A stretch of DNA of 64,000 nt from Filomicrobium insigne. Its GTDB lineage: Bacteria > Pseudomonadota > Alphaproteobacteria > Rhizobiales > Hyphomicrobiaceae. The notes beneath the pieces were generated by a model. That model was not told the DNA's origin. It searched no databases and was given only the letters and a program-made list of their open reading frames with translations. The translations under genes and the position numbers were made by a program. Location: the NCBI RefSeq assembly GCF_900104305.1, contig NZ_FNJC01000002.1, positions 372,001 through 436,000 on the forward strand, given 5' to 3'. Shown in pieces: positions 1 through 64,000 of this stretch (positions within the stretch are counted from its first letter, which is position 1; the number at the start of each line of letters is the position of its first letter).

Positions 1-769
1 TCCCGAGATGTGCATCAAGAAAATAGGGAGGATTGATGATGAGCAGTCCACTACCATTTAAGCGCTGCTCGTCACCGGGCCGATGCACGAAAAGCTCCGC
101 GCACAAAAGCTTGTCGATACCCAGCTGAGCAACCCGCTGCTTCATAGTTTCAACGGCCGGCAGCCCTTTGATAGGATACCACAGCAGATAAGTGCCTGTC
201 GCAAAGCGCCTGAGTCCATCCTTCAACCCGCTCACGAGCCGATCAAGCTCTCCCGCCACTTCGAACGGTGGATCGATCAGGATGACGCCCCGTCGCTCCT
301 TCGGCGGCAACAGGGATCGCAGCGCAATCCAACCATCAATGTTCAAGATTTTCACGCGCACGTCGCCACGCAGAATTCTAACGAGTGCCGCGTAATCCTC
401 AGGATGCAACTCGTTGACGACCAGAGAGTCCTGCGCGCGCATCAACCCCCGCGCCACCAATGGACTGCCGGGATAACAACGCAACTCTCCGTCTCCATTC
501 ACGGACCGTATGCTTGTGAAATAGGGCGCAAGAAGTTCTTTGATGCCGTCGGGAAGATCTTGCCCCCATAACCGTCCGATACCCTCGCGCCATTCACCGG
601 TTTTGCCGGCAGCCTCAGAATTGAGATCGTATTGCCCAATCCCCGCATGGGTATCAATAACGCGAAACGGAGAAGCCTTTCGTTTCAGGTATTCAATGAC
701 GAGACTGAGCGTCACGTGCTTGATGACGTCGGCGAAATTCCCCGCATGATAAACGTGACGGTAATTCAT
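1..769 (-). CDS. rlmJ: 23S rRNA (adenine(2030)-N6)-methyltransferase RlmJ, C-terminus cut by window edge
   Basis: The reading frame starts at the ATG at 769 and stays open to the left edge, giving 256 residues of a family usually about 280 long, so only the C-terminal end is missing. It opens with MNYRHVYHAGNFADVIKHV, the family's N-terminal signature, and carries the N6-adenine methyltransferase motif DPPF at about residue 165. RlmJ methylates A2030 of 23S rRNA with SAM in the cytoplasm. The next gene upstream on the same strand is holC, about 100 nt away. The reverse strand also holds an open frame over this stretch, but it matches nothing I know. Confidence 0.93.
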   Translation of the reverse strand, partial: MNYRHVYHAGNFADVIKHVTLSLVIEYLKRKASPFRVIDTHAGIGQYDLNSEAAGKTGEWREGIGRLWGQDLPDGIKELLAPYFTSIRSVNGDGELRCYPGSPLVARGLMRAQDSLVVNELHPEDYAALVRILRGDVRVKILNIDGWIALRSLLPPKERRGVILIDPPFEVAGELDRLVSGLKDGLRRFATGTYLLWYPIKGLPAVETMKQRVAQLGIDKLLCAELFVHRPGDEQRLNGSGLLIINPPYFLDAHLG

Positions 770-867
770 CGTTCTATACCGGCAAGAATCTCATGGGAGG
801 ACGACAACCAACCCGCCGCATTCTTCCGCAACAGAAGCTCCCCAAACCATACGACCATGGCCAAGTA

Positions 868-1320
868 TCAGGCTTTCTTTTCCCAACGGCCATCGCCGTT
901 CTGCTGCCAGTAGGTCACTGTACACCCCGCTGATTTTGCAGCTTTCCACTGTCCGCGCGCGTGGTCCAAGGCTTCGGGGTCCCGACCATCGAACATAAAG
1001 ACGATGCGAACAAAACCATCAAATGTGCTCGCGCTCGCCCCATCGACAAGAAAACGAACCCCAGCGCCGTTTGGCGTATCATCATCCGTCGTCAGATATA
1101 TCGGCTGTAATTCGCTGTGCCCATCTGCCCTGCGCCCATGCGGCAGAAAACTGTCATCGCGATAAGTCCAAAGCGCCAGATCCAAGGCTTCGAGCCGTTC
1201 TTCTGAACCCGATTGGACCACAGCGCGCCAGCCACGCTCGATCGTCTTCTCAAGCAAGCTCGGCAACACCCGCTCAAGAGGCTGACGCTCCAGATGATAA
1301 AATAGAACTTCAGTTCCGAT
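868..1320 (-). CDS. holC: DNA polymerase III subunit chi, HolC (no canonical start codon)
   Basis: HolC is the small clamp-loader accessory subunit that links the polymerase III holoenzyme to SSB. The conserved N-terminal stretch TEVLFYHLERQPLERVLP is encoded in frame upstream of the first usable start, the GTG at 1269. The frame runs back to a TGA near 1352 without any ATG, GTG, TTG or CTG. The codon where Met is expected is ATC at 1318-1320. The coordinates given include this conserved N-terminus; a start at GTG 1269 would give 133 residues and lose part of the fold. The rest (FLVDGA, RDPEALDHARGQWK) fits chi, usually about 150 residues. Either AUC initiation, a sequencing error or a recent mutation could explain the start. 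Confidence 0.8.
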   Translation of the reverse strand: MGTEVLFYHLERQPLERVLPSLLEKTIERGWRAVVQSGSEERLEALDLALWTYRDDSFLPHGRRADGHSELQPIYLTTDDDTPNGAGVRFLVDGASASTFDGFVRIVFMFDGRDPEALDHARGQWKAAKSAGCTVTYWQQNGDGRWEKKA

Positions 1321-1621
1321 TTTAGCCGCGCCCGCCCCGCCGTTTACCGATCAAAATGAGCTCCACCCGGTCTTACGCGACGCCATTCAAACAGCCACTG
1401 AAAACAACGAACGACGCCGTGGAGCTGGCTAGACAGCTCTTGAACGGGACCGGAGTATAAACTATTTAACCATGTCCGGAACGGCGCCAGACACTCGGCT
1501 GACGTCCGTGTGGGCGGCGAGCCTTCGGAGAAGCGCTTGCGCTCCCGGGGCTCCCGCCCACTGCGTTCCGCTAAACCCTCGTTCCAACTAGAATCCGACG
1601 ATTTGATCCGCCGGCATCAAC
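1321..1621. other. Intergenic region with a long hairpin at 1511-1560
   Basis: I found no convincing gene here. An imperfect long hairpin is formed by TGGGCGGCGAGCC (1511-1523) and GGGGCTCCCGCCCA (1547-1560), with a smaller stem inside the loop. No run of T follows on either strand, so it is not a standard terminator. It could act as a 3' end structure of the minus-strand gene at 1622 or be part of a short untranslated RNA. Confidence 0.4.
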
Positions 1622-1936
1622 TCACTGATTGTTGGACTTCCGCCACTTCGAATATTCGCCGCGCGTCATATGACCTTCACGGTGCAATGCATCTGCACAC
1701 ACCCGCGATAAACGCTTGCCATTCGTACGCATGCAGCTGTCCAGCTTCTGCGATCCGACTTCGTAGCCATTGCACAAGCGACTGTAATCACCGCTGCACG
1801 CCACTTTCACGGCGTCCGAAACTTTTCGCGCCTCCGCACTGCCTACGAAGACCGCACTTGCAACGGCTAGTCCAGCAATCGCCAAACCCGCCGATCGGGC
1901 AAACTGCATCTTCGATAGAACTGCAAATATCTTCAT
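1622..1936 (-). CDS. Small secreted Cys-rich protein
   Basis: A 104-residue protein starting at the ATG at 1936, preceded by AAAGGA at a good distance; the in-frame start further upstream lacks a ribosome binding site. Residues 1-38 form a signal peptide (hydrophobic run GLAIAGLAVASAVFVGSAEA). The mature part has four spaced cysteines in the pattern ACSGDYSRLC, then DSCMRTN, then RVCADAL, which resembles the Cys-rich repeat family (a C-D-RLC ... C ... LS-C-AL unit). It is probably periplasmic. The function is unknown; no neighbour suggests one. Confidence 0.7.
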   Translation of the reverse strand: MKIFAVLSKMQFARSAGLAIAGLAVASAVFVGSAEARKVSDAVKVACSGDYSRLCNGYEVGSQKLDSCMRTNGKRLSRVCADALHREGHMTRGEYSKWRKSNNQ

Positions 1937-2079
1937 ATGGTGTCGATCCTTTACCTGCACCTGTTCTGACTTCGCATCGCCGGCACAATGCGAAGATCAC
2001 GTGATTGATCTTCCCCTGGCGTAGAACTCACAAACTCAGCTCTTCGACGCAACGCCCACAGTAAACAACTCCCGCGCCT

Positions 2080-3477
2080 CTAACGCTTCTTGGACGGCGC
2101 ATACGGATTCTCACCTTTTCTGAGATTGAGGCGGATAGGTACTCCGGGCAAGTCGAACGCACTACGTAGACTGTTGGTTAGGTAACGCAGATAACTGCGC
2201 GGCAACTCATCTGGCCGTGAACAAAATGCAATAAACGTCGGTGGTCGCGCCGACGGTTGCGTTATGAATCGAATTTTGATGCGACGTCCGGCGGCTGCCG
2301 GCGGCGCATGACGAGCTAACGCTTCTTGCAGCCAACGGTTCAAATCGGGCGTACCAATTCGCCGGTTCCAGGTCGCATAAGTCTCAAAAATCGCATGTGT
2401 CAGCTTGTCGAGCCCGCGTTCCGCCAACGCTGATATCATGACCAATTTAACGCCTGGAACCTGCGACAGACGTTCATTGACCGTTTCACGTAGCGCTTTG
2501 AGCTGGGCCTGTTTGTCCGTAACGAGATCCCACTTATTGACCGCGATGACGAGCGCCCGGCCTTCCTGCGTGACCATATCCCCAATCGTCAGATCTTGAT
2601 GCTCGAACGGACGCTCCGCATCGATCATCAAAACAACGACTTCTGCAAAACGTATCGCCCGAATCGTATCACTGGCCGACAGCTTTTCGGCCAACTCATT
2701 GATCTTTGCTTTGCGTCGCAAACCCGCCGTATCGAATAGGCGAATGCTCCGGCCATTAATGGTGACATCGCTTGAGATGGTATCTCGTGTAAGCCCCGGT
2801 TCAGGGCCCGTGATCATGCGGTCTTCACCGAGCAGCGCATTGACCAGAGTCGATTTTCCAGCGTTTGGCCGGCCGACAATAGCAACCCTTAGCGGTCGCT
2901 CCAGGTCTGCCACCTCCGGCTCAGAACCACGCTCACCCTTTCGGGTCTTAAAATTCGCTTCGAGGCCGAGCGCCGACATCACGTCATCGACAAGGTCAGC
3001 GATCCCTTCGCCATGCTCGGCCGAAATCGGTACCGGCGCACCCAAGCCAAGTTCGAAGCCCTCGAAGAAGCCATCTTGCCCCGCACGTCCCTCGCATTTG
3101 TTGGCAACCAAAATCGTGGGGCGCCCAGACCGGCGAACAATCTGCGCGAATGCCTTATCCGCTTCCGTCACACCATCGCGTGCGTCGATCACAAACAGCA
3201 CGACATCCGCCAGTTCAATCGCACGCTGGGACTGCTCGCGCATGCGTGATTCAATGGAACCGGCGCCGGCCTCTTCCAATCCCGCGGTATCGATTATCCG
3301 GACGGTATGGGAGCCAAAGTCCGCAACACCATCTCGGCGGTCCCGCGTCAGGCCAGGCATGTCTGAAACAAGCGCAGTTCTTCGCCCCGTAAGCCGATTG
3401 AACAATGTCGACTTACCGACGTTCGGACGGCCAACGATAGCGATAGCCGGCGCATTGGTAGATATTTGGTCCGCCAT
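2080..3477 (-). CDS. der: Ribosome biogenesis GTPase Der (EngA)
   Basis: 465 residues with the hallmark tandem GTPase domains. The first P-loop is GRPNVGKS at 16-23 with DTAG and NKCE downstream; the second is GRPNAGKS near 203-210 with DTAG and NKWD. A KH-like domain follows at the C-terminus. Der assists 50S subunit maturation. I chose the ATG at 3477 over the TTG one codon upstream because AGGA lies 6 nt before it. The order TPR protein, bamB, der on one strand is the conserved proteobacterial arrangement, although 140 nt separate bamB from der here, so der may have its own promoter. Confidence 0.97.
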   Translation of the reverse strand: MADQISTNAPAIAIVGRPNVGKSTLFNRLTGRRTALVSDMPGLTRDRRDGVADFGSHTVRIIDTAGLEEAGAGSIESRMREQSQRAIELADVVLFVIDARDGVTEADKAFAQIVRRSGRPTILVANKCEGRAGQDGFFEGFELGLGAPVPISAEHGEGIADLVDDVMSALGLEANFKTRKGERGSEPEVADLERPLRVAIVGRPNAGKSTLVNALLGEDRMITGPEPGLTRDTISSDVTINGRSIRLFDTAGLRRKAKINELAEKLSASDTIRAIRFAEVVVLMIDAERPFEHQDLTIGDMVTQEGRALVIAVNKWDLVTDKQAQLKALRETVNERLSQVPGVKLVMISALAERGLDKLTHAIFETYATWNRRIGTPDLNRWLQEALARHAPPAAAGRRIKIRFITQPSARPPTFIAFCSRPDELPRSYLRYLTNSLRSAFDLPGVPIRLNLRKGENPYAPSKKR

Positions 3478-3619
3478 CAACGTTCCTGCACCGGCCTACT
3501 ATGTACGGACCCGGCTTTTGGTACACACGCCACAAGATTAAGGCCGCACCGATGGATTAACACCCCGGACACGGTCGAGTAATGCTCAAATACCAAAAAA
3601 CTTCGATCACTACGAGAAA

Positions 3620-4996
3620 TCAATTCAGCGCCACCAGATGCGCATCGTCGCGGAGAATAAACATGCGTCCCTGAGCCACGACCGGCGCAATGAATACGGG
3701 GCCACCAACGCTCTGCTGAGTATTGACCTTGCCGGTCTTGGCATCAACGCTAACAAGCAATCCCTTATCGGATGCTAGCCACAGCTGGCCGCCGGCAAGT
3801 GTCGGGCCAGACCACGTTTTGGCACCAGGTAGCTTCGTAGTCCAACGCACACTGCCATCGGTCCGCGTGATGGCCATGAGCTGTCCCGACGTGTTCACAA
3901 CGAAAACACTGTCACCCGCGACCCAGGGACGTTGCGTGCCCGGGATGTTAAGCGACCAAAACCGCTCCCCCGTCGTCGCACTGGTGGCAACCATACGCCC
4001 GGCATGCCCGATGGCATATACTGTCCCCGTATCAATTGCCGGTGTCGCGGTATCGCTCAACGATGCGAGTTGCGATGTCCCGCGGGTACGCGCCAAGTTC
4101 TCGGTCCACAACAACGACCCATCGGCAATCTTCAACGTCATCAAGTCACCGGATGGATAGGGAACGGAAACAATCTCGCCATCTACCGCCGGACTAACGT
4201 TCATGACGAGACTTGCCTGTTGCGGCAAACCACGAACAGCCCAAAATTCACTGCCATCGGCACCCGACAGGCAATAAAAGCGACCATCCATACTGATGAT
4301 GAACAGCCGATCCCCGGATGCCGTAGGCGCCGCACGAACCGGCGTACCGAGCGTTTTTTCCCAGATCACTTTACCTGATGCCGGATCGAGTGCGGCGATC
4401 TTTCCAAAACCGCTGACGGCATATAGGCGGCCATTCTCAGCCGCGATACCGCCACCGTAGCCGCCCTGCGCACTTGAAGACATCGCAAACGCCGACATGA
4501 AACCGCTGCCTGCATTGGCTTCGGCTTCTGGAACCAGGGAATAGCGCCAGATCGCAGAGCCACCCGTCGCAGCAAACGCGCTGACGTTCCCACTAGCGTC
4601 TAACGCATAGACGCGCCCCTGATAAACGACAGGGCTCGCCGTGACGCGCCCCTTGGAGCTCGATCCGTCACCCGTATCCGCCGTCCAGATCTGCTTGACG
4701 CTGGTATTAAGAACAAGATGGCCAGGCGAGTTATTAGGGTCTCCGCCAGGTTGTCCCCAGTCCTCATTGACGCGCGGCGGCGGCAAGGCGACAGGGGTAT
4801 CAGCGGACGCAAGCTCACCGACAACCTTCTCCTGAGCGTTCAAGACAGGCAAACGTCGACCGGGCAGAGGCTGCTGCTTCTCAGAGAAGGGATTGAGTTC
4901 CGAGATTTTCGGTAAGCTCGGCATACTATCCGCGCACCCGGCCAAGCCAAGCCCGAAGCCGCCTGCAATAATGAGCGCAAGTGCACGACCGATCAT
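3620..4996 (-). CDS. bamB: Outer membrane assembly lipoprotein BamB (PQQ-like beta-propeller)
   Basis: 458 residues. The N-terminus is a lipoprotein signal with lipobox LAGC (Cys21). The rest consists of repeated blades of the PQQ-like type, with recurring patterns such as GRVYALDASG, GRLYAVSG and GKVIWEK. BamB is a periplasm-facing lipoprotein of the BAM complex that inserts outer membrane proteins. AGGGGAC precedes the ATG. It lies 11 nt downstream of the TPR protein gene, consistent with one transcript, and upstream of der, as in many proteobacteria. The Gly-rich patch near residues 165-180 (SSAQGGYGGG) is unusual and probably an exposed loop. Confidence 0.92.
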   Translation of the reverse strand: MIGRALALIIAGGFGLGLAGCADSMPSLPKISELNPFSEKQQPLPGRRLPVLNAQEKVVGELASADTPVALPPPRVNEDWGQPGGDPNNSPGHLVLNTSVKQIWTADTGDGSSSKGRVTASPVVYQGRVYALDASGNVSAFAATGGSAIWRYSLVPEAEANAGSGFMSAFAMSSSAQGGYGGGIAAENGRLYAVSGFGKIAALDPASGKVIWEKTLGTPVRAAPTASGDRLFIISMDGRFYCLSGADGSEFWAVRGLPQQASLVMNVSPAVDGEIVSVPYPSGDLMTLKIADGSLLWTENLARTRGTSQLASLSDTATPAIDTGTVYAIGHAGRMVATSATTGERFWSLNIPGTQRPWVAGDSVFVVNTSGQLMAITRTDGSVRWTTKLPGAKTWSGPTLAGGQLWLASDKGLLVSVDAKTGKVNTQQSVGGPVFIAPVVAQGRMFILRDDAHLVALN

Positions 4997-5007
4997 TCCG
5001 TAGTCCC

Positions 5008-5802
5008 CTACTTGCCTGCTTCCTCCGGCTGGCTTTTCGCCTGGCCGTCAGAAACCGACTTGGCCTCCTCGGCCTTTTTGTCGTCGCCAGCTGCCTTACC
5101 CTGACCCTCCGTAACAGGATCCGATTGCTTTGACGCTTTCATGTCCTCAGCAACGATACTCTCCATACGGATACGGGCGCGCTCCTGAATGCTAGGCGGC
5201 GCCTCGGGATCCCCGAGGACAGACTCAAAATATTCGCGCGCTTCCTTTGACTTCCCGGCACCGAGCGCGGCCAGACCAAGCAATTCGCGTGCGCTATGGC
5301 GCCAAGCGTTGCCAGCACCGGTCAAGTCGGTGAGCCGATTCTCCATCTCGGTCCAGTCCGCTTTCCCCAATTGAATTGCGGCAACCTGCAAACGAGCGAA
5401 ATCCCGAAGGAGCGTATCAGCGCCGGCGTCGTTAGCCACTTTCTCAAAAGTCGCGAGAGCTTCCGTCTCTTTACCCGCTTCTAGATGCGTTGCAGCGAGC
5501 TGCAATTCAGCGAGCGTGGCATAGCCCTTGGGCGCAGTCTCGACGACCTTTTCGAAGTCTTTCGCAGCTTCATCAAGCTTATTGGAAGTCGCCTGTTCCA
5601 ATGCGACCTCGTACTGTGCCCCGGCCTCCTGGGCGATCGACAGCGTATGAGCGCGCCACCACTGGTACCCACCGACAGAGGCCAGAACCAAAACCACACC
5701 GGCAATTATAAAGATGCCGTAGCGTTGCCAGATCCGCTCGAACTTTTCTCGCTCGAGCTCCTGTTTGATTTCGCGCAAAAAGGAGTCGTTACTGTCGACC
5801 AT
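5008..5802 (-). CDS. YfgM-like membrane-anchored TPR protein
   Basis: 264 residues. A short cytoplasmic N-terminus is followed by one membrane segment at about 30-49 (IFIIAGVVLVLASVGGYQWW) and a periplasmic TPR-like region. The last 45 residues are low-complexity Lys/Glu/Ala/Ser. The layout matches the YfgM family, which in enterobacteria works with periplasmic chaperones and the Sec translocon and sits next to bamB. The gene is 11 nt upstream of bamB, so the two are probably co-transcribed. The family assignment rests on architecture and position. Confidence 0.85.
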   Translation of the reverse strand: MVDSNDSFLREIKQELEREKFERIWQRYGIFIIAGVVLVLASVGGYQWWRAHTLSIAQEAGAQYEVALEQATSNKLDEAAKDFEKVVETAPKGYATLAELQLAATHLEAGKETEALATFEKVANDAGADTLLRDFARLQVAAIQLGKADWTEMENRLTDLTGAGNAWRHSARELLGLAALGAGKSKEAREYFESVLGDPEAPPSIQERARIRMESIVAEDMKASKQSDPVTEGQGKAAGDDKKAEEAKSVSDGQAKSQPEEAGK

Positions 5803-6075
5803 TATCGCTTATGCCCTTGGGGTTGAGATCACTGCTTCTGCCGAACGCGCGATCAAACTTTGCGCATCCGATACATACACCCGACTTGGGCATAAATACC
5901 GCACCGTGGCAACAACACAACCAACCGTCGTGACAACGCTGGGGTTTGTCGCACCAAAGATCCGTTTGATCCCACTCAAGGACCACAAGGCTCAGGCATA
6001 CCGCAATCCTAAGTCAGCCCGAGCACATTCACCATTAGGTGGTTGGGTTTTTGGGCTTTTTCGTGGCTCTTTGGG

Positions 6076-6972
6076 TTAGCCCCGCTTGGCATTGTTCGAG
6101 CCTTCTCCCCCAACAACCTCCGGAGAACCGCCCGTCGCACCGGACTTCATCTCGTAGGTGTGTTTTGTAGACGGGAAACTGCGGGCCCGGACCTCATCGG
6201 CATAAGCCGCAATCGCTCCTTCGATCGCTTCCCCGACCCTGCCGAATTCCTTAACGAATTTAGGAACACGCGGCGACAGCCCCAACATATCCTCCATAAC
6301 GAGAATTTGACCGTCGCAATCGGCGGAAGCGCCGATACCAATGGTCGGTATGGGAATGGCATCCGTAATCCGCCGGGCCAGCGGCTCCGCAAGGGCTTCT
6401 AGGACCACGGCGAAAGCCCCGGCCTCAGCAACCGCGCGGGCGTCGTCTTCCAGGACCTCCCACTGCTCCCGCTGGCACCCCTGCGCCTTGAAGCCGCCGA
6501 TAACATTGATTGATTGGGGCGTGAGGCCGATGTGCGCGAGCACCGGCACACCGCGGTCAACCAGATAACGGATCGTCTCCGCCATCCGGCGCCCGCCTTC
6601 CAGCTTCACTGCTCCGCAGTTTGTTTCCTTCATCACCCGCGCCGCGTTCCGGAATGCGATCTGCGGACTTTCTTCATAACTACCGAAAGGCATATCTACG
6701 ACAACCAGCGCCCGCTTAGATCCGCGCACCACCGCCTTACCGTGCATGATCATCAGATCCAGCGTCACCGGTACCGTTGTCTCGAAGCCGTGCATAACCA
6801 TGCCAAGGCTGTCCCCCACCAGAAGGAACTCGCAATATTTGTCGGCAATTGCGGCCGTGTGCGCATGATAGGACGTCAGCGATACGATCGGCCGTTGTCC
6901 CTTCAGGTTCGCGATATCTGGCGCCATCAGCCGTTTAACCGAGCCCTGCCCGGGAAAAGATTGCGAAGACAT
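6076..6972 (-). CDS. panB: 3-methyl-2-oxobutanoate hydroxymethyltransferase PanB
   Basis: 298 residues, slightly longer than the usual 265-280 because of a C-terminal tail. PanB transfers a hydroxymethyl group from methylene-tetrahydrofolate to alpha-ketoisovalerate, the first committed step of pantothenate synthesis. Visible family motifs are [11 protein letters not shown], the metal and substrate loop [12 protein letters not shown] near residue 50-60, MPFGSYEES and AVKLEGG. No panC is adjacent. The stop is followed by only a weak hairpin (CACC/GGTG near 6030-6045) without a U-tract. Confidence 0.96.
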
Positions 6973-7378
6973 AAATTAGCTACTCCGGTGTCGGATCATC
7001 GTGATTGCGCTTTGATGGTGACTGGGCTCTGGAAAGCATGGCGATCACGGTCGCCGCTAACGCATTCCTCTTCAAACCCCATTCACTCTAACCCGTCGAG
7101 GCGAGACGTTACATACGCCTTACCGTCAATCAGGTCGCCCCCTGGTATACCAGACTTTGACGCGTACGCCTGAAAATTGAGCAGTCCGGAGCCGGCACGT
7201 TGAACTTCGGCAACATGTTGCCAGCGACCTGACATTCAGAATGAGGATCAAGTTGCATGATCGCCAAGCCGCCTGATAACCAAAAAAGGTGCGAGCAGTA
7301 ACCGACGGTTAGCCATCGGATTCCTATACTGCCAGTAATATTTTGCGTTCGCTTTTTTTGAGATGGGTTGATTTGCTT
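6973..7378. other. Intergenic region between divergent panB and the L,D-transpeptidase gene
   Basis: About 400 nt with stop codons in all frames at short intervals and no family resemblance in the small open frames. It should contain the promoters for both divergent genes, but I could not pick a clear -35/-10 pair. I see no strong repeat here. Confidence 0.4.
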
Positions 7379-8998
7379 ATGACGGGGATGGGGTCGCCGA
7401 CACGGCGCAACTGGAAGCCTCGTGGGCTCCTGTTAGGGTTAACGCTGGCACTCCTAGCTGGCATTGCTCCGATAACTGATGCTACTGCGAAAAAGCGCTC
7501 GAACACGCCGCAAAGTTCGGCTGAAGAAGTCTCCGGGCCATTAACGATCGTGGTCTCGTTACGCCGACAACGGCTACACATCTTCGACGCAAACGGACTC
7601 GTTTCCTCTGCGCCTATCTCTTCAGGCCGCGCAGGCTACCGCACCCCAAAAGGCATCTTCACGATCCTGCAAAAGCGTCGCCGTCACTATTCGAACCTGT
7701 ATGGTGGCGCGCCCATGCCCAACATGCAGCGTCTGACGTGGTCGGGCATCGCTCTACACGCCGGCCCGTTACCCGGATACCCAGCGTCACACGGCTGCAT
7801 TCGACTTCCGAGCAGTTTCTCCAGATATCTCTTCAGCCTAACGAATCTCGGTGGTCGCGTTATCGTGACGGATGAGCCGGTGGCCCCGGTCCGGATCGCC
7901 CATCCAGCGCTTTTGAAACCCTTACCGCCAGGCAACCCGCCAGCCACCGTACAAACAGCTAGCTTGGTTCAAACTGCTAGCCCTGGCGCGACGCCCCACA
8001 GCACAGATCTTCTCCTTGGTGTAACGGCGGCAAATGCAGCCGAAACGCTTGGCAGTGAAAAACGCACCCGCGCATCCGTCGCCGCAGCCCGTGCACAGGA
8101 GTTGATTGATCTTGAAGCAACTCTCACCCGGTGCCGCAACGAAGAACAGGAGATCGGAGCCGAATTGACGTCAGCCAATCTCGCATTGCGCTCCGCCATC
8201 GAGGCTGTAAAAACCGCGGAAGTGGAACTGGGCAACGTCCATGGTCTCATCGATGCGACCGCATCAGCAAAAAGCAAAACGGCCGATGAAATGCTCGCGT
8301 TCATGACAAAGAACGCTCAGGTCGAAGGTGAGGAGGCCATCGCAAAAGCGATGGCTGAGGAAGACACCCTCGAAACAAAAATGTTGGAACAGATTGCCAC
8401 TTACGAGCTTGCTCTAAGTGATGAAAAAAGCTTGCGACGCCTGATCGGTGACCGGCGGTTGGCTGCCGGTCAAGCCAAAGATCATCGTGACGGCATTCTG
8501 AGACGGCACATCGCTGCCCGCAAAGCGGCAGTCGCAGCATCAGCCGCGCTGGACAAGGCCAAGAAAGCTGATGCGCGTCGTGATAAGCCGATCTCAATCC
8601 TACTGAGCCGGAAAGCCAGCAAGATGTATGTGCGTCAGGGCTACGACGACATTTTCGAAGCTGCCATTGAATTTCAGCATCCGGATGCGCCGGTCGGCAC
8701 GCACGTCTTTACGGCGCTGACTTATACGGAAGACGGTGCGGATTTGGAGTGGCATGCGGTGACGGCAACGACACGCAGCGTCTCTAGGAAATCGTCAAAG
8801 ACGAAAGGCGAAGTAATCCAGACGGCCAACCTTCCAAAGCAGACACCAGGGAACGCAATCGAACGGGTCAACATTCCCCAGGAAATCCGTGATCAACTCG
8901 CCGAACATTTAAAGCCCGGCTCCTCCATCATCATTACTGATGAAGGCAGAAGTTACGAAACCGGCAAGTACACGGACTTGATCGTAGAGTTCCGTTAA
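7379..8998 (+). CDS. L,D-transpeptidase (YkuD domain) with long coiled C-terminal half
   Basis: 539 residues from the ATG at 7379; the frame also has a TTG at 7343 and an ATG at 7388, so the start is uncertain. An N-terminal signal or anchor (GLLLGLTLALLAGIAPI) is followed by a YkuD catalytic domain at about 50-165 with the active-site motif SHGCIRLP (Cys near 140). Such enzymes make 3-3 peptidoglycan cross-links or attach proteins to peptidoglycan. Residues 210-400 are Ala/Glu/Lys-rich and probably coiled coil. The last 130 residues form a compact domain I do not recognise. The gene is flanked by a divergent and a convergent neighbour, so it is monocistronic. Confidence 0.88.
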   Translation: MTGMGSPTRRNWKPRGLLLGLTLALLAGIAPITDATAKKRSNTPQSSAEEVSGPLTIVVSLRRQRLHIFDANGLVSSAPISSGRAGYRTPKGIFTILQKRRRHYSNLYGGAPMPNMQRLTWSGIALHAGPLPGYPASHGCIRLPSSFSRYLFSLTNLGGRVIVTDEPVAPVRIAHPALLKPLPPGNPPATVQTASLVQTASPGATPHSTDLLLGVTAANAAETLGSEKRTRASVAAARAQELIDLEATLTRCRNEEQEIGAELTSANLALRSAIEAVKTAEVELGNVHGLIDATASAKSKTADEMLAFMTKNAQVEGEEAIAKAMAEEDTLETKMLEQIATYELALSDEKSLRRLIGDRRLAAGQAKDHRDGILRRHIAARKAAVAASAALDKAKKADARRDKPISILLSRKASKMYVRQGYDDIFEAAIEFQHPDAPVGTHVFTALTYTEDGADLEWHAVTATTRSVSRKSSKTKGEVIQTANLPKQTPGNAIERVNIPQEIRDQLAEHLKPGSSIIITDEGRSYETGKYTDLIVEFR

Positions 8999-9045
8999 GA
9001 GCTCAGTGGCCGCCACGTGAGCGGCCACCCAGAACCCGCTTCCGC

Positions 9046-9642
9046 TCAGGTTCCGCCTGCCCCACCAACCAGCGGCACGCCGATTAGCCACGCATGTCCC
9101 CAAAACAGCATCGCCGCATAAAGCCCAAGGCCCAACACAACCACGAGAACATCGTTGATCACCGGCGCATTAGCGCCACCTGCCCCCATGTTTCCACGGT
9201 GTTTGAGGCTAATCCGGTCGTAAACGGCATACGCCAGGAAGCTGCCGAATAGGACGATCGAAGCGACATCCCCATTGGCCAACAGGTGCGCCAGAGCCCA
9301 AATCTTGATCGCCACCAGCATGGGATGCTTCACCGCCGCCCGAATGCGTGAGGGAATATAGGCGGCCACGAGGAGGATCATCGCTGGCAGCATGAGGGTG
9401 AATGCCACGTGCCGCGTCCATGTGGGCGGATACCAGAGTATCGGGTTCTTTGATCCCAACATGGCCTGCATTTTTGCGAAGCCGAGAACGATCATCACAA
9501 AACCGATAAGGGCCACAATGGAGAACACTCCCTTGTAGCCCATCTCGCCAAATCTCACTGCGAGACCATCGCGCAATGGGCGGTTCGTTGGCACCAGATG
9601 GATCGCAAAAAAAAGCGCAAGCCCGGCTATGAGCAGCATCAT
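9046..9642 (-). CDS. NnrU family integral membrane protein
   Basis: 198 residues with about five hydrophobic segments, starting MMLLIAGLALFFAIHLVPT. Family features include the early His in FAIHLVP, the WYPPTWTRHVAF region and the HPMLVAIKIWALAHLLANGD stretch, typical of NnrU proteins. NnrU was named for a link to nitric oxide and nitrite reduction, and relatives methylate or isomerise carotenoids or isoprenoids, but the activity of most members is unknown. No denitrification genes are nearby, so the context does not help. Confidence 0.85.
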   Translation of the reverse strand: MMLLIAGLALFFAIHLVPTNRPLRDGLAVRFGEMGYKGVFSIVALIGFVMIVLGFAKMQAMLGSKNPILWYPPTWTRHVAFTLMLPAMILLVAAYIPSRIRAAVKHPMLVAIKIWALAHLLANGDVASIVLFGSFLAYAVYDRISLKHRGNMGAGGANAPVINDVLVVVLGLGLYAAMLFWGHAWLIGVPLVGGAGGT

Positions 9643-10022
9643 CGTCAGTGTTCTCCCCTCGATCGAGACACGGTGTAGAAACGCACATCAGACGCGGCGA
9701 TGCATGTCCACCGTCATTAAGCTCCAGGTAATTCCTTGGCTGAATACCTGAATTCTGCCGCAAAAGCTGCCTCCACCTTTTCTTCACGGCAATCGGATAA
9801 GCTGTGGAAATCTACACGTATTGCCGAAATGCGACATGCAGTATAATTTCACCTCACGGGAGGGTTGAGGGACCCAATCGTGGTTTATGTGGCAGTAAGC
9901 TAGGGCCCGGGCTGCGGCGGCGATGGGCCGGGAACGGTGTTCGTGCGTACTCGCTCACCCGAAGCCACGGGATGCGCCGTGGTCTGCCGACTCCTCACCG
10001 ATCGCCGGTCGGAGGAGGGGCT
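9643..10022. other. Divergent intergenic region with a candidate promoter and leader
   Basis: This region separates the minus-strand NnrU gene from the plus-strand gene at 10023. A sigma-70-like pair is visible on the plus strand: TTGCCG (9821-9826) and a perfect TATAAT (9842-9847), with a short 15-nt spacer. It would give a leader of about 170 nt. The in-frame extension of the next gene through this region has atypical composition and is unlikely to be coding. Confidence 0.4.
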
Positions 10023-10688
10023 ATGATGTCCCTGTTCCGCGGCTCAGCCCGATCCGACGAGGAAACCAAGGCACGGGCGACCGCCCCGCCTCGCATGCGT
10101 CGCCGCCTCAATCCATTACAGCGACAGGCCGAACACCCCCCGACGCCAACAGTACCTTCTGACGTCGAATGGCGCCTTGAGCAGGAATTATCTGCTGTTT
10201 TGTCCCGTCGACCGATGAGACATCGTCACTTCGACGATCAGACAGAACGTTCGCACGCCTACGCAGACATCGAAGCCCCCGAACCTCCAGCGCGTACATT
10301 GCCCTTCGTCGGGCCGCATCCTTCAACCTTGAATCAGACGATCGAGGAAACGGGAGAGACAGACAGCCTCTTTTTCGTAGACAAGTACGCAGAGGAAGAG
10401 GTTTGGCCCAACACAAAAAATGCGGGCGCTAGATCATCGGATCTTGAGAATACGAACTGGCTGCTCACCGCGCGACGCGCGCGGCGCAATCGTGGCCTTC
10501 GCCGTATCGCGTCCTGGCTTATCACAATCATCGTAGGCGGTTTTATTATCTCGATCGCAGCCGCGATCCTGTTTGGAATTCCAGGCAACGAAAAATTTGC
10601 CTTCCGGAAAAACGCCGCTTTGGAAGCTCCGGCCGTTAGCGAACCCACCCGAACTGCGCTGACCAAACCACGGTGGCGACTAGACTGA
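10023..10688 (+). CDS. Membrane protein of unknown function
   Basis: 221 residues from the ATG at 10023, chosen because GGAGGAGGGG lies directly upstream; the frame continues 219 nt further but without a binding site. The first 150 residues are hydrophilic, rich in Arg, Pro and Glu, and probably disordered and cytoplasmic. One membrane segment lies at about 163-187 (IASWLITIIVGGFIISIAAAIL), followed by a short outer tail. I do not recognise the family. It is convergent with the PRMT-like gene, with 6 nt between stops. Confidence 0.7.
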   Translation: MMSLFRGSARSDEETKARATAPPRMRRRLNPLQRQAEHPPTPTVPSDVEWRLEQELSAVLSRRPMRHRHFDDQTERSHAYADIEAPEPPARTLPFVGPHPSTLNQTIEETGETDSLFFVDKYAEEEVWPNTKNAGARSSDLENTNWLLTARRARRNRGLRRIASWLITIIVGGFIISIAAAILFGIPGNEKFAFRKNAALEAPAVSEPTRTALTKPRWRLD

Positions 10689-10694
10689 AACCGG

Positions 10695-11633
10695 TTAGGG
10701 CAGATAGCCCCTGTCGAGATCCATCGTGACGCGATCAAGGCGTGAGCCAGTACCGGACAAAACGTCGGCCTGCCATTTCAAGTGAGTCCCGGCTTGCGGC
10801 GAAGTCTTCGAACCGATAGCAAACTTCAGCTGTGCTTTCGCGGGCACCTCAAGTGGCCGCTCCAGTGGAAAATAAAGCTGCTCCCAATGGGTCTTTGCAG
10901 CCCCTGGTCCCGTTGAGATGCTCACACCCTCAATCAATTCTGCCTGCCACCAGACAGCAAACCCGTAAACAGTACTCTCCTTACTCACGCTCCAAGAAGC
11001 TTCACCGCTGCGGTTTGCCGAATTGTGCTTGCTGAGATCAACGTGATCCCATTGCCGCTGTCCGCCCTCAAGCAACTCGCTCTCGCGCAATCGCCGCACA
11101 TAGACATTGTTGAGGCTCATTAGCTGAGCGTCCGTCAAATCCAGCCCAAAGCGTTTTCCCGTTTCGCCCCAAACCGTCAGCTCCCGATGCAAACGAGCAC
11201 CAATCACGGGCTGCACAAATTGCGAGATCGCGCGCGGTATGATCTTGCCCCCCTTCTTGAGGAACCGCCGCCGCGCATCATTCAAGGTCGCGATAATGTC
11301 TTCTTCAAAGGCGTAGTTGCCGAGCGTTTCGCTGACGATCAGATCTACCTTGGGCGGATCGTACATCTCTGTCGAATGGCACGGCATCAAGTGACAGTTG
11401 TCAAAACCGCTACGCGCAATCGTTCGCTCGGCGACGCTGGCCACCTCGCCGACTTCATAGAGAAAGATCTCCTTCGCACCAAGCTGCGCCGCCATCACAC
11501 CTAACAACCCGGTCCCCGCTCCTATGTCGGCAACAACCGTTTCCCCCGGTTCGATCAGAGCTTTCAACGCGCGATGAAAGGCGACGTTGCGAACGGTATC
11601 GGCGATCAATGTACGGTGATATTCGATGCGCAT
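10695..11633 (-). CDS. PRMT-like class I SAM-dependent methyltransferase
   Basis: 312 residues. SAM-binding motif I is VADIGAGTG at about 34-42 followed by an acidic residue of motif post-I (FLYEVGE). The region VSETLGNYAFEE near 105-118 resembles the double-E loop of protein arginine methyltransferases. KTHWEQLYFPL near 245-255 matches their THW loop, followed by a beta-rich domain. This suggests a bacterial PRMT relative, although the substrate is unknown and the double-E loop is not classical. The gene begins 4 nt after the TrmH gene stops, so translation is probably coupled. Confidence 0.78.
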   Translation of the reverse strand: MRIEYHRTLIADTVRNVAFHRALKALIEPGETVVADIGAGTGLLGVMAAQLGAKEIFLYEVGEVASVAERTIARSGFDNCHLMPCHSTEMYDPPKVDLIVSETLGNYAFEEDIIATLNDARRRFLKKGGKIIPRAISQFVQPVIGARLHRELTVWGETGKRFGLDLTDAQLMSLNNVYVRRLRESELLEGGQRQWDHVDLSKHNSANRSGEASWSVSKESTVYGFAVWWQAELIEGVSISTGPGAAKTHWEQLYFPLERPLEVPAKAQLKFAIGSKTSPQAGTHLKWQADVLSGTGSRLDRVTMDLDRGYLP

Positions 11634-11637
11634 CAGG

Positions 11638-12477
11638 TCAAATGCTCAGATGAGGGCCACGGATCTGATAAAGGGTCAGCGCCGTAGCAATAGCCAGGTT
11701 GAGTGAATCGAGCTTCCCCGCCATCGGAATTTTCACGCGCCGGGAACAGGCTTCCGTCAGTTCTGCTGAGAGCCCTGGCCCCTCGCTTCCCATGACAACC
11801 ATGACCGGCCCGCGATAAGCAACGTTGCGGAAATCATCGCTCGCACGCAGATGCAGGCCGACAACGTCTCCTGGCCACTGCACGCGCCACGCCAAAAATT
11901 CCTCGCGCTGCATCTTCACAAGCGGCGTGGAGAAAATGGAGCCCATCGTGGCGCGTACGCATTCTCGCGAATAAGGATCACAACAATTGCCGACCAGGAT
12001 AATGCCGCGCCCACCAACAGCATCCACGGTCCGGATCATGGTCCCGAGATTTCCAGGATCACGAACCTCCTCGAGCACAAGCCAAAGATCATCCGCATTT
12101 TGTGTGTTGGCGTCAGGCGCGACACCCCAGCGCTGGTCGAAAACGCCGAGCATGGCCTGAGGATTGTCCTTCGACGAAACCTTCGCAAGCACCGCTGAGG
12201 AAACTTCCAGAACCTCGGCATGATCCGCCAGGGCCGACTTAATGAGATCGCGCGCAACCGAACCGCTCGCCTCCTGCGGTTCGTAGATCAAGGTCCGCAC
12301 TTTGAAACCCGCCTGTCGGGCGGTCACAAGGATCGACGCACCCTCCGCAACGAACAGTCCCGTCTCGCGCCGCGCTTTGCGCATATCGAGAGCTCGCACA
12401 GCCTTGATGCGGTCGTTCTGTAGGCTGGTGATTGGTCGGGGACGAGAGGCCTCACGGCCGTACGCGCGATCAGTCAT
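11638..12477 (-). CDS. TrmH family (SpoU) RNA 2'-O-methyltransferase
   Basis: 279 residues. The N-terminal substrate-binding domain (residues 15-115) starts with ITSLQNDRIKAVRALDMRKAR and the C-terminal SPOUT domain carries the three SpoU motifs: LEEVRDPGNLGTMIRT, VVMGSEGPGLS and IPMAGKLDSLNLAIATALTLYQ. These form the knotted SAM site. The enzyme methylates 2'-OH groups of rRNA or tRNA; the target cannot be read from the sequence. It overlaps the upstream methyltransferase gene by 8 nt and lies 4 nt from the downstream one. Confidence 0.93.
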   Translation of the reverse strand: MTDRAYGREASRPRPITSLQNDRIKAVRALDMRKARRETGLFVAEGASILVTARQAGFKVRTLIYEPQEASGSVARDLIKSALADHAEVLEVSSAVLAKVSSKDNPQAMLGVFDQRWGVAPDANTQNADDLWLVLEEVRDPGNLGTMIRTVDAVGGRGIILVGNCCDPYSRECVRATMGSIFSTPLVKMQREEFLAWRVQWPGDVVGLHLRASDDFRNVAYRGPVMVVMGSEGPGLSAELTEACSRRVKIPMAGKLDSLNLAIATALTLYQIRGPHLSI

Positions 12478-13387
12478 CCCGCCACCATCTCACAAAGAGC
12501 GAAGTCGGCACGGCGTTACCTCCATGTACGGGAGAGATAGCCAACTCACCGATGGAAAACCGCCCCTCAGATCCTTCCACGACCTGTTCTGCAAGTTGAC
12601 CGAACGCCAACGCAGACGCGCGGATGGCATACACCGTCAATATGAATGCGGAATTCTCTGGTGCCAACAAGCGGCTGCAGTCTTCAAGAAAGCCCGGAAG
12701 GCTCTGAAACAAATCCCACGTCTCGTTCTTCGGGCCACGCCCGAACTTGGGTGGATCGATAAGAATGACATGATAGGTGTTGCCGCGCCGGACCTCACGC
12801 GCAACGAACTTGGCCGCGTCATCGAGCATCCAACGAATAGGCGCATTTTCAAGCTTGGAAGCCGACTGATTTTCCTTCGCCCACCCGATCGCCTTTTTCG
12901 AGGCATCGACGTGAGTAACCTCAGCTCCCTGCGCAGCCGCAATCAGCGATGCCGCGCCGGTGTAACCAAATAGATTGAGGACACGCGGTCGCTCTTTACC
13001 GCGCGCGGTGACACGCGCGATTCGTTCGCCCATCCATTGCCAATGCGGTAACTGCTCGGGGAACAAACCGATGTGCCACAAGCCCTGCAGGCGGCAGATC
13101 ATGCGCGCTTGAAGCACATCGACGGGCCAACCATCCGGCACAGCTTTGTCGATGCGCCATCGTCCCTTTTCCTCATCCTCATCCGACGCGGAAAAGACCG
13201 CATGAGCGCGCCCCCAACGGTCCGCCCCAAGCGCGGGCTTCCACAGCGCCTGCCGCTCGGGGCGATCAACGATCACGCTTCCAAACCGCTCAAGCTTACG
13301 CCCACCGCCGGAGTCCAAAAGCTCATAGCCTTCGCACCCCGGTGTGACGATCAGTTCGAGCGAATTGCGGTCAGGAGAAGTTGCCAT
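12470..13387 (-). CDS. RlmI-like class I SAM-dependent rRNA methyltransferase
   Basis: 305 residues from the ATG at 13387. The central Rossmann domain has motif I VLNLFGYTGAASLIAA, THVDASKKAIGWAKEN, and the catalytic DPPKFGRGP, typical of RlmI/RlmK-type rRNA methyltransferases. The N-terminal part (residues 1-80) replaces the PUA domain of E. coli RlmI and is shorter. A frame extension to 13498 adds 37 residues of doubtful composition. The first gene of a three-methyltransferase run, it overlaps the TrmH gene by 8 nt. Confidence 0.88.
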   Translation of the reverse strand: MATSPDRNSLELIVTPGCEGYELLDSGGGRKLERFGSVIVDRPERQALWKPALGADRWGRAHAVFSASDEDEEKGRWRIDKAVPDGWPVDVLQARMICRLQGLWHIGLFPEQLPHWQWMGERIARVTARGKERPRVLNLFGYTGAASLIAAAQGAEVTHVDASKKAIGWAKENQSASKLENAPIRWMLDDAAKFVAREVRRGNTYHVILIDPPKFGRGPKNETWDLFQSLPGFLEDCSRLLAPENSAFILTVYAIRASALAFGQLAEQVVEGSEGRFSIGELAISPVHGGNAVPTSLFVRWWRDD

Positions 13388-13527
13388 AAAGAACGTGGGT
13401 AAGCTGCGGGATGACACAAAACGAAAAGACGTCTCTTCCAAAGACAGACCGATGGATACGCCAAGTTGGCGCCTCCCGCCAAATCCGTCCGAACACACGC
13501 TCTTTCAGTTTAGCGGTTGTAGCACCG

Positions 13528-13899
13528 CTACAAACTCTCGTTCGTGCGACGGATACGGCCCGCTAATAGACGCATAAGCCTCAAAGCGAATTCCGGATCA
13601 TGCCGCACGAGTTCATGAAACGCGGCGCGGTCAATTGGGAGAACCTCGGTTGGCTCCTCTGCAACGGCAGTTGCGCTACGCGGAGAGCCATCGATCAAAC
13701 TCATTTCACCGAACACGCCGTTAGCTTCGATGTTTTCCAACACCATGCCACCGGCTTTGATGCTGACGCGGCCTGAACGGACGACATACATGCAGTCGCC
13801 ACCGTCGTCCTGCACGAAAATCCGCTCACCAGGCGCAAACTGCGCAGCCGCTGCGCCCACCCGCTCAAGAACACCGATATCAATCATCGGCTCGCTCAT
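13528..13899 (-). CDS. Stand-alone cyclic nucleotide-binding domain protein
   Basis: 123 residues from the ATG at 13899, preceded by GAGG at 6 nt. It is a single cNMP-binding beta-barrel: GERIFVQDDGGDCMYVVRSG, then the phosphate-binding cassette region GVFGEMSLIDGSPRSATAVA with the conserved Glu and Arg. No DNA-binding helix-turn-helix follows, unlike Crp/Fnr regulators. It may sense cAMP or cGMP and act through a partner. It lies upstream of the three methyltransferase genes on the same strand, 140 nt away. Confidence 0.88.
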   Translation of the reverse strand: MSEPMIDIGVLERVGAAAAQFAPGERIFVQDDGGDCMYVVRSGRVSIKAGGMVLENIEANGVFGEMSLIDGSPRSATAVAEEPTEVLPIDRAAFHELVRHDPEFALRLMRLLAGRIRRTNESL

Positions 13900-14024
13900 C
13901 TTCCGCCTCGACATCACAGGTTCGAGTGCGAAGCCTATCCCTCAGTCGTAGGATCGACAAGCGAGATAGCCCGCGGAACTGGCCAGTTGGTTGACGCCGC
14001 GGGCCAATCCGGATGGTTCACAGA

Positions 14025-15156
14025 TTATTCGACGTCTTCGACCTCTACAGGCCCGCCACCCTTGATCCGCTGCGCGAGAGCCGCTTCAAGGAAGAGGTCG
14101 ATCTCCCCGTCCAAAACCGCACTCGGATTGCCGCTCTGCACACCCGTCCGCAGATCTTTGACCATCTGATAGGGCTGCAAAACGTACGAGCGGATCTGAT
14201 GCCCCCAACCGATCTCCGTTTTGGAAGCAGCTTCCGCGTTGGCCTTTTCCTCGCGTTTCTTGAGTTCAAGCTCATACAATCGCGATTTCAACATAGCCCA
14301 GGCAATCGCACGGTTTTTGATCTGCGAACGCTCTTGCTGGCTGGCCACGGCGATGCCGGTTGGGATGTGCGTGATGCGCACAGCCGAGTCGGTTGTGTTG
14401 ACGTGCTGCCCGCCCGCGCCCGACGAGCGATAGGTATCGATCCGGCAATCACTCTCGTTGATATCGATATCGATATCGTCATCGACCACCGGATAAACCC
14501 ACACGGACGCAAAACTGGTGTGCCGGCGCGCGTTGGAGTCATACGGTGAAATGCGCACGAGCCGGTGCACGCCTGACTCCGTCTTGAGCCAGCCGTAAGC
14601 ATCCTCGCCCTTGATCTCTAAGGTCGCCGACTTGATGCCTGCTTCTTCGCCCGGGCTCTCCTCGATCAACGAAACGCGATAGCCGGCGCGCTCCGCCCAA
14701 CGCATGTACATGCGCGTGAGCATCTCTGCCCAATCCTGGCTTTCCGTGCCGCCAGCACCGGCATGGATCTCGACAAAGGTATCGTTGCCATCGGCTTCGC
14801 CCGAAAGCAGCGCGGAAACGCTGCGCCGCTGCGCTTCCTCATCAAGCTTCTTGAGCGCCGCCTCTCCCTCGGCAACGGTCCCCGCGTCGTCTTCCATCTC
14901 GCCAAGTTCGATCAGCGTCACGCAGTCGTCGAGATCGCGCTCCAGGCTCTCGTACGAATTGATCGCCCGCTCCAGCGTCTGACGCTCGCGCATCACTTTT
15001 TGCGCACGCTTCGGATCTTCCCAGAGGTTGGGATCCTCAGCCCGGCGATTCATTTCATCGAGACGGTCTTTGGCTGTATCCCAGTCAAAGATGCCTCCGT
15101 AGGAGGGAAAGCGCCTCTTGGATGGAATCAACGTGCTTTTGCGGTTCAGCGCGCAT
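14025..15156 (-). CDS. prfB: Peptide chain release factor 2, with programmed +1 frameshift
   Basis: RF2 terminates translation at UGA and UAA. The gene starts at the ATG at 15156 (GAGG 5 nt upstream) and encodes 23 residues ending LLRRHL before an in-frame TGA at 15085-15087. The context is GGAGG, then CAT CTT TGA C, the classic autoregulatory site: an SD-like sequence followed by a slippery CUU-UGA-C. A +1 shift reads CTT then GAC and continues as DWDTAKDRL for 353 more residues, total 376, the usual RF2 length. The hydrolysis motif GGQ is in [15 protein letters not shown]; the codon-recognition tripeptide reads SPY rather than SPF ([11 protein letters not shown]). Treating the gene as a single uninterrupted frame to 15236 would give a wrong N-terminus. 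Confidence 0.96.
15080..15102 (-). promoter_or_regulatory. RF2 programmed +1 frameshift site
   Basis: On the minus strand the sequence reads CGGAGGCATCTTTGAC: an internal Shine-Dalgarno-like GGAGG, a 3-nt spacer codon, the slippery CTT and the TGA stop at 15087-15085. When RF2 is scarce the ribosome pauses at UGA and slips forward one base, so RF2 controls its own synthesis. Confidence 0.93.
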
Positions 15157-15256
15157 TGCGGCCTCAAGTGAGTTGAATTGTTCTGAATCTGGCGGTGGAT
15201 ATAGTCACGCCCACCGTGCCTGTAAACGCGACCCATTCACGGGAATATTGCCCGGG

Positions 15257-17809
15257 TTACCAGAACCCGCCGCGTCCGGAGCCGAAACTGCTCGGTGCAG
15301 GACGGCTACTATAGCCGCTGCTCTGGCTGTCGCCCATATAGGCGCCCCCACCATCGGGATCGGAAAATCCAATAATGGAATAGGCGTCGTCAGGCTCTTC
15401 GTTCGGCTTGAAAGCCTCCATAATGGCTTGATCGTCACCCGGTTCTGCCCGAAGTCCCGTAGTTCTGTTAACGAGCACAAGCTTGATGCCGGGCGGAATA
15501 CGGAACGGCGTCGCCGGCTTATCTTGCAACGCATACTCCATGAAGTCACTGAACACAGGGGCCGCCACTTGGCCGCCAGTCATGCCTTTACCCATCGGCC
15601 GTGGCGTGTCGTAGCCAATAAACACACCCACGACGAGGTCCGGCGAATAACCTACGAACCAGGCATCCTTCTCCTCGTTCGTGGTACCGGTCTTGCCCGC
15701 GAGAGGACGATTGAGCTTCTTCAACCGCGTTGCCGTACCGCGCTGAACGACACCTTCAAGAATTGACGTCATCTGATACGCCGTATGCGGATCTATGATT
15801 TGACGCCGATCATCAGGGATTTCCGGCTCTTCTTGCCCCATCCAAGCCCGCGCCGTGCAATCCGGGCACTGGCGCGCATCATGCCGCCATACGGTCTTAC
15901 CCCAACGATCCTGAATGCGGTCGATAAGCGTGGGATAAACTTTCTTGCCGCCGTTAGCCAGGATGCTGTAGGCCGTCGCCATACGCAGAAGCGTCGTCTC
16001 ACCCGCACCAAGGGACATCGAGAGTACCGGCAGCAGAGAGTCGTAAATGCCGAAACGCTGCGCATACTCCGTGATCAACGGCATGCCCATGTCCTGAGCC
16101 AGCCGCACGGTCATCTGGTTTCGCGACTTCTCAATACCGATACGCAGCGTCGACGGTCCGTAGGACTTGTCCTTGTCGTAGTTTTCAGGCCGCCAGATAT
16201 CCTGCCCAGGCCCCTGCTCGATTTCGATTGGAGCGTCCAGGACGATGCTTGTCGGCTTGTAACCGTTGTCAATCGCGGCCGCATAAACAAACGGCTTGAA
16301 GGCGGAACCCGGCTGCCGCTTAGCTTGTATCGCCCGGTCAAACTGACTGATATCAAACGAAAATCCACCAACAACTGCGAGCACACGACCAGTGTGTGGA
16401 TCCATCGCGACAATGCCACCACCCACCTCCGGAATCTGCATCAGCGACCATACGCCGGTGATGTCATCCGGGTCCTTGGGAGCGACAAAAACGACATCGC
16501 CAACAGATAAGACGTCGGTTACCGACTTCGGCGCCGAACCATTCGATTTCGCCCATTTGACTTCATCGAACTTGAGTTCAACCGCCTCACGTTTATCGAC
16601 AAGCGACCCATCCTGGTGCTTCTCTGGCTTCAAGCCCACGATCGCCTTTGAGGACTGCGTATCGAGCACAACGCCGATCCGCCAGGGCGCAAGATCCCCA
16701 GGTGCATCGACCTTATTAAGCGCCGCACCCCAATCACCCGCGACATCAATTTTAGCGTGCGGACCGCGCCAACCCTTGCGTCGATCTACAGTAACAAGGC
16801 CGCTCATGAGAGACCGGCGCGCGTATTTCTGAAGCACGGGGTCGAGCGTCGTGCGCACCGATAGCCCCCCACCGTAAAGCTTGTCCTCTCCGTATTGCGA
16901 GAGAAGCGCGCGACGAACTTCCTCGGCGAAGAAATCGGCGGCGAAGATGTGAGCGCCAAACGAGCGAATATTGACCTTTAGCGATTTCGCTTTGGCCTCA
17001 TCCGCCTGTTCTTGAGAGATATAACCATTCTCCAGCATCTGACCGATAATCCAGTTCCGCCGCTCAACAGCGCGCTCGGTATGACGGAACGGATGGTAGT
17101 TGTTCGGTGCCTTTGGCAGCGCAGCCAGATAAGCCGCTTCCTCAATGGTCAGATCCTTGAGCTCCTTAGAGAAGTAATTGAGGCCTGCAGCCGCAACACC
17201 ATAGGAGCCGATGCCGAGATAGATCTCATTAAGATAGAGTTCGAGAATCTTGTCTTTCGAAAACGTGCGCTCGATACGTATGGCCAGAATGGCCTCTTTG
17301 AGCTTGCGCTCCATCGTACGATCGCTCGTCAACAGGAAGTTCTTGGCGACCTGCTGGGTAATCGTCGAAGCACCCTGCACGCGGACCGACTTACCGAGTG
17401 CTTTAGCCTCCACCACCTTGAAGACAGCACGGGCCACACCCTGGAAGTCAATGCCGCCGTGTTCGTAGAATCGGCTGTCTTCCGCGGACAAAAACGCGGC
17501 AATCACGAGCTTCGGTATTGTGTTGATTGGCACAAAGATCCGCCGCTCTCGCGCATACTCCGCGATTAGAGAGCCGTCATGCGCATGAATCCGCGTCATC
17601 ACGGGCGGCTCGTACTCAGCAAGCTTTTGGTAGTTGGGCAGATCATCCGAGATACGCATCAAGACGTACCCCGCACCCGCCGAAGCAACGAGAAAAACGA
17701 CCACAAACGCCGCGAAGCCAAAGCCCAGCACGCTCAATAAAAGGCTCCGCCCGCGGCGCTTCTTGGTCTTTCGGCGCGGCGCGGGTGGGGGTATGGTCGG
17801 CGCTCTCAT
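15257..17809 (-). CDS. mrcA: Penicillin-binding protein 1A (bifunctional transglycosylase/transpeptidase)
   Basis: 850 residues. A basic Pro-rich N-terminus precedes one membrane anchor at about 22-51. The GT51 transglycosylase domain shows the catalytic Glu in SAEDSRFYEHGG (about 108-119) and ASTITQQVAKNFLL. An OB-like insertion follows. The transpeptidase domain has the active-site SXXK as PGSAFKPFVY (Ser near 503), KSRNQM, and KTGTTNEEKDAWF (about 706). It polymerises and cross-links peptidoglycan at the outer face of the inner membrane. The C-terminus is Gly/Ser-rich. The amidase gene lies upstream on the same strand. Confidence 0.95.
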   Translation of the reverse strand: MRAPTIPPPAPRRKTKKRRGRSLLLSVLGFGFAAFVVVFLVASAGAGYVLMRISDDLPNYQKLAEYEPPVMTRIHAHDGSLIAEYARERRIFVPINTIPKLVIAAFLSAEDSRFYEHGGIDFQGVARAVFKVVEAKALGKSVRVQGASTITQQVAKNFLLTSDRTMERKLKEAILAIRIERTFSKDKILELYLNEIYLGIGSYGVAAAGLNYFSKELKDLTIEEAAYLAALPKAPNNYHPFRHTERAVERRNWIIGQMLENGYISQEQADEAKAKSLKVNIRSFGAHIFAADFFAEEVRRALLSQYGEDKLYGGGLSVRTTLDPVLQKYARRSLMSGLVTVDRRKGWRGPHAKIDVAGDWGAALNKVDAPGDLAPWRIGVVLDTQSSKAIVGLKPEKHQDGSLVDKREAVELKFDEVKWAKSNGSAPKSVTDVLSVGDVVFVAPKDPDDITGVWSLMQIPEVGGGIVAMDPHTGRVLAVVGGFSFDISQFDRAIQAKRQPGSAFKPFVYAAAIDNGYKPTSIVLDAPIEIEQGPGQDIWRPENYDKDKSYGPSTLRIGIEKSRNQMTVRLAQDMGMPLITEYAQRFGIYDSLLPVLSMSLGAGETTLLRMATAYSILANGGKKVYPTLIDRIQDRWGKTVWRHDARQCPDCTARAWMGQEEPEIPDDRRQIIDPHTAYQMTSILEGVVQRGTATRLKKLNRPLAGKTGTTNEEKDAWFVGYSPDLVVGVFIGYDTPRPMGKGMTGGQVAAPVFSDFMEYALQDKPATPFRIPPGIKLVLVNRTTGLRAEPGDDQAIMEAFKPNEEPDDAYSIIGFSDPDGGGAYMGDSQSSGYSSRPAPSSFGSGRGGFW

Positions 17810-18060
17810 CAGCTCCTAGACCTGCATAAATTGCTCGCGTCGGCCCTGCTCAACGCAACCGCCGACATTTCATTGGCTGGAGACGAATTTAACATGCATT
17901 GTGGCATCACGTCGTCGCCGCCTTAGAATTTGAGATACGTACACGCAATGAACGCCACGTTATCAATCATTGTCGTGTGACAAAAAACCTGCCTGATCGC
18001 AAGCCCGCGCCATGTCCCATGCAGTATAGATCACGGATTGGTAAATGCTGGGTACAAGCT

Positions 18061-19284
18061 TCAGTGGGAACGGCGCTCAAAGAAAGCGTCAACCGCGTCA
18101 GCAATGGATACCGAAACAGATTCACGCCATTTTTGAGACTGCATCATTTTCTTGTCTTCTGTATTGCTGAGGTATCCAAGCTCGATAAGAACAGAAGGCG
18201 TGCGGGTCTGCTTGAGCACCTTGAACGCAGCCGACCTTTGCGGAGACCGCGCCAACCGCAGTTTCTGTCGCATCTCTCCTACAAGCGTCGAAGAAAAATC
18301 CGCTGAAAAATTGGCCGTCTCGCGTTTCAGCAAATCCGCCAGAATACTGCGAACCTCGAAGGCGCCCTCCGACTCGTCCGGGTTCAGGCCCGCAACCGCA
18401 TCAGCGCTGTTTTCCTTCTCCGCCATTCGCCGCGCCATAGCATCCGAAGCTCGCTCTGAAAGAGTGTAGACGGTCGCCCCTCTTACGTACTTGGCTGAAT
18501 CGGTATCGGCGAGAGCATCAGCATGCAGAGAAATAAACAGGTCCGCCTTTTTCTCTGACGAAAACATCAAACGATCATCGAGGGATACAAAAACATCGTC
18601 AGTTCGCGTCATAAAAGTTTGATAGCCGCCGCGCTTCGTCAACTCTCGATGCAGCTGCTTGGCAACTTCAAGAACGACGGATTTCTCGTAGATCTCGCTT
18701 CCCCCGAGAGCGCCAGGATCGACACCACCATGCCCAGGATCGATAACGATGACCGGCTGGGCGTTGCGCGGGTGAACCGCTTCGGCGTCATCCACAGGCC
18801 TAGAACGGCTCATCTCCCGTTTGCGCGCTCCGCCGGTACCAGTGCCAAACGTCGCTGCGTCCGTTGCGCGCAAAAGCAAATTGAGCTGTACCCCCTCACC
18901 TTCCGGAACATTGATCATCTCGGCCCGGGCGATAACAACCGGGAGTTCGGTGTCCATCACGATGCGGGATTTACGCGGTGCGAAGAGCCCATACCGAAAG
19001 GCCTTTACCAGCCCTACCCCGGAATGGCCTGCATCAGCGGTCAGCCGAAACGAAACGTCCGGCATATCGATGATGACCCGATAAGGATTGGCCAAAGTGA
19101 ACACTTCGGCAGGAACCCCAGCTGACAGTGTCAGGCTGAAAACGGTCTCGTCGCGATCACCCTCGACTTTAGCGTCGGTCGCAACAACACTCGCCGCCGC
19201 TGGCAACGCGCTGACAACTATCGCCAGCACAATGGCCACCAGCGCCCACATCATACTAAGTCCGCTGCGCCTCGCGATGCGCAA
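18061..19284 (-). CDS. amiC: N-acetylmuramoyl-L-alanine amidase with AMIN domain (AmiC type)
   Basis: 407 residues. A signal peptide (LVAIVLAIVVSALPAAA) leads to an AMIN domain at about 35-130, which targets the septum, then a linker and an Amidase_3 domain from about 175. Zinc-site motifs are VIDPGHGGVDPGA, a conserved Glu in YEKSVVLEVAK and the His in DLFISLHADAL; the catalytic Glu is in VLIELGYLSN. It cleaves the amide bond between MurNAc and L-Ala during cell separation. The gene precedes the PBP1A gene, the usual alphaproteobacterial neighbour, 250 nt away. Confidence 0.95.
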   Translation of the reverse strand: MRIARRSGLSMMWALVAIVLAIVVSALPAAASVVATDAKVEGDRDETVFSLTLSAGVPAEVFTLANPYRVIIDMPDVSFRLTADAGHSGVGLVKAFRYGLFAPRKSRIVMDTELPVVIARAEMINVPEGEGVQLNLLLRATDAATFGTGTGGARKREMSRSRPVDDAEAVHPRNAQPVIVIDPGHGGVDPGALGGSEIYEKSVVLEVAKQLHRELTKRGGYQTFMTRTDDVFVSLDDRLMFSSEKKADLFISLHADALADTDSAKYVRGATVYTLSERASDAMARRMAEKENSADAVAGLNPDESEGAFEVRSILADLLKRETANFSADFSSTLVGEMRQKLRLARSPQRSAAFKVLKQTRTPSVLIELGYLSNTEDKKMMQSQKWRESVSVSIADAVDAFFERRSH

Positions 19285-20224
19285 TAGTTAGCCCCCCGGC
19301 TGACCTTTAACCTTAAAAAACAATCGGCTCCCCCGAGCCCACTGTCTTTCGCAAATCCGCGATCGAATCACCGCCTGCGGTGATTCGTGCAAGCCACCGC
19401 AGTATCTTCCCATATGTAACAACACGACATGCATTAACGGATTATTTGCCCGCAGACTACAAGCTAGAGCCTATAACTTCATGGCTCAGGCGGGCCCAAG
19501 GTCAAGTTGAAGGCCTTGCGCGATTCGCCTGTTCGTCATAAAGAATTGTAATGGTCGTTCGGAATGCGACAGACGGGATGTGACTCGGGTCGCAACTACG
19601 GCAATTACGGCGCTTGCAGCCCACCCTTTATAGCGGATTGGCGCTGACCTTAGCGAGTAGCCGCGCATTTCCAACAACCGGTGGTGGCATCCTCCGTGGT
19701 GCGCTCCCGTATCGACCCGTGTGACCGTTTAATTTGGGCCGGTGCCGTTTTTGCGCCGTTATTTAGGCCTGCAACGTTTCTCAGGGACGATCGCTCAGCG
19801 CCCCAGGCGAAGATGGTGCTTTTTTTGCGAAGGTCTGCCGCGTGCCAGGACCATTGGCTTCGCAGATCCTGTCTTCTGGTGGGCATGCCCGAGCATTACC
19901 GCCCTTTCCTCCCCCTTTTTCAAAAGGGGACTCGTTTCAGCCCGGCGTCGCAATTCGTGGCGCGGCAGCCGGTTCATAAAGCTAAGTAAGCTACGCAATG
20001 CCTAATGCACGCACGACCAACCTGAATGCTCAAGAGCGCCGCTCGGCGCTCAGCAGCTGCTGCCGGAATGATTTCGGCCCGGGTCGGACGCGCGACAATC
20101 GTTCCACCTCTAACCCCAACCACTTAATCGCCACAGCGCGCATCGCCCCCGTGCGATCGAACCGCGCTGGCCATTCATCCATGACGGCCGATCCGCCAAG
20201 CGGGCAAGCCCAGGAAAATCTTCA
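19285..20224. other. Long rne upstream region with hairpins
   Basis: 940 nt between the divergent amiC and rne genes without a credible coding region. It contains a perfect inverted repeat CCCCTTTT-TC-AAAAGGGG (19912-19929) and a stem GAGCGCC-GCTC-GGCGCTC (20034-20051), about 180 nt before the rne start. rne messages in other bacteria have long leaders that RNase E itself cleaves for autoregulation; a similar role here is an inference. Confidence 0.5.
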
Positions 20225-23200
20225 ATGTCAGAAAACAAGATGCTTATTGATGCCGCGCACCCGGAAGAGACCCGGGTCGTGGTTCTTCGCGGAGGTCGCG
20301 TAGAGGAATTCGACTACGAATCAGCGGCTCGCAAACAACTGCGCGGCAACATTTACCTCGCCAAGGTAACGCGCGTTGAGCCGGCGCTGCAGGCTGCATT
20401 CGTTGACTATGGCGGCAATCGCCACGGCTTCCTTGCCTTTAACGAAATCCATCCGGACTACTATCAAATTCCGATTGCTGACCGCATTGCTCTCCTGGAA
20501 GAGGAAGCAGCAATAGAAGCGGAAGAAGAAGCTGAAGCAGACGCGCGCGCCGAACGCATGGCAGCACGCCGCGCCCGCCGCCAGAATGCGACGCCCTCAA
20601 AGGACTCGGATAACGACGACGACAACAATACGAACGACGAGTCCGACGAAGCGGAAGACGTCCATGCCGCGTCGTCGGACGACCATGATTGGGACAACGA
20701 CGGCGAGGACGGCGACAACGAAGCTTCCGTCGCCGATGATGCTGACGCTGTCACTGCGGATGAAACCTCGGAAGAGGCCGTCCAAGCAGAGAGTGTCGGA
20801 AGCAAAGACGACCCGGTAGACCCGCCTTCGGACGAAGACTCCGGGCAACAAAATGGTCCGAAAACGATCGCCATTAACATGGCGCGCGACGAAAGCCTCT
20901 CGGAAGAGTTGTCCACAGAAGGCGACAGCGAAAGCTCCGACAGAACGGAAGTTCTGGTGGACACTGATGTTGCAGAGGCTCTCACCGCCACCGTCTCAGA
21001 GGCGCGTCCGAACACAGAGGTAGACGCAAGCCCTGCTGCTCCGGAAGAAGCCGAAGAAACGGCACCTGCGGACGACGACACCGACGGAGATACGACAACC
21101 GCATCCGCAGACACGGACGCAATCGAAAACGTCGGCGACAGCGAAGATGCCTTGGAGGAACTGCCCTCCAGGCCGCGGCGCTCGCGCCGTAGCTACAAAA
21201 TCCAGGAAGTTATTAAGCGTCGTCAGGTCCTGCTGATCCAGGTTGTGAAGGAAGAACGCGGCAACAAGGGCGCCGCCCTGACGACCTACTTGTCACTTGC
21301 CGGCCGCTACACCGTGTTGATGCCGAATACCGCACGGGGCGGCGGTATCTCACGCAAGATCACCAATCCCCAGGACCGCAAGCGGCTGAAGGCCATCGCT
21401 ACGGAGCTCGAAGTTCCGGAAGGAATGGGCCTGATCATCCGCACGGCCGGTGCCGCACGTACGAAGCAGGAAATCCGGCGTGACTTCGAATACCTGCTGC
21501 GTCTGTGGGAAAGCGTGCGCGAACTCACACTGCAATCAACAGCTCCAAGCCTCGTTTACGAAGAAGGCGACCTGATCAAACGTTCGATCCGCGATCTCTA
21601 CAATAAGGAGATCGACGAGGTCGTCGTGGCAGGTGAAGATGCGCACCGTGAAGCGAAAAGCTTCATGCGCATGCTGATGCCGAGCCACGCCAAGAACGTT
21701 ACGCTCTATAAGGACGCCGAGCCTCTCTTCACACGCTATGCTATCGAACGTCAGTTGAACGCCATGTTCAGCCCGTTCGTCACATTGCGTTCCGGCGGTT
21801 ATCTCGTCATCAACCAGACCGAAGCGTTGGTTGCTGTCGACGTGAACTCGGGCCGCTCCACCCGCGAGTTCTCGATTGAAGAAACGGCGCTCCATACCAA
21901 CTTGGAAGCAGCCGATGAAATCGCCCGCCACCTTAAGCTGCGGGACTTGGCCGGATTGATCGTTATCGACTTCATCGACATGGAGGAGAAGCGCAACAAC
22001 CGGGCCGTGGAACGTCGGCTCAAAGAGGCGTTGAGGCTGGACCGCGCCCGCATTCAGGTCGGCCGTATCAGCCCGTTCGGCTTGCTGGAAATGTCCCGTC
22101 AGCGCCTGCGCACAGGTGTTCTCGAAGGTTCCACGTCGCAATGCCCGCACTGCCAAGGCACCGGCATCATCCGCTCGACTGAATCGATTGCACTCGCTGT
22201 TCTGCGCGCCCTCGAAGACGCTGTGATGAACAAATCACGCGGATCGTTGATCGCGAACACCACGGCCGAAGTCGCCTTGTACATTCTCAACAACAAGCGC
22301 GACTTCATCATCGACATGGAAGCGCGCCACGGCTTCCCAATCCTCGTTCAGGCTTCGGAAAAAATGGCCGGCGCCAACTTCACGGTCGAGAAAGGCTCCG
22401 CCCCCGCGCAGGCCCCGACCCCACGGCGCGCGGATCGCAGCGCGGTCAAGATGGATTGGAACTTCGACGAGGCCGAGGTCGTCACGGAAGCTTCTGACAA
22501 TTTCGACAATGAAGATGGGAACGACGAAGCGACCGGTTCGGGCGAAGAGGACAACGGCCGGCGCAAACGGCGGCGTCGGCGCCGGACGCGCCGCGGTGGC
22601 AGCGAACGTTTGGCCAACGCAGCCGACACAAGCGCCAGCGAGAACCTCGTCGAAGCATCAGACGATATGGATGAAGACGAGCAGGATACGTCCACATCAG
22701 ACGATGGCGAAGCCAGCGATGACACCACAATAGAGTCTGCTGACGGGTCCTCGGAACGCCCCTCACGTCGTCGTCGTCGCGGGCGCCGCGGTGGCCGCCG
22801 CAACCGTGAACGCAACCGGACAACGGCAGAAGGCGAAGGCGAACACGCAGACGGTACACAAGATGCCGCCAGCGAAATTCCCGGCCTCGGCCCCCAACCC
22901 TCGATTATCGAAATCTCGACCGAACCGCGTGCAGAGGCTGAACCCACACCGGTGCGTGAGAAGGCCGAGCCATCATCAGAAACCGTCATGAGGGTGACGG
23001 AGCCCGCATCGGAAACTGTTGAAGCCGTAATACCACCGGCTGAACTACAGCAATCCGTTACGGAAGAAGTCACCACCGAAACGCAAAACGAACCTGCCGC
23101 GTCAGTCCAGGCCCCCGAAACCACGCCGCCAGTCGAGGCCGAAGCTCCGGTTGCCACGAAGGATAAACCGGTTCCCGTCGTCGCTGCTGAAGAACCTAGA

Positions 23201-23368
23201 GCCCCTGAATCAACACCGGCTCCGAATGGAGGGCTGCGTCTGCAGCGTGTAATTATGGGGCCAGACCGTTCCGTAGAAACAGGCCTCGATGCGACCTTGG
23301 AGCCATCCGAAGATAAGCCCGCGCGCAAAGGCTGGTGGCAACGTAAACTTCTGGGAAGCGACAGCTAA
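20225..23368 (+). CDS. rne: Ribonuclease E
   Basis: 1047 residues. The S1 RNA-binding domain starts near residue 35 (LRGNIYLAKVTRVEPALQAA) and is interrupted at about 95-330 by a very acidic, Asp/Glu/Ser-rich insertion before it resumes (RRQVLLIQVVKEER). The catalytic DNase I-like domain holds the metal ligands in AVDVNSGR (Asp near 538) and LIVIDFIDME (near 580). The Zn-link CPHC is near 640. The C-terminal scaffold has two Arg-rich RNA-binding patches (GRRKRRRRRRTRRGG and RRRRRGRRGGRRNRERN) between acidic stretches and ends in a conserved-looking tail. RNase E initiates mRNA decay and rRNA/tRNA processing and organises the degradosome. AGGA lies 9 nt before the ATG. Confidence 0.96.
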   Translation: MSENKMLIDAAHPEETRVVVLRGGRVEEFDYESAARKQLRGNIYLAKVTRVEPALQAAFVDYGGNRHGFLAFNEIHPDYYQIPIADRIALLEEEAAIEAEEEAEADARAERMAARRARRQNATPSKDSDNDDDNNTNDESDEAEDVHAASSDDHDWDNDGEDGDNEASVADDADAVTADETSEEAVQAESVGSKDDPVDPPSDEDSGQQNGPKTIAINMARDESLSEELSTEGDSESSDRTEVLVDTDVAEALTATVSEARPNTEVDASPAAPEEAEETAPADDDTDGDTTTASADTDAIENVGDSEDALEELPSRPRRSRRSYKIQEVIKRRQVLLIQVVKEERGNKGAALTTYLSLAGRYTVLMPNTARGGGISRKITNPQDRKRLKAIATELEVPEGMGLIIRTAGAARTKQEIRRDFEYLLRLWESVRELTLQSTAPSLVYEEGDLIKRSIRDLYNKEIDEVVVAGEDAHREAKSFMRMLMPSHAKNVTLYKDAEPLFTRYAIERQLNAMFSPFVTLRSGGYLVINQTEALVAVDVNSGRSTREFSIEETALHTNLEAADEIARHLKLRDLAGLIVIDFIDMEEKRNNRAVERRLKEALRLDRARIQVGRISPFGLLEMSRQRLRTGVLEGSTSQCPHCQGTGIIRSTESIALAVLRALEDAVMNKSRGSLIANTTAEVALYILNNKRDFIIDMEARHGFPILVQASEKMAGANFTVEKGSAPAQAPTPRRADRSAVKMDWNFDEAEVVTEASDNFDNEDGNDEATGSGEEDNGRRKRRRRRRTRRGGSERLANAADTSASENLVEASDDMDEDEQDTSTSDDGEASDDTTIESADGSSERPSRRRRRGRRGGRRNRERNRTTAEGEGEHADGTQDAASEIPGLGPQPSIIEISTEPRAEAEPTPVREKAEPSSETVMRVTEPASETVEAVIPPAELQQSVTEEVTTETQNEPAASVQAPETTPPVEAEAPVATKDKPVPVVAAEEPRAPESTPAPNGGLRLQRVIMGPDRSVETGLDATLEPSEDKPARKGWWQRKLLGSDS

Positions 23369-23395
23369 GCTGTCCCGCCTCTAAATCGCGAGAGC

Positions 23396-23426
23396 AATCG
23401 GGCTGATCTCAGATCAGCCCGATTTT
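23396..23426 (+). terminator. rho-independent terminator of rne
   Basis: A 14-bp perfect inverted repeat AATCGGGCTGATCT (23396-23409) and AGATCAGCCCGATT (23411-23424) followed by TTTTGTTT, 28 nt after the rne stop. Confidence 0.88.
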
Positions 23427-23451
23427 GTTTGACCCACCATTAAAGACGCAA

Positions 23452-23592
23452 GGCAAAACGACCCTTGGCATCGGTGGGAAATGCCAAAGGGCCGCTTCGC
23501 GGGTGCCACGAGCCAATAGCCTCAGGACCGGAGGCCTAAGGGACTGGGGATTGGCCCGCACGGGGGGAGGCACCTTAGCTTCGCAGGAAAAC
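23452..23592 (-). ncRNA. Candidate structured RNA A with terminator, downstream of aat
   Basis: Read on the minus strand, GGTGCC pairs with GGCACC around a two-stage stem: GCGGGCCAAT with ATTGGCTCGT (10 bp, two G-U) and a terminal hairpin around CGGTCCT. One-sided bulges are C-rich (TCCCCCCGT and CCCCAGTCCCTT). It is followed by a hairpin CCCTTTGGCAT/ATGCCAAGGG and TCGTTTT (+ strand 23452-23491), which looks like a terminator. It may be the 3' UTR of aat or an independent small RNA; I see no clear promoter. An open frame of 88 codons overlaps it but has no family resemblance. I could not assign a known RNA class. Confidence 0.4.
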
Positions 23593-23678
23593 GACCAGGG
23601 ACCCGCCGAACTCCGCTCGGCCGAAACTCGCGCGAACGCGACACCAGCGCTGTTACCTAGGAAACAGCTCGGCAATGT

Positions 23679-24359
23679 TCATCCGCGGGCCGTCGCGTCG
23701 TTGATAATTGAAAGCGCCGTCGCCCCGTCAACCTGACGCGGCAAGGCATTGAAATTGCCTTGCTTACTGAGCGCCTCTTCCAACGTTTCCTGGAATGTGC
23801 CCCGGTCAACCTCGATGGTACCGAACTGGCGCAAATGATCCGTCACAAACTGCGTGTCCAGCAACGTGAAATCACCCGCAATCAATCGCGCGACAAGATG
23901 TATGAGCGCAATCTTCGAGGCGTCGCGCTCCGTCGAAAACATGCTTTCGCCGAAGAAGGCACTCCCCAGCGCCAAACCGTATAGCCCGCCAACCAGCTCA
24001 TCATCGCGCCAAACACCGACTGTGTGGCAGTACCCCAGTTCAAAGAGTTCGCGATAAAGCGTGCGGATACGCGCATTGATCCACGTAGAGCGCCGCCCAG
24101 GCTTGGACGCTGCACACCCCGAAATAATGGCTTCGAAATTGTCGTCGATTCTAACGACAAACGGCGTGCCCCGCACCGTCCGGGCCAACCGCTTCGGAAC
24201 ATGCACCTCATCCAGGGGCAAAATCCCACGCTGTTGGGGCTCAATCCAATACAACGCCGGATCGGCCGCACTTTCGGCCATCGGAAAGATGCCGCAGCTG
24301 TAGGCCTTCAGCAAAACCTGCGGCGTAATCTCAATCATTATGTCGTCGTGTGAAGTCAC
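23679..24359 (-). CDS. aat: Leucyl/phenylalanyl-tRNA--protein transferase
   Basis: 226 residues from a GTG at 24359, which has a strong AAAGGAGG 10 nt upstream; the upstream ATG at 24419 lacks a binding site. Family motifs: [54 protein letters not shown] and [19 protein letters not shown], then [15 protein letters not shown]. The enzyme transfers Leu or Phe from tRNA to proteins with N-terminal Lys or Arg, marking them for ClpAP (N-degron pathway). It follows accC on the same strand, as is common in Rhizobiales. Confidence 0.96.
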
Positions 24360-24428
24360 CGTTGGGCGACCTCCTTTGGTTCTCAGCGACAACAGAACAA
24401 CGTCATCGCTTTCAATCAAACCAAAAGA

Positions 24429-25769
24429 TTAGGGCTTTCCGAGGAATTTTTCGAGCCAGTGAATGTCATAAAGCCCATTTGCGATATCTGGCTGTCGAAT
24501 CAACTCGTTAAATAGCGGGATCGTGGTTTCGATGCCATCAATCACGAATTCCGACAAGGCGCGTTTGAGGCGCATCAGGCACTCGTTACGCGTCTTACCA
24601 TGCACGATCAGCTTCCCAATCAAGCTGTCGTAGTAGGGTGGAATTCGGTAGCCTTGATAAACACCGGAATCGACGCGCACGCCCAGACCTCCTGGCGGAT
24701 GCCAGTAGGTGATCTGACCTGGCGAGGGCCGGAAAGTACGCGGATTTTCCGCGTTGATCCGGCATTCGATGGCATGCCCGGCGAATGTGATGTCATCCTG
24801 CGTCAGGCTGAGCTGAGACCCGGAGGCCACGCGGATCTGCTCCAGAACGAGATCAATCCCGGTGATCGCTTCGGTAACCGGATGCTCGACCTGAAGCCGC
24901 GTATTCATCTCGATAAAATAGAACTCACCATCCTCGTAGAGGAATTCTACGGTCCCGGCGCCACGATATTTAAGCTCCCGCATGGCATTCGCCACGACAT
25001 CGCCGATCCGCGCGCGCGCCGCTTCGTTGAGCGCGGGAGAAGGCGCCTCCTCCCAGACTTTCTGGTGGCGCCGTTGAAGCGAGCAATCGCGCTCACCCAA
25101 GTGGATAGCGTTGCCTTGTCCGTCACCGAAGACCTGGATCTCGATATGACGGGGCTTTGTCAGATACTTCTCGATGTAGACAGCATCATCGCCAAAGGCC
25201 GCCTTAGCCTCTGTCCGAGCTGTTGACAGGGACAGCGGAAGCTCAGCCGCGGTCATCGCAACCTTCATACCGCGTCCACCACCGCCGGCGGCAGCCTTCA
25301 CCAGCACCGGGAAACCCATCGCCTCAGCGACCTTCATGGCTTCCGCTTCACTGGAGACACCGCCATCCGACCCCGGAACCACCGGAATTCCAAGCCGCTT
25401 CGCGGTCTCCTTGGCAGCGATCTTATCGCCCATGATCCTGATATGCTCAGACGTGGGTCCGATGAATGTGATGTTGTGTTCTTCGAGAATTTCAGCGAAA
25501 CGCGCGTTCTCGGACAAGAACCCATAGCCGGGATGCACAGCATCTGCCCCGGTAATCTCACACGCGGCGAGCAGGCGGGGTATATTCAAATAGCTATCGG
25601 ATGCCGGAGGCGGTCCAATACACACACTTTCGTCCGCCAGCTTCACGTGCATGGCGTCAGCATCGGCAGTCGAATGGACGGCGACAGTCGCGATCCCGAG
25701 TTCCTTGCAGGCTCTCTGGATCCGCAGGGCGATCTCACCGCGATTGGCGATTAATACTTTATCGAACAT
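24429..25769 (-). CDS. accC: Acetyl-CoA carboxylase biotin carboxylase subunit
   Basis: 446 residues, the normal length. It carboxylates the biotin on AccB with ATP and bicarbonate, the first half-reaction of fatty acid synthesis. N-terminal fold MFDKVLIANRGEIALRIQRACKELG; ATP-grasp Gly-rich loop KAAAGGGGRGMKVA; metal and catalytic region FIEMNTRLQVEHPVTE; C-terminal biotin-carboxylase domain with SPGQITYWHPPGG. It is 32 nt downstream of accB, so both subunits come from one transcript. Confidence 0.98.
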   Translation of the reverse strand: MFDKVLIANRGEIALRIQRACKELGIATVAVHSTADADAMHVKLADESVCIGPPPASDSYLNIPRLLAACEITGADAVHPGYGFLSENARFAEILEEHNITFIGPTSEHIRIMGDKIAAKETAKRLGIPVVPGSDGGVSSEAEAMKVAEAMGFPVLVKAAAGGGGRGMKVAMTAAELPLSLSTARTEAKAAFGDDAVYIEKYLTKPRHIEIQVFGDGQGNAIHLGERDCSLQRRHQKVWEEAPSPALNEAARARIGDVVANAMRELKYRGAGTVEFLYEDGEFYFIEMNTRLQVEHPVTEAITGIDLVLEQIRVASGSQLSLTQDDITFAGHAIECRINAENPRTFRPSPGQITYWHPPGGLGVRVDSGVYQGYRIPPYYDSLIGKLIVHGKTRNECLMRLKRALSEFVIDGIETTIPLFNELIRQPDIANGLYDIHWLEKFLGKP

Positions 25770-25801
25770 GGCTATGCACTCGCTGAAGGCTGCTCCGGCA
25801 G

Positions 25802-26284
25802 CTATTCGATGATGACGAGTGGCTCGCCGAATTCGACGGGCTGACCGTTTTCAAAGAGGATTGCAGCAACGGTTCCAGCTTTCGGTGCCGGAATCTGGTT
25901 CATCGTCTTCATCGCCTCGATAATGAGCAACGTATCACCCTGGGCAACACGCGTACCCACTTCGATGAATGACGGCGCACCGGGCTCAGATGCACGATAA
26001 GCCGTGCCCACCATCGGTGACTTAACCGCGCCAGGATGCTTGCTGGCATCAAGCCCCGGGCTATCTGCAGCTTCAGCTGGAGCAGCTGTCGGAACGCTTG
26101 CCATTGCAGGGGCCGCAGCAGCTACGAGACCCGACGTTACGTTAATCTGCCGCGCCACGCGCACACGCAGGCCGCTCTTTTCGATCTCGATCTCGCTAAG
26201 GCCCGTTTCGTTGAGCAATTCAGCGAGCTCGCGAATGAGCTGGCTCTCCGCGCTCGTCGTACCCTTTGCGTCCTTGGCGCTCAT
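25802..26284 (-). CDS. accB: Acetyl-CoA carboxylase biotin carboxyl carrier protein
   Basis: 160 residues from the ATG at 26284 (AGGGA 9 nt upstream); a frame extension to 26338 would overlap aroQ. The N-terminal part ends in an Ala/Pro-rich linker, followed by the biotinyl domain with the biotinylated Lys in EAMKTMNQI near residue 125. It carries carboxybiotin between AccC and the carboxyltransferase. The gene lies between aroQ and accC, the common arrangement. Confidence 0.97.
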
Positions 26285-26334
26285 GCCAATCTGTCCCTTG
26301 CTCTGCGGCCGCTTTTCGGGCCGTCCCTTTCGTT

Positions 26335-26787
26335 TCATCGCTTTTGTGGTTTGCTTGTGAGCTGAACCATCGCCTCAAGCGCCAATTCGTAACCTTTGGC
26401 GCCCAAGCCGCAGATCACACCGGTTGAACCGAGCGATACATACGAATGATGGCGATAGGTTTCACGTTTGAAGATGTTAGAAAGATGAACCTCGATGACC
26501 GGCAGTTCAGCAGCCTGAAGCGCATCGAGAATGCCAATCGAGGTATGTGTGAAAGCGCCTGCATTGAGAATAATCCCGCGAGCGGCCTCACGTGCTTCTT
26601 GAATCCAGTCAATCAGTTCGCCTTCGTGGTTGGACTGGCGGAAAACAATTTCTGCGCCCAACTGTTTGGCGCGTGCAGACGCTAAGTCCCGCACGTCATC
26701 CAACGTATCGGTGCCATAAACGGAGGGCTCACGCCGCCCGAGCAAATTGAGGTTAGGTCCATTAAGGACGTAGATTGGCTTGGCCAT
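26335..26787 (-). CDS. aroQ: Type II 3-dehydroquinate dehydratase
   Basis: 150 residues. Third step of the shikimate pathway: 3-dehydroquinate to 3-dehydroshikimate. Family motifs: [19 protein letters not shown] with the catalytic Arg and Tyr, [27 protein letters not shown] with the Asn and His region, and [11 protein letters not shown]. It forms a dodecamer in the cytoplasm. accB starts about 50 nt downstream. Confidence 0.97.
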
Positions 26788-27008
26788 ATCCTATGTGCGC
26801 GAGAAGATAAGACCGATGGCTCCGGATCGGTAGTGCACCTGCCCCCGGAAGGTCCTTTCTATGAATACTGCGAAGGGGTCTAACAGTTTTCACCGGCAAA
26901 CGAAAGTCTGGCCCTGCAACGGCAAGACTGCGTCGGGGAAAAGCCCAAAGAAAGAACCGCAGCAACGCTCCCGATGGAGTTATTGCCGCGGCTCCAACTG
27001 TGAATCGT

Positions 27009-27038
27009 CCCCCCTAGAAGAAAGGCCATCTTAGGGGG
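27009..27038. repeat. Inverted repeat between the DsbA-like gene and aroQ
   Basis: CCCCCCTAGA (27009-27018) and TCTTAGGGGG (27029-27038) form a near-perfect stem with a 10-nt loop, about 30 nt past the stop of the DsbA-like gene on the minus strand. It could be a weak terminator or stabilising 3' hairpin; no T-run follows. Confidence 0.5.
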
Positions 27039-27068
27039 AACACAAGCATACCGTCACAAAAACGCAGA

Positions 27069-27950
27069 TCAGCAAACTTTGCAGCCGCCGTTGTCACGCG
27101 TTTCCTTTACCAATTCAACAAGTTGTTCATACAGATTCTCTGGCGCACCTGCGATTGACTTGTCGGCAACGAGATAGTGAGGCGTTCCATTTATGCCCAT
27201 CTTCTGAGCAAGATCGCGAACATTCTCGATTTCTTTGGTCACTTCAGGAGACTTCATGTCTTCTTTCAGTTTCGCAACATCAAGACCATGCTTCTCAGCG
27301 ATCTTCAGCGCATGTTCGCCGTTCATGGTACCCTTCGCGGCCATAAGAGCGCGATGCATTTCCCAATACTTGCCTTGGGCTTTTGCCGCCAGGGCAACCC
27401 GTGAGGCTTCCAGAGATCCCTCAGACAGGATTGGAAGCTCCTTGAAAACAACCCGAACGTTCTTGTCGTTCTCGATCAGCTTCGCCAGCTGCGGAAAACC
27501 CCGTTTGCAAAAGCCGCAGTTGTAGTCGAAGAATTCGACCACAGTAACGTCAGCCTTTGGATCACCGATAGCCGGCGCATTTGCCCGCCGGAAGAGAGCC
27601 TCAGCATTGTCCGCGATCGCAGCCGTAAACTGCTCCGCCTGCATGGCTTCAAGCTTCGTCTCAAGAGCCGACTGGATTTCCAGGAACAACTCCGGATGAG
27701 CAAGCAGATATTCTTTGACGATAGCCTCGATGCCAGCGCGCTGCTCCGAAGAAAAGACCTTCGCCGCCTCAGACTGAGCGCCAGCCTTAGCTTCAGCCGC
27801 GCCCGCATCTTTTGTCTGGGCAGTCGCTGCCGGCTCACCCGTCATCACGGCTAACGCCAAGCCGCCTGCAGCAGCAAGGGGAAGCGCTAAGGTCAGGCTT
27901 TTAATGCTGAGCAATCCGTTCAGCGCTTTATCCACGAAGTTGGTGGTCAT
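27069..27950 (-). CDS. DsbA-family thiol:disulfide oxidoreductase
   Basis: 293 residues from the ATG at 27950 (AGGA 6 nt upstream). A signal or anchor segment (LTLALPLAAAGGLALAVM) is followed by an Ala/Gln/Glu-rich linker and a helical region, then a thioredoxin-like domain with the active site FDYNCGFCKRGFPQ and the cis-Pro in GINGTPHYLV. The architecture matches the ScsC/BdbD-like DsbA family with an N-terminal helical extension. It ends in GGCKVC, an unusual extra Cys pair that could relay electrons or bind metal. It acts in the periplasm and lies downstream of the M48 protease gene. Confidence 0.92.
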   Translation of the reverse strand: MTTNFVDKALNGLLSIKSLTLALPLAAAGGLALAVMTGEPAATAQTKDAGAAEAKAGAQSEAAKVFSSEQRAGIEAIVKEYLLAHPELFLEIQSALETKLEAMQAEQFTAAIADNAEALFRRANAPAIGDPKADVTVVEFFDYNCGFCKRGFPQLAKLIENDKNVRVVFKELPILSEGSLEASRVALAAKAQGKYWEMHRALMAAKGTMNGEHALKIAEKHGLDVAKLKEDMKSPEVTKEIENVRDLAQKMGINGTPHYLVADKSIAGAPENLYEQLVELVKETRDNGGCKVC

Positions 27951-28033
27951 GTGAGTTCCTTGATCGAGGACCGATAATGTCACGGCACAGGGGTGAAGTG
28001 GATCTAGACCAACGGCACCGCAGCGGTCTGGGT

Positions 28034-29461
28034 TTAAGCTGGCGGCTTGTACGTCAGAATGTCGTCGTTCTGTATCCATTCTGGCGAGCCCGGCTTCAAC
28101 TGGCTTTGCGCCCGCTTCGCGAAGATTTGAGCTTGCTGCAGGTTTCCTTCAAGGAAATATGCCTGCGCCGTCATCGCATCCGCCTGCGGCCGCCTACCTT
28201 GATTGTAATACGCCGTCGCAAGCAAGCGATAGGCGCGGGGATTCTTGTCCTCTACGAGGGATTTGCGCAGCAGGCTCACAGATTCCGCGAGGCCACTCTT
28301 GTCTCCGGCATTCTGGATTGCCGCCGCTAACTGGACCCGGATAAGACTTGAACCATTCGTCAACTGCAGCGCTTTACGCAGGTGCGGGATCGCCTCGCGA
28401 GACTTACCCGACCGCATCAGCAGATCGCCCTTTACCTCGTGGAAATAGGGATTGTTTGGCCGCTCGCGAACAAGTCCATCGATTTCCGTAAGAGCGCCCT
28501 CGAGACCTCCTGGACCGCCGCGGAAAAAGCGGGCCAAGCCCCGCGCATAGCGCGCCGGCAGACTTTTGTCCGTCACCGGATAGCGGTTAAACACTGCGGC
28601 TGGAGGATCGAGATAGCCCGCCAACTTGGCGCGCATGAGGTCGTGGCGAAGTTGGAGCTCCGCCGTATCCGACTGGCTGTAATACTTGCTACCAGTTACC
28701 AAACGCCGCAGCTGATTGAGACGATCCGTCGCCACGGGGTGGCTCCGAACGAAGGGGTCCTTGTGCGTGTCGGAAATGTATTCCTGCTGAGCAAAGCGCT
28801 CGAACGTCTCCAACATGCCGCGACCGGATTGCTGCGTAGCATTGAGGTACGACAACCCGGCTTGGTCTGCAGCCGACTCCTGCGATCGGCGCTCTGACAA
28901 GAGCGAGCGCATGACCATATCACTGCCGCCGTAGAGAACCCCCGTACCAGCACCGGTTACGTTACTGTCTCCGGAAACACCGCCGGCCACCATGATGCCG
29001 ATGCCAAGGATCTGCATAAGCAAAGCCCGCGTCTGATCCTTAGCGATACGAGCGCGGAGAGCCGCCATATGGCCACCAGCAATATGACCCGCTTCGTGTG
29101 CGATAACACCGATAACCTGGTTGGGCGTATCCGCCTGCATAAGCGTGCCAGTATGGATGAACACGTTACGGCCATCGATAACAAACGCGTTGAACGAATC
29201 GCTTTTGACGATGCGCATTTGCACCCGCCCGGTTCCCAGGCCTGCAGCCTTGAAGATTGGGCGTGCGTAGTCATTGAGAAGATCTTCAATTTCGGTATCG
29301 CGAATGAGCGGCAAGCCCTGCGCCATCGTCGGCGCAACGTTGGCGCCAAGCACGACTGCAGCCAAGCTCACAACGCGCGCAATCCTACCCGCTGCTCCGC
29401 GCCCCAAGACCGTCCCTGCCAACGTTTTGAAAGCAAGGTCCGAAGCTGCTCTAAGGCCCAT
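28034..29461 (-). CDS. BepA-like M48 metalloprotease with TPR domain
   Basis: 475 residues. A signal sequence (residues about 27-47) precedes an M48 peptidase domain with the zinc motif HEAGH at 122-126 and the third ligand Glu in QESAADQAGLSYL. The C-terminal half contains TPR-like repeats (FHEVKGDLLMRSGKSREAIP and others). BepA-type proteases degrade misassembled outer membrane proteins at the BAM complex. GGGGG lies before the ATG. The DsbA-like gene follows on the same strand, 83 nt away, a pairing seen in many Rhizobiales. Confidence 0.93.
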   Translation of the reverse strand: MGLRAASDLAFKTLAGTVLGRGAAGRIARVVSLAAVVLGANVAPTMAQGLPLIRDTEIEDLLNDYARPIFKAAGLGTGRVQMRIVKSDSFNAFVIDGRNVFIHTGTLMQADTPNQVIGVIAHEAGHIAGGHMAALRARIAKDQTRALLMQILGIGIMVAGGVSGDSNVTGAGTGVLYGGSDMVMRSLLSERRSQESAADQAGLSYLNATQQSGRGMLETFERFAQQEYISDTHKDPFVRSHPVATDRLNQLRRLVTGSKYYSQSDTAELQLRHDLMRAKLAGYLDPPAAVFNRYPVTDKSLPARYARGLARFFRGGPGGLEGALTEIDGLVRERPNNPYFHEVKGDLLMRSGKSREAIPHLRKALQLTNGSSLIRVQLAAAIQNAGDKSGLAESVSLLRKSLVEDKNPRAYRLLATAYYNQGRRPQADAMTAQAYFLEGNLQQAQIFAKRAQSQLKPGSPEWIQNDDILTYKPPA

Positions 29462-29764
29462 AAACTCGTCCCCCTTGACCCGGATTCGAACGTCGTTGCG
29501 ACGGCTTATACCATGATAGATTGGGCTGGCATGCGTTCGTCACACCGATTATAGCTGCGCCCGGTCCCTGCTGGCGACACTGACCGAATTCACCAGCTTC
29601 GAGAGGATTATGATCGTTCGATAGACGAGGTTGAATGGTTATTCCCCGAGGACCCAAACCACATAGACCGATCAGCACGCGATAATGGGGCATGATCAAG
29701 GCACGGCAATCAATCAACAAGGTAGTGAGCATAAGCCTTCCTGCAAGTTTTTCTGGAAAGACCA
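29462..29764. other. Intergenic region between divergent M48 protease and aminotransferase genes
   Basis: About 300 nt with no coding region I can support. Short open frames here are shadows of the neighbours. It should hold both promoters, none of which I could identify with confidence. Confidence 0.4.
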
Positions 29765-30994
29765 ATGAGCGGTGACGACCTGAAATCGGCCTCTAACGTG
29801 CGGCCCATGCCCGCGAGTACCGTTCGCGACGCCATCCCTGGACGGCTGGCGGCTGCGAGGCGTAGTGAGATCGATAGTTTCATCGTCATGGACGTTATGC
29901 GCGCTGCGGCTGCAAAAGAGGCCGCCGGCGAGCGCGTCATTCACATGGAGGTCGGGCAGCCCGCAACCCCAGCCCCCAAAGCAGCGCGTGAAGCGTTGCG
30001 TCAGGCCCTCGATGACAACAGTCTCGGCTATACGCTGGCACTCGGAATGGAGCCCTTGCGCGCACGCATTGCGCAGCACTATCAGGACACATACGGCGTC
30101 GACGTCCCCGCAGAACGGATCATCGTGACAACAGGCTCCTCGGCCGGCTTTATCTTAGCCTTCCTAGCCCTTTTCGATCATGGCGACACGGTCGCGTTGC
30201 CGTCACCAGGCTACCCCTGCTACCGCCAGATCCTGCGGGCCTTGGGTCAACAGCCGGTCATGATCGAAACCGGGCCGAATACGCGTTGGATGCCGACGCC
30301 CGAAGCCGTTGAAGCCGCACATTCCGAAAAAGGGATACGCGGTCTGCTTATCGCTTCACCAGCCAATCCCACCGGCACGATGCTTGAGCCGGAGCGCCTC
30401 TCTGAGATCTGCGCGACCTGCCAACGCCTCGGCCTCTGGTTCATCTCCGACGAGATCTACCATGGGCTCACCTATGAAGCGCCCGCCGCAACGGCCCTGG
30501 CACACAATGACGATGCCATCGTCATCAATAGCTTCTCAAAATACTTCTCAATGACCGGCTGGCGCGTGGGATGGATGGTCGTCCCGGACCGCCTTGTCCG
30601 CACAATCGAACGCTTAGCGCAGAACCTTTACATCTCCGCCCCTGCCGCCTCCCAAATCGCCGCTTTAGGCGCCTTCGACGGTATGGAGGAACTCGAAGCC
30701 AACAAACGCGTCTATGCGGAGAACCGCGAACTTTTGCTGGCCGGCCTTCCCAAAGTTGGTTTTGATCGCATCGTTCCGGCTGACGGCGCGTTCTACCTGT
30801 ACTGTGACGTCAGTCATCTGACGGACGATAGCCCTTCCTTCGCAGCCCGAATGTTGAACGATATCGGAGTAGCGGCCACGCCCGGACTGGATTTTGATAC
30901 CGAAAGGGGTGCGCAATATCTGCGCTTCTCCTACGCAGGCGCAACCAGCGACATGGAAGAAGCCGTAAAACGGCTCACGAACTGGCGGCGCTAA
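29765..30994 (+). CDS. PLP-dependent aminotransferase, class I/II
   Basis: 409 residues. Fold type I features: EVGQPATPAPKAAREALRQA, VTTGSSAGFILAFLALFDHGD, the Asn and Asp of ASPANPTGT and FISDEIYHGL, and the PLP-binding Lys in NSFSKYFSMTGWRVGW. A C-terminal Arg for the substrate carboxylate lies in QYLRFSYAG. The likely substrate is an aromatic or aspartate-type amino acid, but specificity cannot be read. A hairpin at 31007-31041 follows the gene. Confidence 0.93.
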   Translation: MSGDDLKSASNVRPMPASTVRDAIPGRLAAARRSEIDSFIVMDVMRAAAAKEAAGERVIHMEVGQPATPAPKAAREALRQALDDNSLGYTLALGMEPLRARIAQHYQDTYGVDVPAERIIVTTGSSAGFILAFLALFDHGDTVALPSPGYPCYRQILRALGQQPVMIETGPNTRWMPTPEAVEAAHSEKGIRGLLIASPANPTGTMLEPERLSEICATCQRLGLWFISDEIYHGLTYEAPAATALAHNDDAIVINSFSKYFSMTGWRVGWMVVPDRLVRTIERLAQNLYISAPAASQIAALGAFDGMEELEANKRVYAENRELLLAGLPKVGFDRIVPADGAFYLYCDVSHLTDDSPSFAARMLNDIGVAATPGLDFDTERGAQYLRFSYAGATSDMEEAVKRLTNWRR

Positions 30995-31006
30995 GCAAGC
31001 AAACGC

Positions 31007-31041
31007 TAAGGCCGAAGTCCCTCACGAGGACTCCGGCCTTA
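31007..31041. terminator. Hairpin between convergent genes
   Basis: TAAGGCCGAAGTCC (31007-31020) pairs with GGACTCCGGCCTTA (31028-31041), one mismatch, 7-nt loop. It lies between two convergent stops and could serve both, although the T-tracts are weak. Confidence 0.6.
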
Positions 31042-31080
31042 CCAATCTGGTCACCACAATCGGGAGCTACTGGCTGAGCG

Positions 31081-31830
31081 TCAGTCGCAGGCGAGATAAC
31101 CCGTATAGGTAACGATGTTATTGCGCTCGTTGCTCTCATCAATGAGGTTGTAGGGATCAACAACAGCGAAAATGGTGATTCGAGTACGCCCTTGGGCGTC
31201 CTTCACGTTATCAACCGTCATGCCGGCAGCAACGCCGGTGAGTTTCTCGATCGCCGCCTGCGTTTCAGCGTTCCACTCACCCGTGGCCTTAAGCTTCTGG
31301 TTTTCTTGGAATGATTTCAGCGCACGCTTTGACCCGGCACCCCAATCGCCGTCCACCGAAACAACATAGCCGCGTGACTTGAGGAACGCCTGAATGTCTC
31401 GTGCGAGCTTTGCATCCTTTGCCGGATCGGCCGCCGAACTGCTGTCACCGTTCGGCAAGGCGTTGTAATTACGCCCCTTCTTGACCTTCCCAGCACCAAG
31501 CGTGAACTCGATAGCCCGCTGCTCTCGCGGCTCCATCTTCGTGCGCTTGGTGTCCTTCTCGATGAGGTCGATGTTTTCAGGAACATAGACCGCTACAAAA
31601 CTGCGGAAGAGTTCGTTTGCACCACGCAGGTTGGCGTCACTGTCGCCTTCGTTGCGGATTACCAAACGCCCCGTCGCGAGCGGTTGGCCTTCTTCACAAC
31701 CTACAAATTTAACCTCTGAATCCGACTTCTGAATTACAAGGTCGGGCGCTGCATGGGCGGCTTGCGCACCCAAGGTAACCGCTGCCAAAAGCCCGCCGCA
31801 CGCAATAAATCTTCCTGCCATTTTTAACAT
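31081..31830 (-). CDS. Secreted CARDB-like protein with an inserted peptidoglycan-binding domain
   Basis: 249 residues from the ATG at 31830 (GAGGGAACTGTA upstream). A signal peptide ends near AHA. The mature N-terminus (APDLVIQKSDSEVKFVG ... RLVIRNEGDSDA) and the C-terminus (VDPYNLIDESNERNNIVTY) together look like one CARDB beta-sandwich. A PG_binding_1 unit is inserted between them at about 130-200 (LARDIQAFLKSRGYVVSVDG ... WNAETQAAIEKLTG). Two Cys, one near each end, could form a disulfide. The nesting is inferred from motifs. It is probably a periplasmic cell-wall-associated protein of unknown role. Confidence 0.75.
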   Translation of the reverse strand: MLKMAGRFIACGGLLAAVTLGAQAAHAAPDLVIQKSDSEVKFVGCEEGQPLATGRLVIRNEGDSDANLRGANELFRSFVAVYVPENIDLIEKDTKRTKMEPREQRAIEFTLGAGKVKKGRNYNALPNGDSSSAADPAKDAKLARDIQAFLKSRGYVVSVDGDWGAGSKRALKSFQENQKLKATGEWNAETQAAIEKLTGVAAGMTVDNVKDAQGRTRITIFAVVDPYNLIDESNERNNIVTYTGYLACD

Positions 31831-32183
31831 TACAGTTCCCTCGAGAGCGGAAAAATTGTGCCCATACAGATACGCGCGAACATGCCAGAACCCTTGATCA
31901 CATAGCAAGCTGCATCATAGAGCCGTGCAACACGTCAGATGTGGATATGTTGCAGTTGAGCCTCGGCCACACATCGGGTTGGTTCACCACGAGCAGGGGG
32001 CAAATAACGGGTCCAAACGCCACAACTGGGAACAAGATGCAATTCAGCCACGATCGTCTGATCTCCGCGGAAAGGTCCCAAAAATCTGAAATCTCACAGG
32101 GCAGACACAGCGACATCTGGCATCTGAAAAAAGACTCACATTCTCCGAAACGCGATCGAGAACCTAACCAACGGAAACGGCAC
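31831..32183. other. Divergent intergenic region upstream of the DUF72 gene
   Basis: About 350 nt. The DUF72 frame stays open through this region back to 31941, but the translated segment is Ser/His/Arg-rich without similarity to the family and has no binding site, so I treat it as non-coding leader and promoter sequence. Confidence 0.4.
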
Positions 32184-33014
32184 ATGGCAAAAAGAGCAAA
32201 GTCAGACATCCGCGTCGGTATCGGTGGTTGGACGTATGAACCTTGGCGTGGTGTTTTCTATCCCGACGGCCTGGCACAGAAGCGCGAACTCGAATATGCG
32301 AGCCGTCACCTGACGTCGATCGAGGTCAACGGCACCTACTATGGCTCGCTGAAACCGCCGACCTTCGCCAAATGGTATGACGAAACACCGGATGACTTCG
32401 TCTTCGCGCTGAAAGGCCCGCGCTTCACCACCAATAGGCGCGTGCTAGCCGAAGCTGGCGAATCCATTGAGCGGTTCTTCACCAGCGGTGTCATGGAATT
32501 GAAGGAGAAGCTCGGTCCCATCAACTGGCAATTCATGGGCACGAAGAAATTCGACCCGGATGACTTCGAAGCCTTCCTGCAGCTTTTGCCGAAAGACATC
32601 GGCGGGCATCCGATCCGTCACGCCGTCGAAGTGCGCCACGATAGCTTCAAAACACCAGAGTTCGTAGCCCTCGCCAAGAAATATGCCGTCGCCATCATCA
32701 CTGCAGCCGATTCCAAGTACCCTCAGATCGCCGACAACACCGCACCGTTTGTCTACGCGCGGCTCATGGGATCGAGCGAAAAGGAAGCGACCGGCTATTC
32801 CAAGAAGGCCATTAATGCCTGGACGGAACGGGCACGCACCTGGGCCACAGGCCAAGTGCCTGACGGCCTGAGCACGGTCACATCCCAATCCGGAAAGACT
32901 GGCCGAACGAAAGCTCACGACGTCTTCGTCTACTTCATCAGCGGCTACAAAGAACGAAACCCAGCAGCGGCAATGGCCATGATCGAAAGGCTCAAAAAAT
33001 TGGATGAGACTTAG
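32184..33014 (+). CDS. DUF72 domain-containing protein
   Basis: 276 residues from the ATG at 32184. The family signature IRVGIGGWTYEPWRGVFYP opens a TIM-barrel-like domain, followed by SIEVNGTYYGSLKPPTFAKW, FVFALKGPRFTTNRRVL, HAVEVRHDSF and VYARLMGS. The family (YecE-like) is widespread; its activity is unknown, though it has been linked to Fe-S or nucleic acid functions without proof. Its stop overlaps the convergent ArsC-like gene by 4 nt. Confidence 0.9.
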   Translation: MAKRAKSDIRVGIGGWTYEPWRGVFYPDGLAQKRELEYASRHLTSIEVNGTYYGSLKPPTFAKWYDETPDDFVFALKGPRFTTNRRVLAEAGESIERFFTSGVMELKEKLGPINWQFMGTKKFDPDDFEAFLQLLPKDIGGHPIRHAVEVRHDSFKTPEFVALAKKYAVAIITAADSKYPQIADNTAPFVYARLMGSSEKEATGYSKKAINAWTERARTWATGQVPDGLSTVTSQSGKTGRTKAHDVFVYFISGYKERNPAAAMAMIERLKKLDET

Positions 33015-33367
33015 CGAAACTGCGCTGCGTACGTCTCCGGCTTGAACCCAACGATCAAGGCGCCTCCGCCCACATCCAGAACGGGTCGTTTTATCATCGA
33101 CGGCTGAGCAAGCATCAACGCGACAGCCTTCGCTTCATCGAGACTGGTTTTGTCGGCCTCCGGCAGCTTACGAAATGTCGTCCCAGACCGGTTTAAGAGG
33201 ATTTCCCACCCAACTTTGCCGACCCATTTTTCCAGCATGCTCTTTTCAATGCCCTGCGTCTTGTAGTCATGAAAAGAGAATGCAACGTCATGCGCATCAA
33301 GCCAGGCCCGCGCTTTCTTCATCGTGTCGCAGTTCTTGATCCCGTATATCGTGACAGACTTCGCCAT
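33011..33367 (-). CDS. ArsC/Spx-family protein (YffB-like)
   Basis: 118 residues from the ATG at 33367, with GAGGAGGG at ideal distance. Thioredoxin-fold ArsC family: TIYGIKNCDTMKKARAWLD with a single N-terminal Cys, FHDYKTQG, LLNRSGTTFRKL and the conserved SMIKRPVLD near the C-terminus. The KNCDT form is typical of YffB/Spx-like members, which resemble glutathione-dependent arsenate reductases, but there is no ars operon here. Function unproven. Confidence 0.9.
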   Translation of the reverse strand: MAKSVTIYGIKNCDTMKKARAWLDAHDVAFSFHDYKTQGIEKSMLEKWVGKVGWEILLNRSGTTFRKLPEADKTSLDEAKAVALMLAQPSMIKRPVLDVGGGALIVGFKPETYAAQFR

Positions 33368-33577
33368 CAACGCCCTCCTCGCGCGATTGCACCAAATTCA
33401 TCACGTCAGTGATGCCGCAGAAACCCTCGTCCCGATACACATCACGCGTTCATTCCACATCCATTTCCGCCCTACCCCAACAACGTGTCCGACCTTTGAC
33501 ACGCGGCCACGTATCGGTGATTACCAAGGACATCGCGGCAGCCAGCAACCGCTACGCTTGACGAAAGGATTTGACTT

Positions 33578-34813
33578 TTGACGATCGCCCTCAACGTGGC
33601 ATTGATCCTGACGACCGCCGTAGCAATCACCATCCTCTTTTCCAAGCGATTGGTAGACAGTCCCACCTACCGGGCCACCGTCACCCCGCTTGCTTCCATT
33701 ATTGGCTCGGGATTTCTCGTCTCCGTTCCTCTGCTGGCCAGCGTGTTGGGCAACTATGCGCTGTTCGGCATGACCGCGCTGATCGTTTTCGCATACTGCG
33801 TAGGAGGCGCAATCCGCTTCAATATTCTCCACGGTGAACCACTTTTCAGGACAGGTCCACGCAACGGAGCCGGATCACTTGCCTATCTCTCCGAACGTAT
33901 CTCCCACGTCGTGCTCGCAGGAGCCTACTTTGTCTCCGTCGCCTACTACCTCTCCCTCCTCTCGATTTTCCTATTGAAAGGTGTGGGGATCGACGACCCG
34001 TTGATGGCGCGCAGCATGACGACACTCTTCCTCGCCTTCATTGGCGGCTTTGGATTTATCCGCGGCCTCCGGGGACTTGAAGGTCTGGAAGAATATGCGG
34101 TGGGGTTCAAGCTCGCGGTCATCGCAGCCATCCTCGCCGCCCTCGCCCTTCACAACATTCACCTTAGCACGACGGGCACCTGGCACCTCCGAGATCTGAC
34201 AACGCACCTGGATAGTGAAGCGATCCGCATACTCTGCGGCTTTGTCATCGTCGTGCAGGGATTTGAAACATCCCGATTTTTAGCGGGCCAGTACCCCCCG
34301 GCCCTCCGTGTTCGCACGATGCGAAACGCGCAATTGATTTCCGGCGCGATCTATCTCGCATTCTTCGCGCTTGCGACCGTCATGTTTCAAAACCACTTTG
34401 CGAAGGGCGAGGTTGCAGCCATCATCGACATTGTCGGCAAACTGGCGTTCGTGCTACCGATCATGCTGACAGGGGCCGCGGTCGCATCGCAGTTTTCGGC
34501 ATCCATCGCCGACGCGATCGGAGCTGCCGGTCTCCTTCACGCAACTCTCCCCGAACGTTTCCCGCTCAGTTATTACTATCCCGCGATCGCAACCGTGGCG
34601 ATTGCCCTTGTCTGGAGCGGAAGCGTTTTCGAAATAATTGCGCACGCCTCGCGCGCTTTCGCGTTTTATTACTTTCTGCAGTGCGTCGTTGCGGGATTCG
34701 TGACCTTTGCGGCGCCAGATGTAACGCGTCGCCCAGCACGCTTGGTTTGGTTCGGAATTCTTGCGGCTATCTCACTCGCCGCTGCAATTTTCGGCATTCC
34801 AACTGAAGGCTAA
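33578..34813 (+). CDS. Polytopic membrane protein, possible transporter
   Basis: 411 residues from a TTG start with AAGGA about 8 nt upstream. About eleven hydrophobic segments are visible. The stretch TPLASIIGSGFLVSVPLLAS resembles the unwound first helix (GSGF) of amino acid-polyamine-organocation transporters, and FVIVVQGFETSRFLAGQYP resembles their helix 6 region. I infer a LeuT-fold secondary transporter; substrate unknown. No partner gene is adjacent: it is convergent with the sigma factor gene. Confidence 0.75.
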   Translation: MTIALNVALILTTAVAITILFSKRLVDSPTYRATVTPLASIIGSGFLVSVPLLASVLGNYALFGMTALIVFAYCVGGAIRFNILHGEPLFRTGPRNGAGSLAYLSERISHVVLAGAYFVSVAYYLSLLSIFLLKGVGIDDPLMARSMTTLFLAFIGGFGFIRGLRGLEGLEEYAVGFKLAVIAAILAALALHNIHLSTTGTWHLRDLTTHLDSEAIRILCGFVIVVQGFETSRFLAGQYPPALRVRTMRNAQLISGAIYLAFFALATVMFQNHFAKGEVAAIIDIVGKLAFVLPIMLTGAAVASQFSASIADAIGAAGLLHATLPERFPLSYYYPAIATVAIALVWSGSVFEIIAHASRAFAFYYFLQCVVAGFVTFAAPDVTRRPARLVWFGILAAISLAAAIFGIPTEG

Positions 34814-34874
34814 GCCCCCAAAGCTGGCTGCGCTTTCAAGAACCGGAGCTCGAATCTCAAACTCCAGAATCTTT

Positions 34875-35753
34875 TCACGTCAATTCAGCGATATGAGCCA
34901 ACTTGTCGGGATTGCGAGTGATATAGATCGCAGCGATCCGTCCATCCGCGATCTCGAATGCTGTGGTCTGCAGAAACTTACCATGCTCCCGACTAATGTA
35001 ACCGGGTAATCCGTCAATCCAGACAGGCCGGATCAAAATCGCCGACTGCGATACATGTTTCCGATATAGCCCAGCAAACATGCGCAGAACACGGTCGATC
35101 CCAACGATTGGATTGCGGAATGCCAACACCTTACCCCCACCATCGGACCTGATGACGACATCGTGTGTCAGTAAGGCACGAAGTCCCTCAAGGTCGCCGT
35201 TCGTTGAAGCATGAAAGAAGGCCCGTGCAATACGGTCGCCATCCTCCCGCGCCACTTTAAAGCGTGGCCGGTCCTCCTGAACGTGACGCCGCGCCCGTAC
35301 CGCAAGCTGGCGTATTGCGGAAGGCTCGCGGTTCAGGGTCTCCGCGATCTCGTCAAGCGGAACCCCAAACACGTCGTGCAATAGAAACGCCGCGCGCTCC
35401 AGCGGAGACAGCCGCTCCAACGCCAACATGAGCGTCAACGTCAACTCGTCAAACCGCATATCGTCATTCTCCGGCTCGACGATAGGGTCAGGAAGCCATG
35501 AACCGAAATAAGTTTCCCGCCGAGCCCGAGCTGATTTCATGACATCGAGACAAAGCCGCGTAACCGTCCGGTTGAGATAGGCCGCAGGTTCGCGCACATT
35601 CGTTCCATCCACACCCGCCCAACGAAGCCAAGCTTCTTGCACGATGTCTTCGGCCTCTGTCATCGACCCAAGCATGCGATAAGCGATGCGCAGCAGCCGC
35701 GGCCGCTGCGCTTCAAAAAGATCTGTACTCTTATCAGGCTGCGTCACGCGCAT
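34875..35753 (-). CDS. ECF41-type RNA polymerase sigma factor with SnoaL-like C-terminal domain
   Basis: 292 residues from the ATG at 35753. Sigma region 2 is at about 10-75 (LLRIAYRMLGSMTEAEDIVQEAWLR). The linker carries WLPDPIVEPE, typical of ECF41. Region 4 spans about 110-160 (LSPLERAAFLLHDVFGVPLD). The remaining 130 residues form a SnoaL-like fold with the DGGGK motif; in ECF41 factors this fused domain controls activity instead of an anti-sigma. It overlaps the AhpD-like gene by 20 nt, and the cupin gene lies further upstream, matching the ECF41 habit of sitting beside a carboxymuconolactone decarboxylase-like gene. Confidence 0.92.
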   Translation of the reverse strand: MRVTQPDKSTDLFEAQRPRLLRIAYRMLGSMTEAEDIVQEAWLRWAGVDGTNVREPAAYLNRTVTRLCLDVMKSARARRETYFGSWLPDPIVEPENDDMRFDELTLTLMLALERLSPLERAAFLLHDVFGVPLDEIAETLNREPSAIRQLAVRARRHVQEDRPRFKVAREDGDRIARAFFHASTNGDLEGLRALLTHDVVIRSDGGGKVLAFRNPIVGIDRVLRMFAGLYRKHVSQSAILIRPVWIDGLPGYISREHGKFLQTTAFEIADGRIAAIYITRNPDKLAHIAELT

Positions 35754-36198
35754 TATCCACGGGGTGAGCGACTCGGAATCCAACTTGAAGCCGGTTCCAG
35801 ACATTAATGGCACCAATGGCAAGAGTCAGGTTCACTTGTTCAGCTTCGGTAAATGCCGCCTTCACCAGCTCATAGTCAGCATCGGGTGCATGTGTATCCG
35901 ACAACCGCGTGAGTGCTTCAGTCCAGGCAAGCGCCGCCCGCTCGCGCGGCGTGTAAAGAGAAGACTCACGCCACGCATCAAGCATATACAGGCGCATCTC
36001 CGGTTCGCCATGCTTACGCATATCGGTGGTGTGCATGTGGATACAAAAAGCACAGCCATTGATCTGCGAAGCGCGCAATTTCACAAGTTCAAGCAGACTG
36101 TGTTCAAGCCCACACTCTCTCAGTGCAGTCTCGACGCCCACCATCGCCTTGATTACAGCGGGAGCGGCTTTATGTGGGTCGTTCAAACGCGGTGTCAT
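35734..36198 (-). CDS. AhpD-like carboxymuconolactone decarboxylase family protein
   Basis: 154 residues from the ATG at 36198 with GGAG 6 nt upstream. The catalytic pattern CAFCIHMHTTDMRKHG gives the CXXC plus His of peroxidase-type members such as AhpD. ERAALAWTEALTRL and the C-terminal NVWNRLQVGF fit the family. It probably reduces a peroxide or another small electrophile. It is the typical target gene of ECF41 sigma factors and lies between the cupin and sigma genes on one transcript. Confidence 0.93.
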   Translation of the reverse strand: MTPRLNDPHKAAPAVIKAMVGVETALRECGLEHSLLELVKLRASQINGCAFCIHMHTTDMRKHGEPEMRLYMLDAWRESSLYTPRERAALAWTEALTRLSDTHAPDADYELVKAAFTEAEQVNLTLAIGAINVWNRLQVGFRVAHPVDNARDAA

Positions 36199-36287
36199 GA
36201 TCATCTCCAATCTTGGACGAGGGTTCTGCCCAGTTGACGACGCAGCACCAACGGAAGTGACATGATGCATCGCCTTTTTTGAAAGAG

Positions 36288-36695
36288 TCAGTCGCGATAA
36301 GGTGTCGTGAGCTCTTTTTCATCGGTGTCCACGATGAAGACGGCCAACAGCTTTGCAGGTTCAGTGGCGCTGGCATTGGAGCTAACATCGTGCCGATCTC
36401 CGGGATTCTCCGAGAAGCTCTCGCCAGCACGATAGGTCACAACAGGCCCGCCATTGACGGCACTGTTGATTGCGCCTTCAAGGACGGTTGCATAAATAAA
36501 GGCCGAACTTGCATGCGTATGACCAGGGCTGGAACCACCCGGGCCATATTCGACAAGAACCGCCTTGATGCTCTTGCCTGGAACATTGGGCAGAACGTGC
36601 TCGTAGACAACCGTAACGTTGGCTTTTTCGCCGTGAGCTTTGGCCGGAGCCACGAAAACCACCGCAAGAACCAAAGCAAACAAAAATCGATTCAT
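36288..36695 (-). CDS. Secreted cupin protein
   Basis: 135 residues from the ATG at 36695 (GAGAAG 6 nt upstream). A signal peptide (RFLFALVLAVVFVAPAKA) precedes a single cupin barrel: GPGGSSPGHTHASSAFIYATVLEG supplies the metal-binding His-X-His, and RAGESFSENPGDRHDVSSN the second motif with another His. Probably a periplasmic metal-binding protein, catalytic activity unknown. It is the first gene after the ECF41-type promoter and 90 nt upstream of the AhpD-like gene. Confidence 0.88.
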   Translation of the reverse strand: MNRFLFALVLAVVFVAPAKAHGEKANVTVVYEHVLPNVPGKSIKAVLVEYGPGGSSPGHTHASSAFIYATVLEGAINSAVNGGPVVTYRAGESFSENPGDRHDVSSNASATEPAKLLAVFIVDTDEKELTTPYRD

Positions 36696-36746
36696 AGCTA
36701 CTTCTCTCACTCACCGATGGGTAAATCGCTGCGCTTCAACCTCAAA

Positions 36747-36773
36747 GACGAGGTCGGAGACCTCGGTGTGACA
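36747..36773 (-). promoter_or_regulatory. Candidate ECF41 promoter of the cupin-AhpD-sigma operon
   Basis: On the minus strand TGTCACA (+ 36767-36773) is followed after exactly 16 nt by CGTC (+ 36747-36750). This equals the ECF41 promoter motif as I remember it (TGTCACA-N16-CGTC). Transcription would start about 45 nt before the cupin ATG. The spacer contains an inverted repeat CGAGGTC-TCC-GACCTCG. Confidence 0.8.
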
Positions 36774-37094
36774 TGAGCCGGCGATTTTTTTGAGATATCC
36801 CGCCTCTTCCGAACCTGTGTGCGGAAATAAGCTCAGCAAACGATGCGCACGTCTTGCGGTCGTTTATGAAAACGCTTGAGAAATTAGCGGCGCATCGCAA
36901 TGCGATTGGCAAAGACCACCAAATAGCTCATCGCGTCTCGTACAAAACGCCACCGCACACCGAGTGATTCTTCCACAGGCATATGCGCGGAGATGTATGC
37001 GTTCTATCAGGGAACTGATCTAATCACGCCCGGCAAAAGATTGATCTGATTCGCACGAGCCAAAAATAACTCGTCGTTCCAGGAGCCGGGAAAA
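36774..37094. other. Intergenic region upstream of the small orphan gene
   Basis: About 320 nt, more AT-rich than its surroundings, with no gene I can support. It separates the divergent ECF41 operon and the small gene at 37095. Confidence 0.4.
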
Positions 37095-37358
37095 ATGACG
37101 ACAATCTCTTCACTTAACAACGCAGCGTTGTCGCTTTTTAAATCCACTCAGCCTGAGCGGATGACAAGCAGAAATACTGAGACAAACGAGCAAGTAAAAG
37201 TTGGGAGCGGGATGTCCACGTTACCCGGGGCCGCATATCAACAAGCGGCAGCCGCAGCTGGAAAATTCTCCGTCGAGACAGCGTCACCTTCCCGAAAGGT
37301 TATTGCCACCGGAGAAACGACACCTGATGTCGATCCAAATGAAACATCAGGCGAATAG
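37095..37358 (+). CDS. Small protein of unknown function
   Basis: 87 residues, with AGGAGCCGGG well placed before the ATG. The sequence is Ser/Thr/Ala-rich, has no Cys, no signal peptide and no membrane segment (MTTISSLNNAALSLFKST ... TTPDVDPNETSGE), and is probably partly disordered. I recognise no family. The good ribosome binding site is the main support. It is 83 nt upstream of the SDR gene, with which it may share a transcript. Confidence 0.55.
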   Translation: MTTISSLNNAALSLFKSTQPERMTSRNTETNEQVKVGSGMSTLPGAAYQQAAAAAGKFSVETASPSRKVIATGETTPDVDPNETSGE

Positions 37359-37441
37359 CTCTCTGGTCAACCCACACAATAAATATGTTGGAGCGGCACA
37401 ATAATATTGGCAAACTCCCCAAAAAATGAGGGAGAAAACAT

Positions 37442-38212
37442 TTGCCGGCGGTGCAAAGTGCTCAAACTCACGACAGCGATGTTCTGTTGGTTACGGGCGG
37501 AAGCCGTGGCATCGGCGCCGCGATCGTGCGTGAAGCAGTCGCGCGGGGCTACGCTGTAGGCTTCAGCTACCAGTCGGATATAGCATCAGCGCGATCGTTG
37601 GTCGGCGAACTTGCCGCCGAAGGCGGGCGCCTCCAAGCCATTCAGGGCGATGTCGCCGACGCGAGCTTTACCTCTTCTTTTTTCGATGAAGCGTCAGCCC
37701 AATTCGGCCCTGTGACCGCCGTTGTAAACAACGCCGGAATGACCGGGCGGATTGGGGCCTTTAGCGAGGTCCCTGTCGACATCCTGCGTCGCACGATAGA
37801 CGTGAACCTGCTTGGGACGATGTTCATGGCCCAAGAAGCCATCCGCAGATGGCAAGCTGCATCCATTCCCGGACGCCTCGTAAACATATCTTCGGTCGCG
37901 GCAACCCTCGGTTCTCCCGGAGAGTACGTCCACTACGCAGCCACGAAGGGCGCCGTGGACACGCTGACCATCGGCCTCGGCAAGGAAGTCGCCGCATCAG
38001 GCATCCGCGTGAATGCGGTTGCACCAGGGACAGCTTACACGGATATTCATGGCGCAGGCGGCGACCCTGATCGTCCAAAGCGCATTGTTACGCGCGTCCC
38101 TATCGGGCGCATCGCCCAACCCGAAGAAATCGCAAAAACCGTGCTCTGGCTTCTCTCAGACGAAGCCTCGTATGTGACGGCAACCGTCCTCCGCGTTGGC
38201 GGTGGAGTGTAA
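37442..38212 (+). CDS. Short-chain dehydrogenase/reductase (SDR)
   Basis: 256 residues from a TTG start with GGGAG about 8 nt upstream. Classical SDR: cofactor motif VTGGSRGIGAAIV near 18-30, NNAGMTG near 98, catalytic Ser in NISSVAAT, and the YAATK catalytic Tyr/Lys pair near 166. The C-terminus (YVTATVLRVGGGV) is typical of the FabG-like/glucose dehydrogenase subgroup. NAD(P)-dependent oxidoreductase of unknown substrate. Confidence 0.9.
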   Translation: MPAVQSAQTHDSDVLLVTGGSRGIGAAIVREAVARGYAVGFSYQSDIASARSLVGELAAEGGRLQAIQGDVADASFTSSFFDEASAQFGPVTAVVNNAGMTGRIGAFSEVPVDILRRTIDVNLLGTMFMAQEAIRRWQAASIPGRLVNISSVAATLGSPGEYVHYAATKGAVDTLTIGLGKEVAASGIRVNAVAPGTAYTDIHGAGGDPDRPKRIVTRVPIGRIAQPEEIAKTVLWLLSDEASYVTATVLRVGGGV

Positions 38213-38348
38213 TCGGAACCGAAACAGCTCTAACTTTCCAAGTCTCGCGCGGCTTACGCAGCTATCTGACATTCTGCCTTGTGAAAGGCGTATTCGAGAC
38301 CTATACGCGCGCTCCCCGGTCAACAAAACCGGCGTGAGCACAACGGTT

Positions 38349-38364
38349 GGAGTTCCTGAACTCC
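38349..38364 (+). terminator. Palindrome downstream of the SDR gene
   Basis: GGAGTTC-CT-GAACTCC is a perfect 7-bp inverted repeat in the 200 nt between the SDR gene and the tRNA-like genes. Without a T-run it is a weak terminator candidate. I see nothing else in this stretch. Confidence 0.35.
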
Positions 38365-38421
38365 GCCCGCGCAGGCGGCCTTGCCAGCCCTGTGTACGGA
38401 GCCACGACGGGGAGATCGGTT

Positions 38422-38495
38422 GGGGTTTTAGCTCAGCGGTAGAGCACCGGACATTTGTCCGGAGGTCGTGGGTTCGACTCCCGCAAACTTCACCA
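38422..38495 (+). tRNA. tRNA-like gene with abnormal anticodon arm, encoded CCA
   Basis: The cloverleaf parts are clear: acceptor GGGGTTT/AAACTTC (7 bp with two G-U), TA, D-stem GCTC/GAGC, T-arm GTGGG-TTCGACT-CCCGC, discriminator A and encoded CCA at 38493-38495. The anticodon arm is 16 nt (38447-38462): CCGGA, a 6-nt loop CATTTG, and TCCGG. In fact CCGGACA-TT-TGTCCGG is a perfect inverted repeat, so no normal 7-nt loop with U33 can form and no anticodon can be assigned. It may be a decoding-incompetent tRNA, or a tRNA that lost one base. It overlaps the next tRNA-like gene by 2 nt. Confidence 0.75.
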
Positions 38496-38567
38496 CTGGA
38501 TAGCTCAGATGGGTAGAGCATCAGACTGATAATCTGACCGTCGAAGGTTCGAATCCTTCTCCACTGC
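38494..38567 (+). tRNA. tRNA-Ile(GAT)-like gene with acceptor mismatch
   Basis: D-stem GCTC/GAGC, anticodon arm TCAGA-CTGATAA-TCTGA with anticodon GAT at 38528-38530, variable CCGTC and T-arm GAAGG-TTCGAAT-CCTTC are all normal. The acceptor CACTGGA/TCCACTG has a C-C mismatch at pair 3-70, the discriminator is C, and TGG rather than CCA follows. tRNA-Ile(GAT) is normally encoded in rRNA operons; a second copy here is unexpected. Its 5' end shares the CA of the upstream gene's CCA tail, so the two cannot both be excised intact from one precursor. Confidence 0.7.
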
Positions 38568-38943
38568 TGGCCTCAAAAACCAGCTCCACCCTTCCAAGGT
38601 GTTGTCCAAACGGGGCCGGGGACCGGAATGCGGAAGGACTGAAAACAACGCTCGTACCTTCGGGCACGAACGAAGCGGAAGGTCCCATGCCGTTTATGCG
38701 CCGCCTGATTTCAGGTGACGGCTAAGACGCGTTTGCGCCAGCACGCGGGCTTTGGTCCGTAGGTCCGTGCAACCGCCGCGATGCCCGCTCCCTGCGATCC
38801 GCTGCGCGTAGATGCCAGCGGTCCCCGGCTTCATGACCGGCATCGAAAATACCTGTCCCGCGCCATGCGGGACAAAGGCTCAAACAACGAAAGGACGATC
38901 GACGCATGCCATAGCCATGCCATGCCCGACAGGAGTAACGAAC
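38568..38943 (+). promoter_or_regulatory. Structured leader upstream of the slipin gene
   Basis: Stems that stand out are GGGACC with GGTCCC (about 38617 and 38682) enclosing a UUCG-tetraloop hairpin GCTCGT...CCTTCGGG...ACGA, CGATGCC with GGCATCG (about 38779 and 38838), and a perfect TGTCCCGC-GCCAT-GCGGGACA (38854-38874) 70 nt before the start codon. The slipin frame is open through its 3' part but has no binding site there. A cis-regulatory RNA is possible; no known riboswitch class is recognisable. Confidence 0.4.
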
Positions 38944-40095
38944 ATGCTGATGAAGATTCTCGACGAACTTATGGGCCGCATGCGCTTTCGGGTGCAGGAA
39001 AACCAACGTGCCATCGTCTTCCAGAACGGCAAGCTGTTGAGCATTGCCGGACCGGGCGAGCATGTCCTACCGAACTGGCGCAAGAGCCTGGAGGTCGTAC
39101 CTTACGACATCATCACTGGTGCGGTGTTCAAATCTCCGTACGAGAAGCCCTTGTTCGACAAGCTCCCGGACGTGGCAGCTAAGCACCTGAGCGTCTTTCG
39201 CACGGGCTGTACCGAAGTTGCTGTCATCGAACGCGACGGTCGTCCCTTCGACGTTCTTCCGCCAGATAGCAAATTGACCGTATGGGCCGACGCCGGTCCG
39301 TGGAGCGCGACGCACATCGACATCTCCACGGACTTGCGCATCGATCCCGACCTCCTGCGGCGACTAGTGCTTGCCGGCAAGATGAACATCATCACCGGCG
39401 CCACGGTGGCCGAAGGTCATGCCGGATTGCTCTTCATCGACGGCGTCTACGTCGAGACGTTGGAACCTGGCGTCTACGGCTTCTGGAAGGCAGGACGGAC
39501 AGCAACGGTGAAGCAAATCGACCTGAAGCGGCAGTCGGTCGACGTCACCGGCCAAGAGGTACTGACGAAGGATCGCGTGACGATCCGCATCAACCTCGCG
39601 GCGGAATACCGTGTGACCGATCCGGTTCTCGCTGTCTCAGCGGTAAAGGACTTTTCGGACAGCCTCTACCGCGCCTTGCAGTTCGCCTTCCGCAAGACCC
39701 TTGGCGCACTGAGCCTCGACCAAATCCTTGAGAAGAAGGTAACCATCGACGAGGAGGCCGCCGGCAAGGTGAAGGCAGACATGGCTGCAATCGGCGTTGA
39801 GGTCTTGGATATCGCGCTGAAGGACGTCGTATTGCCGGGCGAAATGCGCGAGATCCTGAACCAGGTCGTCGCGGCTGAAAAGCAGGCCGAAGCCAACGTG
39901 ATCCGTCGGCGTGAAGAAACGAACGCAACCCGCTCGCTTCTGAACACCGCAAAGGTCATGGCCGAAAACCCGGTCATGCTGCGCTTGAAGGAGCTGGAGG
40001 CTCTGGAGGCAATTGCCGACAGGGTCGAACGCCTGACGATCCACAACGGCACCGGCGGTTTGATGAACGACATCGTCAAGCTGCGAGACGAATAA
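38944..40095 (+). CDS. Slipin family SPFH/Band 7 protein
   Basis: 383 residues from the ATG at 38944 (AGGAG 8 nt upstream). An N-terminal segment (LMKILDELMGRMRFRVQENQ) precedes a duplicated SPFH-like region: one part at about 15-150 and the Band 7 core at about 190-330 (RQSVDVTGQEVLTKDRVTI ... IGVEVLDIALKDVVLPGEMR), followed by EKQAEANVIRRREETNATRS, the helical oligomerisation segment. Such proteins form membrane-associated ring complexes. Unlike most slipins it lacks an obvious N-terminal membrane hairpin, and no NfeD partner is adjacent. Confidence 0.9.
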   Translation: MLMKILDELMGRMRFRVQENQRAIVFQNGKLLSIAGPGEHVLPNWRKSLEVVPYDIITGAVFKSPYEKPLFDKLPDVAAKHLSVFRTGCTEVAVIERDGRPFDVLPPDSKLTVWADAGPWSATHIDISTDLRIDPDLLRRLVLAGKMNIITGATVAEGHAGLLFIDGVYVETLEPGVYGFWKAGRTATVKQIDLKRQSVDVTGQEVLTKDRVTIRINLAAEYRVTDPVLAVSAVKDFSDSLYRALQFAFRKTLGALSLDQILEKKVTIDEEAAGKVKADMAAIGVEVLDIALKDVVLPGEMREILNQVVAAEKQAEANVIRRREETNATRSLLNTAKVMAENPVMLRLKELEALEAIADRVERLTIHNGTGGLMNDIVKLRDE

Positions 40096-40100
40096 AGAGC

Positions 40101-40122
40101 GGGCCATCCCTTTGGATGGCCC
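40101..40122 (+). terminator. Hairpin after the slipin gene
   Basis: GGGCCATCC (40101-40109) pairs perfectly with GGATGGCCC (40114-40122), loop CTTT, 5 nt after the stop. It lies between convergent genes; no T-run follows. Confidence 0.65.
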
Positions 40123-40137
40123 CTCCGCACCCCGCAC

Positions 40138-40977
40138 TCACCCAAGAAACTCACCGATTTCCGCCGCGATTTCTATTGCATGCGTTTCCAATGCGAAGTG
40201 ACCGGTCTCGAAAAAGGTCACCCGCGCATCTGGGATATCCCGCTTAAAAGCTTCAGCCCCAGGCGGAAGGAAGAAAGGATCCTTTCGCCCCCACACCGCG
40301 AGAAAGCGCGGCTTGTGGGTACGAAAATACTCCTGAAACATCGGGTAAAGCGCGACGTTGTTCTTGTAATCACCGAACAGGTCAAGCTGTACCGTACCGG
40401 CTCCGGGGCGGCTGATATAATAGTCGTCGAGCGTGTAGCCATCCGGGGAAACCTCCGTCTCATCCGGGACCCCGTGAACATATTGCCAGCGCGTCGTTTC
40501 CAGCGTCAGCAGTGCCCGAAGCGCGTCGCGATTAGCCTGCGACGCATCCTCCCAATAGGCGCGTATGGGATTCCATCCCTCACTCAGTCCCTCGACATAC
40601 GCATTGCCATTCTGGGAGATGATGGCAGTGATCCGTTCGGGATGGCGAACCGCAAGGCGGAAACCAGTGGGAGCGCCGTAATCGAACACGTAGACAGCGA
40701 AGCGATCGAACCCGACGATTTCAGTGAAGCGCTCGATCGTATCCGCGATGGAATCAAAGCTATTCACCTTTGGATTGTCTGACTGCCCAAAGCCGGGCAG
40801 ATCCGGAGCAATGATGTGATAGCGGTCGGCCAGCAGCGGGATCAGGTCTCGGAACATGTGGCTTGAGCTCGGAAAGCCGTGCAACAGCAAGAGTTTCTCC
40901 GCTCCAGCCGAGCCAGCTTCCCGATAAAAAACCTTCACACCGTCAACGTCGGTGCTGCGATAATGAATACTGCTCAT
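40138..40977 (-). CDS. Alpha/beta hydrolase with Asp nucleophile (epoxide hydrolase/dehalogenase type)
   Basis: 279 residues from the ATG at 40977 (AGGAG 8 nt upstream). The oxyanion motif is HGFPSSSHMFRDL, the nucleophile elbow VFDYGAPTGF has Asp instead of Ser, as in epoxide hydrolases and haloalkane dehalogenases, and the catalytic His is in TGHFALETH. The lid region (FRLAVRHPERITAIISQNG onward) fits. The substrate is unknown. It sits 39 nt downstream of the PNPOx-like gene, in a unit likely controlled by the divergent LysR regulator. Confidence 0.9.
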   Translation of the reverse strand: MSSIHYRSTDVDGVKVFYREAGSAGAEKLLLLHGFPSSSHMFRDLIPLLADRYHIIAPDLPGFGQSDNPKVNSFDSIADTIERFTEIVGFDRFAVYVFDYGAPTGFRLAVRHPERITAIISQNGNAYVEGLSEGWNPIRAYWEDASQANRDALRALLTLETTRWQYVHGVPDETEVSPDGYTLDDYYISRPGAGTVQLDLFGDYKNNVALYPMFQEYFRTHKPRFLAVWGRKDPFFLPPGAEAFKRDIPDARVTFFETGHFALETHAIEIAAEIGEFLG

Positions 40978-41016
40978 TTGTCGTTCTCCTAGGTCACTGC
41001 CCCTCACGGGCATAAT

Positions 41017-41634
41017 TCACTCACCAAGCCGCGCCTTCAGTTCGGCGTTCTCCGTTTCGAGCATCATGAGACGCTCACGCAGAGGCTCGATCGCCGTCGT
41101 GATCTCGGCTTCGGTGAAACGTGGGGTGATGTGCTGCGCGCAGTTCCAGTCGAAAGCTTCAAGGTGAAGTCGAAAGAGTCGTTCAGGCTTCGCCCGATAA
41201 GCCGGATCGAGAACCTCTTCGGTAAGGGCGAGATCGTCTGCGAGACCGAGCACCTCAGTGCGTGCGTAAATTTTGAGACGCGCCCGGCGCGCATAGTCCA
41301 CAAGGATCAGCGCAGCGCGATCATCCGCCTTGAGGTTGCCGAGACTGATGTACTGCCGGTTCCCCCGGTAATCCGCGAACGCCAGCGTCTTTTCGTCGAT
41401 GACCTTCAGGAACCCCGCCGCCCCGCCACGATGCTGGACGTAGGGCCAGCCGGTTTCCGATACCGTAGCCATGTAGAAGCTGTCGCGCTGCGCGATGAAA
41501 GCAACTTCGTTCGGAGTGAACCGGTCGAATGTACGGTGCCCGCGAAAATCCTGCCAAAGGTGGTCGCTTCCCATCTCAGCCTGGGCAGCACGAACGCTCG
41601 GCGTAATAGCAATGTCGAGAAATCCGTAGACCAT
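41017..41634 (-). CDS. Pyridoxamine 5'-phosphate oxidase-related FMN-binding protein
   Basis: 205 residues from the ATG at 41634 (GAGG 8 nt upstream). The split-barrel flavin fold shows IAQRDSFYMATVSETGWPYVQHRGG, FADYRGNRQYISLGNL and ALILVDYARRARLKIYARTEV. The C-terminal 45 residues are helical, ending MLETENAELKARLGE, probably a coiled coil for dimerisation. Members of this group reduce or bind small molecules with FMN or F420; the substrate is unknown. First gene of the pair facing lysR. Confidence 0.9.
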   Translation of the reverse strand: MVYGFLDIAITPSVRAAQAEMGSDHLWQDFRGHRTFDRFTPNEVAFIAQRDSFYMATVSETGWPYVQHRGGAAGFLKVIDEKTLAFADYRGNRQYISLGNLKADDRAALILVDYARRARLKIYARTEVLGLADDLALTEEVLDPAYRAKPERLFRLHLEAFDWNCAQHITPRFTEAEITTAIEPLRERLMMLETENAELKARLGE

Positions 41635-41695
41635 AGCGGCTGCCTCTCTTGCTCGTGACTGGGCTCTGAAGACCGGCAACGACATGATGAGAGCT

Positions 41696-41748
41696 TCTCA
41701 AATATGAGAGAATACGTTATATTTGAGATATACTATTTCAAATATTGA
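41696..41748. promoter_or_regulatory. Operator region for the divergent LysR regulator
   Basis: An AT-rich stretch with three related palindromes: TCTCA-AATA-TGAGA (41696-41709), ATATTTGA-N11-TCAAATAT (41719-41745) and TCAA-ATA-TTGA (41738-41748). The 8-bp arms with 11-nt spacing fit a LysR-type binding box. The rightmost repeat ends 9 nt before the lysR start codon, so binding would also block lysR expression. Confidence 0.75.
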
Positions 41749-41756
41749 GAGAAAAA

Positions 41757-42668
41757 ATGGATCGCTTCGAAGCGATGTCTATCTTCGTGACGACTGTCGA
41801 AACTGGAAGCCTCACGGGCACCGGCCGCAAATTGAATATGCCGCTGCCGACCGTCAGCCGGAAGCTCGCCGAGTTGGAAGATCACCTTGGGGTTCGTCTC
41901 CTGACCCGCACGACACGCAAACTGACGCTGACGGACTCCGGTACCGACTACTACCAGTCCTGCAAACAAATCCTGGACGAGGTCAACGATGCGGAAAGGA
42001 AAGCATCAGGCGAACAAACTGCACCGCGGGGGGAACTCGTCCTCACCGCACCAATCGTATTCGGTCGCCTTCATGTCTTGCCGGTAGTGAATGCGTTTCT
42101 CGCAACCTATCCCGACATCAACATCCGCATGTGGCTGTCAGATCGAAACGTTCATTTGCTTGAGAACGATATCGACTTGGCTGTGCGCATCGGCACGCTT
42201 GCTGACAGTTCGATGATCGCCAAACGCGTTGGAGCTGTCCGCTATGTCGTTTGCGGCAGCCCCGCCTATTTCGAGACATATGGGCGGCCAAGAACCCCCG
42301 CCGATCTCACCGACATACCCTGCGTCACCTTCGATACGCTCAGAGCCTCAGATGCATGGACGTTCGGCGGTCGCGCAAAGGGCCGCCAGCGTAGTATTCG
42401 TGTTCAGTCTCGTCTTTCGGTCAATACGGCGGAGGCAGCGCTAGACGCTGCCATCGCCGGCGTTGGCGTCACTCGCGTCCTGTCATATCAGGCTGAACAT
42501 GCGGTGAAGGAAGGCAAATTACGCGTAGCCTTGGCCGCGTTCGAATCCGAACCTCTGCCCGTCTACCTACTCCATCAAGGCCAAGGTGCCCTGCCCGTTA
42601 AAATGCGCAGCTTTCTTGATTTCGCCGGACGGCAGCTTCGTCATCGCCTGGAAAAAATCTCGCTGTAA
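41757..42668 (+). CDS. LysR family transcriptional regulator
   Basis: 303 residues from the ATG at 41757. The winged helix-turn-helix is at about 1-60 (FVTTVETGSLTGTGRKLNMPLPTVSRKLAELEDHLG), followed by a helical linker and a periplasmic-binding-protein-like effector domain from about 90. It resembles the AaeR/DmlR-like group. It is divergent from the PNPOx-like and hydrolase genes, with repeated operator motifs between, so regulation of that pair is likely. Confidence 0.95.
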   Translation: MDRFEAMSIFVTTVETGSLTGTGRKLNMPLPTVSRKLAELEDHLGVRLLTRTTRKLTLTDSGTDYYQSCKQILDEVNDAERKASGEQTAPRGELVLTAPIVFGRLHVLPVVNAFLATYPDINIRMWLSDRNVHLLENDIDLAVRIGTLADSSMIAKRVGAVRYVVCGSPAYFETYGRPRTPADLTDIPCVTFDTLRASDAWTFGGRAKGRQRSIRVQSRLSVNTAEAALDAAIAGVGVTRVLSYQAEHAVKEGKLRVALAAFESEPLPVYLLHQGQGALPVKMRSFLDFAGRQLRHRLEKISL

Positions 42669-42711
42669 CCTCTATTGCAGGCCCACCGGCCCTAGAGGGA
42701 TCATCTCGCTA

Positions 42712-45441
42712 TCAGTCCCTCGCCTGCGATCCCTCATCTGGCGCTGGCCTCCGGAAGGCGAGCCGCATCTGCTTTTCGGTTTCGATGAGCATGAAGAACA
42801 CAACGCCGACAGCGACGGTCAGCATGCCATCTTGCAATGATACCGACTGCGTACCGAAAGCCGCTTGGAACACAGGTAAGTAGGTGATCGCAAACTGCGC
42901 GACCGTTACGGTAATGACGCAACCCCAGACAATCGGCGTGCCGCGTACGGCGGCCCACGTAAGTGACGTGCTATAGATATTCCTGATAAAGAACAGATGG
43001 AAAATCTCCAGCACGACAAGCGTATTCATCGCCATCGTCTGCGCCAGCGCCGGAGGATAGGACCGACTGGTCGCGTAAGCATAGATACCGAAGACCGCGA
43101 CCAGGAAAAGCATCGAAATCAATATGATATGCCAAATCAGCCCGCCCGTGAGAAGCGGCTCATCGCGCGGTCGAGGTGGACGGCGCATGGTACCGGACTC
43201 ACTCGGCTCGAAGGCAAGCGCCAATCCCAAAGTGACGGCCGTGATAAGGTTGATCCAGAGTATCTGCACCGCCGTAATGGGAAGCGCCAACCCGGCAAAT
43301 AACGCCACGATGATCGTCATCGCCTCACCCCCACTGGTGGGGAGCGTCCAGCTGATGACCTTTTTAATGTTGTCGTAGACCGTCCGGCCTTCACGCACCG
43401 CCGCTACGATTGAAGCAAAATTGTCGTCAGCCAAAACCAGTTCGGCGGCCTCTTTTGCGGCTTCGCTACCCTTGCGCCCCATCGCGATGCCCGCATCCGC
43501 GCGCTTGAGCGCCGGAGCATCGTTCACCCCATCACCGGTCATGGCGACTGTCAGCCCACGCGATTGCAGCGCGGTCACCAGTCGCAGCTTGTGCCTCGGA
43601 GATGTGCGGGCAAAGACATCGGTTGAGACAGCCACTTCAGCAAGAACGGCATCGTCCATTGTCTCAATGTCCGAACCGGTCAAGACGTTCTCGGCGTTCT
43701 TGAGCCCGATCTGGGCTGCGATCGCACGCGCGGTGGCGGCATGGTCGCCTGTGATCATTTTCACGCGAATACCTGCGCCATGGCACGCGGCCACAGCCTC
43801 GACGGCCTCGGCACGGGGCGGATCAATCAGCCCGATCAGACCGATCAACGTCATCTGACCGTCGAGATCCGATGTGTTGAGAACCGTGTGGTCCTGAGCC
43901 ACCTCGCGCACAGCGACCGCGATCACGCGCTGACCTTCTGCGGCGAGCCTTTCCACCATGTCATGCCAGTAGCCCGGGGTAAGCGGGGCGATACCGTTAT
44001 CAAGAGCCCGTTGGTTCGTACACATCGCCAACACAGCCTCAGGGGCTCCCTTAACGTAAATGCTGGCATGGCCTTCGTGATCGTGATGGAGCACGGCCAT
44101 GTAGCGATGCGCCGCATCGAAGGGAATAGCATCCGTACGTATCCAGCCGCGAAAGGGTTCGGCACCATCACCGGTAATCTTCCCCGCGAGCACCAACAGG
44201 GCACCTTCCATCGGATCACCCTCGACCCGCCATCCGTCCTGCACATTGTGGAGCATCGCGTCGTTGCACAGCGCGGCGGCGCGCGCGAATTCCATCAAGA
44301 CCACATGTTCCGGAGGATGGACCTCGGCCTCACGCAAGCGCACCGCGCCCTTAGGCGCGTATCCCTCGCCGGCAACCGAATAGACGTGTCCGGACGCAGC
44401 AAGCGCGGCAACCATCATTTCGTTGCGGGTGAGCGTACCGGTCTTGTCCGAGCAAATCACCGATACCGACCCCAACGTCTCGATGGCTGGCAAGCGGCGA
44501 ACAATCGCGTTCCGGCGCGCCATAGCCTGCACACCAACCGATAGGGTGACGGTCAGCACAGCAGGCAGCCCTTCGGGAATTGCCGCAACCGATAATCCCA
44601 CCACAGCCATGAAAAGCTCTGAAAATGGGAGGTGGCCGACAAAATAGCCATAAACCAAAAGGGTGGAAGCAATCAGCAGGATGAAGATCGTGAGCCAGCG
44701 GGCGAAAATATCCATCTGATGCACGAGCGGTGTGGTCAGCATCTCCACGGTAGAGAGCATCCCACTTATCCGACCGATCTGCGTTGATCCCCCTGTCGCA
44801 ACGACAAGCCCGCGCGCAGTACCAGCGGTCACGAGCGTACCGCTAAAAAGCATTGAACTGCGGTCACCCAACGCGGCCTCAGGCAAAACCGGCTCCGTTG
44901 TCTTTTCTACGGGAACAGATTCACCGGTAAGAATAGCCTCGTCCACATTAAGCCCACGGGCTTCGATCAGCCGTAGATCCGCCGGCACGCGATCGCCCGC
45001 TTCGACCAGAACAATGTCGCCTGGCACCAGTTGATCGGCGTCCTCACTGCATCGCCGACCGTCCCTCAACACGGCCGATCGCGGCGCCAGCATTCCCCGG
45101 ATCGCCTCCATTGCCTGCTCGGCGCGTCCCTCCTGAATGAAGCCGATCACCGCATTCACCAGCACCACCGCCAGGATGACGCCTGTATCCACCCAATGCT
45201 GCAAGGCCGCGGTAACGACAGCCGACGCAACCAACACATAAATCAGAATGTTGTTGAACTGGCTTAGGAAGCGCACCAAGGCGCTACGCTTCGGCGGCTC
45301 CGGCAAGCGGTTGTACCCGTATTGCTCCAGGCGGCGCTCAGCCTCTTGTGCACTCAGGCCTTCAGCCGACACCCCCATAGCGGCCAGAGCATCGGCGACG
45401 GAAATTGCATGGTAAGGGGTTCGCTGTTTATCCGTTGTCAT
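42712..45441 (-). CDS. Cation-transporting P-type ATPase (P2 type)
   Basis: 909 residues. A cation-ATPase N-terminal domain (residues 10-80) and paired helices are followed by the actuator motif LTGESVPVEK, PEGLPAVLTV in TM4 near 290, the phosphorylation motif DKTGTLTRNEM near 332, and TGDGVNDAPALKRADAGIAMG. The layout resembles Ca2+ ATPases such as CtpF. TM6 reads NLITAVTLGLALAFEPSE near 730 and lacks the Asp that binds Ca2+ in SERCA-type pumps, so the transported ion is uncertain. CorA lies 142 nt upstream on the same strand. Confidence 0.92.
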   Translation of the reverse strand: MTTDKQRTPYHAISVADALAAMGVSAEGLSAQEAERRLEQYGYNRLPEPPKRSALVRFLSQFNNILIYVLVASAVVTAALQHWVDTGVILAVVLVNAVIGFIQEGRAEQAMEAIRGMLAPRSAVLRDGRRCSEDADQLVPGDIVLVEAGDRVPADLRLIEARGLNVDEAILTGESVPVEKTTEPVLPEAALGDRSSMLFSGTLVTAGTARGLVVATGGSTQIGRISGMLSTVEMLTTPLVHQMDIFARWLTIFILLIASTLLVYGYFVGHLPFSELFMAVVGLSVAAIPEGLPAVLTVTLSVGVQAMARRNAIVRRLPAIETLGSVSVICSDKTGTLTRNEMMVAALAASGHVYSVAGEGYAPKGAVRLREAEVHPPEHVVLMEFARAAALCNDAMLHNVQDGWRVEGDPMEGALLVLAGKITGDGAEPFRGWIRTDAIPFDAAHRYMAVLHHDHEGHASIYVKGAPEAVLAMCTNQRALDNGIAPLTPGYWHDMVERLAAEGQRVIAVAVREVAQDHTVLNTSDLDGQMTLIGLIGLIDPPRAEAVEAVAACHGAGIRVKMITGDHAATARAIAAQIGLKNAENVLTGSDIETMDDAVLAEVAVSTDVFARTSPRHKLRLVTALQSRGLTVAMTGDGVNDAPALKRADAGIAMGRKGSEAAKEAAELVLADDNFASIVAAVREGRTVYDNIKKVISWTLPTSGGEAMTIIVALFAGLALPITAVQILWINLITAVTLGLALAFEPSESGTMRRPPRPRDEPLLTGGLIWHIILISMLFLVAVFGIYAYATSRSYPPALAQTMAMNTLVVLEIFHLFFIRNIYSTSLTWAAVRGTPIVWGCVITVTVAQFAITYLPVFQAAFGTQSVSLQDGMLTVAVGVVFFMLIETEKQMRLAFRRPAPDEGSQARD

Positions 45442-45583
45442 CGTGTCTGGTTTTCCCTCAGCCCTGAAACCAACTCACGAGAACTTGCAGTCCTCAGCTA
45501 TGAACCAGCTCTCGATATTCCGCAGACCGACATCGTAAATTTCCACGTTTCTTGTGGCCAGACCTGAGCGATCAGGTCTTGGC

Positions 45584-46555
45584 CTAAAGCCAGCGACGAT
45601 ACTTGAAATAGACGTAGGGCAGGATCGCTGAGAACACCATCAATGCGAGTGCCGTCGGATATCCGTAAGCCTCATCAAGCTCGGGCATGAATTTGAAATT
45701 CATACCATAAATAGAAGCGATGAGCGTTGGCGGCAGAAACACGACCGCAGCGACCGAGAAAATCTTGATGATGGCATTCTGCTCGATGTTGATCATGCCG
45801 AGCGTGGCATCGAGCAGGAACGTGATCTTCTGCGAAAGAAAACTCGCATGGTCTGCGAGCGAACGTAAATCACGCGCGAGGGTCTTCACCCGCTCGCGTG
45901 TCTCCTTGCCGCTTTTTCGCTGAATCGTGCAGTGCCCGAGAAAGCCGAACAGGCGTTCAAGCGTAACAAGACTGTCACGTATCTTCGAGGTTAAGTCCCC
46001 CTTTTGACCGATGGTCTCAAGCGTCTTCTGAAAATCTTTGCTCTTGGTCGGCCTGGCGCCTTTGCGCTGGAAGATATCACGCGAAATGGCATCGATATCG
46101 CGACCATCCCGCTCTAAAATGTCAGCGAGGCGATCGACGATTGCTTCGAGAAGAGCGATCAGTACGCCCTCGCCCGTTTCACATCCCATCGGAACCTTTT
46201 CGGCGCGCATGGGGAATGTCGTAAAGGCTCGCGGCTCGTGATACCGAATGGTCACCAGCCGGGTCTCCGTCAGAACGAACGTCACAGGCTGCATATCCGG
46301 ATCATCGCCATCCGCGCGTGCAGGGAGAATTGCTGTCATGAACGCCGCGCCATTCTCATGATAGAGGCGCGAAGAAATTTCGATCTCCTCCATCTCTTCC
46401 TTGGTGGGCAGATCGATGCCAAGGCTCTTTTCGAGTTCTTTTTCCTCCTCATGCGTAGGACTAATGAGATCAACCCAGACCAAATTTCTCGGAAGCGTTG
46501 ACACCTCCTCAACCGCTCTCAAGCGGCCGCCCTCATTCAAAAAGCCCCGGATCAT
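45584..46555 (-). CDS. corA: CorA family magnesium/divalent cation transporter
   Basis: 323 residues from the ATG at 46555, preceded by AGGAGG; the TTG one codon upstream is less likely. A large cytoplasmic domain precedes two C-terminal membrane helices. The selectivity motif is SIYGMNFKFMPEL near 280-292 (GMN), and the C-terminus is basic (YFKYRRWL). It forms pentameric Mg2+, Co2+ or Ni2+ channels. It may be co-expressed with the downstream P-type ATPase. Confidence 0.95.
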   Translation of the reverse strand: MIRGFLNEGGRLRAVEEVSTLPRNLVWVDLISPTHEEEKELEKSLGIDLPTKEEMEEIEISSRLYHENGAAFMTAILPARADGDDPDMQPVTFVLTETRLVTIRYHEPRAFTTFPMRAEKVPMGCETGEGVLIALLEAIVDRLADILERDGRDIDAISRDIFQRKGARPTKSKDFQKTLETIGQKGDLTSKIRDSLVTLERLFGFLGHCTIQRKSGKETRERVKTLARDLRSLADHASFLSQKITFLLDATLGMINIEQNAIIKIFSVAAVVFLPPTLIASIYGMNFKFMPELDEAYGYPTALALMVFSAILPYVYFKYRRWL

Positions 46556-46688
46556 CAACGCCTCCTGGTTTCATCGACTCCCGGTCGGGAAATCCGCTTA
46601 CGTTCCAATCGTTCCTGCGGGTCGGAAATCAATGCCCCATTACCTCGACGCCGTCACTCACTCCAGCCTGACCATATCCGCTGGCAGA

Positions 46689-48236
46689 TCACTCCCACTC
46701 AATCGTGCCCGGTGGCTTTGAGGTGATGTCGTAGACGACGCGGTTGATGCCGTTGACCTCGTTGATGATGCGGGTCGCTGTACGTCCAAGAAAATCATGG
46801 CTGAAATCGAAATAATCAGCCGTCATGCCATCCGTTGATGTGACGGCACGCAACGCACAGACGTGATCGTAGGTGCGCGCATCCCCCATAACACCCACCG
46901 TTCGCACGGGCAGCAGAACAGCAAACGCCTGCCAGATGCGGTCATACAAACCAGCCTTGCGAATCTCTTCCAAATAGATGCTGTCGGCATGACGTAGAAT
47001 GTCGAGCTTCTCCGACGTCACCTCACCTGGAATTCGGATCGCCAAGCCCGGACCGGGGAACGGATGTCGGCCAATGAACGCTTCCGGCAACCCCAGCTCG
47101 CGCCCAAGCACGCGCACCTCATCCTTGAAGAGTTCGCGGAGCGGCTCGACCAGTTTCAAATTCATTCGCTCTGGAAGCCCACCCACGTTGTGGTGAGACT
47201 TGATTGTTACCGATGGCCCGCCGGTGAACGACACGCTTTCGATAACGTCGGGATAAAGCGTACCCTGCGCCAGAAAATCCGCACCGCCGAGCTTGCGGGC
47301 TTCCTCTTCGAATACATCGATGAACAAACGGCCGATGGTTTTGCGCTTTTGTTCCGGATCTGAAACACCATCGAGTGCGGAAAGGAACGTCTCGCGCGCG
47401 TCCACGTGAACGAGTGGGATATTGTACGTGCCTCGGAACAGGCTCACGACTTCGTCCGCCTCTCCGGACCGCAAAAGCCCGTGATCGACGAAAATGCAGG
47501 TGAGCTGGTCGCCGATCGCCTCATGGATCAACACAGAAGCCACGGCGGAGTCGACACCGCCTGAAAGTCCCGAGATCACTCGCGCGGAACCGACCTGCGC
47601 GCGGATCTTTTCGATCTCGCTCGACCTGAAGTGCGCCATCGTCCAGTCACCGGCTAAACCGGCAATCCTGTGCACGAAATTGGAGATCAGTTCGGCACCA
47701 CGCGGCGTGTGCACCACTTCGGGGTGAAATTGCACCGCGTAGAACTTGCGCGCTTCGTCCGCGATCGCCGCAAACGGCGCTCCATGAGATACAGCGGTTA
47801 CCTTGAAGCCATCAGGCAAACGTGTGACGCGATCACCGTGGCTCATCCAAACTTGATCTGTGTCACCCTTCGCCCAGACGCCCTCGAACAACGCGCACGC
47901 GTCAGTGACCTCGATCTCGGCACGACCGAACTCGCGGGTGTGTCCCCCTTCAACGCCGCCACCGAGTTGCGCCACCATCGTCTGCTCACCATAGCAGATG
48001 CCGAGCACAGGAAGACCGCACGTCCAAACCCAATCTGGCGCCCGAGGCGTTCCGGTTTCCGTGACACTCGAAGGTCCGCCTGAAAGAATGATCGCCTTCG
48101 GCGTAAGCCGCTCCAGAGCGTCCTCCGCCCGATTGAACGGTACGATCTCCGAATAAACACCCGCTTCACGCACACGTCGTGCGATAAGCTGAGTGACCTG
48201 GCTGCCGAAATCGATGATGAGAACGGTATTTGTCAT
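46689..48236 (-). CDS. guaA: GMP synthase (glutamine-hydrolysing)
   Basis: 515 residues. The class I amidotransferase domain has the catalytic Cys in [10 protein letters not shown] (near 80) and the His/Glu in [10 protein letters not shown]. The ATP pyrophosphatase domain shows the P-loop SGGVDSAVA near 228. The C-terminal dimerisation domain ends in [11 protein letters not shown], the typical terminus. It converts XMP to GMP. guaB is 5.7 kb away on the same strand. Confidence 0.98.
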
Positions 48237-48374
48237 GGAGCACTATGTAAGCAAGAAGTGTCGGGAAAAACGGAGGCGCAAAACGGCGAAACCGCCTGCT
48301 TTAGCGCTCGATAGACCATTGCACTCAAGAAGCGTCAAGCAATGCTTTCGCAACCTGCGCGATCCCGCCACAGC

Positions 48375-48869
48375 TCAGGTATTGGACTGCAGAAGCGCGA
48401 GATTGAACGCAGCCACGTAGACAATCCATCCAGCATACAGTCCAAACAGGACGGAAGCAGACTTCCGCAACCCCCAGGACACAAAGATGAAGGCCGCAAC
48501 GGCGAACAAAAGCGCAAAGATGACATCCATGGCGCTATCGATGCGGTGTCGCTCAAAAAGAACGTAAGGCCACGCCACATTGAGGCCCAACTGCACGAGC
48601 CAGAGAAGCAGCGCAAGGCCAAGCCCCTGCGCGCGCCACACGATCCACCCAGCCACCGCGATGACCACATACCAGACGAGCCAGATTGCCGCCAAGACAT
48701 CGAGAGAAGGTGCCCAATCCGGCTTCACGAGTTGACCATACCAATCCGTCGGCCAGGTTCCGGAATATAGTCCGGTTACAAACGTCGTATTAAAGCCAAG
48801 CGCGACAACCGCAGTGATGGCGAGAAAAACGAACAATGAACTCCGGCGTCGCACTGCTGTTCCCCCCAA
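48375..48869 (-). CDS. TspO/MBR family protein
   Basis: 164 residues with five predicted membrane segments. Family motifs: WYGQLVKPDWAPS after the first helix, VWYVVIAVAGWIVW, and LVQLGLNVAWPYVLFERHRID, equivalent to the WS-FF-R signature of TspO. These outer or inner membrane proteins bind tetrapyrroles and affect porphyrin and stress metabolism. The stretch after the signature and the C-terminus (FNLALLQSNT) fits. It lies upstream of guaA without obvious linkage. Confidence 0.92.
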   Translation of the reverse strand: MGGTAVRRRSSLFVFLAITAVVALGFNTTFVTGLYSGTWPTDWYGQLVKPDWAPSLDVLAAIWLVWYVVIAVAGWIVWRAQGLGLALLLWLVQLGLNVAWPYVLFERHRIDSAMDVIFALLFAVAAFIFVSWGLRKSASVLFGLYAGWIVYVAAFNLALLQSNT

Positions 48870-48896
48870 GCGAAATCCCAGCCATCTCGCGCGAGC

Positions 48897-49841
48897 TCAC
48901 TCCGAGCATTTACCCGTTTTCCCGGCGGTACGCGCCAGCTGGGTCAAGACCGTATCGATATGGTCGTATATCCAGAAATGACCGGCCCCTTCAATCCGCT
49001 CAACCGAGCAATCGGGGAGTTGTGCACCGAGCCATAATGCAGCTTCCACCGGCACGATCCGATCATCCGTGCCCTGCCAGATGAAGGTGGGTGCATGAAT
49101 CGCGCCGAAATCCACACCCCAGGGCCGCGCAAAAATATCTAAGTCTGCCAATCCGCCGGCAACGCCTTGCCGCAAGGCTTCGCGCGTCATCTTGATAAGA
49201 CTCGCCTCGACATGGGGTTGGCTCAACGTCGCCGTATCCGTTGGGTTGAGCAGACGGGCGAAGAGACGTGCGGAAAGCTTGGGCGAAATATTGAAACCAC
49301 GCGCAGCGACAGCCGCAACGGCGCGAAGCGCTCTCCGCCGTTTCGGCAGCTCCATGAAAAACCTACGCTTAGCGCGGGAGGCATGCACACCGGCGTCGCC
49401 CTCCTCCTCACCCAGCGCCGCGTACATATCAGCAATCGGCCCCATCGGACTGACAAGAGCCAATGCTGTTATCCGATGCGCCAAACGGGCAGCGAGAGCC
49501 ACCGCATAAGGCGCCCCCCCCGAAACCGCGCAAACGGCCATTCGATCAAGCCCTAGGTGATGAGCGATCGCTTCAAGCTGCTCGGCCCGCTGCGCCAGCG
49601 TCGGCCGATGATCTACCGGCGAGAGGCCGTATCCCGGCCGATCGGGGCAAATAAGTTGAAGCCCCCGCGCGCGGGCAGCCGGGCCAGCAACCTCGAACAT
49701 CAAACGCGAAGCAGGTGCGCCGTGGATCGCAAGCACAGGGATCCCGGAAGGATCGCCATAGCGCGTCAGTCCAAAAACGCGCCCGTCATCCAATTGCAGC
49801 CGCTGCGGATTGAGATCCTCTGGCTCACGTAACCGCTCCAC
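48897..49841 (-). CDS. Alpha/beta hydrolase
   Basis: 314 residues if started at the GTG at 49841, which has GGAGGGG immediately upstream; a GTG at 49892 would add 17 residues. Motifs: oxyanion loop AIHGAPASRLMF, CPDRPGYGLS, nucleophile elbow AVSGGAPYAVA with Ser, an Asp in GTDDRIVP and the His in EGAGHFWIYDH. A typical serine hydrolase of the AB_hydrolase_1 family, cytoplasmic, substrate unknown. It is downstream of nothing on its strand within 100 nt. Confidence 0.9.
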   Translation of the reverse strand: MERLREPEDLNPQRLQLDDGRVFGLTRYGDPSGIPVLAIHGAPASRLMFEVAGPAARARGLQLICPDRPGYGLSPVDHRPTLAQRAEQLEAIAHHLGLDRMAVCAVSGGAPYAVALAARLAHRITALALVSPMGPIADMYAALGEEEGDAGVHASRAKRRFFMELPKRRRALRAVAAVAARGFNISPKLSARLFARLLNPTDTATLSQPHVEASLIKMTREALRQGVAGGLADLDIFARPWGVDFGAIHAPTFIWQGTDDRIVPVEAALWLGAQLPDCSVERIEGAGHFWIYDHIDTVLTQLARTAGKTGKCSE

Positions 49842-49959
49842 AACCCCTCCGCCCAAATACAAATGACGGCATTGGCCCCAGGGCCAAACCACAAGGGATA
49901 TGGATAATGCGCAGCGGCGGCGGACACAAACCTATGCCGTATCCACCGCCGACTTATGA

Positions 49960-52002
49960 TCAAGCTACTTGCTTGGCTCGTTGCGTCGCTTTTTTCTGTG
50001 TCGTCTTATTCGTCGTCTTGGACGACTTGGCAGCCCGGACAACCGGACGCTCGACAATACCGAGCCGTTCAACAGCCGCGCCAAGTACCTGCCCCAGCAT
50101 TTCGCTGTAGCGAACGCCCGCGAAGCCCGCCATCAAGTTGAACTTGCCATCCCAGCACCAGCCGGGGTTGGGGTTCACTTCCAGAAGCTTGATTTCGCCG
50201 CGAGCATCCGCCCGAAAATCAAACCGGGCATAGTCTCGGCAGCCTAGCCGCTCGAACAAGCGCGAGGAATGCTCAATCAGCTGCTGTTGAGCAAGGTCAT
50301 TGAGATTGGCTTCGACATAGCGGATCTGCGTCCAATATGGGCTCTCTGGTTCCCATTTTGATTCGTAGCCCAGAATTTTCGGCAATGACGGATCGAGCCT
50401 GGAGTAATCAACTTCCAGGATCGGGAACGCTCTGAGCCCCTGTCCTGGATTGCCGATCATGCCGACAGAATATTCCGATCCCGTCAAATACTCCTGCACG
50501 AGGACGGAGCGCTTCGGAAACGACGTCCGCAGCTTTTCCAGGTAATCCATAAGCGCCGTTTCGTCGGTAACGACGGCATCTTTTGTAATACCCTCCGAAC
50601 TATCCCCCACGTTCGGCTTCAAAATCGCAGGAAAAACCGACGGTAGCGTCGCGCCTTGATCCCCGGGACGCACATACGTTTCAAGCGGCACCGGCACATC
50701 GAGCGTCATCGCTGCCGCGCGTACGAGCCCCTTGTCGTAGCAAGCCGCTAACGCAGCTGGTGCACCGCCCGTGTAAGGCAAATCCAGCATCTCAAGCATT
50801 GCTGGCACGTGTAGCTCTTTGAAGGGGTCGTTATTGAAACCCTCATCGCAGAGATTGAACACGAGATCGGTCGATAGCTCACTGAGATCGCGCGCCAAGG
50901 TTTTATGGTTGTCGAGAAAACGGAACTCGTATCCCGGCAATTCAGAAAGACCTTCTTTAAGTCGCCGTACCGTATCCAGATCTTCGGCGTTGAAGACGCC
51001 ATCACGCTTGACTTGATCCGGCAGGCGGGGATCGCCGAGGAGCACCGTCACGTCGAGGCGGTGCGTCACACCTTTTGCCTTGCGGGCAGCCTTAACCGGC
51101 GCATCCGCAGTCAGCAGAATGCGCCGCGCCATCATCCCCAAATCCTGCTCCCGGTCCGACACACTCTCGGCGGAGCCGTGATCTCGGAAATTGCGGAAGC
51201 CGACCTTCTCGAGAAGCGCCGCGATGCTCTCGCGGGTGTAGAGCCGTTCCGCATAGAACTGATCCGCGATGACACCAAGCTCGTCGTGTACGATCACCTC
51301 ACGAGAAATTAGCCGATCCCGATCTGAGGAGAGAGAACGCTCACGGCACACGAACTGATGCGCATCAATCCATTCCCAGGAGCGACGCTCGAAGTGCTCC
51401 GCCATATACCCGCCGTCGGTGATGTCGAGGAAGATCTGCCCCGATGGCCGCAGCATTTTGGCGACGGCAGCGAGCACTTTCTCATCATCGGTCTGGTTCG
51501 AGAAATAGCCGAACGAGTTACCCATGATGCAGACGAGATCAAAACTGTTCTCCGGCAACCGCGGGTTCCGCGCATCGCCTTCCTTAAACAGCACGCTCAG
51601 CCCCTCGGCCTGCGCACGCTTCTTGGCAAGCCGGATCAAATACCGTGAGCGATCAACACCGGTGACCTTCCGATATCCGCGCCGCGCCAGTTCAAGGCTA
51701 TGTCGACCTTGGCCGCAGCAAAGGTCGAGCACGTCCTCGGCTTTCTCTAGGCCGGACGCCGCAATAAGGAAGTCGATGTCGCGCGATGTGTTTTCACTGT
51801 TCTCGACGACGTCCCCGTCTGTCTTCACGTACAAAGCGTTGAACAGTTTACGCCACCACTCGGACGGCAAGTGCTGTTCGAGATCTGCTACTGGACCGAA
51901 ACTGGTGCGGGGAGTGGGCCGTTTTACCTTTTTGGGTTTCGCTGTAGGCGCCATCGTATACTGCCGAACCTCCTGAAAGATTTGGCTAAAAAGCTGTTCC
52001 AT
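49960..52002 (-). CDS. Fusion of a SAM-dependent methyltransferase and a D-Ala-D-Ala-ligase-like ATP-grasp enzyme
   Basis: 680 residues. The N-terminal methyltransferase (about 45-305) has motif I VLDLCCGQGRHSLELA near 91-106 and MGNSFGYFSN. After a short Lys-rich linker, an ATP-grasp ligase of the D-alanine-D-alanine ligase type spans about 315-650: LDLPYTGGAPAALAACYDKG, ILKPNVGDSSEGI, VLVQEYLTGSEYSVGM, and the metal ligands in YARFDFRADARGEIKLLEVN near 590-610. The C-terminal 25 residues are Lys/Thr-rich and disordered. Such a ligase joins an amino acid or peptide to a carboxylate; a methylated peptide product is my inference. The gene is isolated from cell-wall genes. An alternative ATG at 51954 lacks a well-spaced binding site too. 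Confidence 0.88.
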   Translation of the reverse strand: MEQLFSQIFQEVRQYTMAPTAKPKKVKRPTPRTSFGPVADLEQHLPSEWWRKLFNALYVKTDGDVVENSENTSRDIDFLIAASGLEKAEDVLDLCCGQGRHSLELARRGYRKVTGVDRSRYLIRLAKKRAQAEGLSVLFKEGDARNPRLPENSFDLVCIMGNSFGYFSNQTDDEKVLAAVAKMLRPSGQIFLDITDGGYMAEHFERRSWEWIDAHQFVCRERSLSSDRDRLISREVIVHDELGVIADQFYAERLYTRESIAALLEKVGFRNFRDHGSAESVSDREQDLGMMARRILLTADAPVKAARKAKGVTHRLDVTVLLGDPRLPDQVKRDGVFNAEDLDTVRRLKEGLSELPGYEFRFLDNHKTLARDLSELSTDLVFNLCDEGFNNDPFKELHVPAMLEMLDLPYTGGAPAALAACYDKGLVRAAAMTLDVPVPLETYVRPGDQGATLPSVFPAILKPNVGDSSEGITKDAVVTDETALMDYLEKLRTSFPKRSVLVQEYLTGSEYSVGMIGNPGQGLRAFPILEVDYSRLDPSLPKILGYESKWEPESPYWTQIRYVEANLNDLAQQQLIEHSSRLFERLGCRDYARFDFRADARGEIKLLEVNPNPGWCWDGKFNLMAGFAGVRYSEMLGQVLGAAVERLGIVERPVVRAAKSSKTTNKTTQKKATQRAKQVA

Positions 52003-52170
52003 GCCTCTCGATGACCGGCATCACGCCGGCTACGACCTAAGGAGTCGCGACCCCGCGAACCTAAAGGCAGCCGACACATAGGGGAATATTGAAATCAATC
52101 AAGTCACTTCTTTGTCGCGAACGGAATATATTTGTGAAAACAGACATTGTTACGAAACACGAAGATTACA

Positions 52171-53466
52171 CTAAGTATTTCTCGACAATATAGATATGTA
52201 AAAACCGTCCGTGCCATGTCGCGCCGGAGTGAGTTGCAGTCCAACGTTATCCCCCGTCGAGGACACCGGCGCATCAGACCCGAGTTGTTGTTGCCATTCG
52301 TCTAGGTAGTTGATTGGCGTAAAGCCTTCATGCTCAGCGCAAAACCAGCGTACTTGCTCGCTATTCTCTTGCGGCAGGATTGAACAGGTCACATAGACCA
52401 TGCGACCGCCCGGTTTGACCATTTTGGCAGCCATTTGGAGAACGCTTTTCTGATCTTCGAGACGCGCTGCTACGTTTTCGGGGGAAAGCCGCCACTTCGC
52501 ATCCGGACGCCGCCGCCATGTTCCCGAACCACTGCATGGTGCATCGACAAAAACAAGGTCGAAGCGGTCACTGAGAGCATCCAACCCGGCCGCATCGCCC
52601 GCGTCCATAACCTGAACATTGCGCGCGCCCGCACGTTTCAACCGCTCGAAAATTGGTCGAAGCTGCGTCTTCTCACTATCGTAAGCATAGACCTGCCCCG
52701 TGTTCTGCATCGAGGCTGCAAACGCGAGCGATTTACCACCCGCACCGGCACACAAATCCAACACCTGCAAACGCGGTCGCGCTCCGGCCAGAAGCGCAGC
52801 CAATTGACTGCCTTCGTCCTGAACCTCAAACCATCCTTTGCCATGAGCCGTTTCGGCTTCCACATTCGGCGCCCGCTTACCGCCTTGCGGCGCCGGGATA
52901 CGAATCCCAACGGGGGAAAGCAATGTTGCCTCCGCGCCGTATTTTTCTAAAGCCTTGAGGACCTTCTCCCGCGTTGCTTTAAGCGTGTTGACCCTAAGGT
53001 CAAGAGGCGCCCGTCGGGCTAAGGCTTCGCCTTCCGCTACGGCGCAAGCCCCAAATGCCCTATCGAATTCCCCGCTCAGCCATTCGGGAAAATCACCCTT
53101 TATATGAGCTGGTAAATCGTCCGAAAGAGGCCGATCAAGACCTGCTTGTTCCAGCTCACTTAGAGGCGAGATGCTGTGAGTCGAGCCGTCAGCCAACGCA
53201 ATCACATCGGCCGCCGTTACGCCCATCGCCTCAGGCGCGGCTCCCACGATCAGCGCACGCGCACTATCGCTCCCCATCTTCCAGGCGATGGAATTTCGGC
53301 GTCGCAAGGCATCGTATACGAGATTGCCGATCGCAGCCCTGTCCCCAGAACCGGCGAAACGATGCGAGCGGCCCCAATCGGCAAGCGCTACCGACGCCGG
53401 CCTGTGACGCTCAATGACATCGGTCATGACTTCAATAGCGGCTTGTATCCGCGCGCCCGGTCTCAC
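52171..53466 (-). CDS. RsmB/NOP family 5-methylcytosine RNA methyltransferase
   Basis: 431 residues starting at a GTG. The N-terminal NusB-like region (residues 5-140) is followed by the RsmB-type catalytic domain: motif I VLDLCAGAGGKSLAFAA, the catalytic DAPCSGSGTWRRRPD near 310 and the second Cys in YVTCSILPQENSEQ near 360. It methylates a cytosine of 16S rRNA, or possibly tRNA. Its start overlaps the MAPEG stop by 4 nt (GTGA), so the genes are translationally coupled. Confidence 0.95.
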   Translation of the reverse strand: MRPGARIQAAIEVMTDVIERHRPASVALADWGRSHRFAGSGDRAAIGNLVYDALRRRNSIAWKMGSDSARALIVGAAPEAMGVTAADVIALADGSTHSISPLSELEQAGLDRPLSDDLPAHIKGDFPEWLSGEFDRAFGACAVAEGEALARRAPLDLRVNTLKATREKVLKALEKYGAEATLLSPVGIRIPAPQGGKRAPNVEAETAHGKGWFEVQDEGSQLAALLAGARPRLQVLDLCAGAGGKSLAFAASMQNTGQVYAYDSEKTQLRPIFERLKRAGARNVQVMDAGDAAGLDALSDRFDLVFVDAPCSGSGTWRRRPDAKWRLSPENVAARLEDQKSVLQMAAKMVKPGGRMVYVTCSILPQENSEQVRWFCAEHEGFTPINYLDEWQQQLGSDAPVSSTGDNVGLQLTPARHGTDGFYISILSRNT

Positions 53467-53879
53467 AGCGGAGCCGTGAGCAACGCCGCGACAATCATCA
53501 CGAACATCGCAACCAGGAAAACAACCCCCAGCCCAAACGCCCAGAATCGCTGGCTCAAGTCATTGCGACCAACATGTATGGTCGCATGTATCAAACGCGA
53601 AATAACAAACCCCCACGCCGCGACAACCATCGCAAAATGCACCTGCCCCAGATAAATGGCCAAACCACTCAGCACATAGAACAGGACGGGCGTTTCGAAC
53701 TGATTGGAGAAGTTGTTGCCGAACTGACGCACAGAGTCCGGCCACGCATGGTTGTCCAACGCAACCTCTCGGACACGCACCTCACCGCGCTTAACGGACT
53801 GATACCGCACCCAGCCGGTCACAAGGCCAAGCACAAGTGTCAGGGTAACTTGCGCCAGGATCGGCCATACCAAATTCAC
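53463..53879 (-). CDS. MAPEG family membrane protein
   Basis: 138 residues with four membrane segments: an N-terminal one, a loop with RQFGNNFSNQFETPVLFYVL containing the conserved Asn/Gln-F-E region of the family, then SRLIHATIHVGRND and a C-terminal helix. MAPEG proteins include glutathione transferases and other membrane enzymes; this bacterial member's activity is unknown. It begins 11 nt after the guaB stop and overlaps the RsmB-type gene. Confidence 0.9.
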   Translation of the reverse strand: MNLVWPILAQVTLTLVLGLVTGWVRYQSVKRGEVRVREVALDNHAWPDSVRQFGNNFSNQFETPVLFYVLSGLAIYLGQVHFAMVVAAWGFVISRLIHATIHVGRNDLSQRFWAFGLGVVFLVAMFVMIVAALLTAPL

Positions 53880-53890
53880 GTTTCGAAACC

Positions 53891-55405
<1,515 letters not shown>

Positions 55406-55501
55406 TCATGATAGCTGCGCGCTCGGCAAATCTGAGCGCCGAGCGAACACTTGATCGCCAGCGCTATACCACTTGCCAGGGATTGCGCAAAGCCATGTGG
55501 C

Positions 55502-56545
55502 TCAGGCTCTTTCATTCCTGTGCACCAGAGGGTGAACACAACCGCTTTCCGAAAGAAGCGATAGGACGGCCTCCGCCAGCACCGGAGCCAGCAGGAAACC
55601 GTGCCGATAAGCGCCGTTAACGTGCACGACACGCAGATCCGGCGACACATTAATCCCCGGAACATTGTCTGGAAACGCAGGACGCACGCCGGCTCCGATA
55701 TCGAGAATCTCCGCCTCCCCAAACGAAGGGCTGAGGCTATAAGCCGCTCCGAGTAACTCAAGAGTGGAGCGAACTGTAACCGGACCACTATCTTCGCTTT
55801 CAAGCACCGTCGCCCCAACCATGAAGCGATGATCCGACCACGGCACAACGTAAAGAGGATGCCGGGGGTGAAGCAACCGGACCGGCCGGCTCAGACGGAC
55901 GTCGGTGCAACGGATTATGAGACGCTCTCCACGAACACCGCGCAGAGTAGGAAGTGCATCCCGCGCAGCGAGACCTCGGCAGTCGACAATCGTTTGATCA
56001 GCAGTAATATCTTCTGGCCGCGCCGCACCTGCCGCCCCGAACACGATCTCAACGTCCAGCCGTCGAACCTCATCGAGCAGGAAAGCAAGCGCTGCTGGCG
56101 TTTCGACGTGTCCTTCCTCAGCGAAATAAAGTGCAGACGAAAAGCGTCCGGCCAAATCCGGCTCAAGTTCACCAACTTGCGCTTCATCGAGCTTCTCATA
56201 GCGCTCCGTCATACGCGCGAAACGCATCAGCTCCGAAGTGTCTCTAGGACTCGCAACGACCAAGCTACCTGAAAACTTTACACCGGGATAAACGTCGCGC
56301 CACAACTCGAAGCCCTGCCGACCCAGATCTCGAACAATGGGCGGCGCTGCTTCCGATTCACAATCCGGCGCAAGCATGGCCCCCGCGTAAGAACTCGCCG
56401 ACTCCGATAGCGGATCGGCATTGCGATCAAAAAGCCGTACGCGCGCACCTGCTCGAGCCAACAGCAATGCTTGCCATAGCCCCAACACACCAGCACCTAG
56501 AACGGTGACCTCTCGGCCCTCAATCCCCGATTGCAATACCCTCAC
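55502..56545 (-). CDS. ThiO-like FAD-dependent oxidoreductase (glycine oxidase type)
   Basis: 347 residues. N-terminal FAD motif VTVLGAGVLGLWQALLLARAG near 13-33, SSYAGAMLAPDCESEAAP, and the C-terminal VHVNGAYRHGFLLAPVLAE typical of DAAO-type amine oxidases. The closest known group is ThiO, which oxidises glycine for the thiazole of thiamine, but no thiS or thiG is next to it here, so the assignment is by family only. Its first 26 nt overlap the end of ggt. Confidence 0.85.
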   Translation of the reverse strand: MRVLQSGIEGREVTVLGAGVLGLWQALLLARAGARVRLFDRNADPLSESASSYAGAMLAPDCESEAAPPIVRDLGRQGFELWRDVYPGVKFSGSLVVASPRDTSELMRFARMTERYEKLDEAQVGELEPDLAGRFSSALYFAEEGHVETPAALAFLLDEVRRLDVEIVFGAAGAARPEDITADQTIVDCRGLAARDALPTLRGVRGERLIIRCTDVRLSRPVRLLHPRHPLYVVPWSDHRFMVGATVLESEDSGPVTVRSTLELLGAAYSLSPSFGEAEILDIGAGVRPAFPDNVPGINVSPDLRVVHVNGAYRHGFLLAPVLAEAVLSLLSESGCVHPLVHRNERA

Positions 56546-58361
56546 GCCGCGGGTCCGCAGCGCCCTCCAGCTTGCCCTTCTCCAACACCCTGACGATCTG
56601 GGTGCCTGACGTCATCAGATCGGGCACGACCTCATGACCAAACGGTTTGACCTTGAGACCTTCCCAGACGGCACTTGGTGCCAACTCGATTTCAAATGAC
56701 CCGCCACGGCTTCCAAAGTTGATGAGATCAGCCGCGTCCTGCGCGTTCATCTTCCAATCGATCAGCGCCACCAGCGTTTTCAATACGTAAAGGATTATCC
56801 GCGATCCACCGACAGATCCGAGTACCGACTCTAAGCGCCCCGTCTCATCGAAGACCATCGTGGGCGACATGGAGCTCCGCGGACGCTTGCCCCCTTGTAC
56901 ACGATTAGCGATCAAGCGCCCCGACTCGTCGGCTGGAAGAAATGAAAAATCGGTCAGCTCATTGTTCAGCAAGAAACCGGAAGCCCACAAACCGGACCCG
57001 AAGCCGCCCTCGATCGTCGTTGTCATCGAAATCGCATTGCCATCCCCATCAACAATCGAGATATGGCTGGTACCCGAGCGCTCTTCTGTTGCGTCGACAC
57101 CGGGTAGGGGCTGCTCGAAGTCCAGGAGTCGTCCCGCGTCAGGCTGCTCCATCGCTTCATCTGGATCAATCAGCCGGCGACGCTTGCTGATATAACTTTT
57201 GGCGAGAAGACCATCGGGAATACGGACAAAGGCGGGATCAGAAATATAGCGGTCGCGATCCGCATAGGCGAGCTTCTCAGCCTCGGCAATGAGATGCATA
57301 GCAAGAGGCTGCATCCTCTCTTGAGCATCCCCGCCGAGATCATACGCCTCAAGCAACATCAAGGTCTGAGCGATAGTGTAACCGCCCGACGATGGCGGCC
57401 CCATGCTGCATATCCGCTTACGCCGGTACGTAAAGCAAATAGGCGCGCGCTCAATAGGGGCGTAGGTCCCAATATCCGTCAGGGTCATATCACCCCCTGC
57501 ATTGGGCGCTGAGGCAACTGCGTCCACAATCGACTGCGCAATGGGCCCATCTTCGTAAAAGGCCTGTGCGCCATCGTTTGCGAGCACACGGAGTGTTGCC
57601 GCGAACTCCGGGTTTTTCAGCGTATACCCGACAGGTCGCGGCCACCCATCTTCGGAAAAGAAATAGCGGCGCGCGGGAGGTGTAAAACGTTCAGCTCCAA
57701 ACCACGTGAGTAGCAGATTGAGCCGCCGCGAAACGGTGAAGCCGTTCTCAGCCAATTGGATCGCCGGCTCAAAAAGACGTGCCCACGGCAACTTGCCATG
57801 ACGTTCGTGCAAAAGCGCCATCACAGCCACAGTTCCGGGAACGCCGACACTCAAACCGGAATTGACTGCTTTGCCGAACGGCATACGGGATCCGTTTACG
57901 AGGAAACGGTCTGGACGAGCCGCGGCCGGAGCAGTTTCACGCCCGTCGTACGTCGTCAATTTCTGCCCGTTTTCGTTCCAATGGAGAACGAAGGCACCCC
58001 CGCCAATTCCCGAGGACTGAGGCTCCACAAGATTGAGCACGAGCTGCGTCGCAATAACTGCATCCGCAGCACTGCCTCCGGCACGCAATATCTCCAGACC
58101 TGCCTTACTTGCGTAGGGGTTTGCCGCCGCTACCATATACTTCGAGGCGGTAGCCAAACGCTTTTCGACATAGCCGGAATGTGCTTCCGGCGCGCTTCGC
58201 GTTTGTGCCAATGCGCCGCTGCCGGACCAAACAAGCGCCCAGACAGCAAGCCCCGTCAGCAATGAAGCAACGAGGTTCCATAAACGAACCCGGCGAAACC
58301 GGAACGGCAATCCCGAGCCCGCTCGTTCAACGCAGAAGCTATATCGAATCCTTAAGTGCAT
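56520..58361 (-). CDS. ggt: Gamma-glutamyltransferase
   Basis: 613 residues. A signal peptide or anchor (LVASLLTGLAVWALVWSGSGALA) is followed by the Ntn-hydrolase precursor: substrate-binding SSGIGGGAFVLHW, and the autocatalytic cleavage site before the nucleophile Thr in ERSGTSHISIVD near 430. SMTTTIEGGFGSGLWA and MSPTMVF complete the active-site region. It removes gamma-glutamyl groups from glutathione in the periplasm. Its 3' end overlaps the ThiO-like gene. Longer than most by a C-terminal extension (residues 590-613). Confidence 0.94.
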   Translation of the reverse strand: MHLRIRYSFCVERAGSGLPFRFRRVRLWNLVASLLTGLAVWALVWSGSGALAQTRSAPEAHSGYVEKRLATASKYMVAAANPYASKAGLEILRAGGSAADAVIATQLVLNLVEPQSSGIGGGAFVLHWNENGQKLTTYDGRETAPAAARPDRFLVNGSRMPFGKAVNSGLSVGVPGTVAVMALLHERHGKLPWARLFEPAIQLAENGFTVSRRLNLLLTWFGAERFTPPARRYFFSEDGWPRPVGYTLKNPEFAATLRVLANDGAQAFYEDGPIAQSIVDAVASAPNAGGDMTLTDIGTYAPIERAPICFTYRRKRICSMGPPSSGGYTIAQTLMLLEAYDLGGDAQERMQPLAMHLIAEAEKLAYADRDRYISDPAFVRIPDGLLAKSYISKRRRLIDPDEAMEQPDAGRLLDFEQPLPGVDATEERSGTSHISIVDGDGNAISMTTTIEGGFGSGLWASGFLLNNELTDFSFLPADESGRLIANRVQGGKRPRSSMSPTMVFDETGRLESVLGSVGGSRIILYVLKTLVALIDWKMNAQDAADLINFGSRGGSFEIELAPSAVWEGLKVKPFGHEVVPDLMTSGTQIVRVLEKGKLEGAADPRREGIAIGD

Positions 58362-58896
58362 ATCTCACTGAGGCTTTTCACGACGTCCGCCCTATCTTGC
58401 GGCGCCTTCCGACTCAATGAAAATCTGACCGCATTGGATGCGTCATGCTTCGCACAAAACGTGCGAAAAGCCGGAACGGCGAGAGGGCAAGAATGCCGTT
58501 CCGGCTCTGACAAGGCGCGATCTTCACTCCGGCGGGGGTACGCAGGAGACACCGCCCCTGGTGGCGAGTACCAAAGACACCAACGGTGAGGGGCTTGGGG
58601 AAGACCCGTTGGCATCTGGCAACGCTCTCGCGACAACCTTTTGAATTTGCTTAGCTTGAGCTGAGACGCATGTCGCATTTGTTCTTCAAACGTTCTTATC
58701 CCAGATCCCCCCATGCCGTCAAGGTAAAACAGAACAAAATGGGAACGAGAAATAAAACCAGCCGCCAACGCGAAACACGCATCTGAAGGGCAAGGGACCC
58801 TTACTGACGTTTTCGTGAACGATGAGAAGAGTATCCAGATCAATCTTGCTGGCTGCTCTAGGATACGGAAGAGGCGATGCGCTCAGGAGGCATCCA
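58362..58896. other. Divergent intergenic region with several strong stems
   Basis: 535 nt between ggt and the VOC gene. It holds TTCGCAC-AAAAC-GTGCGAA (58449-58467), the structured element at 58469-58640 described separately, and a possible minus-strand promoter TTGACG (+ 58717-58722). The VOC frame is open back to 58822 but without a binding site. Confidence 0.5.
58449..58640 (-). ncRNA. Candidate structured RNA B ending in a terminator-like stem, upstream of ggt
   Basis: On the minus strand three stems follow each other: CCAACGGG/CCGTTGG with a C-rich loop (TCTTCCCCAAGCCCCTCA), GGTAC/GTACC enclosing CCACC/GGTG, and a perfect 12-bp AGCCGGAACGGC/GCCGTTCCGGCT (58469-58506) with loop ATTCTTGCCCTCTC followed by TTTT. 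The last looks like a rho-independent terminator, about 110 nt before ggt. A -35-like TTGACG with a 17-nt spacer lies upstream. It may be a small RNA with loops able to pair with Shine-Dalgarno sequences, or an attenuator of ggt. No known class recognised. Confidence 0.45.
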
Positions 58897-59778
58897 ATGT
58901 CCACATCTCTCGCCACGCAAGCAACCAACCGCATCCCGTATGCCGCTCCACTCCGAATCGGCACGGTCACGCTCCGGGTCCGAGACCTACAATCCATCAG
59001 CCGGTACTACGAACACCTCGTTGGGTTGCGCATACTAAGCTCGGATGGCCACACGGCCCATCTCGGAACCCGCGACTCGACACTGCTTAAGCTAATCGGC
59101 GATCCAGGCGCGGAACCGCGGCCTCCTGGCGGCGCAGGCCTCTTTCACACAGCGTTTTTGCTGCCCAACCACGGTCAACTGGCACTCTGGACGAAGCACG
59201 CAGTCGATAACCGTTTCCTCATTACAGGCGCCTCCGACCACGCCGTCAGCGAAGCGATCTACCTGTCCGATCCCGAAGGTAATGGTATCGAGATTTACTC
59301 CGATCGCCCGCGGGAAGAATGGCGCTATGCCGAGAGCCAAGTGAAAATGGTTACCGAACCACTTGACGTCGAGCGTCTGTTGGCATCGGCCTCAGGAACG
59401 TGGAGCGGCCTGCCCGATGACGGCGTCATCGGTCACGTACACCTCCAAATTGGCGCACTCGATACTGCTGAGTCTTTCTACGGAACTATCCTAGGTTTCG
59501 ATATTTCTTGCCGCTATTCCGGCGCCAACTTCTTCGGCTCAGGCGGCTATCATCATCAGCTAGCCACCAACGCGTGGGCGAGCCGAGGCGCAGGCCCTCG
59601 CCCGGACGGAGCTGCCGGACTCGTGGCCTTTGAGATCCTTGCTGACAAATCTCTCATAGCACCCATCCGAGAGCGTGCCCAAAGCGCTGGCGCCCTGACA
59701 GCGGAAAGCAATAGCGGACTGACCCTGCGTGATCCCTGGAACATCGAGGTGACGCTACGGCCGAATGAAGCGACCTAA
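58897..59778 (+). CDS. VOC family protein (extradiol dioxygenase/glyoxalase superfamily)
   Basis: 293 residues from the ATG at 58897 with AGGAGG 6 nt upstream. Two VOC modules are visible: the first at about 20-140 (IGTVTLRVRDLQSISRYYEH ... GLFHTAFLL ... YLSDPEGNGIEIY) and the second at about 185-290 (GHVHLQIGALDTAESFYGTI ... NFFGSGGYHHQLATNAW). The His and Glu ligands expected for a metal site are present. It resembles CatE-like catechol 2,3-dioxygenases; activity is not proven and no aromatic pathway genes are near. Confidence 0.88.
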   Translation: MSTSLATQATNRIPYAAPLRIGTVTLRVRDLQSISRYYEHLVGLRILSSDGHTAHLGTRDSTLLKLIGDPGAEPRPPGGAGLFHTAFLLPNHGQLALWTKHAVDNRFLITGASDHAVSEAIYLSDPEGNGIEIYSDRPREEWRYAESQVKMVTEPLDVERLLASASGTWSGLPDDGVIGHVHLQIGALDTAESFYGTILGFDISCRYSGANFFGSGGYHHQLATNAWASRGAGPRPDGAAGLVAFEILADKSLIAPIRERAQSAGALTAESNSGLTLRDPWNIEVTLRPNEAT

Positions 59779-60254
59779 GCGATCCAAACAAAACGGTCTG
59801 ATTTGGTTGACCGTGGCTCTCGAATTGGAAAACGCACACAAAATTCGAGTGCCCGCAGGGAGAAAAACCCAGAGATTATTGCGATGGTAAAGCAGCTTCT
59901 GAGCAAAACGGTATCCATTGCTCAATTCATTCTGGTTCAGTGGGTAAAAGCTGATGCACTCTTACGGACCACCCATGCCTAAAATTCCCTTTCTGGAAGT
60001 TTAATGCAGGGACAAATTCCCCCCTGACACTTTCGTGATCCGCCGGAATACGATCATGGCAAGAGTGTGGCTTGGCTGCTCTGCCGTCGAAACCCAAACG
60101 CAACTATACGTTCTCTTTACTCGGGACGATCCAAGATCGGCCGGACAGGATTGTCTGTCGTAAATTTTTCTGACGACAGATAGCAACCGCGCGCCGGGAC
60201 AAATCGTTAAGCGCAAGCCGCAGTTTTTGAGAGAGATGGACGGAGCAATTTGGG
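59779..60254. other. Intergenic region with an inverted repeat before the L,D-transpeptidase gene
   Basis: 475 nt without a supported gene. Near the 3' end TCTGTCGT (60154-60161) and ACGACAGA (60173-60180) form a perfect 8-bp inverted repeat with an 11-nt AT-rich spacer, 75 nt before the next start codon. Confidence 0.5.
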
Positions 60255-60902
60255 ATGTCCGCACTGAAGTTCATGAGCCGTAGTATAGTTGTACTGAGCG
60301 CCATCCTCGCCACTGCCGCCGCGGCGCCAAGCGCCTCAGCGCAGACGTTGTGGGGTGGCGATAATGAATGGGGCGGGGGCCGTCAAACCGTAACGTTCAA
60401 CGAACAGTATACGCCAGGCCAGATCATCGTCAGCTTTGGCGATCGCCGCCTGTACCTCATCACGAAACGTGGCCAAGCCATCAGTTACCCAATCGCAATT
60501 CCGCGCGAAGACGCACGCTGGCAGGGCACGACCAGTGTTTCCATGAAACGCGAAAACCCGGATTGGCGCCCCACGCCAAGCATGCTGGCCAAAAATCCGC
60601 GCCTGCCAAGCTGGGTTCCCGGTGGTCACCCGATGAACCCGCTAGGCGTTCGCGCACTCTATCTTGGCTCAAGCACATATCGTATCCACGGCACGGATGC
60701 ACCCTGGACGATCGGTACAGCAGCCTCCGCAGGTTGCATCCGAATGTACAATGAGGACGTGCTTGACCTCTACCCGCGTACAAAAATTGGCGCGAAGGTC
60801 ACAGTGACCTGGGATCGCTTTAAGACCAACAAAGAGTACAACAGCGCGAGCTACAGCGATCAGCAGGGCCGCACAGGCTACTACGACGGCTTTTTCCGTT
60901 AA
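60255..60902 (+). CDS. L,D-transpeptidase (YkuD domain), secreted
   Basis: 215 residues. Signal peptide (SIVVLSAILATAAAAPSASA), then a YkuD domain: GQIIVSFGDRRLYLITKRGQ, YRIHGTDAPWTIGTAASAGC with the catalytic His and Cys, and IRMYNEDVLDLYPR. It makes 3-3 cross-links in peptidoglycan or anchors lipoproteins. GGAG lies 9 nt before the ATG. It is a compact member, unlike the one at 7379 with its long C-terminal extension. A strong terminator follows. Confidence 0.94.
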   Translation: MSALKFMSRSIVVLSAILATAAAAPSASAQTLWGGDNEWGGGRQTVTFNEQYTPGQIIVSFGDRRLYLITKRGQAISYPIAIPREDARWQGTTSVSMKRENPDWRPTPSMLAKNPRLPSWVPGGHPMNPLGVRALYLGSSTYRIHGTDAPWTIGTAASAGCIRMYNEDVLDLYPRTKIGAKVTVTWDRFKTNKEYNSASYSDQQGRTGYYDGFFR

Positions 60903-60930
60903 TCCCAAAAGCCGAAGTCGAAAGTTATGA

Positions 60931-60966
60931 AAAAAGGACGGTGCTTTATCGCACCGTCCTTTTTTG
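60931..60966 (+). terminator. rho-independent terminator after the L,D-transpeptidase gene
   Basis: AAAAAGGACGGTGC (60931-60944) and GCACCGTCCTTTTT (60951-60964) form a perfect stem with a 6-nt loop, followed by T-rich sequence; the A-run on the other arm makes it bidirectional, serving znuA too. Confidence 0.93.
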
Positions 60967-61008
60967 TTTGCTGAGAAACGAGAACCCATTGCATTCCGAC
61001 CTTAGACC

Positions 61009-61995
61009 TTAAGGGCCCGCACGTTTATCGCCCCGTCCAAGACATGCCACAAACCCACGCGCAAGATTTTCAAGCATGGTCGTGTAAAGCTCGGGGCCGG
61101 GTTCAACGTCGATCCCAATCGGATCGAGAACTCCAGTTCGAGCACCGGTCCCCTCGCTGACGGCCTGGAGCACCCGCGAATTGAATTGCGGCTCGGCAAA
61201 GATGCAAACCCCGCCCAAGCTCCCAATCCGCTCACGCAACACAGACAATCGCCGAGCCCCGGGCGGGACTTCCGGATTAACGGTCACCGCGCCGGCCGCC
61301 CGCAGGCCGAACCGCGCTTCAAAATAGTGGTAGGCATCATGAAATACGACAAAAGGGATATTACGAACTGGGACCAGTTCAGCCGCGATCACGGCAGAGG
61401 TCTGATCCACCTTCTCGGCAAACTTGCGCGCATTGAGCGCGAACGCTTTTGCATGCTGCGGCCAGCGGCGCGAGAACACCTCAGCTAAATGAAAAGCCAT
61501 TACCTTGGCGTTTTCCGGATCGAGCCAGACGTGCCCATCCACATTGTTTGCGACAAAAGAAGCATTGTCCCCCAATTCGTGCGCATGCGTGTGGTCGTCA
61601 CCGTGCGTATCGAAGTGACCGCCAAACCGTAGCTTCAGAAGGTGCATCCCCTTCGTTTCAGCGAGCGTCACCACTTCAACCGCCTCAGGAAGGGCCCGCA
61701 CAATACGCGCCGTAAACGGTTCGACCTGCTCGGAAACGCGTACAAAAACGTTCGCCTTATTGAGTTCGCGCGCGTCCGAGGGTTTCAAAGCGTAAACATG
61801 AGGCGAAGCGTTGCCGGAGATCAAAAGTGTCGGCGTTGCTATGCCCTGCATTACCGCTGAGGCAATCGAGTGTATAGGCTTGCTGGTGATGACGACGTTC
61901 GACGCATCCTGGGCAACAACCGGTACAATAATGCCGACGTACGCAACCCACGCTAACAACGCACAAAACACGTGATCGGCCACGCTATGGCGCAC
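61009..61995 (-). CDS. znuA: Zinc ABC transporter substrate-binding protein ZnuA
   Basis: 328 residues from a GTG at 61995, chosen because GGAAGG lies 9 nt upstream and a signal peptide (HVFCALLAWVAYVGIIVPVVA) follows. The frame is open to 62181, but that start would overlap the divergent DUF1007 gene. The zinc-binding pattern comprises HVYALKPSDARELNKA, a His-rich loop HFDTHGDDHTHAHEL near 140, VDGHVWLDPENAK, and FVVFHDAYHYFEARFG. It delivers Zn2+ to a ZnuBC transporter; the permease and ATPase genes are not adjacent in this window. Confidence 0.92.
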   Translation of the reverse strand: MRHSVADHVFCALLAWVAYVGIIVPVVAQDASNVVITSKPIHSIASAVMQGIATPTLLISGNASPHVYALKPSDARELNKANVFVRVSEQVEPFTARIVRALPEAVEVVTLAETKGMHLLKLRFGGHFDTHGDDHTHAHELGDNASFVANNVDGHVWLDPENAKVMAFHLAEVFSRRWPQHAKAFALNARKFAEKVDQTSAVIAAELVPVRNIPFVVFHDAYHYFEARFGLRAAGAVTVNPEVPPGARRLSVLRERIGSLGGVCIFAEPQFNSRVLQAVSEGTGARTGVLDPIGIDVEPGPELYTTMLENLARGFVACLGRGDKRAGP

Positions 61996-62179
61996 ACCCG
62001 CGCACCTTCCAAGGCGCCGGCGCTTCCATTTCACCGGCCTCGGCACAATTTGAGTTGTAACGATTCTAATCCGCCTTACTTTGCGCCGATTAGCACGCGA
62101 TGCCAAAGTCGCACCCATATTAGTCGCAAACGTTGAAGCCGTCAGACGCACGAAGCTCGTTAGATCAAGGTTGAGATCC

Positions 62180-62833
62180 ATGCTGTTGACCTTATCCCGG
62201 ATAATTGCTGCGCACCTCGCGGTATTGGCTCTGGTGATTTCGACACCGCTTGCAGCACACCCGCACGTCTGGGTAAGCGTGGAAACGACGCTTGTCTACG
62301 ACAACGGCCGCATCTCCGGGTTTCAAAATAGCTGGACGTTCGACGATGCCTACACCTCCATGGCAATCGAGGGGCTAGACGCCAACGGCGATGGCAAGTA
62401 CTCCCGCGACGAGTTGACCGAGCTCGCTCAAGTCAACATCGACGGGCTAAAGGAATTTGACTACTTCACTTACCCCAAACTCAACGACGAAGCTCTGGCT
62501 CTCGGTGCTCCTCGGGACTACTGGCTAGAGCACAAAGACGGGATTCTCACCCTTCATTTCTTCCTGCCGCTGGCTGAACCAGTCCTTGCCGCGACGCCGG
62601 GTTTCACCTTCCAGGTATTTGACCCGACCTATTTCATCGCGTTCGACCTCGCGGAGAAAGATCCGATCAAACTCGCCGCAGGGGCACCACCAGAATGCCA
62701 TATCGATATCGGCGTTCCAAAAGCAGATACGGCTGAAGCGGAAAAGCTCGGCGAGGCCTTTTTCCAACAGTTTGGCGGCGACATCGGTATTGGCCTCGCC
62801 AAAACTGTCTCGGTCAAGTGCTCCAGTTCCTAA
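62180..62833 (+). CDS. DUF1007 family periplasmic protein
   Basis: 217 residues from the ATG at 62180 (AAGG upstream). Signal peptide (IIAAHLAVLALVISTPLAA), then AHPHVWVSVETTLVYDNGRI at the mature N-terminus with two His typical of the family. An EF-hand-like loop DANGDGKYSRDEL is near residue 75. The C-terminal half ends in a Cys (VSVKCSSS) with another near ECHID, possibly a disulfide. The family is found with metal uptake genes; here it is divergent from znuA, suggesting shared zinc control. Confidence 0.88.
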   Translation: MLLTLSRIIAAHLAVLALVISTPLAAHPHVWVSVETTLVYDNGRISGFQNSWTFDDAYTSMAIEGLDANGDGKYSRDELTELAQVNIDGLKEFDYFTYPKLNDEALALGAPRDYWLEHKDGILTLHFFLPLAEPVLAATPGFTFQVFDPTYFIAFDLAEKDPIKLAAGAPPECHIDIGVPKADTAEAEKLGEAFFQQFGGDIGIGLAKTVSVKCSSS

Positions 62834-63065
62834 ACACATAACACTGCACCGTCTGAACCGAATCTGATCTCGGCACATTTGCCCGTAGGAGCCGTACGGA
62901 CTTTTGCGGTCACCGCGTCCTATTTTGACGCGCGGGTTAACTCTTATCTAAAGACACTCACCGCAGTAGCACACGCACGAGCTAGTCTCTGAACTGAGCA
63001 CCGATCCACGTCGGCAACGTGAGCCGCCCAGCTCCCAACGACCTAAAGGTCAGTTTGAGTTTTAT

Positions 63066-63452
63066 ATGCGCCTGATGCTGCCAGTTCTGTTTGCCGCCGC
63101 TGCGCTGATTACAGCGCTCAGCACATCCAATGCGGCCCGAGATCTGATCAGCGCACCGTCATCCGCGGACGCCGAATTAATCGTGATTGAGGTCGAAGGG
63201 TGCTTATACTGCAAAGTCTTCCGCCGTGACGTGCTTCCGGGCTATCTGGCGTCCCAGCGCAGCAAGGAAGCCCCTATTCGCTTTGTTGACTACAATACCC
63301 AAACCGCCGCAGATCTCCCGCTGAATGAACCTGTCACCATCGTCCCGACTTTTGTAATGATAAAAGACAACAGGGAAGTTGGCCGATTACCGGGCTACGT
63401 CGGCAGAAGCGAGTTCCTCCGGGCTGTGACCCATATGCTGTCTGCGCCATAA
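63066..63452 (+). CDS. Periplasmic thioredoxin-fold protein (SoxS-like)
   Basis: 128 residues. Signal peptide (VLFAAAALITALSTSNAA), then a thioredoxin fold with the active site EVEGCLYCKVF (CXXC near 45-48), a cis-Pro in IVPTFVMIKD and a C-terminal helix. The small size and CLYC resemble periplasmic SoxS-type thioredoxins of sulfur oxidation clusters, but no sox genes are visible. It may keep a periplasmic thiol protein reduced. The next gene on the strand is the TRAP binding protein, 100 nt away. Confidence 0.85.
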   Translation: MRLMLPVLFAAAALITALSTSNAARDLISAPSSADAELIVIEVEGCLYCKVFRRDVLPGYLASQRSKEAPIRFVDYNTQTAADLPLNEPVTIVPTFVMIKDNREVGRLPGYVGRSEFLRAVTHMLSAP

Positions 63453-63554
63453 CTTCGCTTTTCTGTCCTTCCATATCCGTTGCCAAGCCACAGACGATCG
63501 GCTTTCATGCCGGCAGTTTTTGTTACGGTGCGGTAGTTCCGGAGACGCAACCCT

Positions 63555-64000
63555 ATGGATCGACGCGAATTTTTGAAGACAACCGGTCTCGCCGCTACGG
63601 CAGCTGCCACGACAACAACAACTGCTGCGGCCTCCTCGACGTCTGCGCCGGTCTCCGCACCCGCGATCCTCCCGAACACCCGTGAACTGCACATGGCAAT
63701 GGCGTGGCCGGATGCCGTATCTGGCCAGGCAGACTGCGCGCATCGCCTTGCCAGTCGCATCGAAGAAGCAACGGACCGTCGTTACCGCATTCGTATCACT
63801 GCCGAAAATTCGAATGCAGCAGTCACTCTCGCAAAGGGCGAGGCCGACCTTTACCATGCCAGTGAGCATGACAATGCTGACCTCGACGCTGCTTTTTCGT
63901 ATTTCGCCGGACTGCCGTTTTCGGCAGGCTTGGCACCGGGCGACCTAGCAAGCTGGCTCGCCATCGGAGGTGGTCAGGAACTTTGGGATGAACTTGCCGC
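63555..64000 (+). CDS. Tat-exported TRAP transporter substrate-binding protein, C-terminus cut by window edge
   Basis: The frame starts at the ATG at 63555 and is open for 148 codons to the right edge. It begins MDRREFLKTTGLAATAAAT, a twin-arginine signal (RREFLK). The following part (ELHMAMAWPDAVSGQADCAH ... YRIRITAENSNAA) and SYFAGLPFSAGLAPGDLASW with AIGGGQELWDELA match the DctP/TakP-type binding proteins of TRAP transporters for carboxylates. The substrate is unknown and the membrane subunits would lie beyond the window. Confidence 0.88.
   Translation, partial: MDRREFLKTTGLAATAAATTTTTAAASSTSAPVSAPAILPNTRELHMAMAWPDAVSGQADCAHRLASRIEEATDRRYRIRITAENSNAAVTLAKGEADLYHASEHDNADLDAAFSYFAGLPFSAGLAPGDLASWLAIGGGQELWDELA

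Follow-up and report, generated by a model that had tools for sequence, protein, structure and literature searches.

The window, i.e., the whole 64,000-nt stretch of Filomicrobium insigne DNA analyzed here, contains two tRNA-like genes on the forward strand, called by ARAGORN at 38422–38495 (TLS1) and 38494–38567 (TLS2). The Rfam tRNA model (RF00005) scored them at 57.5 and 60.5 bits, respectively, against a gathering score of 29, and no Rfam family other than tRNA reached its gathering score in the window. The original prediction of two overlapping, aberrant tRNA-like genes was thereby confirmed. In TLS1, the acceptor stem is paired and an ACCA is encoded at the 3′ end, the last two bases of which (CA) are also the first two of TLS2. 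The TLS1 anticodon arm, CCGGACATTTGTCCGG, folds into a stem of 5 bp capped by a 6-nt loop in place of the 7-nt loop with an assignable anticodon of a decoding tRNA, and ARAGORN reported the gene as tRNA-??? with a two-base ‘anticodon’, tt. TLS2, reported as Ile gat, has a 7-nt loop (GAT), so that an assignable anticodon is found in TLS2 alone; its acceptor stem is poor, with a C3–C70 mismatch, a C discriminator and TGG where CCA is expected. The genome gave 46 tRNA matches, TLS1 and TLS2 included, and no second copy of the pair, matches elsewhere in it being limited to 52–57 nt within TLS2. The exact 23-base anticodon-arm pattern had no match in the genome collection.

A gene for a slipin-like SPFH/Band_7 protein of 383 aa (38944–40095, forward strand), identified with Pfam and by its homologues, starts 376 nt downstream of the pair. 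The Band_7 family (PF01145) was matched at 6.6e-33 and 114.7 bits vs. a cut-off of 23.6, and the SPFH part of the protein matches solved structures of stomatins and HflK, which are ring-forming proteins. No transmembrane segment was predicted in it (Kyte-Doolittle maximum over 19 residues, 1.48), and over 20 slipin sequences the hydropathy maximum was 1.61. We know of no firm role assignment for a bacterial slipin. A defence-system label was rejected, as PADLOC returned no call for three slipins, and the window’s slipin had no match to phage at 1e-8. By sequence it belongs with the slipins of the Mesorhizobium type, with identities of up to 71%. Horizontal transfer of the window’s slipin is possible, since four genus mates carry slipins of a second clade (39–42% identity) with a different leader.

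Comparative analyses showed that tRNA-like genes upstream of slipin are not peculiar to this genome. In nine genomes of the genus, including the window’s own, DNA searches found no near-identical pair elsewhere and two weak matches, both of them aberrant tRNA-like genes located before an SPFH gene. A close slipin homologue was present in 21 of 59 relatives (own genome included), the other 20 proteins being 38–61% identical, and 19 of these 21 loci have tRNA-like genes on the same strand just upstream of slipin; in the two exceptions (L078 and L082) the gene starts about 500 nt or less from a contig end. Scanning of the genome collection with a slipin alignment confirmed at least 286 relatives, of which we used the best 80, with 51–71% identity, from Mesorhizobium, Rhizobium, Shinella, Roseibium, Labrys, Sphingopyxis, Ruegeria and others. 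A tRNA-like element was found upstream of slipin in all 80, in 77 by ARAGORN, which called two elements in 40 loci and one in 37 within 1,000 nt, and in three (L125, L158, and L169) by a cloverleaf parser alone. Applied to 100 loci, i.e., these 80 and L062–L081, the parser recovered the full pair in 62, a single element in 34 and none in four; on the 100 reverse complements it recovered no element at all.

A census of T-arm stem-loops within 1 kb on the slipin strand gave the same picture. At least one T-arm was detected in 125/125 slipin loci of Pseudomonadota and tandem T-arms 60–90 nt apart in 103/125, vs. 17/125 and 0/125, respectively, for the reverse-complement control. This set omits L174, a duplicate of the window’s locus, L078 and L187, which lie at contig ends, L180, and L082–L091, and its loci are not all independent, as L184/L104, L183/L113, and L191/L170 look like the same genomes. 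No tRNA-like element was seen at L180, a partial, remote slipin match, and none of the remote SPFH loci L084–L091 has a tandem pair before the gene, L085 showing one tRNA-like call upstream on the same strand. With a slipin profile at E ≤ 1e-40, the class sample (385 genomes) gave seven positive genomes and the phylum sample (398 genomes) gave 23, of which 14 lie outside the class; at the 14 corresponding loci ARAGORN called tRNA-like elements in 10, and tandem T-arms were present in 13. Among individual loci, L199 has three tandem tRNA-like elements before slipin (1078–1292) rather than two, and in L083 (genome G033) slipin is split over two frames and still has a tRNA-Gly-like element upstream. 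As the association with slipin is confined to the sense strand and TLS1 loops other than 7 nt are common, we regard the pair as the product of neither chance nor error, and ‘aberrant tRNA’ genes before slipin should not be treated as annotation noise. Two candidate explanations were rejected. A sequencing error or lone oddity is at odds with TLS1 loops that differ from 7 nt in 44 of the 62 loci with both elements. For a phage or plasmid tRNA array, the listed blastn matches were labeled as tRNA where annotated and none covered 80% of the query; one plasmid record matching at 95–99% lay outside the matches listed.

Alignments of loci of the window’s type, 13 at first and 21 later, placed the pair within a conserved slipin leader of about 650 nt, a context that the original prediction had missed. 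Conservation extends from a promoter-like CTTG-N17-CTAT up to the slipin start. In the window this element reads CTTGTG–17 nt–CTATAC (38278–38306, forward strand), and CTTG and CTAT/CTAA occupy a common position in the leader alignment and in most Rhizobiales loci inspected; a strict sigma-70 scan returned no site at 38278–38306. An inverted repeat, TGTTGC-N-GCAACA, recurs about 30–50 nt upstream of the promoter-like site in L112, L115, L119 and others, and is perhaps an operator. In alignment A2, a 5′ block of small conserved helices with pair changes (helices 1–3; 38315–38421) precedes TLS1 (helices 4–7) and TLS2 (helices 8–10), and these are followed by a 3′ structured domain (helices 11–16; 38611–38833), all on the forward strand. 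A 14-bp helix with both-side changes in 6 of its 14 pairs closes this domain. The RNAalifold consensus of the 21-locus alignment comprises 102 pairs, of which 60 show changes on both sides; 94.1% of cells pair, and none of 500 shuffles reached the observed values. Covariation was 0.389, compared with 0.067–0.100 when the partners were slid by 1–3 columns, a control that somewhat favors a fold derived from the same alignment, although the gap is large nonetheless. TLS1 helices 4, 6, and 7 changed on both sides, and the acceptor pairing of TLS2 was absent from the consensus.

The long internal arm of the 3′ domain (38698–38817, forward strand) was captured in a model, R1, built from 18 loci including the window, which matched it with 96.7 bits. 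We ran R1 on 74 sources: besides the window, these were 57 loci out of the 80 from the collection and 16 of the second slipin clade. Matches at E ≤ 1 were obtained for 45 sources, the window and 44 collection loci, always directly upstream of slipin, and 39 of these reached E ≤ 0.01; the matched sources that had served as training rows were the window, L092, and L107. R1 matched none of the 16 second-clade loci and missed 13 of the 57 collection loci, mostly Rhodobacterales and Aestuariivirga. The 3′ region therefore differs in the second clade and has diverged beyond the model in part of the first. A search of the 385 class genomes with R1 found two, which says little, as at most nine candidates were scored per genome.

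The leader ends in a putative mini-ORF. In the window, a Shine-Dalgarno-like AAGGA (38891–38895) is followed by ATG-CCA-TAG (38906–38914), both read from the forward strand (38891–38914). A Shine-Dalgarno-like motif, a start codon, 0–4 codons and a stop lie directly before slipin in 80 of 82 leader-type loci, the search pattern having permitted at most five codons. A Markov-shuffle control gave a mean of 5.9 and a maximum of 12 in 200 trials, with kinship ignored and more than a quarter of the 82 loci belonging to Mesorhizobium. None of 18 loci of the second slipin clade has such a mini-ORF. Among the edge cases, that of L137, included in the 80, looks spurious, L166 shows ATG-CAA-TAA by eye and was left uncounted, and L141 has none. 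The frame typically reads ATG-ACN/AGY-TGA or TAG in Rhizobiales, GTG-CCN-TAG in Roseibium, TTG-CGA-CGA-CGA-stop in many Rhodobacterales, and ATG-TGA in L123. Because CGA runs and short minigenes are known to stall or to shed peptidyl-tRNA, the mini-ORF could act as a translation sensor.

To characterize what varies within the pair, we compared the 62 loci with both elements parsed. The TLS1 anticodon loop ranges from 4 to 8 nt and is 7 nt long in 18 loci, and among the 60 TLS2 with 7-nt loops 17 different anticodons occur, i.e., no anticodon identity is conserved. An NCCA end was found in 47 TLS1 and in two TLS2. Acceptor stems pair over 6–7 bp in 56 TLS1 and over merely 4–5 bp in 49 TLS2, in a set in which elements with worse acceptors are under-counted, the parser itself scoring acceptor pairing. 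From these sequences, selection does not appear to act on decoding. Results thus support the original prediction in that neither element looks able to decode and that a special role is likely: the relatives’ loci carry loops of 4–8 nt and unrelated anticodons, and the reading that a base was lost by error falls. Two of its further proposals were not supported. Acceptor stems, discriminators and anticodons share no common identity across loci, which speaks against an aminoacyl-donor role, and the overlap does not imply one product per precursor, as an RNase P cut before TLS2 with subsequent CCA addition could in principle release both.

Within Mesorhizobium, the fastest change was seen in the anticodon loops. 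Across 22 loci of the Mesorhizobium type, the D-, anticodon- and T-stems of TLS2 do not vary at any position, yet entropy is 1.88 bits at position 34 and 1.76 bits at position 35. As a yardstick, which may itself be slowed by codon bias, fourfold-degenerate slipin sites had a mean entropy of 0.52, with 1 of 148 at 1.76 or above. A tree of 26 Mesorhizobium-type loci assigns 10 changes to each of TLS2 positions 34 and 35 and four to position 36. Among the 603 leader columns, just three attain this count of 10, namely TLS2 34, TLS2 35 and one TLS1 loop column, all of them in anticodon loops; five further columns, including ones in the TLS1 D-loop and T-loop, have nine changes. The 125 fourfold sites of slipin scored on the tree average 2.47 changes, and two reach 10 or more. 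The chance that the top three columns fall within the 13 loop columns is about 8e-6 if all columns are taken as equal, a figure that makes the case look too strong, since exposed, unpaired columns are not equal to the rest; change at 34–35 could also reflect relaxed constraint at an exposed loop. Pairing of the TLS2 anticodon with another site of the leader was considered and rejected, no convincing covarying column having been found. Other loops are capped: in the Burkholderia loci L248 and L249 a GAAA tetraloop closes the TLS2 anticodon arm (AAA in L207), and GNRA-like loops occur in two TLS1 (L064 and L066). TLS1 of L207, L248, and L249 seems to be devoid of a normal D-arm, and for L250 no T-arm was seen in the stretch examined.

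Gene order outside Alphaproteobacteria links slipin to tRNA damage. In all 14 slipin loci from outside the class, RtcB is encoded within the 7-kb flank, in 12 of them downstream on the same strand, starting 1.1–2.0 kb after the start of the slipin match, and in two (L208 and L221) upstream. RtcR lies upstream on the opposite strand in eight of the 14 and a nucleotidyltransferase downstream in five. The order is rtcR, TLS1–TLS2, slipin, rtcB in Photobacterium sp. GJ3 and rtcR, mimic, slipin, rtcB, nucleotidyltransferase in Burkholderia multivorans; Citrobacter freundii has annotated rtcR, slipin and nucleotidyltransferase genes, and a clostridial record shows slipin, rtcB and nucleotidyltransferase. 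Slipin–nucleotidyltransferase DNA was detected in 1,624 of 5,426 E. coli genomes. The slipin leaders of E. coli and Citrobacter (L203, 4463–4991; L204, 4544–4990) contain a T-arm mimic without a full cloverleaf; both also have a sigma-54-like TGGCACG site. Sigma-54-like sites, scored at 5 of the 14 loci from outside the class and at 3 of the 4 named loci tried, were set aside, since the reverse-strand control gave 3 of 14.

Within Alphaproteobacteria this link is looser. RtcB was not seen beside slipin in any of the 80 collection loci or the 20 loci of relatives in the flanks examined, some of which were short, and the window’s genome has no RtcB, neither adjacent to slipin nor elsewhere. Of 20 alphaproteobacterial genomes that carry the leader, six encode RtcB somewhere and 14 do not. 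Among the 59 relatives it occurs in 14 of 21 with a close slipin vs. 14 of 38 without, a weak association (Fisher p 0.034, with no correction for kinship). The RtcR-like matches of two alphaproteobacterial loci, L222 and L245, are weak (about 1e-35) and probably represent generic sigma-54 activators. PF05731, the TROVE family of Rsr/Ro60 proteins, had no match in the window’s genome or in any of the 14 from outside the class; over 35 genomes it gave one marginal match (G808). Any repair role of the window’s own copy would thus be indirect. Clustering of neighboring genes, in which 43 of the 80 alphaproteobacterial loci were used, returned no cluster of more than 11 loci besides slipin and its antisense frame, and the clusters of up to 11 loci reflect a shared gene order of Rhodobacterales. 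In 9 of the 43 clustered loci a gene some 2–5 kb downstream is one that we take to be pth, encoding peptidyl-tRNA hydrolase; L136, for example, has a pth-like gene at +2815 to +3495 relative to slipin. This synteny may be due to chance.

Taken together, we propose, with about an even chance of being right, that the two elements mimic tRNA without decoding and, as part of the 5′ leader of slipin, serve a slipin-centered module for tRNA damage or translation stress, with the anticodon loops as bait or sensor. The promoter-like motif and the conservation suggest that the leader would be transcribed together with slipin. The mimics might then be bound by tRNA-directed proteins, and their exposed, fast-changing anticodon loops would most likely serve to lure or sense enzymes that cleave tRNA. 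Cleavage, binding or processing of the leader, along with ribosome behavior on the mini-ORF, could set slipin output, the trigger presumably being tRNA damage or translation stress. In bacteria with RtcB, the mimics may partner a slipin ring as Y RNA partners Rsr. Fast anticodon loops in an otherwise slow RNA are a testable hint of conflict with tRNA-cleaving enzymes. Weighing against this proposal are the following: the tetraloop caps (2 of 3 Burkholderia TLS2; GNRA-like loops in TLS1 of L064 and L066) suit a nuclease-proof mimic better than bait, the fast positions 34–35 could be under relaxed constraint and position 36 is slow (four changes), and the window’s genome is without RtcB and Rsr. 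A role in cis only, which we consider possible though rather doubtful, would have RNase P/RNase Z processing or folding elements set mRNA stability and the mini-ORF tune slipin translation, with no sensing of cleavage. It agrees with the location of the pair on the slipin strand, the promoter-like motif upstream and the mini-ORF in between, and a free tRNA-sized RNA would not be needed given that TLS2 is without CCA in 60 of 62 loci and has a 4–5-bp acceptor in 49 of 62; yet it leaves unexplained why the anticodon-loop columns are the fastest while the TLS2 stems of the Mesorhizobium type are invariant, and why rtcB and rtcR are linked to slipin elsewhere.

Less probable still is an RNA that acts in trans as partner of the slipin ring, by analogy a counterpart of YrlA with Rsr, in a complex that would steer RtcB, PNPase or ribosomes to damaged tRNA. 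A ring-type SPFH fold stands beside tRNA-mimic RNA in rtcB operons much as Rsr is reported to stand beside YrlA (PMC8394870), and weak matches to the YrlA model, of 24–34 bits, fall at the TLS1/TLS2 junction; however, the YrlA gathering score of 69 bits was not reached in 21 scanned sources, and RtcB is absent from 14 of 20 leader-bearing alphaproteobacterial genomes. Degenerate anticodons, missing CCA ends and the overlaps would also be expected if two genuine tRNA genes had become drifting pseudogenes, retained merely through their position in a transcribed leader. This we consider very improbable: compensatory changes keep the stems over many genera, drift would not preserve invariant D-, anticodon- and T-stems of TLS2 in 22 Mesorhizobium-type loci, and the covariation refutes drift as the main explanation. 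Hardly more credible are special aminoacyl donors or suppressor-like tRNAs, for which the encoded CCA of TLS1 in 47 of 62 loci could be invoked; no identity elements are shared, anticodon and discriminator vary, and 60 of 62 TLS2 have no CCA. Extending the proposal of a leader-borne bait or sensor, we tentatively envisage a widespread alarm based on twin decoys whose loops would diverge through an arms race against toxins or phage enzymes that cleave tRNA, and a cut decoy or a stall on the mini-ORF would switch on slipin and, in other classes, RtcB; YrlA could descend from the middle of such a pair.

Among the papers listed by searches of open-licence literature, we recognized none on tRNA mimics in slipin leaders. 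Several known systems invite comparison. The pair resembles canonical tRNA (RF00005) in its D- and T-arms, in the acceptor of TLS1 and in passing the Rfam gathering score, but TLS1 has no usable anticodon, and TLS2 has a variable one and no CCA. Operators of the thrS type likewise place tRNA mimicry in the 5′ leader of an mRNA, and OLE, a large partner RNA, is comparable as an extended structured RNA associated with a single protein gene; unlike the former, the slipin leader is not followed by a synthetase gene, and it differs from the latter in protein and structure. The slipin loci of other Proteobacteria recall the RtcR-controlled Rtc operon in having rtcB together with slipin and an oppositely oriented rtcR, to which 5 of 14 add a nucleotidyltransferase gene, whereas the alphaproteobacterial loci have neither rtcB nor rtcR in the examined flank. 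According to PMC7790460, tRNA fragments activate an RtcR-controlled operon, and YrlA contains a tRNA-like domain and was suggested to possibly inhibit the nuclease. Another report describes a trcR mutant of Anabaena in which a slipin gene is strongly raised together with rtcB and a tRNA array is derepressed (PMC10272220); the same gene is named in a further transcriptome study (PMC9938897).

The closest likeness is to YrlA/YrlB (RF02553) of rsr-yrlBA-rtcBA operons. To our knowledge, the tRNA-like RNAs of RNA-repair operons have previously been known with Rsr only, in the form of YrlA. Published reports describe YrlA as a circularly permuted tRNA mimic (PMC11472068) and Rsr as adjoining it in rtcB operons (PMC8394870). 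Both systems encode a non-decoding tRNA mimic with a ring-protein gene, and outside Alphaproteobacteria the slipin mimics also lie near rtcB, often with rtcR; tandem T-arms were counted in 13 of the 14 loci there and rtcB lay nearby in 14 of 14, an arrangement not found at the window’s locus. The order of T-arm and then D-arm at the TLS1/TLS2 junction is shared with YrlA as well, though it is a property of any abutting tRNA pair. The YrlA model, where it matched, spanned this junction of TLS1 T-arm and TLS2 D-arm, at 25.6 bits in the window, below its gathering score. As a speculation, YrlA-type Y RNA may have descended from the T-arm and D-arm middle of a tandem pair. In contrast to YrlA, the pair described here consists of two tandem cloverleaves with anticodon arms, and its partner is slipin rather than Rsr. 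By analogy, it may be likened in action to a Y RNA, yet it does not appear to be one, and it would represent a second, more elaborate kind of tRNA-like RNA in a repair context, tied to slipin.
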